From an uncultured Clostridia bacterium (GTDB lineage: Bacteria; Bacillota; Clostridia; TANB77; CAG-508): a DNA stretch of 33,377 nt. Under the pieces are notes generated by a model, which worked only from the letters and a program-made list of their open reading frames with translations, was not told where the DNA came from and did no database searches. This document shows, piece by piece, positions 1-33,377 of the stretch; within the stretch, counting starts at the first letter, position 1; each line of letters opens with the position of its first letter. Location: the NCBI GenBank assembly GCA_944390335.1, contig CALXQA010000005.1, positions 1 through 33,377 of the forward strand, given 5' to 3'. Both the position numbers and the translations under genes were made by a program.

Positions 1-117
1 AAAAAACAAAAGTTAGAAGAAAATAAGTATTTAAAAGAAGTAAATTCATGGGGAGAAATTTATAGATATGTGTATAACACTGAAAAAAATAAAAATAACC
101 AAGGACTAAAAAAGTAA
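1..117 (+). CDS. C-terminal fragment of an unknown protein
   Basis: An open frame runs in from the left edge and ends at TAA 115-117, giving the last 38 residues of a protein. The tail is very rich in Lys, Glu and Asn and contains a short aromatic patch (SWGEIYRYVY). The start lies outside the window. I recognise no family. The Lys-rich end and the lack of any stop before 115 are the only support for coding. Confidence 0.4.
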   Translation, partial: KKQKLEENKYLKEVNSWGEIYRYVYNTEKNKNNQGLKK

Positions 118-164
118 ATAATCATCCCTACAATTTTTTGGTTAAAGATAATAGAATGTTTATA

Positions 165-173
165 TGATATAAT
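165..173 (+). promoter_or_regulatory. Extended -10 promoter for the nucleoside phosphorylase gene
   Basis: TG at 165-166 plus one base and a perfect TATAAT at 168-173 form an extended -10 element 58 bases ahead of the start codon. No good -35 lies at 17 bases; TTGGTT at 138-143 is too far away. Assignment is by consensus only. Confidence 0.45.
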
Positions 174-231
174 TTAATTATGTGTAGCATATGATAGAAA
201 AAGATAAATTATTAGAAATGTAGGAGAAATT

Positions 232-984
232 ATGAGTATAATAGATTCTTACGATGAAAGTGAAGAAATTGTTAAAGCAGAAATGTATACAACTGGGCAG
301 AAGAGACTTCCGCCAATTGCAATTACTTGCTTTAAAACAGAATTGATACAAGTTGTAAAAAATAGCAATAATTTTGAAGAATATAGTGAACTGTATGTTT
401 GTGGGGAAACAATCAAAATATATAAAACTCAAATAGAAGGAAAGGATGTCATAGTATATAGAACATTAGTTGGAGGACCGGCTACTACATCTATGATGGA
501 AGAATTACATGCAAGGGGAGTTGAAACTTTTATTATCTTTGGTTCTTGTGGAGAACTAACTTCGAATTTAAAAAAAGGAGCTTTTATTATTCCAATTGAA
601 GCATATCGTGATGAGGGGACAAGTTATCATTATATACCAATTTCAGACTTTGTTGAAATTGGTACAGCTACAGAATTATCTAGGATTTTTGAAGAGAATG
701 GAATTCCTTATGAATTAACTAAGACATGGACAACTGATGCATTATATAAAGAAACAAAAGATAAGTTGAAAGATAGGGTAAGTCGAGGATGCAAAGTAGT
801 AGAAATGGAATGTGCATCTATTATGGCAGTAGCAAAATCAAGAGGATTTAAAGCATATCAATTTTTATATACTGATGATACTTTAGAAGGTGATACATGG
901 AATATGAAAACATTAGCAGAAGATAGAACTGTTATATTAAAACAATGTTTAAATATTGCTTTAGAGATTGTAAAGAAGATATAA
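232..984 (+). CDS. Nucleoside phosphorylase (PNP/UDP family)
   Basis: A 250-residue protein of the purine nucleoside/uridine phosphorylase fold. Members split a nucleoside with phosphate into base and ribose-1-phosphate in the cytoplasm. Family marks are the glycine-rich GSCGEL segment near residue 103, and GCKVVEMECASI near residues 185-196, whose Glu-Met-Glu contacts the ribose. These are followed by FLYTDD, where the acidic residues usually contact the base. Length matches the family (about 230-260). The start ATG at 232 has GGAGAA just upstream and an extended -10 promoter further out. Sequence alone does not settle purine versus uridine specificity. It heads a group of small nucleotide-handling enzymes but is separated from the next intact gene by a decayed stretch. 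Confidence 0.85.
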   Translation: MSIIDSYDESEEIVKAEMYTTGQKRLPPIAITCFKTELIQVVKNSNNFEEYSELYVCGETIKIYKTQIEGKDVIVYRTLVGGPATTSMMEELHARGVETFIIFGSCGELTSNLKKGAFIIPIEAYRDEGTSYHYIPISDFVEIGTATELSRIFEENGIPYELTKTWTTDALYKETKDKLKDRVSRGCKVVEMECASIMAVAKSRGFKAYQFLYTDDTLEGDTWNMKTLAEDRTVILKQCLNIALEIVKKI

Positions 985-1035
985 ATTATATTATTATGTA
1001 AGGTTGTTCTTATGGAATATTATGTTTTAAATTTT

Positions 1036-1347
1036 AAAGGAGGATAATGTTCAATTGGACATAATATTAATAAAGAAATTGTTTCTAAATTTGAAGTTAA
1101 TTATGTTTTAAAACATGAATATTACAATGGAAATAAAAGGTCTGTGGTTGTAGAAAAAGAATTTAGAACTGAAGATGATATGGATAATATGAATTTTGAG
1201 ATTTTACAAGGTGATCAACAAAGTATTTTTTAATGCAAAAAGTAAACTTGACGTAAAACTAAAACAATATTTGATATTAAAATAAATGATAATGAAGTAT
1301 TATTTATATCACTTATAGAACTATATACTAAAATTTTAAGAGAATAG
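1036..1347 (+). pseudogene. Remnant of a frameshifted small gene, family unknown
   Basis: A near-perfect ribosome binding site (AAAGGAGG at 1036-1043) precedes an ATG at 1047 that stops after five codons. One frame over, an open stretch from about 1048 to TAA 1230-1232 reads as plausible protein (for example EYYNGNKRSVVVEKEF). A third stretch, about 1258 to TAG 1345-1347, reads NDNEVLFISLIELYTKILRE. Together these look like one gene of about 100 codons broken by at least two frameshifts. I do not recognise the family. It fills the gap between the phosphorylase and mazG-like genes, in the same orientation. Confidence 0.45.
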
Positions 1348-1355
1348 GAGATTTT

Positions 1356-1694
1356 ATGGACTTAACAATAAAGAAAATGCAAAGATATTTAAAAGAAAAG
1401 TACAAGAAAGCAAAACCAGAAGATATGAAAAATACTAAAAGGTACTTTCTAAAATTAATAGAAGAAGTAGGAGAACTAGCAGAAGCTATTAGAAAAGAGC
1501 AGAGAATGGAAGAAAATAACATTAAAGGAACTATAGAAGAAGAATTATCAGATGTTTTATACTATATTTTAATGATTGCTAATACATATGATATAGATTT
1601 AGATACTTGTTTTAGGTTAAAAGAAGAACTTAATAGTGTTAGATATGGATTTACATTAAAGATAGATGATATACAAGAAGATGATGCAAAATGA
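1356..1694 (+). CDS. MazG-like nucleotide pyrophosphohydrolase
   Basis: A 112-residue all-alpha NTP pyrophosphohydrolase of the MazG superfamily. The metal-binding signature is visible in two halves: EEVGELAEA (E36, E37, E40) and EEELSDVLYY (E63 and D66). This is the EExxE...ExxD pattern that binds magnesium. Family members hydrolyse (d)NTPs to the monophosphate and pyrophosphate, usually as dimers or tetramers in the cytoplasm, and act in nucleotide-pool cleaning. The start ATG at 1356 follows an AGGAG site at 1346-1350. It is a single-domain form, far shorter than E. coli MazG. The exact substrate cannot be read from sequence. Confidence 0.85.
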   Translation: MDLTIKKMQRYLKEKYKKAKPEDMKNTKRYFLKLIEEVGELAEAIRKEQRMEENNIKGTIEEELSDVLYYILMIANTYDIDLDTCFRLKEELNSVRYGFTLKIDDIQEDDAK

Positions 1695-1748
1695 TAGAAT
1701 TGTTAAAATTAGAAAGTAGAGTATAATAATTAATTTAGGAGTTATTTT

Positions 1749-2264
1749 ATGAATTATAAAAATGAAGGAAAAAGAGATATATTACTTATGCCAAAATTTA
1801 ATAATATCAATAAAATACAAAAGATAAGAAAAAAATACGATGAATTATTTAATATAATAGAACCTCATATAACTTTAGCATTTCCATTTAAAAGTAATAT
1901 TTCTAATGAAGAACTAAAGCGACAATTATTAAGTATTACTAAAGATATTAACCCTTTCAAAATAAAATGTAAAGGCATAACTTTAAAAAAAGATAACAGA
2001 ATTAACACATATTATATTTTCTTGAATATAAAAGAAGGAAAAGAAATCATAAATAAAATTAATCATAGAATTTATACCAATATATTAAAAGATATAGATA
2101 TAAAAAAATATAATTATGAGCCACATATAACTCTGGGAAATACGAACAATCCTAATGAGAAAGTAGTTCTTAATGAAGAATTTGAAACAATAATAGATAA
2201 TATTGTAGTGGAACAAATAGGGAAAAATGAAGAATCTATTATAAAATTTATTATAAATTTATAG
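1749..2264 (+). CDS. 2H phosphoesterase, 2'-5' RNA ligase-like
   Basis: A 171-residue protein with the two HxT motifs of the 2H phosphoesterase superfamily: PHITLAFPF (H40, T42) and YEPHITLGN (H126, T128). They are spaced as in the duplicated LigT/ThpR/YjcG fold. Family members open or close 2',3'-cyclic phosphates or cleave 2'-5' linked oligonucleotides and related cyclic nucleotides, without a metal. Start ATG 1749 follows TTAGGAG. It lies 54 bases after the MazG-like gene and 61 before a Nudix gene, all in the same direction, so the three may be co-transcribed. The physiological substrate is unknown. Confidence 0.82.
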   Translation: MNYKNEGKRDILLMPKFNNINKIQKIRKKYDELFNIIEPHITLAFPFKSNISNEELKRQLLSITKDINPFKIKCKGITLKKDNRINTYYIFLNIKEGKEIINKINHRIYTNILKDIDIKKYNYEPHITLGNTNNPNEKVVLNEEFETIIDNIVVEQIGKNEESIIKFIINL

Positions 2265-2325
2265 TTTTAAATAAAAGATTAGGCAAATAAATAAAGTTGC
2301 TAATAAATATGAGGAGTATATAATA

Positions 2326-2838
2326 ATGGAATTATGGACCGTGTATGATGTTAATAGAAAATGTACAGGAAAAGTAATTGATAGACATAGTAATGAAAAA
2401 TTAAAAAAAGGAGAATATCATTTAGTAGTAGAAGCTGTTATAATAAACTCTAAGGGAGAAATATTATTAAACAAACGTTCAAAATTTAAGAAAAAATATC
2501 CCAATATGTGGGAAACTACGGGAGGCTCTTGCATAAAATGTGAAAATAGTTTACAAGCAATACTAAGAGAAATAAGAGAAGAATTAGGAATTATTTTTAA
2601 TAAGTCAGATGCTATTTTCTATAAAACTTTAAGAGATGATGATGCAAAGGACTTTAAAGATATATGGATATTTAGAAAGGACTTAGAAATTAAAAATCTA
2701 AGTTATACAGATGGAGAGGTAGTTGATTCTAAATGGGTTACTATAGATGAATTTGAAAAAATGGTTAACTGCAAAATAATAATTCCTACAATAGATTTTT
2801 CAAAAGAAGATTATAAAAAATTTTTAGAATTAAAATAA
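2326..2838 (+). CDS. Nudix hydrolase
   Basis: A 170-residue Nudix protein. The 23-residue Nudix box GX5EX7REUXEEXGU is perfect at residues 67-89 (G67, then REIREELGI at the end). The opening ELWTVYDVNRKCTG and the HLVVEAVI strand resemble the isopentenyl-diphosphate isomerase-like/YfcD branch of the superfamily. Members hydrolyse nucleoside diphosphates linked to another moiety; the true IPP isomerases share the fold. Given the neighbours (MazG-like and 2H proteins), a nucleotide-cleaning role fits better than isoprenoid isomerisation, but that is inference. Start ATG 2326 has GAGGAG upstream. Confidence 0.85.
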   Translation: MELWTVYDVNRKCTGKVIDRHSNEKLKKGEYHLVVEAVIINSKGEILLNKRSKFKKKYPNMWETTGGSCIKCENSLQAILREIREELGIIFNKSDAIFYKTLRDDDAKDFKDIWIFRKDLEIKNLSYTDGEVVDSKWVTIDEFEKMVNCKIIIPTIDFSKEDYKKFLELK

Positions 2839-2991
2839 ATAGTATATAAGTTAAACTAAATGTCAAAAAAAATTGATTTTATCCTACAATTAAAAAATAT
2901 ATTTTTATAGAATTAAAAAAGAAAAAATACATATGTATATGGAAGAGAAATATATGATATCATTATGCTAAAATATTTTAAGGAGGACTTT

Positions 2992-3940
2992 ATGGGAGAA
3001 GAAAATGAAAAAGTAGAATAAATTATAAATATACTAATAAAGAAGAAATTTTAAAAATATTAAATTTGATAGATAAAAATGGAAAAATTAAAAATGCAGG
3101 CAATGTTTTATTTGGAAAAAGTCCAAATGGTGATTTAAGGTGTGCAATTTTTGCAACAGAAGAAAAGTCAACTTTTTTAGATATGCAAGACTATAGTGGA
3201 AATATCTTTAAATTAATAGATATAGGAGAACAATATATAAGTAAAAATATAAGATGGAGTGCGAATTTTAATACAGGGTTTTGCAAGAGAAGATGTAGCA
3301 GAAATTCCAACGACAGCTATAAGAGAAGCATTATGCAATGCCTTTGGACATCGTTCTTGGGAGGAGCCATATAGTGTAAATATTGCAATTTATAGTAATA
3401 GAATAGAAATTGATAACCCTGGACACTTTACAGAGGAAGCAACACCAAATGATTATATAAATAAGCAAGAACCGTCAAGACCTAAGAATCCATTAATAGT
3501 AAAAATACTTTACTTGTCAGGAGAAATCGAAACATGGGGAACTGGATTAAGAAAAATATATAATGTTTGTAAAAAAGAAAATTTAAGAGTTGATTTTGAA
3601 GATAGAAAACTAGCATTTTTTGTCGTTTTCTATAGAAAAAATTTAGAAGCTTTAATTGAAAATACTGTAAAGGATTTAAGTAATAAAGTTGAAAGTAAAG
3701 TTGAAAGTAAAGTTGAAAGTAAAGTTGAAAGTAAAGTTGAAAGTAAATTGACTATAAATCAAAAGAAAATATTAGAATTGATAAATTTAGATCCCAATAT
3801 AATATTATCAGAATTATCACGGAAAAGTTGGAATATCCGTTACATCTGTATCAAATAATTTGAAAAAATTAACAGAAAAAGGGATAATAAAAAGAGTAGG
3901 TGCTGATAAAAATGGATATTGGAAAATTATTAGAAAATAG
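2992..3940 (+). pseudogene. Decayed AlbA_2/AAA_4-type (RecG-C-like) transcriptional regulator
   Basis: ATG 2992, with a strong AAGGAGG site, stops after nine codons. A second frame (about 3009 onward) carries family text such as NGKIKNAGNVLFGKSP, LRCAIFATEEKSTFLD and KNIRW. After a shift near 3260-3290 a third frame continues with EIPTTAIREALCNAFGHRSW and NRIEIDNPG, the ATP-binding-like domain of this family. It then has five copies of Val-Glu-Ser-Lys and half of a winged helix. A last shift near 3825-3840 restores the other half (SVSNNLKKLTEKGIIKRVG), ending at TAG 3938-3940. At least three frameshifts are needed, and the usual N-terminal AlbA_2 domain of roughly 200 residues is absent, so this is a truncated relic. 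An extended -10 (TGCTAAAAT near 2965) remains upstream. Confidence 0.8.
3685..3744 (+). repeat. 12-bp tandem repeat, five perfect copies
   Basis: The unit AAAGTTGAAAGT is repeated five times without a mismatch, in frame with the decayed regulator, where it encodes Lys-Val-Glu-Ser. Proteins of this family often carry such Lys-Val repeats between the ATPase-like domain and the winged helix. The copies are a likely site of slippage. Confidence 0.95.
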
Positions 3941-3961
3941 AAGATGAGACTAATTATATAT

Positions 3962-3990
3962 TTTGTCGCACCTTTGTCGTATGTTTGTCG
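3962..3990 (+). repeat. Three TTTGTCG repeats spaced exactly 11 bases
   Basis: TTTGTCG occurs at 3962-3968, 3973-3979 and 3984-3990, a phase of 11 bases, about one helical turn. It lies in the short gap between the decayed regulator and the metallophosphoesterase gene, 46 bases before the latter's start. The longer form TTTTGTCGCA at 3961-3970 recurs once at 24140-24149. Function is unknown. Confidence 0.7.
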
Positions 3991-4035
3991 CAAAAACGAA
4001 AAAACATTAAAATATATTATACGAGGAGAATAATA

Positions 4036-4536
4036 ATGATATATTTTATAGCTGATACACATTTTAATCATGCAAATATAATTAAATATTGTAATAGACC
4101 ATTTAAAAATACTGATGAAATGAACAAATACATAATTGAAAAATGGAATTTAGTTGTTAAAGAAACAGACACAGTATACCATTTAGGAGATGTAGGTTTT
4201 GGAAAGTTTGAAGAAGTAAAAAGATTGGTAGAAAGTTTAAATGGAAGAAAAATATTACTTAGAGGAAATCATGATTTTAAAATTGGAATAAGTGCTTGGA
4301 AAGAAATAGGATTCTTAGAGGTCTATAAAAAGAAAATTATTTTAGGTAATTTATTATTAACACATGCACCAAGTGAAGAACTAGGAGAAAAGCAAGTAAA
4401 TGTTTTTGGACACATACATGATAAGCCACTAGATGAGAAGTTTGATAAGAAAAATCATATATGTGTTTCTTGTGATGTAATCCATTATACACCTGTAAGT
4501 ATTAGCAAAATCGAAAGTATAGCTAGAAACTTATAA
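4036..4536 (+). CDS. Calcineurin-like metallophosphoesterase
   Basis: A 166-residue protein with the ordered metal ligands of the calcineurin-like family: D7-x-H9 (IADTHFNH), a GD motif (YHLGDVGF), GNHD, a histidine in LLLTHAP and the final GHIHD. These bind two divalent metals and hydrolyse phosphoesters; small bacterial members act on cyclic nucleotides or other phosphodiesters. I chose ATG 4036 because ACGAGGAG at 4021-4028 sits correctly before it and the protein then begins directly with the first beta strand. An in-frame ATG at 3985 would add 17 basic residues and has no binding site. Substrate unknown. Confidence 0.85.
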
Positions 4537-4750
4537 TTTAATAAAAAATTGGAAGTTGCTAAATAGATTTAATAAATTCGAAATTTTCTTAATCTTTACG
4601 AATTCAATATTATACTTAAAAAAATTAAATTTATCTTGGCAATTTACAAAAAATACTACACAAACCAGAAAAAATATGGTAAAATATTTTAGAATTAATA
4701 AAGTGCCAATAAAAAATATTAAAAATTTAGAAATTAAGGAGGAATTAGTC

Positions 4751-5476
4751 ATGTCAGGACACAGTAAATGGCATAACATACAAGCCAAAAAAGGAAAAGC
4801 AGATGCAGCAAGAGGAAAAATATTTACTAAACTAGGAAGAGAAATACTATTAGCAGTAAAAGCAGGAGGCCCTGATCCGACAAGTAATTCTAAATTAAAA
4901 GATGTTATTGCTAAATGTAAAGCAAATAATATGCCTAATGATACAATAAATAATGCAATAAAAAAAGCATCAGGAGAAGGAAACAATAAAACATATGAAG
5001 AAATAACATATGAAGGATATGGAATAAATGGAGTAGCAGTTATTGTAGAAGCAAGTACAGATAACAAAAATAGAACAGCAGCAGATGTAAGGCATATATT
5101 TGATAAAGCAGGAGGAAATTTAGGTACAAGTGGTTGTGTATCATATTTATTTAATAAAAAAGGAGTAATTGTAATAGATAAGACAAAAACAAACCTTTCA
5201 GAAGATGATATGATGATGCTTGCTTTAGATAGTGGAGCAGAAGATTTTACAGCAGATGATGAATGTTATGAGATAACAACAGACCCAAAAGATTTTTCCA
5301 AAGTAAGAGAAGCATTAGAAAAAGAAGGGTTAGAATTTGAACAAGCAGAAGTAATAGAAGTACCTACAACTACTGTAGAATTAGATGATGAAGCAGCAGA
5401 AAAAATGCAAAGGTTAATAGATAATCTAGAAGACTTAGATGATGTAATGAATGTATATCATAATTGGGCAGAATAA
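4751..5476 (+). CDS. yebC: YebC/PmpR family translation or transcription regulator
   Basis: 241 residues, beginning with the diagnostic [19 protein letters not shown] and continuing with GGPDPTSN and [14 protein letters not shown], all typical of YebC/TACO1. Recent work ties the family to translation of difficult (poly-proline) stretches; older work describes DNA-binding regulators. It is cytoplasmic and of the usual length (about 240). ATG 4751 follows AAGGAGGAA at 4737-4745; the open frame extends to 4556 but without family similarity. The gene stands alone: no ruvC neighbour, and a terminator follows. Confidence 0.93.
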
Positions 5477-5505
5477 AAATAGAAATATATAAATAGTAAT
5501 AAAAG

Positions 5506-5548
5506 AAAATAAGTAGCATATATATAATAATAGCTACTTATTTTTTTA
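5506..5548 (+). terminator. Rho-independent terminator after yebC
   Basis: A perfect 12-bp inverted repeat, 5506-5517 (ending AAGTAGC) with 5533-5544 (beginning GCTACTT), encloses a 15-base AT loop and runs directly into seven T at 5541-5547. It separates yebC from the spoIIIA operon. Confidence 0.85.
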
Positions 5549-5586
5549 TTAATTAATAGACAAAAGACAAGTTATAGGAGGTATAT

Positions 5587-6477
5587 ATGCCAGATTTACG
5601 TTCAGTTACAAGAGTACTTTCAAGAGATATATGTTATATGATAGATGAAAATAATATTGAAGAAATAAGAATAAGAGTAAATAGACCAGTTATTTTAAAG
5701 TATTCAGATAGAGAACAAGTACTAGACCATATAGTAAATCAAACAGAAATAGTAAATATACTTCAAAGCCTATGTAATAACTCTATATATTCATATCAAA
5801 GTCAAATATGTGATGGATATATAACACTAGCTGGAGGACATAGAGTAGGAATTACTGGAAATGTAGCAATGAAAGACGGAAAAATTAACAATGTAAATTA
5901 TGTATCTTCTTTAAACTTTAGAATAGCTAGAGAAATTATTGGAGTAAGTAATGAAATAATAAAAGAAGTAATAGTAGATGATAAAGTAAACAACACACTA
6001 ATAGTATCAAGACCTGGATGTGGAAAAACGACTTTGCTAAGAGACTTAGTAAGAAATATAAGTAATAAAGGATTTACAATCTCATTAATAGACGAAAGAG
6101 GAGAAATTGCATCAATGTATAAAGGAATACCACAAAATGATGTGGGGCTAAGAACAGATGTATTAGACGGAGTAAGTAAAAGTATAGGAATGAAAATAGC
6201 TGTAAGAACAATGGCACCTCAAATAATAGTAGCAGATGAGATAGGACAAGAAGAAGATTTAGAAGCTATTAATTATGGAATTTGCTCAGGAGTAAAAGGA
6301 ATATTTACAGCACATGGTGCAAATATTTCAGAATTAAGAGCAAATAAAACATTAAATAAATTATATGAAGAAAAATTATTTAAAAAGATTATATTTTTAG
6401 AAAATAGAGGAAAAATAGAGAAGATATACACATTAGATAAAAATATGTATAAAAATGCAAATGAAATATTGGTCTAA
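5587..6477 (+). CDS. spoIIIAA: Stage III sporulation protein AA, ATPase
   Basis: 296 residues, related to secretion ATPases of type II/IV systems. Walker A is RPGCGKTT (about residues 142-149) followed by LLRDL. ISLIDERGEIA and the Walker B segment IIVADEIG (about 211-218) follow. It is the cytosolic, mother-cell motor proposed to drive the SpoIIIA-SpoIIQ channel that joins mother cell and forespore after engulfment. Start ATG 5587 has AGGAGGT upstream. It is first in a complete AA-AH run. In Bacillus this operon is under sigma-E; I could not pick a convincing sigma-E promoter in the 40 bases after the yebC terminator. Confidence 0.95.
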   Translation: MPDLRSVTRVLSRDICYMIDENNIEEIRIRVNRPVILKYSDREQVLDHIVNQTEIVNILQSLCNNSIYSYQSQICDGYITLAGGHRVGITGNVAMKDGKINNVNYVSSLNFRIAREIIGVSNEIIKEVIVDDKVNNTLIVSRPGCGKTTLLRDLVRNISNKGFTISLIDERGEIASMYKGIPQNDVGLRTDVLDGVSKSIGMKIAVRTMAPQIIVADEIGQEEDLEAINYGICSGVKGIFTAHGANISELRANKTLNKLYEEKLFKKIIFLENRGKIEKIYTLDKNMYKNANEILV

Positions 6478-6528
6478 AATTTAAACTTATGAATATATTT
6501 ATTAATAAACAAAAGAAGAGGTGAAAAG

Positions 6529-7038
6529 ATGATAATTATTAAGTACATAATTTTAGGCATTATTTTAGTTGGTACAAGCTATATAGGTGTAATAATTTCA
6601 AAAAGGTATACGACTAGAGTAAATGAACTAAAGGAATTAAGAAAAGGACTAAACTATTTTGAAGAAAAAATAAAATTTACATATGAGCCAATACCAGATG
6701 TATTTGAAGAAATATCAAAAAAACTAAAACCTAATATAGGGGAGATATTTTTAAGAGCATCAAGAAATATGGAAAATGAAAATGCAGGAGTAGCTTGGGA
6801 AAACTCTGTAAATATTAGTAACTGTAGCTTAACTAATGAAGACAAAGATATAATAAAAGGCTTAGCCAAAATGTTAGGAAGAACAGATATAGATGGACAA
6901 GTAAGTGAAATAAGATTAACTAGTAAATTTTTAGATGTACAAATAAAAGAAGCAGAAAATGAAAAAAACAAAAACGAAAAATTATATAAAACATTAGGAG
7001 TAACAGTAGGACTAGCTATTGTAATAGTATTAATTTAA
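6529..7038 (+). CDS. spoIIIAB: Stage III sporulation protein AB
   Basis: 169 residues with a hydrophobic segment at each end (about 3-22 and 152-169) and a helical middle, as in SpoIIIAB, which resembles GspF-type inner-membrane platform proteins. Typical text: ISKRYTTRVNELKELRKGL, YEPIPDVFEEIS, LGRTDIDGQ. It probably anchors the SpoIIIAA ATPase at the mother-cell membrane of the channel. ATG 6529 is preceded by AGAGGTGAAAAG. The gap of 51 bases to spoIIIAA is the widest in the operon. Confidence 0.92.
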   Translation: MIIIKYIILGIILVGTSYIGVIISKRYTTRVNELKELRKGLNYFEEKIKFTYEPIPDVFEEISKKLKPNIGEIFLRASRNMENENAGVAWENSVNISNCSLTNEDKDIIKGLAKMLGRTDIDGQVSEIRLTSKFLDVQIKEAENEKNKNEKLYKTLGVTVGLAIVIVLI

Positions 7039-7072
7039 AAATTATTTTTAAATATGAAAAGGAGATAGTTTT

Positions 7073-7267
7073 ATGAGTATAGATTTATTATTTAAAATTG
7101 CAGCTATAGGAATATTAGTAGCAGTACTTTATCAAGTCTTAGTAAGAGCAGGAAGAGAAGACCAAGCAATGATGACAACTTTAGCAGGACTTATAATAGT
7201 ACTTACTATGGTTATAAAAGAAGTAAGTTCTCTATTTTCTACTGTTAGAACTATGTTTAATCTATAA
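7073..7267 (+). CDS. spoIIIAC: Stage III sporulation protein AC
   Basis: A 64-residue membrane protein with two hydrophobic helices (about 5-24 and 33-48, the latter rich in small residues: TTLAGLIIVLTMV) around the short charged loop RAGREDQAM, which is the conserved core of SpoIIIAC. It is a small integral-membrane part of the engulfment channel. ATG 7073 is preceded by AAAGGAGATAG. Length agrees with the family (about 65-68). Confidence 0.93.
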   Translation: MSIDLLFKIAAIGILVAVLYQVLVRAGREDQAMMTTLAGLIIVLTMVIKEVSSLFSTVRTMFNL

Positions 7268-7292
7268 ATATCTATAAAGAAAGGTTTAAGTT

Positions 7293-7679
7293 ATGGATAT
7301 TATTAAAATAATAGGAATTGCATTTATAGCAGTAATAATAATAGTGATTCTTAAACAATATAGACCAGAATTTGCAATATATGCTTCAATAATTGCAGGA
7401 GTATTAATATTAACTATTGCCTCAGGTACATTATCTGGAATTATAGATATGATTAATAGTATATCTTCTAAAACAAGTATTAATAGCGATTTTTTAATGA
7501 TATTATTAAAAATCACAGGAATAGCTATACTTACAGAATTCGCAGTTAGTATATGCAAAGATGCAGGAGAAAGTGCAATAGCAAGTAAAGTAGATGTTGG
7601 GGGAAAAATATTAATAATATCACTTTCAATACCAATAATAAATGCACTAATAGATACAGTAGTTAAAATATTACCATGA
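7293..7679 (+). CDS. spoIIIAD: Stage III sporulation protein AD
   Basis: 128 residues with about four hydrophobic helices. The motif FAVSICKDAGESAIASKVDVGGK before the last helix is characteristic of SpoIIIAD. It is an integral-membrane channel component working with SpoIIIAC and SpoIIIAE. ATG 7293 follows AAGAAAGG. The gene ends with TGA and the next starts 13 bases later. Confidence 0.93.
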   Translation: MDIIKIIGIAFIAVIIIVILKQYRPEFAIYASIIAGVLILTIASGTLSGIIDMINSISSKTSINSDFLMILLKITGIAILTEFAVSICKDAGESAIASKVDVGGKILIISLSIPIINALIDTVVKILP

Positions 7680-7692
7680 TAGAGAGGAAAAA

Positions 7693-8850
7693 ATGAAAAA
7701 ATACTATATTACTTTTTTATTAGTAATAATAATTTATTCTTTATTGCCAGCTCCAAAAGTACAAGCTGAACTCCAAGAAAATATAATATCTTCACAAGCA
7801 GATTCATTAGGAATATCCACTTTTTTAGAAGATTCAGAAAAATATACTAAAGATACTTTTGAAGAAATTGATATACAAGAATTATTTACAGCTAGTATTA
7901 GTGGAAAACTAGATAGTTCCATGATACTAAATGTTATATTTACACTTTTAGGAGAAAATATAAAAGAAGCATTATCAACGATTGTAAGTGTAATGATAAT
8001 AGTAATTATACATAGTATATTAAAAGCAATTAGTGAAAATTTAGGAAATGAAAATGTTTCTAAAATTGCCTACTATATTGAATACATATTAATAGTCGCA
8101 TTAATTATGACTAACTTTTCAAATATAATAACAGAAATGAAACTTGCAGTACAAAACTTGACAAGTTTTGCAAATACATTAATTCCACTAATGATAACAC
8201 TAATGATAACAACGGGAAATATCGTATCATCAGGAATGTTAGAACCAATACTTCTTTTAATTATAACATTTATAAGCAACTTTATGACAAATATATTAAT
8301 TCCAATTATACTAGTATCAACAGCTTTAGGAATCATATCTAAAATATCAGACCAAGCACAAGTAGGAAGACTTTCAAAATTTCTTAACTCTAGTATGGTA
8401 TGGATATTAGGAACAGTACTTACTTTATTTGTAAGTTTTACATCTCTGCAAGGAGGTCTTACATCTAGTATAGATGGAGTTACTGCTAAAGCAGCAAAAA
8501 CAGCAATTTCATCAGTTGTTCCAGTAGTAGGTAGTATTTTGGGAGATGCAGTAAATACAATTATGGGTTGTAGTAATATTATTAAAAATGCAGTAGGAGT
8601 TGTAGGAATAATAGTTATTATTGCAATATGCATAAAACCAATATTGCAACTTGCAATATTAAGTATTACATATTATTTAGGTTCAGCACTTTGTGAACCT
8701 GTAGCAGATGAAAAAGTTATAGGAATAATGGAACAAATGGGAGGGACTTTTAAAATCTTTTTAGCTGTAATGTGTGCTATGACTGTATTACTGATAATAG
8801 GAATTGCAATAGTAATGAAAATCTCAAATAGCGGGCTTATGTATGGATAA
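7693..8850 (+). CDS. spoIIIAE: Stage III sporulation protein AE
   Basis: 385 residues. An N-terminal signal-like helix (residues 2-24, ending PAPKVQA) is followed by a soluble stretch and then about seven to eight hydrophobic helices, as in SpoIIIAE. LRGGLTSSIDGVTAKA-type family text is seen as LQGGLTSSIDGVTAKAAKTA near residue 255, and a conserved CEPVADEKVI lies near 336. It is the largest membrane subunit of the SpoIIIA export-like complex. ATG 7693 has GAGAGGAAA upstream. Confidence 0.94.
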   Translation: MKKYYITFLLVIIIYSLLPAPKVQAELQENIISSQADSLGISTFLEDSEKYTKDTFEEIDIQELFTASISGKLDSSMILNVIFTLLGENIKEALSTIVSVMIIVIIHSILKAISENLGNENVSKIAYYIEYILIVALIMTNFSNIITEMKLAVQNLTSFANTLIPLMITLMITTGNIVSSGMLEPILLLIITFISNFMTNILIPIILVSTALGIISKISDQAQVGRLSKFLNSSMVWILGTVLTLFVSFTSLQGGLTSSIDGVTAKAAKTAISSVVPVVGSILGDAVNTIMGCSNIIKNAVGVVGIIVIIAICIKPILQLAILSITYYLGSALCEPVADEKVIGIMEQMGGTFKIFLAVMCAMTVLLIIGIAIVMKISNSGLMYG

Positions 8851-8862
8851 GGAGAGTAAAAA

Positions 8863-9468
8863 ATGGTTTCATTTATTAGTTCTTGGGCACAGCAAATAAT
8901 ATTTGCGGTTGTAATTGGAATTATTATACAAATGCTACTTCCAGAAGGTAAAAGTAAAAAGTATATAAAAGTAGTAATTGGAGTATATGTACTTTTTTCA
9001 GTAATCAGTCCAGTAGTAGGAAAAAATATAGACTTAAATTTAGAAAGTTTTAATTTAAATATTACACAAAATACAAATAGTTTTGAAACAAATACACAAA
9101 ATGATATAAATGATATTTATATTTCAAACTTAAAACAAGATGTAATCTCAAAACTCAAAAACAAAGGATATGGATGTAAAAGCATTGATATTAATATAGA
9201 GGAAAATTACGATATAAGCAAGTTAACAATTAATGGGATTTATGAAATGAAAGAAGAAAAAGAAGAAAGTAAAAATGATAGTAAAAAAGGTAATGCAAAT
9301 GTAAGTAATATAAATACAGTTATAGTAAATGAAATAAAAATAGGTGAAAAAGAAAATACTGTAAAAGAACAAGTTGTCAAAGGTATACCTACTAGTGAAG
9401 AAAAAAAGCTTAAAGAATACTTAAGTGAAACTTATGGTGTAGAAGAAAAAAATATAAATATAAACTAA
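8863..9468 (+). CDS. spoIIIAF: Stage III sporulation protein AF
   Basis: 201 residues. Two N-terminal hydrophobic helices (about 7-26 and 35-52) with the conserved MLLPEGKSKKYIKVVIGVYV turn between them are followed by a soluble domain related to the ring-building motif. It is predicted to place that domain in the intermembrane space. Typical spoIIIAF position, 12 bases after spoIIIAE and 10 before spoIIIAG. ATG 8863 follows AGGAGAG. Confidence 0.9.
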   Translation: MVSFISSWAQQIIFAVVIGIIIQMLLPEGKSKKYIKVVIGVYVLFSVISPVVGKNIDLNLESFNLNITQNTNSFETNTQNDINDIYISNLKQDVISKLKNKGYGCKSIDINIEENYDISKLTINGIYEMKEEKEESKNDSKKGNANVSNINTVIVNEIKIGEKENTVKEQVVKGIPTSEEKKLKEYLSETYGVEEKNININ

Positions 9469-9478
9469 GGAGGAATTT

Positions 9479-10078
9479 ATGCTAGATAAATTTAAAAATA
9501 TGTTTTCTAAAAAAGAAGCTAACAGTAAAAAGAAAGTTGAAAACATTGTGGTATTTATAATTATTTTAATAATTACCATTGTAGCAATTAATTATATTTG
9601 GAATGGTAATAATAAAGAAGAAAAAGAGATTACACCACAAGCAGAAAATTATAATGATGTAAAAAAGGTATCAAGTGAAGTTAAAGAAGATGATATAGAA
9701 ACAAAACTTGCTAATATTTTATCTAATATAAATGGAGTAGGAAATGTCAAAGTATTACTTACATATTCAGAAACAAGTACTTATGTACCAATATATAATG
9801 AAAATACAAAAGATAGCAATACTACAGAAACAGATAGTAGTGGTGGTAGTAGAACTATATCAGAAAAAGATAGTCAAAAAGAAGTTATATTTAAAGAAGA
9901 TGGAAGTGGAAACAAAGAACCAATAACTAAAAATATAATAAGTCCTAAAATAGAAGGAGCTATAATAACAGCACAAGGAGCAGATGATGCAAATGTTAAA
10001 GCTAGTATTATACAAGCTGTTGAAGCGGCAACTGGACTTGCAACTCATAAAATACAAGTGTTTAAGATGGGAGAGTAG
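9479..10078 (+). CDS. spoIIIAG: Stage III sporulation protein AG, ring component
   Basis: 199 residues: a basic N-terminus, one transmembrane helix (about 23-41), then an extracytoplasmic ring-building domain whose core is recognisable (LANILSNINGVGNVKVLLTY and IEGAIITAQGADDANVKASI). In Bacillus SpoIIIAG forms a large ring in the intermembrane space, resembling secretin and type III ring proteins. A Ser/Thr/Asp-rich insert (about 108-130) matches the region that forms an extended beta structure in the Bacillus ring. ATG 9479 follows AAGGAGGAA. Confidence 0.93.
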   Translation: MLDKFKNMFSKKEANSKKKVENIVVFIIILIITIVAINYIWNGNNKEEKEITPQAENYNDVKKVSSEVKEDDIETKLANILSNINGVGNVKVLLTYSETSTYVPIYNENTKDSNTTETDSSGGSRTISEKDSQKEVIFKEDGSGNKEPITKNIISPKIEGAIITAQGADDANVKASIIQAVEAATGLATHKIQVFKMGE

Positions 10079-10080
10079 GT

Positions 10081-10971
10081 ATGATAAGAAGATTTTTAGA
10101 TAATGAAAAAGAAAAGAATAAAAACGAAGATTCTAATAAAGGTAAAGTAAATAAAGAAAATCTTTTCAAAAACAAGAAAAATGATAAAATTGAAATAAAC
10201 AAGATTTTAAAGAAAAATCAAGTAGTAATATTAGCAATTGCATTAATGTTAATGACAGCAGGTTATATGAATTATACTAATAATCATGAAAATGAAAACA
10301 TGCTTTTAGCAGAATTAGGAGATGCCAAACTAGTTAGTGCTAATGTCCAAGAAAGTAGTAATCTAATAACAAATGAAAGTGAAGATAATAATATAAATAG
10401 TAATGAAGTAGCAAATGAAATGATAAACGATGATAATAATAATAGTGTAAATAATAATGTAAATGATAGTATAAATACTGAAACTAGTATGGAAGAAAAT
10501 ATAATTAATAATACTGCTGAAAATAATATAATAAATAATGTCATAAATGAAAACTCAAGTGAAAATATAACTGAAAACGTAGTAGAAACTTCATCAAATA
10601 CTACTAATTCTAAAGAAACTTCAGATTATTTTACAAAATCAAAATTAGAAAGAGAAACAATGTACTCACAGATGTTAGAATCATATCAAAATATATTAGA
10701 AAACGAAAAAATACCATCTGATCAAAAAGGAATAGCACAAAATGAAATAAAGAATATAAATGATACAAAAAATGCAATAATGATTGTAGAAAATTTACTT
10801 GCAACAAAAGGATTTAAAAATGTTATAGTATTTATAAATGAACCAAGTATTAATGTAGTAACAGAACAGGAAAACTTAACAACAGAAGAAGTGGCTCAGA
10901 TACAAAATATAGTTCAAAGAGAGCTAAATGCAGATATTCAAAATATACATATATCATCTAATAAAGGATAA
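10081..10971 (+). CDS. spoIIIAH: Stage III sporulation protein AH, with long Asn-rich linker
   Basis: 296 residues: a charged cytoplasmic start, one transmembrane helix (about 48-62), a linker extremely rich in Asn, Ser and Glu (about 85-180), then the ring-building/YscJ-like domain (from about 185: LERETMYSQMLESYQNIL, ending IVQRELNADIQNIHI). It faces SpoIIQ across the intermembrane space. The family is usually about 200-230 residues, so the linker adds roughly 70-90. ATG 10081 is only two bases after the spoIIIAG stop and its binding site lies inside that gene. Last gene of the operon. Confidence 0.92.
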   Translation: MIRRFLDNEKEKNKNEDSNKGKVNKENLFKNKKNDKIEINKILKKNQVVILAIALMLMTAGYMNYTNNHENENMLLAELGDAKLVSANVQESSNLITNESEDNNINSNEVANEMINDDNNNSVNNNVNDSINTETSMEENIINNTAENNIINNVINENSSENITENVVETSSNTTNSKETSDYFTKSKLERETMYSQMLESYQNILENEKIPSDQKGIAQNEIKNINDTKNAIMIVENLLATKGFKNVIVFINEPSINVVTEQENLTTEEVAQIQNIVQRELNADIQNIHISSNKG

Positions 10972-10973
10972 TA

Positions 10974-11004
10974 TCAACCATTGGGGACGGGCTTTTTTGG
11001 TTGA
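10974..11004 (+). repeat. GGGGACGG-type hairpin element
   Basis: TCAACCA at 10974-10980 and its exact complement TGGTTGA at 10998-11004 enclose TTGGGGACGGG followed by six T. It stands just after the spoIIIAH stop. From memory, GGGGACGG hairpins of this kind are scattered between genes in many clostridial genomes; I cannot check that here. It could also terminate spoIIIA, but the T run is inside the loop rather than after the stem. Confidence 0.5.
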
Positions 11005-11052
11005 ACCATAGATTGAAATGAAGGAATAAGAAAGAATACAAAGGAGAATTAA

Positions 11053-11502
11053 ATGAAAGTTAAAAAAGGAACACAAGTATATACTGGAATAACTCAGACA
11101 GATGCGGCTAATTTAGCTAAAGAATTATATAGTAAAAATTTGAATTTTCAAAGTGACTTAATAAATAGTTATACATGGGATACTGCAATAGTTTTTATAC
11201 AGACATTTAGTGAGGATTCAGATTATTCAAAAGAATCCGGAGTAAATACAGAAGTCGGCAAACTATTAACCGGAGAAAGCATATTAAAATCAGATAATAA
11301 TACAGATAAAAGATGTAATATATATGATATGGCAGGAAATGTATTGGAATGGAGTACTGAGACTTGTACTGATAGAGACAATCCTTGTGTTGATAGAGGT
11401 GGTCATTATGATAATGGAAGTCTTTACACAGCTCGTCGTTACAATATTTATACAAGTTATAGTGATGATTATATTTCATTTAGGACTATTTTATATCTAT
11501 AA
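11053..11502 (+). CDS. Fragment of a formylglycine-generating-enzyme-like (C-type-lectin-fold) protein
   Basis: 149 residues. The second half reads NIYDMAGNVLEWSTE, then PCVDRGGHYDNGS and SFRTILYL. This is the order NxxDMxGNVxEW...RGGSW...FR of the FGE-sulfatase/SUMF1-type C-type-lectin fold. Long gut-clostridial surface proteins often end with such a domain; here only that domain remains, with no signal peptide and no N-terminal part. A GGAGAA site precedes ATG 11053. It may be a short cytosolic protein or a truncated copy. I see no sulfatase and no reverse transcriptase nearby. The function is unknown; the catalytic cysteine pair of true FGE is not evident. Confidence 0.6.
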   Translation: MKVKKGTQVYTGITQTDAANLAKELYSKNLNFQSDLINSYTWDTAIVFIQTFSEDSDYSKESGVNTEVGKLLTGESILKSDNNTDKRCNIYDMAGNVLEWSTETCTDRDNPCVDRGGHYDNGSLYTARRYNIYTSYSDDYISFRTILYL

Positions 11503-11570
11503 AACATAATGTATAACAGTTGTAAATATTCATTCCTTGTGGTACTATATATCATAAAGGATGTGAAATT

Positions 11571-11882
11571 ATGATAGATTTAAATGAACTTGCATATGCT
11601 ATATTTACAACTAAAAATATTATTATATATTTATTAGTAATAAACATACTTACATTTTTGATAATGTGGTGGGATAAACATGAAGCTAAAATTGGAGATT
11701 GGAGAGTAAGTGAAAAAACTCTATTTGTATTTTCAATTTTAGGAGGTAGTATTGGTGGTATAGCTGGAATGTATATATTTAGACATAAAACTAAGAAATG
11801 GTACTTTAAATTTGGTTTTCCTATTATTTTAATTTTACAAATAATTTTGGTAATATATTTGTGTATTAAACAATATACATAA
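11571..11882 (+). CDS. DUF1294 family membrane protein
   Basis: 103 residues with three hydrophobic helices (about 16-33, 49-70 and 81-98). Family signatures are NILTFLIMWWDKHEAK (first helix into DK), the turn GDWRVSEKTLFVFSILGGSIGGIAGM, and FRHKTKKWYFKFG. These match DUF1294, a small integral-membrane family of unknown function. ATG 11571 has AAAGGATGTG upstream. Weak promoter candidates lie in the 68-base gap before it (TTGTAA 11520-11525 and TACTAT 11543-11548). It ends before a bidirectional terminator shared with the convergent gene. Confidence 0.88.
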   Translation: MIDLNELAYAIFTTKNIIIYLLVINILTFLIMWWDKHEAKIGDWRVSEKTLFVFSILGGSIGGIAGMYIFRHKTKKWYFKFGFPIILILQIILVIYLCIKQYT

Positions 11883-11939
11883 TTTGACTACATAATATAA
11901 ACATATACAAAGATAAATAAAAATAAGAAAAAAGAAAGA

Positions 11940-11961
11940 GGTTAAGGGAAAGCCCTTAACC
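11940..11961. terminator. Bidirectional terminator overlapping the stop codon of the minus-strand gene
   Basis: GGTTAAGGG (11940-11948) and CCCTTAACC (11953-11961) form a perfect 9-bp stem with loop AAAG. Plus-strand reading gives ATTTTTCTTT afterwards; minus-strand reading gives TCTTTCTTTTTTC. It can therefore end both the DUF1294 gene and the convergent regulator, whose TAA (11956-11958) is part of the stem. Confidence 0.8.
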
Positions 11962-12153
11962 ATTTTTCTTTAATAACTCCATATCTGTATCGTCTAAATT
12001 TTCAAGAGAATATTTTAGTAAAGCGATAACTGTTCTATTAAAAGAAAGGTTTTTATTATCTGCTAGTTTTTGAACATCATCGATTACATTGTCTGGAAGA
12101 CGTAGAGTTTTACTGATTCCACTATGGTTCTCTGGTATTTTTAATTTGTTCAT
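11956..12153 (-). CDS. Ribbon-helix-helix (CopG-like) DNA-binding protein
   Basis: 65 residues. ISKTLRLPDNVIDDVQKLADNKNLSFNRTVIALLKYSLENL has the alternating strand, then helix, turn and helix pattern of the ribbon-helix-helix fold, as in CopG/Arc and many antitoxins. Such proteins bind DNA as dimers and often repress their own promoter. The ATG is preceded on the minus strand by GAGAGGAGG. No toxin gene sits next to it: the upstream side is a long leader and the downstream neighbour is convergent. It is therefore an orphan regulator rather than an evident toxin-antitoxin pair. Confidence 0.75.
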   Translation of the reverse strand: MNKLKIPENHSGISKTLRLPDNVIDDVQKLADNKNLSFNRTVIALLKYSLENLDDTDMELLKKNG

Positions 12154-12184
12154 TTTATATCCTCCTCTCTTATGATGCTATTGT

Positions 12185-12253
12185 ACATGGAAAATTTATC
12201 CATGTATGCACCTACTAAAGAGTGCGAATACAAAGCAAGGTAGCTATATTATA
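12185..12253 (-). promoter_or_regulatory. Likely promoter -10 and leader palindrome of the ribbon-helix-helix gene
   Basis: On the minus strand TATAAT (plus 12248-12253) is a good -10, though no clear -35 is seen. Downstream in the leader, ACATGGA and TCCATGT (12185-12191 and 12199-12205) form a 7-bp inverted repeat with a 7-base spacer, a candidate autoregulatory operator or hairpin. From 12254 to 12442 I see only AT-rich sequence with no gene. Confidence 0.4.
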
Positions 12254-12442
12254 TAACATATTTTTTAAAATGATTACCAAAATAAGTAAAAAATGCAAAA
12301 AAGATTAACAAAAAATGTTAAAAATAAATTTTTGTTATATAAAAAGCAACTAAATAATATTATAAAAAAAATAATATATATAATGACAGAGCATAAAGTT
12401 TTAAAAAACGAATAAAAATAACAAAAAAATTATCAAAAATAC

Positions 12443-12471
12443 TTGACTTAAGCTAATTTAAAGTATATAAT
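12443..12471 (+). promoter_or_regulatory. Sigma-A promoter of the rimP-nusA-infB operon
   Basis: TTGACT at 12443-12448, a 17-base spacer, and a perfect TATAAT at 12466-12471. This puts the start of transcription near 12478, immediately before the structured leader. Confidence 0.9.
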
Positions 12472-12479
12472 AATATCAT

Positions 12480-12528
12480 CATAATGTTCGTGCAAAAGAG
12501 TGGAGGCAAAATCCACTCTTTCATTATG
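12480..12528 (+). promoter_or_regulatory. Two-tier leader hairpin upstream of rimP
   Basis: CATAATG (12480-12486) pairs with CATTATG (12522-12528). Inside it AAAGAGTGGA (12495-12504) pairs perfectly with TCCACTCTTT (12512-12521), around the loop GGCAAAA. The eight bases TTCGTGCA (12487-12494) bulge out on one side only. The 17-bp structure would form at the very 5' end of the transcript, ending 17 bases before the rimP start. There is no T run, so it is not an ordinary terminator. A role in RNA stability or NusA feedback is inference. Confidence 0.7.
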
Positions 12529-12545
12529 TAATAGAAAGGAAAAAT

Positions 12546-12998
12546 ATGACTACTTTAGAAAAAAAAGTTGAAGAACTAGTAAAACCAATAATAGAAAATC
12601 TAGGATATAGTTTGTATGATGTAATATATCAAAAAGAAGGAAAAGATAATTATTTACGAATATTTATAGATAAAAAAGAAGGAATATGTTTAAATGATTG
12701 TGAATTGGTAAATAATAGTATTACAGACATACTAGACGAAAAAGATTACATAAAATCGCAATATTATTTAGAAATATCATCAGCAGGATTAGAAAGAAAT
12801 TTAAGAAGAGAAGAACACTACAAAGAAAATATAGGAAAAAAAATAGAAGTACATTTATATAAAGCAGTAGAAGGAAAAAAAATAATAGATGGAACTTTAG
12901 AAGAATATAATAAAAAATACATAATTTTAGATAATATAAAAATAGATATAGAAAATATTGCAAGTGCAAAAACTATATATAATTGGGAGGAAGAATAA
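12546..12998 (+). CDS. rimP: Ribosome maturation factor RimP
   Basis: 150 residues, with family text LGYSLYDVIYQKEGKDNYLRIFIDKKEGICLNDCELVN at the start and LEISSAGLERNLRREEHY in the middle (the SPGxxR motif appears as SAGLER). RimP binds the 30S subunit and is needed for its late assembly. First gene of the operon, 75 bases from the predicted transcription start. ATG 12546 has AGAAAGGAAA upstream. Its stop TAA shares one base with the nusA start. Confidence 0.93.
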   Translation: MTTLEKKVEELVKPIIENLGYSLYDVIYQKEGKDNYLRIFIDKKEGICLNDCELVNNSITDILDEKDYIKSQYYLEISSAGLERNLRREEHYKENIGKKIEVHLYKAVEGKKIIDGTLEEYNKKYIILDNIKIDIENIASAKTIYNWEEE

Positions 12999-14143
12999 TG
13001 AAAAAAAAGGAAGTAAAAATAGTAAATAAAGGTATTGACACTACAGAACTGTTAATAGCAATGGATGAACTTGAAAAAAATAATGGAATAGATAAAGAAT
13101 TTTTAATGAAATCAATAGAATCTGCATTAGTAGTAGCATATAAAAGAGACTATGATTGTAATGATGAAAATGTAAAAGTAGTACTAGATAAAAATGATGG
13201 ACAAATGCATGTATATCAAGAAAAAGATGTAGTAGAAGAAGTAACAGATAATAAAAAAGAAATAAGCTTAGAAGAAGCACAAAAAATTAATACTAATTAT
13301 AATATAGGAGACAAAGTAGAATTCGAAATAATGCCAAAAGAATTTGGAAGAATAGCAGCACAAACAGCAAGACAAGTTATAACACAAAAAATAAGAGAAG
13401 CATCGCGTGATGTTATATTCTCAGAATTTGCAGATAAAAAAGGAGAAATTATTACAGGACTAGTACAAAAAGCAGATGGTGGAGCTGTAATAATGGATTT
13501 AGGAAAAATAGAAGGTATAATGCCAAAAAAAGAGCAAATACCTACAGAAAAATATCATGTAAATGATAAAATAAAAGCTTGTATAATAAGTGTAGAAAGA
13601 GGAATAAAAAACTCAACACAAATAGTATTATCAAGAGCAAGTACAGAATTTGTAAGAAAATTATTTGAAATAGAAATTCCAGAAATATATGAAGGAGTAA
13701 TAGAACTAAAAAGTATTTCAAGAGATCCAGGCTCAAGAAGTAAAATAGCAGTATATTCACCTAATCCTAATATAGACCCAGTAGGTTCTTGTGTAGGACA
13801 AAAAGGAATACGTATACAAAATATTATAAATGAATTAAATGGAGAAAAAATAGATGTTATAGAATGGAACGAAGATCCTTCAATATATATATCAGCAGCA
13901 TTACTTCCAGCAAAGGTATTAGCAGTAGATATAAATGATGAAGAAAAATTCGCACAAGTAATAGTTCCAGATGATCAACTTTCACTTGCAATTGGTAAAA
14001 GTGGTCAAAATGCTAAATTAGCAGCTAAATTAACAAACTGGAAAATAGATATAAAAAGTGAATCACAATTCAGAAAAATGCTAGAAGAAATGAATACAGA
14101 AAATAACCAAAACGATGAAGAAATTAAACAAGAAGTGGAATAA
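12998..14143 (+). CDS. nusA: Transcription termination/antitermination factor NusA
   Basis: 381 residues in the standard order: N-terminal RNA-polymerase-binding domain (1-125), S1 domain (about 135-200, GEIITGLVQKADGGAVIMD), KH1 (text DPVGSCVGQKGIRIQNI near 265) and KH2 (DDQLSLAIGKSGQNAKLAAKL near 325). NusA binds RNA polymerase and nascent RNA and controls pausing, termination and antitermination. Start ATG 12998 overlaps the rimP stop by one base, with GGGAGGAAG just upstream, so translation is probably coupled. An upstream in-frame TTG at 12983 is not needed. No C-terminal acidic repeats, as expected for Firmicutes. Confidence 0.95.
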   Translation: MKKKEVKIVNKGIDTTELLIAMDELEKNNGIDKEFLMKSIESALVVAYKRDYDCNDENVKVVLDKNDGQMHVYQEKDVVEEVTDNKKEISLEEAQKINTNYNIGDKVEFEIMPKEFGRIAAQTARQVITQKIREASRDVIFSEFADKKGEIITGLVQKADGGAVIMDLGKIEGIMPKKEQIPTEKYHVNDKIKACIISVERGIKNSTQIVLSRASTEFVRKLFEIEIPEIYEGVIELKSISRDPGSRSKIAVYSPNPNIDPVGSCVGQKGIRIQNIINELNGEKIDVIEWNEDPSIYISAALLPAKVLAVDINDEEKFAQVIVPDDQLSLAIGKSGQNAKLAAKLTNWKIDIKSESQFRKMLEEMNTENNQNDEEIKQEVE

Positions 14144-14254
14144 TAAATAAAAAAAGGTATAAAATGTAAAGTAAGAGAATATAAGAGGTGCAGTGTTGAA
14201 AAAATATATAATTAAAATTAAAAATACAAACAATGTTATAGGAGGTGAGTTTAT

Positions 14255-17107
14255 TTGGGAAAAATAAAAATACATGAAATAGCAAAAGAATTAAATATTG
14301 AAAATAAGGAAGTTATAGAAATTGCAAATAAACTAGGAATGAATGTAAAAAGCCATTTGAATGCAATTGACGAAAAAGATGCAGAAAAAATAAAAGAAGA
14401 AATATTAAAAAAGGACAAAAAAGAAGAAGTAAAAACAACAGGTCAAGTAATAATAAGAAGAGAAGTAATAATTGCAGATGAAGAAGAAAAAGAGAAAAAA
14501 AGAGTAGAAGAAATAAAGAAAAAGACTTCCGACTTAGGATTTACTCAAAAAAGAAAAAAAGACTATAATATAGTATATAGAGAAAAACCAACTAAACCAC
14601 TAACCGTAAATGAACTATTTGGAATAAAACCAAAAAAAGAAGAGAAAAAAGAAGAACCTAAAAAGGAAAATAGTGAAAATAAAAAAATAGTAGAAGAAAA
14701 GATAGTAAAAGAAGAAAAAATAGAAAAGGATGCAGTGCAGGATAAAGAAAACAAAATGAATAATGTAAGTAATAAGGCAGAAAACACAAATATTGATTTT
14801 GTGAGCAAGAACAAAAATAATAACTATAACAATAATAACTTCAGAAATCAAAATGGGCAAAACAAAAACTTTGGTAATAATAATAGAAATAACTTCTCTA
14901 ATAATAAAAATGTAGCAAACCAAAATGGATTTAATAGAAATAATTCAAATAGAAATCAAAATAATAATAACTTTAGAAATAATAACTCTAATAATAATTT
15001 TAAAAAACCTTTAAATAATAAAAACATAGATAGAAACATTAAAGACATAATAACTACAGAAATAGCAGAAAAATCAAACCAAAGAGATTATAGTACAAAA
15101 ATAATAGATAAGCAAAAAGCTAATAGATATAATAATCAAGAAGAAAACAAGAAAAAGAAAACAAGAAGAGGAGATTTAGAAGAAGACTTTAATGAAGATA
15201 AATTAAGAAATCTAAAACAAGTAGATAAACTTTCTAATATGTTTGAAGAACAAGATGGCGGAATGCTTGATTATTATGATTTATCAACTGTAAGAGGAAA
15301 AAGAAATAAAAGAAAAATTAAAAAAGACGAAGAAAGAAATAAACAAAAAATATTTGAATTAAAAGAAATTACAATTCCAGAAGAAATTACTGTAAAAGAT
15401 TTAGCACAAGACCTTAAGAAAACATCAGCAGAAGTAATAAAAAAATTATTTGATTTAGGAATAATGGCAAATATCAACCAAAATTTAGACTTTGACACAG
15501 CATATTTAGTAGCAGATAGTTTTGGAGTTACTGCAAATAAAAAAGAAGAAATAAAAGATGAAGACATACTATTTGATGATTCAGAAGATAAAGAAGAAGA
15601 TTTAGTAGCAAGACCACCTGTAGTAGTAGTTATGGGGCATGTTGACCATGGAAAAACATCACTTTTAGATGCAATTAGAAATACAAATGTTATAGAAGGA
15701 GAAGCAGGAGGAATTACACAGCATATTGGTGCATATAAAGTAAGTATAAATGGAAGAGAAATTACATTTTTAGATACACCAGGACATGAAGCATTTACAA
15801 GTATGCGTGCAAGAGGAGCACAAATAACAGATATAGCAATATTAGTTGTAGCGGCAGATGATGGTGTAATGCCACAAACAGTTGAAGCAATAAATCATGC
15901 AAAAGCTGCAAATATCCCTATAATTGTAGCCATAAACAAAATAGACTTACCAGGAGCAAACCCAGAAAGAGTAAAACAAGAACTAATGAAATATGACTTA
16001 GTGCCAGAAGAATGGGGAGGAGATACAATATATGTTCCAATATCAGCATTGAAAAATATTAATATAGATAACTTACTAGAAATGGTATTATTAGAAGCTG
16101 ATATGTTAAACTTAAGAGCAAACCCTAATAAACAAGCAAAAGGAGCAGTTATAGAAGCAAGATTAGATAAAACACAAGGACCAATTGCATCAATGCTTGT
16201 GCAAAGAGGAACATTAAATGTAGGAGATAAAATTGTAGTTGGAAATGCTATAGGAAAAATAAGAAATATGAAAAATGATAAAGGAAAAAATGTAAAAGAA
16301 GCAGGACCATCTACACCAGTTGAAGTAACAGGATTAAGTGAAGTTCCAGAAGCAGGAGATATATTCTATGAAGTAAAAGACGAAAAAACAGCTAAACACT
16401 TAATAGAACAGAGAAAACTTAAATCAAGAGAACAAAATATTGCAAACAATGATGTAGTAACATTAGATAATCTATTTGAAAAAATGGAAAGTGAAGACTT
16501 AAAACAGCTAAGTATAATAGTAAAAACAGATGTACAAGGTACAGCAGAAGCAATGAAAAGTTCTTTAGAAAAATTATCTAATGAAGAAGTAAAAGTAAAA
16601 GTTATACATTCAAATGCAGGAGGAGTAACAGAGTCAGATGTTCAACTCGCAAAAGCAGCAAAAGCAATAATAATAGCATTTAATGTAAGACCAGTAGGAG
16701 CAGCAAAACAACTAGCAGACAAAGAAGGTGTTGAAATAAAACAATATTCAGTTATATATCAAGCATTAGAAGATGTAGAAGATGCAATGAAAGGAATGCT
16801 AGCACCAGTATTTGTAGAAAAGAATATTGGAAATGCAGAAGTTAGACAAACATTTAGAATTTCAAATGTAGGAACAATTGCAGGATGTTTTGTACTTGAT
16901 GGAAAATTAGAAAGAAATGCAGGAGTAAGAGTAATAAGAGAAGGCGTAGTAATACATGATGGAAAACTAATATCATTAAAAAGATTTAAAGATGATGCAA
17001 AAGAAGTATCAAAAGGATTTGAATGTGGATTGCAGATTGAAAACTATAATGATATAAAAGAAGGCGACATAATAGAAGCCTATGTAAAAGAAGAGGTAAA
17101 AAGATAA
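14255..17107 (+). CDS. infB: Translation initiation factor IF-2
   Basis: 950 residues, a large IF-2. Parts: an N-terminal IF2_N domain (about 1-50, [16 protein letters not shown]), a Lys/Glu-rich stretch, an Asn-rich low-complexity linker (about 170-255), a second IF2_N (about 370-425), and the GTPase domain with G1 GHVDHGKT (about 461-468), G3 DTPGHEAF and G4 NKID. The beta-barrel and C-terminal domains that bind fMet-tRNA follow. It places initiator tRNA on the 30S subunit. The start is TTG at 14255 with an excellent GGAGGTGAG at 14241-14249; no ATG lies in a suitable place. The stop overlaps the rbfA start by one base. Confidence 0.95.
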
Positions 17108-17454
17108 TGAAAAACACAAATAGACTTGGAAGAGTAAATGAAGAATTAAAAAAAGTCATTAGCCAAGTAATAAACTATGAATTAAAAAATCCAGATGTAA
17201 CTGGAATGATTAGCGTAACTAAGGTCAAGGTAACACCAGACCTTAAGTATGCTAAAATATATGTAAGTGTTCTAAATTCTAAAAATCTTAAGAAGACAAT
17301 GGAAGGACTAAAAGAAAGTGCAGGATATATAAGAAGTGAAGTAGCCCATACAGTAAACTTAAGAATAACTCCAGAATTAGTATTTGAGTATGACGATTCA
17401 ATTGAAAATGGGGAGAAAATAGATGCTATACTTAAAAGTTTAAAAAAGGAGTAG
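17107..17454 (+). CDS. rbfA: Ribosome-binding factor A
   Basis: 115 residues with the RbfA pattern: RLGRVNEELKKVISQVI at the start, LKNPDVTGMISVTKVKVTPDLKYAKIYVSVL in the KH-like core, and RITPELVFEYDDSIENG near the end. RbfA binds immature 30S subunits near the 16S 5' helix. ATG 17107 overlaps the infB stop by one base; the gene ends two bases before nrnA. Standard position after infB. Confidence 0.94.
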   Translation: MKNTNRLGRVNEELKKVISQVINYELKNPDVTGMISVTKVKVTPDLKYAKIYVSVLNSKNLKKTMEGLKESAGYIRSEVAHTVNLRITPELVFEYDDSIENGEKIDAILKSLKKE

Positions 17455-17456
17455 AT

Positions 17457-18410
17457 ATGTCAAGTTTAGATGAGATATTAAAAGAGATTAATAAAGCCCA
17501 AGATATAATTATATTAACACATAATAATCCAGATGGTGATGCAATAGGTTCAAGTTTAGCAGTATATGCTGCATTAAAAAATATGAATAAAAATGTAGAA
17601 GTAATAATACCAGAACTTCCTAGAATATTTAATTTTTTACCAAATGCAAATGAAGTAAAAAAAGAAGGAAGTAAAAAAGAATATGATTTAGCAATATCAT
17701 TAGACTGTGCAACAATTAAATTACTAAATGGATGGGCAAACTATTTTGAAGATGCTAAAGAAAAAGTAGTAATAGATCATCATAGTACAAATGCAATGTA
17801 TGGAGACCTAAACTATGTAGACTTAAGCTCACCAGCATGTAGCCAAGTATTATATTCATTATTTAAATACTATAACATAGAAATAGACCAAGATATAGGT
17901 ACATGTCTAATGACAGGAATAATTACAGATACTGGTGGATTTCAATATTCAGGAGTTACAAAAGAAACTTTTGAAATTGCATCAGAACTACTAACATCAG
18001 GAATAAACATTTCTAAAATATATAAAAAAGTATTTGCAACACATACAAAAGGAAACTTTGAACTTAGAAAAATAGCATTAGATAGAATGGAAATACTAGA
18101 AAATGGTAAAGTAACATTTACATATATTACAAAGCAAGATGAAGAAAATGTAAATGCAGAAACAGGTGATTATGAAGGAATAGTAGATGAAGGAAAAAAT
18201 CTAGAAGGTGTAGAAGTATCAATATTTTTACATGAAGTAAAAGATGGATTTAAAGTATCTACTAGAGCAAATGAATATGTAAATGTATCAGATGTATGCT
18301 TAATGTTTGGAGGAGGAGGACATCCAAGAGCAGCAGGTGCTACAATGCAGGGAACACCAGAACAAATAAAAGAAAAACTATTAAAAGAAATAAGGTTACA
18401 ATTAAAATAA
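17457..18410 (+). CDS. nrnA: DHH-family phosphoesterase, NrnA-like (oligoribonuclease / pAp phosphatase)
   Basis: 317 residues. The DHH domain shows THNNPDGDAIGSS (about 21-33), a metal-binding DC (SLDCAT) and VIDHH (about 106-110). The C-terminal DHHA1 domain shows GGGGHPRAAG (about 285-294). This two-domain layout is that of NrnA, which degrades nanoRNAs of 2-5 bases and dephosphorylates 3'-phosphoadenosine 5'-phosphate using manganese. Position between rbfA and truB is common in Firmicutes. GGAG upstream sits inside the end of rbfA. Related c-di-AMP or pGpG hydrolysis cannot be excluded. Confidence 0.92.
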   Translation: MSSLDEILKEINKAQDIIILTHNNPDGDAIGSSLAVYAALKNMNKNVEVIIPELPRIFNFLPNANEVKKEGSKKEYDLAISLDCATIKLLNGWANYFEDAKEKVVIDHHSTNAMYGDLNYVDLSSPACSQVLYSLFKYYNIEIDQDIGTCLMTGIITDTGGFQYSGVTKETFEIASELLTSGINISKIYKKVFATHTKGNFELRKIALDRMEILENGKVTFTYITKQDEENVNAETGDYEGIVDEGKNLEGVEVSIFLHEVKDGFKVSTRANEYVNVSDVCLMFGGGGHPRAAGATMQGTPEQIKEKLLKEIRLQLK

Positions 18411-18427
18411 TATAATAAATCAATTAT

Positions 18428-18455
18428 AGGGTATGCGATATACTAAGCATATCCT
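18428..18455 (+). terminator. Intergenic hairpin between nrnA and truB
   Basis: AGGGTATGC (18428-18436) pairs with GCATATCCT (18447-18455) in a 9-bp stem with one G-T pair and a 10-base loop. The sequence after it is TTAGTTGTGT, a poor T run, so it may be a weak terminator or a processing or stability hairpin within the operon. Confidence 0.4.
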
Positions 18456-18504
18456 TTAGTTGTGTAAAATATATGTAATAATAAAAAAATAGAGGAAAAG
18501 AGAT

Positions 18505-19350
18505 ATGAACGGAATATTAATAGTAGATAAAGAAATGGGAAAAACATCATTTGATATAATAAGAGATGTAAGAAAAAAATATAATATAAAAAAAGTAGGA
18601 CATATTGGAACATTAGACCCAATGGCAACAGGAGTACTACCAGTATTAATAGGAGAAGCCACTAAATTATCAGATTATTTAATAGAACATGATAAAGAAT
18701 ATATTGTAGAATTAGAATTAGGAATAAAAACAGACACTGGAGATATAGAAGGTAAGGTTATAGAAAAAAGAGAACTTAAGAAAATAGAAATAGAAGAAAT
18801 TGAAAAAATATTAAATACATTTATAGGAGAAAGTAATCAAATACCACCAATGTATTCTGCAATTAAAGTAAATGGAAAAAAATTATATGAAATAGCAAGA
18901 AAAGGGAAAACAATTGAAAGGACTCCTAGAAAAATTAATATTTACAATATAAAAATACTGGGCATTGAAAAAGACCAAAATGGATGTGCAAAAATAATAA
19001 AATACAAAGTAAATTGTTCAAAAGGAACATATATAAGAAGTTTATGTGAGGACATAGCAGAAAAACTTGGAACATGTGGATATATGAAAAACTTAAGAAG
19101 AACTAAAGTGGGAAAATTTACACTTAAGCAAAAAGATAAATTTTTAAGTATAGAAGAAATATTAAAAGAAAACTGTAGTTATGAATTAAAAGAAGGAGAA
19201 TATAAAAAGGTTGTCAATGGAGTAGGAATAAAAGTAAAATTACAAAATGGGATTGTAAAAATATATAATAAAGGAAATTTTATAGGAGTAGGAGAAGTAA
19301 AAAATAATATATTAAAAAGAAAAATAATATTAGATGAAAATAAAAAATAA
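18505..19350 (+). CDS. truB: tRNA pseudouridine(55) synthase
   Basis: 281 residues. The TruB catalytic motif GHIGTLDPMATGVLPV contains the nucleophile D38. LELGIKTDTGDIEG, QIPPMYSAIKVNGKKLYE and SKGTYIRSLCEDIAEKLG are the other standard blocks. It makes pseudouridine 55 in the T-loop of tRNAs. ATG 18505 follows AGAGGAAAAG. Last gene of the operon; the usual followers ribF and rpsO are absent. Its A-rich end is also, on the other strand, the U-tract of the convergent structured RNA. Confidence 0.95.
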   Translation: MNGILIVDKEMGKTSFDIIRDVRKKYNIKKVGHIGTLDPMATGVLPVLIGEATKLSDYLIEHDKEYIVELELGIKTDTGDIEGKVIEKRELKKIEIEEIEKILNTFIGESNQIPPMYSAIKVNGKKLYEIARKGKTIERTPRKINIYNIKILGIEKDQNGCAKIIKYKVNCSKGTYIRSLCEDIAEKLGTCGYMKNLRRTKVGKFTLKQKDKFLSIEEILKENCSYELKEGEYKKVVNGVGIKVKLQNGIVKIYNKGNFIGVGEVKNNILKRKIILDENKK

Positions 19351-19532
19351 AAATCCCCGCATTAGCCGTAGGATGAGAGAAATTTTAAGAGCCTGTTTTC
19401 ACAGGTGGGTGTCTTGTTAAATGCTCCTGGGTTTCTCACTTAAAAGTAAGCGTACACGCCACATTTAAAGGCGGACTCCCTTTAATCTAAATGTTGGTTC
19501 TAAAATTCCAATCTATACGCACCACGCAGGGA
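19348..19532 (-). ncRNA. Structured noncoding RNA, possibly raiA RNA
   Basis: About 180 bases visibly richer in G+C than everything around, with no open frame. I read it on the minus strand for three reasons. The closing stem (19526-19531 with 19355-19360) is fully paired with one U-G only on this strand; on plus it has an A-C mismatch. The hairpin at 19392-19405 then has a GNRA tetraloop (CCUGU-GAAA-ACAGG) instead of UUUC. And the 3' side runs into a U-rich tract (19353-19342). Other helices: 19461-19466 with 19489-19494 enclosing 19467-19471 with 19479-19483. The ends pair, with several internal hairpins, which fits my memory of the raiA motif of Clostridia, but 6S RNA or another class is possible. 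Structured RNA is well supported; the name is not. Confidence 0.65.
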
Positions 19533-19557
19533 AAATTATTATTAACTTCTTATTACA

Positions 19558-19563
19558 ATTATA
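19558..19563 (-). promoter_or_regulatory. Candidate -10 for the minus-strand structured RNA
   Basis: A perfect TATAAT on the minus strand, about 26 bases before the first paired base of the RNA. The -35 position at 17 bases holds only TTTTTT, so this is a weak prediction. Confidence 0.35.
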
Positions 19564-19593
19564 ATTTATCACATTTTATGAAAAAAATCAATA

Positions 19594-19646
19594 GAAATAT
19601 AATTTAAGTTTTAAGAAATATAATTTAAGTTTTAAGAAATTTCTTA
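19594..19646 (+). repeat. 21-bp direct repeat with adjacent 14-bp palindrome
   Basis: A 21-bp unit beginning GAAATATAATTT occurs twice head to tail (19594-19614 and 19615-19635), and a third copy starts and breaks off. The break runs into the perfect palindrome TAAGAAATTTCTTA (19633-19646). It lies in the noncoding gap 19533-19761, between the structured RNA and the membrane-protein gene. No other feature was seen in this gap. Confidence 0.75.
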
Positions 19647-19761
19647 CATAAATATATGTCATTTTATTAGTAATTAAAACTATGTAATAATAAAAATTGA
19701 ATATAAAAAGCATATTGAAAAAAAGAAAGCAGTGTGATATAAAATAAATGGAGGAATGCAA

Positions 19762-20610
19762 ATGAAGAAAAAAACATTAATAATAGATGATATAAAAAAA
19801 GAAGAAAAAAAACAATTTATTATAAAACTTATAATTCTATTAGTTATTTTTGTAATATGTGTATTCATTGGAATATATATGTTAAACGTATATTTGGTAA
19901 ATAAAGAATTTTCAGAAGATATAGCTAAAATTTCAAAGTTAAATACAGAAACAATATTTAGCATAGATAGAATATATATGTATAGTAGTGCAGATGCTAA
20001 AAGCAATGAAACAAATAAACCAATATGGGATTTAGATATATTTCAATATACTGATATAGCACTATATATTAATAATAGAGAAGAAGAAGGAATAAGTTAT
20101 GAAAATACTATAAAAAGTCTAACAATAGATAATATTAAATTCAATGGATTAGAAACAGGGACAGCCTCTTTATACTATAAAAATGTAAATGATTTTGGAA
20201 AATTAAGTAATATAGAAGAAAATAAAATAGATAATAGCCTTAACTTCAACATTATAAACTCAGGAGAAGTAGATTATGCAAAACCAGAACTATATAGTAA
20301 TTGTCAAAATCCAATTACACTTGAGTATGTAAATTCAAATATGAAAGAAGAAACTAAAATATCAGATATATCATCACCTCTAATATATGATGGTAGTTTA
20401 TTAAAAAAAGGAGGAATATTACTTAATAACATAAAGTGTACAATCTCATTTAGAATAACAATTATAAATTACTATAATCAGAAGTTTGTAGCAACTGCAT
20501 ATATAGATGTGCCATTAGAAGATACATTTAATAATAATAGTATATATGATGGAAAAATGATAAAAAATATTGAAAATACTAATATTATAAAATTTATAAG
20601 AGTAGAATAA
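19762..20610 (+). CDS. Single-pass membrane protein of unknown function
   Basis: 282 residues from ATG 19762; an ATG at 19756 is only one base from the GGAGG site, so the later one, seven bases away, is preferred. A short Lys-rich cytoplasmic start is followed by one strong transmembrane helix (about 19-44) and then about 235 residues outside the membrane. That part is rich in Asn, Ile and Ser and contains four Cys-poor beta-like stretches and only two cysteines (in YSNCQNP and NIKCTI). There is no lipobox and no cleavage site. I recognise no domain. It precedes prmC by 52 bases in the same direction, with no obvious terminator between. Confidence 0.7.
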   Translation: MKKKTLIIDDIKKEEKKQFIIKLIILLVIFVICVFIGIYMLNVYLVNKEFSEDIAKISKLNTETIFSIDRIYMYSSADAKSNETNKPIWDLDIFQYTDIALYINNREEEGISYENTIKSLTIDNIKFNGLETGTASLYYKNVNDFGKLSNIEENKIDNSLNFNIINSGEVDYAKPELYSNCQNPITLEYVNSNMKEETKISDISSPLIYDGSLLKKGGILLNNIKCTISFRITIINYYNQKFVATAYIDVPLEDTFNNNSIYDGKMIKNIENTNIIKFIRVE

Positions 20611-20662
20611 GATATTAGAATTTAAATTAATCATCTAGTAGATTAATAGATAGAAGGAAAAT

Positions 20663-21505
20663 ATGACAATAAAAGAAGCAATAAATTATTTACATAATTT
20701 TAATTTAGATAATATAGAATCAAGAATTTTACTAAAATATATTTTAAAACAAGATGATAGTTATATAATTATAAATTCTGAAAAGGATTTAAAAGAGAAT
20801 CAAGAAAAAAAGGTAATAAACTATGCAGATAAAATAAAAAATGGATATCCACTCCAATATATAACAAATAGCCAAGAATTTATGGGACTAACATTTTATG
20901 TAGATGATAATGTATTAATTCCACAGCCAGATACAGAAAACTTAGTCATAGTTGCAATAAATAAAATAGAAAATAAAAATCACGAAGAAATATCAAAAAC
21001 AAATAAAGAAAAGATAAAAATATTAGACTTATGTACAGGTTCTGGAGCAATTGCAGTAAGTATAAAAAGTATATTAAAAGAAAAAGTAGAAATAATAGCA
21101 TCAGATATAAGCAAAAAAGCAATAGAAGTAGCAAGAAAAAATGCAGAAAAACATAATGTACAAATTAAATTTATTTGCTCAGATATGTTTGAAAAAATAA
21201 ATGAAAAGTTTGACTTAATAGTAACCAATCCACCATATATAAGAAGTAAAGAAATAAAATTGTTGCCAGAAGAAGTACAAAAAGAACCCCATATTGCTTT
21301 AGATGGGGGATTAGATGGGTTAGAATATTATAGATTAATCAGAAAAAATATAAAAAAATATTTAAAAGAAAATGGAACTTTAATTATGGAAATAGGATAT
21401 GACCAAAAAGAAGATGTACAAAAAATGTTTAAAGGTTCTAAATGTATAAAAGATATGGAAAATAGAGATAGGGTGATAATATGGGATCCTTTTCAAGTAA
21501 GGTAA
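20663..21505 (+). CDS. prmC: Peptide chain release factor N5-glutamine methyltransferase
   Basis: 280 residues. PrmC/HemK marks: a helical N-terminal domain, VLIPQPDTENLV (usually IPRPETE), the AdoMet loop LDLCTGSGAIAVS, and the catalytic NPPYI at residues 189-193 which binds the target Gln side chain. ALDGGLDGLEYYR follows. It methylates the GGQ glutamine of release factors. Neither prfA nor rpmE is next to it, unlike many genomes. The last 25 bases overlap the start of whiA in another frame, which points to coupled translation. Confidence 0.93.
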   Translation: MTIKEAINYLHNFNLDNIESRILLKYILKQDDSYIIINSEKDLKENQEKKVINYADKIKNGYPLQYITNSQEFMGLTFYVDDNVLIPQPDTENLVIVAINKIENKNHEEISKTNKEKIKILDLCTGSGAIAVSIKSILKEKVEIIASDISKKAIEVARKNAEKHNVQIKFICSDMFEKINEKFDLIVTNPPYIRSKEIKLLPEEVQKEPHIALDGGLDGLEYYRLIRKNIKKYLKENGTLIMEIGYDQKEDVQKMFKGSKCIKDMENRDRVIIWDPFQVR

Positions 21506-22311
21506 AAGAAGAACTAAGTAAAATAAATAATTTATCAAATAAAAAAATAGTAAAAAGTGAGTTACAAGGATATCTACTTACTAGTAATGATAAAAGATTT
21601 ATAACAGAAAATGAATACAATATTAATAGATTTAGCAAACTTTTAAGTAATAATGGAATAAATGAATTTAAAATAGAAATGATAGGAAATAAATATTGCA
21701 TTACAACTAAAGAAAAAATTGATTTTGGCTGTGAGATAAATAATGAAGAAGAAGCAAAAGCAATAATAAGAGGAAGCTTTATGGGAGCAGGCTCTATTAC
21801 AAATCCTAAAAATAAATATCATCTAGAAATAATGTTTGGAAAAGAAAAATATGCTGAACAAATAGAAAACATGTTAAAACATTTTAATATAAATGCAAAA
21901 AAAATAATAAGAGGAAATAAATTTATAGTATATATAAAAGATGGAGAAGATATATCTAACTTTTTAGCACTAGTTGGAGCAAAAAAGTCACTACTTGAGT
22001 TTGAAGATACAAGGGTAATAAGAGATGTAAGAAATAATGTGAACAGAATAGTAAACTGCGAAACAGCAAATTTAAATAAAGTTATAAAAACATCTGTAAA
22101 ACAAATAGAAGCAATAAAATTAATAAAAAAGAAAAAGAAGTTTAATAAGCTTTCTGAAAAGGAAAAAGAATTAGCAAATTTAAGACTTCAAAACCCCAAT
22201 GCTACTTTATTAGAATTAGGAAAAATGCTAAAACCAGCTATTGGAAAATCAGGAGTAAATCATAGAATGAAAGCTATAGAGGCATTAGCGGAGGAGATAA
22301 AAAATAAATGA
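21481..22311 (+). CDS. whiA: DNA-binding protein WhiA
   Basis: 276 residues. It starts SFSSKVKEELSKI as WhiA does, has the degenerate LAGLIDADG-homing-endonuclease-like region (AIIRGSFMGAGSITNPKNKYHLEI), and ends with the WhiA helix-turn-helix (LRLQNPNATLLELGKML and SGVNHRMKAIEALA). In Firmicutes WhiA influences cell division and chromosome segregation; in Streptomyces it controls sporulation septation. Somewhat shorter than the usual 300-320. It starts inside prmC and its TGA overlaps the hemW ATG. The common partners rapZ and yvcK are not here. Confidence 0.92.
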   Translation: MGSFSSKVKEELSKINNLSNKKIVKSELQGYLLTSNDKRFITENEYNINRFSKLLSNNGINEFKIEMIGNKYCITTKEKIDFGCEINNEEEAKAIIRGSFMGAGSITNPKNKYHLEIMFGKEKYAEQIENMLKHFNINAKKIIRGNKFIVYIKDGEDISNFLALVGAKKSLLEFEDTRVIRDVRNNVNRIVNCETANLNKVIKTSVKQIEAIKLIKKKKKFNKLSEKEKELANLRLQNPNATLLELGKMLKPAIGKSGVNHRMKAIEALAEEIKNK

Positions 22312-23474
22312 AAGAAATAGGTATCTATATTCACATACCATTTTGCAAAAGTAAATGTATTTACTGTGATTTCAATTCTTTTGATAATAAAAATGAACTT
22401 ATAGAAAAATATATAAAATGTTTAAAAAAAGAAATACAAGATATAGGAAATAGGATAAGGCTAAAATCAAATGGAGACTATGCAAATCTTCCAGTTGCAA
22501 AAACAATATATATAGGCGGTGGAACACCGTCATATATTTCAGAAAACTATATTAGCGAAATATTAAAAACAATTGAAATTAATTTTGACATAAAAAAAGA
22601 TTGTGAAATTACAATAGAAGTAAATCCAGGAACAGTAACATTAGAAAAGATGAAAAAATATAGAGAAATTGGAATAAATAGAATCAGTATAGGTCTACAA
22701 AGTGCAAATGATAGATTGTTAAAAATCTTGGGAAGAATACATAACTATGAACAATTTTTGCAAACAGTAAATTTAGCAAAATTAGCTGGAATAGATAATA
22801 TAAGTGCAGATATAATAATAGGATTACCTAATCAAACAATATATGATGTAGAAGATACTGTAAATAAATTAATAGAATTAAACTTAAATCATATATCAGT
22901 TTATTCTCTAATAGTAGAACCTAATACTAAACTAGAAGAAAAGGTAAATAATGGAGTATTAGAATTACCTGATGATGAAACTGAAAGATATATGTATTGG
23001 TATACAAAAAGAAAACTAGAGGAAAATGGATATATACATTATGAAATTTCTAATTTTGCAAAACCACCATTTAGGTCAAAACATAATTTAAGCTATTGGA
23101 ATCAAGAAGAATACATAGGGCTTGGATTATCAGCAAGTTCATATGAAAATAATATAAGATATAAAAATATAGATGATTTAGAAAAGTATATAGAAAACAT
23201 ATCGAATGATAATATCGCAAAAAATACTATAATAGAGGAAAAACAATCTAAAGAAGATAAAATGAAGGAATATATGATTTTAGGATTAAGGAAAATAAAT
23301 GGTATAAATATAACAGAATTTAGAAGAATATTTAATGTAAGCCCACTCTATTTATTTAATAAAGAATTAACTAAACTTGTAAGAGAAGATTTAATAAGAA
23401 TAGATATAAATAATATAAGGCTAAGTAAAAAGGGATTAGATTTAGCTAATATAGTATGGGAGGAGTTTATATAA
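22308..23474 (+). CDS. hemW: Radical SAM protein HemW (coproporphyrinogen III oxidase-like)
   Basis: 388 residues. The radical-SAM cluster motif is C13-x3-C17-x2-C20 (IPFCKSKCIYCDF), followed by GGGTPS near residue 66 and the HemW-like EVNPGT and GINRISIGLQS. The C-terminal HemN domain ends with a winged-helix-like part (LREDLIRI-type text). HemW is thought to be a haem chaperone rather than the true oxidase. The start overlaps the whiA stop (ATGA). In Firmicutes hemW is usually next to lepA or hrcA; here it is between whiA and a HIT gene. Confidence 0.9.
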   Translation: MKEIGIYIHIPFCKSKCIYCDFNSFDNKNELIEKYIKCLKKEIQDIGNRIRLKSNGDYANLPVAKTIYIGGGTPSYISENYISEILKTIEINFDIKKDCEITIEVNPGTVTLEKMKKYREIGINRISIGLQSANDRLLKILGRIHNYEQFLQTVNLAKLAGIDNISADIIIGLPNQTIYDVEDTVNKLIELNLNHISVYSLIVEPNTKLEEKVNNGVLELPDDETERYMYWYTKRKLEENGYIHYEISNFAKPPFRSKHNLSYWNQEEYIGLGLSASSYENNIRYKNIDDLEKYIENISNDNIAKNTIIEEKQSKEDKMKEYMILGLRKINGINITEFRRIFNVSPLYLFNKELTKLVREDLIRIDINNIRLSKKGLDLANIVWEEFI

Positions 23475-23995
23475 TGATGTTATTTAAAATTATGGATGAA
23501 GAAAACAAAAGAATAAAAGAAGAGGGGAGAGAAAAATTAAAAGAAATTCAAGAAAAAAATATATGTCCTACTTGCTATAATATGAAATATGGAGGAATTT
23601 ATCCAAGCTTTAAAGAAAGAATTATATATGAAAATGATAAAATTGTATGTTTTTTAGAACAATATCCTAGAAATCCAGGTCATACAATAATACTGGTAAA
23701 AAATCATTATGAAGATATTTCAGAAATTCCTGATGATATTGGCAAAGAAGTGATGAATATAATTCCAATAATCATAAAAGCTTTGAAAAGAACAATAAAT
23801 GCAGAAAAAGTATATTTATGTACAATGTGTGATGGAAAAAGAAATCACTTGCATTTTCAATTAATTCCAAGATTAAAAAACGATGAAATAATTGGAAGTA
23901 AATTATTTGTTAAAGAAAGAGGAATACTTGTTTTAGATAAAGAAATATTAAGTAAGATAATTAAGTATATAAATGAAGAAGTAAGAAAAATATAA
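23474..23995 (+). CDS. HIT-family nucleotide-binding protein
   Basis: 173 residues. The histidine triad region reads NHLHFQLIPR, with H125, H127 and Gln129 in place of the third His, as in some HIT and GalT-type proteins. Two Cys pairs, CPTC near the start and CTMC just before the triad, could bind zinc. PGHTIILVKNHYEDI is the usual HIT segment before the catalytic block. Members hydrolyse nucleotide phosphoramidates, adenylylated molecules or dinucleotides. ATG 23474 follows GGGAGGAG (23458-23465) and shares a base with the hemW stop. The open frame extends 18 bases upstream but without a binding site. Confidence 0.82.
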   Translation: MMLFKIMDEENKRIKEEGREKLKEIQEKNICPTCYNMKYGGIYPSFKERIIYENDKIVCFLEQYPRNPGHTIILVKNHYEDISEIPDDIGKEVMNIIPIIIKALKRTINAEKVYLCTMCDGKRNHLHFQLIPRLKNDEIIGSKLFVKERGILVLDKEILSKIIKYINEEVRKI

Positions 23996-24445
23996 TATAC
24001 CAACTTTATAAAATTATGAGAATTAAAAATGATATTTAATAATTATTAGGGAAGGAAGAAATAAAAAAATGCTTAAAACCCTTGAGGCTGTATATATATA
24101 TATATATCGTAAGATTTAATGAAAAAGAAAAATGATGAATTTTGTCGCATGAATTATTAAATAATTTATAAAAATATAATGATATTATATGGAAATAATT
24201 GTAAAATAAAACATATAAAATATTTTATTAATTTAATCAAAAGATTTTAATTCAAAATAATTAATCTAAAATTTTCCAAGATTAAAAAAGAAAACGCAAC
24301 TAGTTACTTTATACAAATGAAGAAATTAAAAGATGAAAAAATAAAAATACAATATACGAAAAATCGTATCTAATAATAAAAAATAATTGAAAAGTGAAAA
24401 AATTTTTGTATAATTGAAAGGAAGAAAGAAAGGGAAAAAAACAAA
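23996..24445. other. Gene-free AT-rich stretch
   Basis: No credible gene is seen here. It holds a TA-dinucleotide run (about 24089-24107), the decamer TTTTGTCGCA at 24140-24149 (also at 3961-3970), an AT palindrome near 24217-24230, and the promoter of the following broken gene. I found no clear terminator for the prmC-HIT operon. Confidence 0.6.
24387..24414 (+). promoter_or_regulatory. Sigma-A promoter ahead of the broken Rpn-like gene
   Basis: TTGAAA at 24387-24392, a 16-base spacer and a perfect TATAAT at 24409-24414. The promoter looks intact although the gene it serves is broken. Confidence 0.6.
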
Positions 24446-25319
24446 GTAGATATAAAAGAAGCCACATTGTTATATGGCTATATATTTAAAAGTACATTTA
24501 CAAAATGTAGTCCAAATGGAATATTAAGAGATTTTTTAGAAGCAATACTAGATGTACATCTAAAAAATGTAGAAGTAATATATGCAGAAATACCTAAAGA
24601 TATATTAGAAGAAAAGGAAGCGTGTTAGATATAAGAGCAAAATTAGATGATGAAAGATTAATAGATATAGAGATGCAAGTAAAAGACGAAGGAAATATAT
24701 ACAACAGAAGCACAATATATATGAGTAAAAATATATCAACACAAATAAATGTAGGAGAAGATTACAAAAACTTAAAACCATCAATAGTAATAAGTATACT
24801 AAACTATAATAGATATAAAAGGAATAGTTATCATCCAATAGCCCATATGAAGTTTGAGAAAAGTAAAAAAGAAGAATATGTAGATATGAGATATAAAGGA
24901 GAAGATGAAAAAGCAACAGAAGTATTGGAGATGCACTTTATAGAATTACCAAAATTCATAAAGAAAAATCCAGAGATAAAGACAAAATTAGAAGAATGTC
25001 TGTACTTAATAGTAGGGAAGGAGGAAAAGATAAAAATGTCAAAGCTAGAAAATCCAGAAGTAAAAAAGCAATGAAATTAGTAGAAGAGATAATGTCAGAT
25101 CCAAAAGAAAGAGAAATAATAGAAGCAAAAGCGATGGCAAAATATAACTATAATTCAGCGATGGAATATACAAAAGAAACAGGAAGAAAATCAGGAATAG
25201 AAGAGCGGAAAAATAAAAACTGCAAAGAAAATGAAAAAAATGAAAATGGCAGATGAAGAAATATGTAAAATATCAGAGATATCAAAGAAGAGTTAAGAGA
25301 GGTATTAAATATAATATAG
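24446..25319 (+). pseudogene. Broken Rpn/PD-(D/E)XK nuclease-family transposase-like gene
   Basis: Four frames in turn carry one protein. About 24446 to TAG near 24626 reads KSTFTKCSPNGILRDFLEAILD. 24622 to 25074 reads GSVLDIRAKLDDERLIDIEMQV, the PD-(D/E)XK nuclease core with D...ExQ, then STIYMSKNI. After a shift near 25000-25070 comes KLVEEIMSDPKEREIIEAKAMAKYNYN. After another near 25200 comes KMADEEICKISEIS, and a last shift gives EELREVLNII ending at TAG 25317-25319. The order matches Rpn (PDDEXK_2) proteins linked to recombination and transposition. No start codon is left at the expected place. It is a dead copy; no ends or target duplications were found. Confidence 0.8.
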
Positions 25320-25353
25320 TATAAATGAATATATAATTAGTTTGCATACATTG

Positions 25354-25382
25354 TTGACAAATGAATATAAAAGTAATAAAAT
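25354..25382 (+). promoter_or_regulatory. Sigma-A promoter of the T-box/glyS transcript
   Basis: Perfect TTGACA at 25354-25359, a 17-base spacer, and TAAAAT at 25377-25382. Transcription would start near 25389, about 30 bases before the T-box stem I. Confidence 0.88.
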
Positions 25383-25418
25383 AATAATGCAATGAAAGAG
25401 AAAAAATGTAAAATCTGT

Positions 25419-25604
25419 TAGTAGAGAATAGGTGATGGTGGAATACCTATAGCAGCTATACATGGGGAGCTCTGGAGCAAAAGTAAATATTAATTAAGGT
25501 GGGTAGAATATTGTATTTTACCAATTAGGGTGGAATCGCGTAAGCATAATATAAGCTTTCGTCCCTAACTATAGTATATATAGTTTAGGTACGGAAGTTT
25601 TTTG
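25419..25604 (+). promoter_or_regulatory. Glycine T-box riboswitch with terminator
   Basis: The T-box sequence AGGGTGGAATCGCG is at 25527-25540 (canonical AGGGUGGNACCGCG with one C to T change). After it, CTTTCGT (25556-25562) pairs with ACGGAAG (25591-25597), enclosing CCTAACTATA with TATAGTTTAGG, and is followed by six T (25598-25603): the terminator. Upstream, AGAGA (25423-25427) marks the specifier-loop 5' side, and GGA at 25466-25468 aligns with the specifier position ten bases before the stem I end GAGC, giving a glycine codon. Uncharged tRNA-Gly would favour the antiterminator and allow glyS expression. Stem I is unusually short (about 58 bases). Confidence 0.9.
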
Positions 25605-25632
25605 TATCTAAACAAAAAATAGGAGGTATTTT

Positions 25633-27015
25633 ATGGTAAATGATATGGAAACAATAGTAAACCTTTGTAAATCAAGAGGTTTTATCTATCCAGGTTCAGA
25701 AATCTATGGAGGATTAGCTAATACATGGGACTATGGACCTTTAGGCGTAGAACTTAAAAATAATGTAAAAGCATTGTGGAGAAAAAAATTTATTCAAGAA
25801 AGAAAAGAGGTTGTAGGACTTGATGCAGCTATTTTAATGAATCCAGAAACATGGGTAGCTTCTGGACATTTATCAAGCTTTTCAGACCCATTAATTGATT
25901 GTAAAGAATGTAAAACAAGACATAGAGCAGATAAATTAATTGAGGAATGGGCATATAAAAATGGAAAAGATATAGTTGCAGATGGTTGGAGTGATGAAGA
26001 ATTATTAAATTATATAATTGATAATAAGATAGTATGTCCTAATTGTGGTAAATTAAATTTTACAAATATAAGAAAGTTTAATTTAATGTTTAAAACATTT
26101 CAAGGAGTTACAGAAGACTCTACATCAACTGTATATTTAAGACCAGAAACAGCACAAGGTATATTTGTAGATTTTAAAAGTGTATTGAGAACTACAAGAA
26201 AAAAAATGCCAATGGGAATTGCACAAGTTGGAAAAGCATTCAGAAATGAAATAACGCCTGGAAACTTTACTTTTAGGACTCGTGAGTTTGAACAAATGGA
26301 ATTAGAATTTTTCTGCAAACCTGGAACAGATTTAGAGTGGTTTAAATATTGGAAAGAATTTTGCAAAAATTGGCTATTAAACTTAGGCATGAAAGAAGAA
26401 AATATAAGATTAAGAGACCATTCAAAAGAAGAACTAGTATTTTATAGTAAAGCTACAACAGATATTGAGTTTGCATTTCCTTTTGGCTGGGGAGAATTAT
26501 GGGGAATTGCAGATAGAACAGATTATGACCTAACAAGTCACATAAATCATTCAAAACAAGATTTAAGCTATTTAGACCCAGAGACAAATGAAAAATATGT
26601 ACCATATGTAATAGAACCATCTCTTGGAGCAGATAGAGTAACACTTGCATTTTTATGTAACGGATATGAAAATCAGATATTAGAAGATGGAGACTCAAGA
26701 GTTGTACTACATTTACATCCAGCATTAGCACCATATAAAGTAGCAATATTACCACTTTCTAAAAAACTAAGTGATAAAGCTAATGAAATATTTGATAATT
26801 TATCTAAGAAATTTAGTTGTGATTATGATGAAGCAGGTTCTATTGGAAAAAGATATAGAAGAGAAGATGAAATTGGAACACCTTATTGTTTAACAGTTGA
26901 CTTTGATACATTAGAAGATGGTAAAGTAACTTTACGAGATAGAGATACTATGGAACAAGTAAGATTACCAATTAATGAAGTAGAAAAATATATTGAGGAG
27001 AAAATAGAATTTTAA
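25633..27015 (+). CDS. glyS: Glycyl-tRNA synthetase, dimeric (alpha2) class II type
   Basis: 460 residues of the eukaryote/archaea-like alpha2 type, not the bacterial alpha2-beta2 type. Order: N-terminal [25 protein letters not shown], a zinc-type insertion with CKEC and CPNC, motif 2 [19 protein letters not shown], motif 3 [14 protein letters not shown], and the anticodon-binding domain ([16 protein letters not shown]). It charges tRNA-Gly with glycine. ATG 25633 has AATAGGAGGT upstream. Expression is under the T-box just before it. Fifteen bases separate it from ispH, so the two are probably co-transcribed. Confidence 0.96.
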
Positions 27016-27030
27016 GTAAGAGGAAAATAT

Positions 27031-27891
27031 ATGGAGATAATAATTGGAAATAGTGCAGGATTTTGTTATGGTGTAAGAAGAGCAGTAGAAGGTGTAGAAA
27101 ATGAACTTTGCAATATGAGATATAAAAAAGTATATTGTTTAGGTGAGTTAGTTCATAATAAAGATGTAATTTCTAGCCTTGAAGAAAAAGGATTAAAAGT
27201 TATAAAAAATATAGAAGATGTAGAAGAAAAAAATAGTATTTGTGTTATAAGGGCACACGGAGAGACAAAAGAGACTTATGAAAAAGCAAAAAAATTAGGA
27301 ATAAAGATAGCAGATTTTACATGTCCGAATGTTCTTAAAAACCAAAAATTAATAGAGGAATATACAAATAATGGGTATTATATAATATTACTAGGAAATA
27401 AAAATCATCCAGAAAATATAGCTACAATGAGTTATGGAGGAGAAAATAAGATATGTCTTGAAACAGAGGATGAATTAGAAGATGCTATATTTGATATAAA
27501 GTCAAAAAATATAAAGAAAGTTTTTGTATTTGCCCAAACTACTTTTAGTATGAAATTGTTTAAAATTTTTACAAGAATACTAGAGGAAGAGTTTGAAAAT
27601 ACTGATGTAGAATTAAAAATATTAGATACTATTTGTAATGCTACTGAAATTAGACAAATAGAAACAAAAGAACTTTCTAAAAGAGTAGATGTAATGATAA
27701 TATTAGGAGGAAAAAATAGTTCTAATACTAAAAAGTTGTATGATATAGCAAAAGAAAATTGTGAGAACTATGTTTTAGCAGAAAATTTAAAAGAAATAAA
27801 TTTAAAAAAACTAGAAGCAAAAGGATTTCAAACAGTAGGGATAATGGCGGGTGCTTCTACACCATATAGTGCATTTAAAATAGATAAGTAA
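27031..27891 (+). CDS. ispH: 4-hydroxy-3-methylbut-2-enyl diphosphate reductase
   Basis: 286 residues. The three cluster cysteines are visible: C12 (NSAGFCYGVRRAV), C98 (ADFTCPNV) and C202 (ICNATEIRQ). So are the substrate histidines in GELVHN, RAHGE and KNHPE and the ending GASTP. IspH makes isopentenyl and dimethylallyl diphosphate in the last step of the MEP pathway using a 4Fe-4S cluster. It is not fused to ribosomal protein S1 as in some Clostridia. ATG 27031 follows AAGAGGAAAAT. The last codons form part of the terminator stem. Confidence 0.95.
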   Translation: MEIIIGNSAGFCYGVRRAVEGVENELCNMRYKKVYCLGELVHNKDVISSLEEKGLKVIKNIEDVEEKNSICVIRAHGETKETYEKAKKLGIKIADFTCPNVLKNQKLIEEYTNNGYYIILLGNKNHPENIATMSYGGENKICLETEDELEDAIFDIKSKNIKKVFVFAQTTFSMKLFKIFTRILEEEFENTDVELKILDTICNATEIRQIETKELSKRVDVMIILGGKNSSNTKKLYDIAKENCENYVLAENLKEINLKKLEAKGFQTVGIMAGASTPYSAFKIDK

Positions 27892-27907
27892 ATCTTATCT
27901 ATTTTTT
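27877..27907 (+). terminator. Rho-independent terminator overlapping the ispH stop
   Basis: AAAATAGATAAG (27877-27888) pairs perfectly over 12 bp with 27894-27905 around the five-base loop TAAAT, and six T run from 27902. The stop codon TAA lies in the loop, so the final ispH codons encode the stem. Confidence 0.88.
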
Positions 27908-27954
27908 GTATCATATTAATAAAAAAAGCATATAATTTTATGGGAGGATTAATT

Positions 27955-29808
27955 ATGTGTGGAATTGTAGGTTTTACAAATTTTAATAGTAATATGAGAA
28001 ATGAAGAAGCTCAAAGTGTTTTGAAAAATATGAATGACACATTAAAAAGAAGAGGACCTGATGAAAATGGTATGTACATTTGCGATGATATTTGCATTGC
28101 GCATAGAAGGTTAGTTGTTATTGATAAAGATGGTGGAAAGCAACCTATGGTGTGCAAATATTTAGGTAATACATATGTTATTACATATAACGGTCAAATA
28201 TATAATACTAAAGAATTGAGAAAAACTTTAGAGGATAATGGATTTTCTTTTGAAGGTCATAGTGATACAGAAGTTTTATTAAAAGCATTTATTTTTTATG
28301 GACATAATGTAGTGAATTATTTAAATGGGATTTTTGCTTTTGCAATATGGAATGATGGTAAAAAAGAGTTGTTTTTAGCAAGAGACCATTTTGGAGTTAA
28401 GCCACTTTTTTATTCAATAAAAGATAATCAGCTAATATTTGCATCTGAAATTAAAGCATTATTTGAGTATCCAAGTATATATCCACAGATAGATAGAGAA
28501 GGAGTTTGTGAACTTTTAGGAATAGGTCCATCTCATACACCAGGAATAGGTGTCTTTAAAGGAATAGAGGAACTTAAGCCTGCTAATTTCGCTGTATTTA
28601 ATAGAAGTGGATTTAAAATTAAGGAATATTGGAAATTAAAAAGTAAAGTGCATACAGATGATTTTGAAACTACATGTACAAAAGTCAAAGATTTACTCTC
28701 AGACTCAATTGAAAGACAATTAGTATCAGATGTACCTTTATGTACATTTTTGTCAGGAGGTTTAGATTCTAGTATAATTACTTTATATGCAGCAAACTAT
28801 TGCAAAAAGAATAATTTACCTATGATAGACACATATTCAGTTGATTATGTAGATAATGATAAAAACTTCCAGAAAACAGATTTTCAACCTAATTCAGATA
28901 GTAGCTATATTAACATTCTAACTAAACAACTAGGAACTAAGCATCATACTATAATGCTAGATACTCCAGAACTTGCGGATGCTTTAAAAGATGCAATGAT
29001 TGCAAGAGATTTACCAGGAATGGCTGATGTAGATTCTTCACTTTTACTATTTTGTAAAAAAGTAAAAGAAAATGCTACTGTATCTATTATGGGTGAATGT
29101 GCAGATGAAATTTTTGGTGGGTACCCTTGGTTTTTTAGAGAAGATGCACTAAATAGTAAGACTTTTCCTTGGTCGATTAATATATCAGGAAGACAGCATT
29201 TACTTAACCCAGAAATTGAAAGCAAGATAGATTTAAAAGATTATATTGATTATAGATATAATGAGAGCTTAAGTGAGGTTGAAATTTTAGAAACTGATAC
29301 AGAACAAACAAAGGAAAAGAGAAAAATAACATACTTGACAATGTATTGGTTTATGCAGACATTACTTAGTAGGACAGATAGAATGGGAATGTATAATGGA
29401 TTAGAATTGAGAGTCCCATTTTGTGACTATAGATTAGCAGAGTATGTATGGAATATACCATGGGAAGTAAAATCTTTAAATGGAAGAGAAAAAGGACTAC
29501 TTAGATATATAATGAAAGATGAACTCCCAAAGGAAATTGTAGAGAGAAAGAAAAGTCCTTATCCTAAAACTTGGAACCCAACATATTTAAATAAAGTAAA
29601 AAGTATGTTAGAAGAGATTATGCAAGATACAAATGCACCTATTACAAGTTTACTTAATAAAGATGATATTTTTGATATTTTAAATACTGATGGTAAATCA
29701 TTTACAAGACCATGGTTTGGTCAGCTTATGACAGGACCACAACTTATGGCATACCTATGCCAAGTAAATATGTGGCTTGAGACATATAAACCTGAAATTG
29801 TGATTTAA
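27955..29808 (+). CDS. asnB: Asparagine synthetase, glutamine-hydrolysing
   Basis: 617 residues. Start ATG 27955 gives MCGIVGF, so Cys2 becomes the N-terminal glutaminase nucleophile after Met removal; an in-frame ATG at 27940 would bury it. GGGAGGA lies eight bases upstream. The class II glutaminase domain (1-about 200, with RGPDENGMY and YNGQIYN) is followed by the ATP-pyrophosphatase synthetase domain with SGGLDSS (about 268-274) and GECADEIFGGYPWF. It makes asparagine from aspartate, glutamine and ATP. It lies between two terminators and is thus a single-gene unit. A loose promoter (TTGTAT 27906-27911, 19 bases, TATAAT 27931-27936) precedes it. Confidence 0.94.
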   Translation: MCGIVGFTNFNSNMRNEEAQSVLKNMNDTLKRRGPDENGMYICDDICIAHRRLVVIDKDGGKQPMVCKYLGNTYVITYNGQIYNTKELRKTLEDNGFSFEGHSDTEVLLKAFIFYGHNVVNYLNGIFAFAIWNDGKKELFLARDHFGVKPLFYSIKDNQLIFASEIKALFEYPSIYPQIDREGVCELLGIGPSHTPGIGVFKGIEELKPANFAVFNRSGFKIKEYWKLKSKVHTDDFETTCTKVKDLLSDSIERQLVSDVPLCTFLSGGLDSSIITLYAANYCKKNNLPMIDTYSVDYVDNDKNFQKTDFQPNSDSSYINILTKQLGTKHHTIMLDTPELADALKDAMIARDLPGMADVDSSLLLFCKKVKENATVSIMGECADEIFGGYPWFFREDALNSKTFPWSINISGRQHLLNPEIESKIDLKDYIDYRYNESLSEVEILETDTEQTKEKRKITYLTMYWFMQTLLSRTDRMGMYNGLELRVPFCDYRLAEYVWNIPWEVKSLNGREKGLLRYIMKDELPKEIVERKKSPYPKTWNPTYLNKVKSMLEEIMQDTNAPITSLLNKDDIFDILNTDGKSFTRPWFGQLMTGPQLMAYLCQVNMWLETYKPEIVI

Positions 29809-29814
29809 TGTTAT

Positions 29815-29864
29815 ACAATAATGAAGGTGATATTTAAAAACCTTCATTATTGTTGTATATTTTT
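29815..29864 (+). terminator. Rho-independent terminator after asnB
   Basis: ACAATAATGAAGG (29815-29827) pairs perfectly with 29841-29853, a 13-bp stem with a 13-base loop, followed shortly by TTTTT at 29860-29864. On the minus strand the tail is poor in T, so it serves mainly asnB. Confidence 0.85.
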
Positions 29865-29867
29865 ATT

Positions 29868-30740
29868 CTAATTAGCTTCATTCTTAGGTAACTTATTATT
29901 ATTAGCTATTTTCTTGCTTTCAGACTTAACTCTTCTTTCTAATTTTTTTAAATCTTCTGCTGGTTTTAAATTTTCTGGTTTTATTCCTCTTTTGCTTAAC
30001 ATATTTCTTACACTTAAGTTATTATCTACATGCTCATCAGTTATGCTTTCTTCTCCATACATATCTTTTTCAGTTACATTGTAATTAGTCATTTCAGTTG
30101 CTAAACTTTTTGCAGCAATAGTTAGAGTTGGTAAAAAATCTGCTAAAGGTCTATTATCTTTTATTTTATATTTTGATTTCATTTGCATTGTATTTAATCC
30201 ACCAAATAAAGCTGAATCTCCTTTTGAACGAATCCTAGCAAATCCTAAATCATCAACTCCTCTTTCATAAATATTTTTAGATAACTGTTTTTCAGATTCT
30301 CTTAACTTTTATCTTGCTTCTAATCGACTCATTAATTTTATTCTGTCTTCAATTATTTCTTGCTTTCTGGTTTGAACTGCAAAATATGTTTGAGCGAATG
30401 CAATTTCTTCTTTTTTTGAATCTCCATTTTGAGCTATTAAGTAACATGCATATCTAGTAAGCATATAGTCTTGTAATTCTCTTTTAGCTCCTGAACCTAT
30501 TTTAACCATTTTCTTAATCTCACGAAAATGGTTATCAATTTCAATACCAGTATTTTCACAAGATTTCATTGCTTTTTTTATTGTTTCTATAAAATTTTCC
30601 CATCTTTTGTATCCCAATTGAGTTTGTAAGTCTCTTGCATACCAAAATTCTATTTTTTCTTTTTCTTCTGTGTTTACAATAGAATCAAATTTCTCTTTTA
30701 ATTCTATAATTTTTGATTTTTCAAATTCCATAACATTCAC
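29868..30740 (-). pseudogene. dinD: DinD-like DNA-damage-inducible protein interrupted by one in-frame TAA
   Basis: Two minus-strand open frames lie in the same frame and join without a shift. Residues 1-143 carry FWYARDLQTQLGYKRWENF, GSGAKRELQDYMLTRYACYLIAQNGD and FAQTYFAVQTRKQEIIE, typical of the BRO-N-like start of DinD. After a TAA (plus 30309-30311), sequence continues ERGVDDLGFARIRSKGD, NRPLADFLPTLTIAAK and ERRVKSESKKI, the DinD C-terminal half. Read through, the product would be 290 residues, about the family length. One base change (AAA to TAA in an EARKK-type context) explains it. In E. coli DinD is SOS-induced and inhibits RecA. A GGAAG site lies before the ATG; a second ATG is three codons on. 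Confidence 0.85.
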
Positions 30741-30825
30741 TTCCTTGTAATATTACTCATAATAACATAATGAAATCATTTATTACTTGTTTTTTAATGG
30801 AACTTATTTTACTTTTTTATGATAT

Positions 30826-30867
30826 TACTGTATCATACAGTATAAAACATATGTTTGCAAATGTCAA
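30826..30867 (-). promoter_or_regulatory. dinD promoter with two palindromic operator candidates
   Basis: On the minus strand TTGACA (plus 30862-30867), exactly 17 bases, then TATACT (30839-30844). The spacer contains the perfect palindrome AAACATATGTTT (30845-30856), close to the Gram-positive LexA box (GAACATATGTTC type). A second perfect palindrome, TACTGTAT-C-ATACAGTA (30826-30842), covers the -10 and the start point. Both would block RNA polymerase if bound, fitting a damage-inducible gene. LexA binding is inference. From 30868 to 31050 the sequence is AT-rich with nothing recognised. Confidence 0.75.
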
Positions 30868-31050
30868 GCGTTTTTTTGTTTTATTTAAATCTTTTTATTT
30901 ATTATATTTTGAAAATTAGGTTAATGTTTAATTAAAGGTATGCTTAAAAAATTAGTTTATAATTAATCTTATATAATTTCTAATGTGCATAATAGCAATT
31001 AATAAGTCATATAATATGATAGTGAAATAATTAGCATACTTAAAATAAAA

Positions 31051-31079
31051 TTGACAAAAAGAATATAAAAGTATAAAAT
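31051..31079 (+). promoter_or_regulatory. Sigma-A promoter of dapF-dapL
   Basis: Perfect TTGACA at 31051-31056, 17 bases, TAAAAT at 31074-31079. The start of transcription would be near 31086, just before a leader hairpin. Confidence 0.88.
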
Positions 31080-31090
31080 CTATATTATTA

Positions 31091-31114
31091 ATAGAGATAT
31101 AACTATATCTCTAT
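31091..31114 (+). promoter_or_regulatory. Leader inverted repeat upstream of dapF
   Basis: ATAGAGATATA (31091-31101) and TATATCTCTAT (31104-31114) are perfect complements separated by two bases, so a hairpin of about nine pairs with a larger loop would form within ten bases of the transcript 5' end. No T run follows and the lysine-riboswitch core is not seen. Possible 5' stabiliser or operator. Confidence 0.5.
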
Positions 31115-31144
31115 GTATATTAATACCTAATAGAGGTGATATTT

Positions 31145-32026
31145 ATGATTAAATTTACAAAAATGCATGGGCTAGGTAATGACTATGTATATATTGATTG
31201 TATAAATCAAGATATATATAATGAGCAAAACCTAGCTAAATTTATAAGTAATAGAAACTTTGGTGTGGGTTCAGATGGTCTAATACTTATAAAAGAAAGT
31301 AATGTTGCAGATTTTAGAATGCAAATGTTTAATAGTGATGGAACAGAAGCCGAAATGTGTGGTAATGGAATAAGATGTATAGGAAAGTTTATTTATGAGA
31401 AAGGATTAAGTAAAAAGAATATACTAAAGATCGAGACATTAGCTGGAATTAAAAAGCTAATACTTAATATTAAAAATGAAAAAGTAGAAAGCGTTAAAGT
31501 AGATATGGGAGAGCCAATTTTAGAATCTAAAAATATTCCTGTAAAAGGTGCTAAATGCTTTAAATCTAAAGATAATATTTCATTTTATAAACTTACTTTG
31601 CCAGTTGATAAAGACATAAAAGAACTTACATGTGTATCTATGGGAAACCCACATGCAGTAGAGTATGTAAGTGATGTAAATACTATAGAAATTGAAAAAA
31701 TAGGAAAAACTATAGAATCTGATAGTCATTTCCCAAGTAGAGTAAATGTAGAATTTATTGAAATAATAGATGATGAAAATATAAAAATGAGAGTATGGGA
31801 AAGAGGAACAGGAGAAACTTTAGCATGTGGTACTGGAGCTTGTGCATCAGCTGTATCTAGCTTTTTAAATGGATATACTAAAAGAAATGTCACAGTAGAA
31901 CTTTTAGGAGGTAAATTAGAAATAGAATGGAATAAAGAAAATAACCATGTATATATGACAGGACCTGCTATAACTGTATTTGACGGTAATTTATACATAA
32001 ATTGTGATTTAAAGGAGGAAATGTAA
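31145..32026 (+). CDS. dapF: Diaminopimelate epimerase
   Basis: 293 residues. The two active-site cysteines are C72 ([10 protein letters not shown]) and C228 ([11 protein letters not shown]). The start [16 protein letters not shown] and [13 protein letters not shown] are classic DapF. It converts LL- to meso-diaminopimelate for lysine and peptidoglycan. I chose ATG 31145, placed after AGAGGTGAT; the upstream in-frame GTG at 31136 is part of that binding site. Two bases separate it from dapL. Length is slightly above the usual 275-285. Confidence 0.95.
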
Positions 32027-32028
32027 TT

Positions 32029-33258
32029 ATGATAAAAATAAATGAGAATTTTAAAAAAATGAAGCCAAACTATCTATTTTCAAATATAGCTAAAAAAGTT
32101 GCAAAATATCAAGAAGAAAATCCAGATAAAAAGATAATAAAAATGGGAATAGGAGATGTTACAAGACCTCTTCCTAAAGTTTGCACTCAAGCTATGAAAA
32201 AAGCAGCAGATGAATTAGAAAACGCAGAAACATTTAGAGGATATGGACCTGAACAAGGATATGATTTTTTAAGAGAAAAAATATTAGAAAATGAATATAA
32301 AGATTTAGGAATAGATAAAGATGAAATATTTATATCAGACGGTGCAAAATGCGATTGTGGCAATATTGTAGATATATTTGCAAAAAATAACAAAATTGCA
32401 ATAACAGATCCAGTTTATCCAGTATATTTAGATACAAATATAATGGCTGGAAGAACAGGTATATGCAAAGATAATGGAATGTATGAAAATGTTATATATA
32501 TTCCAATGACAGAAGAAAATAATTTTGTGCCATTACTTCCTAAAGAAGTACCAGATATAATATATTTATGCTTTCCTAATAATCCAACAGGAACAGTACT
32601 AACTAAAGATGAACTAAAAGTATGGGTAGACTATGCAAGAAAAAATAAAAGCATAATATTATTTGATGCAGCATATTGTGCATTTATAGAAGAAGAAAAT
32701 ATTCCTAAAAGTATATATGAAATAGAAGGTGCAAAAGATGTAGCTATTGAATTTAAAAGCTATTCTAAAACAGCAGGATTTACTGGTGTAAGATGTGCTT
32801 ATGTAGTTATACCAAAAACTGTAAAGGGATATGATGAAAATGGAAATGTCGAAGATTTAAATAGTATGTGGAATAGAAGAGTTTGTACTAAATTTAATGG
32901 AGTATCATATATTGTGCAAAGAGCAGCTGAAGCAATATATACTAAAGAAGGCATGAAAGAAGTAAAAGATAACATTAATTATTATAAAGAAAATGCAAAA
33001 ATAATATTAGAAACATTAAAAGAATGTGGCATAAAAGCATATGGAGGAAAAAATTCACCTTATATATGGCTAAAAGTACCAAATAGCGGTAAATCATGGG
33101 ACTTTTTTGATACTCTTTTAGAAAAGGTAAATATAGTAGGAACTCCTGGAGAAGGTTTTGGACCAAGTGGAGAAGGATACTTTAGATTAACAGCTTTTAA
33201 TACAAAAGAAAATACAATAGAAGCTATGGAAAGGTTAAAAAATTTTTTAAGTAAATAA
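32029..33258 (+). CDS. dapL: LL-diaminopimelate aminotransferase
   Basis: 409 residues, matching DapL (about 410). Class I/II aminotransferase marks: [11 protein letters not shown] near the start, [28 protein letters not shown], and the PLP lysine K247 in [17 protein letters not shown]. It makes LL-diaminopimelate in one step from tetrahydrodipicolinate and glutamate, bypassing the succinyl or acetyl branches. Together with dapF in one operon it indicates that this organism uses the aminotransferase route. AAAGGAGGAAATG precedes the start, inside the end of dapF. Confidence 0.96.
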
Positions 33259-33268
33259 AATAAAACTG

Positions 33269-33299
33269 TAGAACTACTAAATATAGTAGTTCTATTTTT
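33269..33299 (+). terminator. Rho-independent terminator after dapL
   Basis: TAGAACTACTA (33269-33279) pairs perfectly with TAGTAGTTCTA (33284-33294) around AATA and is followed by TTTTT. The last 78 bases of the window are AT-rich and show no gene. Confidence 0.92.
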
Positions 33300-33377
33300 G
33301 CGTAATATTTTTAAAATTACTAATTTATTAAGAATATTTTTTACATAATAAGGGTAATATTAATATAAGTAAATGAA

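Follow-up and report, generated by a model that had tools for sequence, protein, structure and literature searches.

A single 6S RNA gene ends against truB in the genome of an uncultured Clostridia bacterium

The stretch of DNA analyzed here (the window, 33,377 nt from an uncultured Clostridia bacterium) almost certainly carries, on its minus strand, the single 6S RNA gene of the organism. 6S RNA is a well-known bacterial small RNA that keeps the main RNA polymerase in reserve. A scan with Rfam covariance models located a 186-nt gene of the ssrS/bsrA type at positions 19350 to 19535 (minus), where the match to RF00013 (6S RNA) spanned model positions 1 to 187 of 187 and reached 110.1 bits, the curated cut-off being 46.4 bits. 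This was the sole Rfam match of the whole window. An earlier, sequence-only reading had described a structured noncoding RNA at 19348 to 19532, only a few bases away from the covariance-model boundaries, and had called it raiA, a name that it offered tentatively, listing 6S among the families to check. The Rfam search of both strands that it had recommended returned 6S on the minus strand and only chance matches on the plus strand. When the surrounding 901 bases were scanned permissively, there were just two matches beyond 6S (Xist exon 1 and sR24, both plus strand), which we attributed to chance as they fell far below their cut-offs. The gene itself is ordinary and its family already known, and the assignment raises no weighty new question. 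What it provides is the replacement of a wrong label, raiA, by 6S RNA, together with a genus-level 6S set, including promoter motif, predicted product RNA, and gene neighborhood, that is useful for annotating 6S RNA in related uncultured genomes.

The RNA has the rod shape of the 6S type, with a closing stem, a large open central bubble, and an apical stem, and this architecture was supported by covariation. Within an alignment of 36 sequences, built from sequence alone, 25 of the 54 pairs changed on both sides, whereas shuffles gave 14.8 such pairs and slid partners gave 8 to 11, the latter control being somewhat generous given that the pairing scheme came from the Rfam match of the window itself. 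Covariation on the minus strand across relatives, the second check recommended for this region, was therefore found (25 both-side pairs versus 14.8). The 5′ arm of the closing stem (RNA nt 2 to 19; 19517 to 19534, minus), in which 8 of 17 pairs changed on both sides, faces a 3′ arm (RNA nt 167 to 184; 19352 to 19369, minus) placed by structure mapping and covariation. A U-G pair in this stem had already been pointed out from the single sequence; it joins RNA nt 8 and 178 and stays U-G in 35 of the 36 sequences, while a second one stays U-G in 34. Along the same lines, the GNRA tetraloop proposed at 19392 to 19405 (minus) is present at exactly those coordinates as the hairpin CCUGU-GAAA-ACAGG on the 3′ side of the central bubble. 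This hairpin is paired in all 36 sequences, with U-A, U-G, or C-G as the closing pair, and is also present in predicted folds of the free RNA.

By analogy with Bacillus subtilis 6S-1, we predict a template for product RNA at RNA nt 30 to 43 (19493 to 19506, minus), starting at C43. Both C43 and A44 were invariant in the 36 sequences, and GAACCAACA in the 5′ part of the central bubble was nearly so; the segment AUUUUAGAACCAACA, which contains the two invariant nucleotides, spans the 5′ side of the bubble and the neighboring stem strand. The product read from C43 would be 5′-GUUGGUUCUAAAAU, and short products would be expected to begin with GUUGGUUC. For the binding of polymerase, the synthesis of product RNA with subsequent release, and the ending of the transcript at the tail, we rely on analogy with the 6S family, and the sequence of events would be as follows. 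A housekeeping-type promoter would drive minus-strand transcription of the RNA, whose rod with an open central bubble would, as in the rest of the family, mimic an open promoter and bind the sigma-A RNA polymerase holoenzyme, holding the enzyme in reserve as growth slows. Once nucleotides return, the polymerase would copy the 5′ side of the bubble from about C43, and the product (predicted GUUGGUUCUAAAAU) would open the 6S RNA and free the polymerase. The U-rich tract in which the transcript would end adjoins the 3′ end of truB by chance.

Upstream of the gene, the minus strand carries a promoter at 19563 to 19591 (TTGATT, a 17-nt spacer, and an extended −10 element, TGA-TAAATT) whose layout is conserved, being detected in 41 of 44 related loci, while mononucleotide shuffles would give 0.5. 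The −10 element lies 27 nt from the start of the 6S model in the window and 4 to 57 nt from it across relatives. Therefore, trimming at the 5′ end is probable, with most members of the genus probably producing a 6S precursor whose short 5′ leader is then removed.

At its other end, the gene meets truB (tRNA pseudouridine synthase B; 18505 to 19350, plus), a convergent neighbor whose stop codon (19348 to 19350) touches the 6S 3′ end and has one base in common with the 6S model. The U-rich tail UUUUUAUUUUUU (19342 to 19353, minus), the likely 3′ end and termination tract judging from its T enrichment, is the complement of the last truB codons when read from 19353 to 19342, so both the convergence and the overlap described in the sequence-only reading hold. 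Across 44 loci, tail positions were 73% T versus 46% in the next 20 nt. The 12-nt tail was 74% T where truB lies at least 30 nt away (30 to 217 nt) and 80% T where truB touches or nearly touches it, a group that includes one locus (L010) with an uncertain truB end. Since the tract is about as U-rich far from truB, it belongs to the 6S gene and is explained by 6S alone; the stretch is shared because convergent genes are packed closely in an AT-rich genome and the final truB codons encode lysine and asparagine. No local terminator hairpins were found on either strand, and hence none for truB; any termination at the U-tract would thus depend on the closing stem.

A regulatory role of this face-to-face arrangement, in addition to the 6S identity, seems very improbable to us. 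Either antisense 6S RNA might arise through read-through from the truB operon, or a two-way end might be maintained in the shared U-tract. The former would couple the 6S level to how actively the nusA-infB-truB translation operon is transcribed, a consequence that we likewise regard as very improbable. The genus set comprises 28 loci with 6S, in 26 of which truB was detected, and the recurrence of the arrangement (truB faces 6S in 23 of these 26) speaks for such a role, as do the lack of a local truB terminator and the six loci in which at most 5 nt separate the truB stop from the 6S end, namely, the window, L003, L009 (gap of +5, from translation), L011, L015, and L025. However, across the genus, the spacing between the two genes takes values between −1 and +217 nt (an apparent 16-nt truB overlap into 6S in L010 is uncertain, its truB C terminus being divergent), the tail is equally U-rich away from truB, and orientation differs in four loci: truB is reversed in L005 and L012; truB, 6S, and the next gene are all on one strand in L027; and in L023, from another genus of the family, 6S comes after truB in the same orientation. 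Convergence of truB and 6S was found in none of the loci from outside the genus. We conclude that the description of one stretch as both a coding end and a terminator tract is true of the sequence, but that a maintained dual function is unsupported, given the lack of conserved spacing and the U-richness of the tract without truB nearby.

On the far side of 6S, a gene on the plus strand (19756 to 20610) with an N-terminal membrane segment, as judged from its sequence, is kept beside 6S in the genus. It is preceded by a probable promoter of its own (TTGAAA, a 17-nt spacer, and TGA-TATAAA; 19715 to 19743, plus) that is shared in the genus, with the motif found 11 to 14 nt before the gene in L001, L003, L004, L009, L013, L018, L025, and L028. 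Therefore, read-through from truB across 6S would be unnecessary for its expression, which, in this part of the genus, is a further argument against the regulatory role. In the four loci with changed truB/6S orientation, this neighbor gene and/or prmC remain close, and the stretch from truB to prmC seems susceptible to local inversion.

Along with its boundaries, the strand of the 6S RNA gene and its noncoding character, both claimed beforehand, were borne out. The 6S region has a G+C content of 41.9%, the highest among all 186-nt stretches of the window (mean, 26%; standard deviation, 4.5), with flanks at 19% and 14%, and, truB apart, the only frames of at least 20 amino acids touching it are of 25, 28, and 38 amino acids. 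The minus-strand fold (−53.3 kcal/mol; z = −2.78) beats nearly all shuffles. A functional plus-strand transcript, such as a 3′ extension of the truB mRNA, or a plus-strand element behind the fold would draw on the many Watson-Crick pairs that hold on either strand, but we consider it extremely unlikely: the plus-strand fold (−43.4 kcal/mol; z = −0.86) lies inside the shuffle range; over the 36 sequences, there are 220 G-U cells, which suit the minus strand alone, versus 78 A-C cells, with 88% of cells paired when read as minus and 81% when read as plus; Rfam matches on the plus strand are no better than chance; the conserved promoter sits on the minus strand; and the RNA of some relatives is not convergent with truB. 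Elsewhere in the window, two pairs of overlapping plus-strand frames were observed. Those at 3066 to 3374 and 3259 to 3858 (3066 to 3858 overall) look like one frameshift-broken gene, and those at 24622 to 25074 and 24996 to 25256 (24622 to 25256) look like the remains of another, by appearance of the PD-(D/E)XK transposase/nuclease kind.

The genome (1.47 Mb, 95% complete) contains one copy of 6S. Among the 56 genomes searched, 44 had a 6S RNA over the cut-off and 48 had a match at an E value of ≤0.001. Three of the missed genomes belong to the same genus and are incomplete, while outside the genus, weak or missing matches are found mostly in one family. Four loci (L056 to L059, in genomes G048, G053, G055, and G050, respectively) gave 6S matches of 43 to 46 bits, under the cut-off; they come from one family of the same order, further members of which had no 6S match, and a divergent 6S RNA in that family may be missed. 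In L046, the first ca. 30 bases of 6S appear twice in tandem (TTCCTGCGGTGTTCGAGAATAAGGCAGTAAAAA...), ca. 75 nt ahead of the 6S match, reflecting either a real duplication of the 5′ end or an assembly fault.

In order to put this gene into perspective, it can be compared with known RNAs. The raiA-motif RNA (RF03072), called ModT in Clostridioides difficile, is also structured, is about 200 nt long, and occurs in Clostridia, and this size and a Clostridia-like host are the only points in favor of the earlier label, which we reject with hardly any reservation: RF03072 had no match at an E value of ≤10 in the permissive scan of the locus, where 6S accounts for the entire length at 110.1 bits (a genome search was also without raiA, as were the control genomes, which makes it uninformative). 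With regard to the neighborhood, 6S adjoins rarA/uspA in lactic acid bacteria (PMC8414754), unlike the window, where it adjoins truB; a literature search found no report of a 6S-truB neighborhood, which is no proof of absence. B. subtilis and Clostridium acetobutylicum are reported to have two 6S copies (PMC8414754), compared with one in the genome studied here. The window RNA nevertheless resembles the B. subtilis 6S-1 type in its full-length covariance match and in its closing stem, central bubble, and apical stem. A collapse helix of the central bubble, described for B. subtilis 6S-1, was not predicted for the window RNA with the product footprint blocked; among the relatives, L026 had such a prediction. 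In B. subtilis 6S-1, the free RNA has a hairpin in the 3′ strand of the central bubble (PMC8876501), and the GAAA-loop hairpin of the window is the same element. The resemblance extends to the predicted template, which likewise has a C at its start and an invariant A next to it, and to the product, 5′-GUUCGGUCAAAACUA in B. subtilis (PMC12005410) and GUUGGUUCUAAAAU as predicted here. An adenine before the product start and a GG pair are given as hallmarks (PMC8414754), and the GG would be found at positions 4/5 of the predicted window product, compared with positions 5/6 of that of B. subtilis 6S-1.
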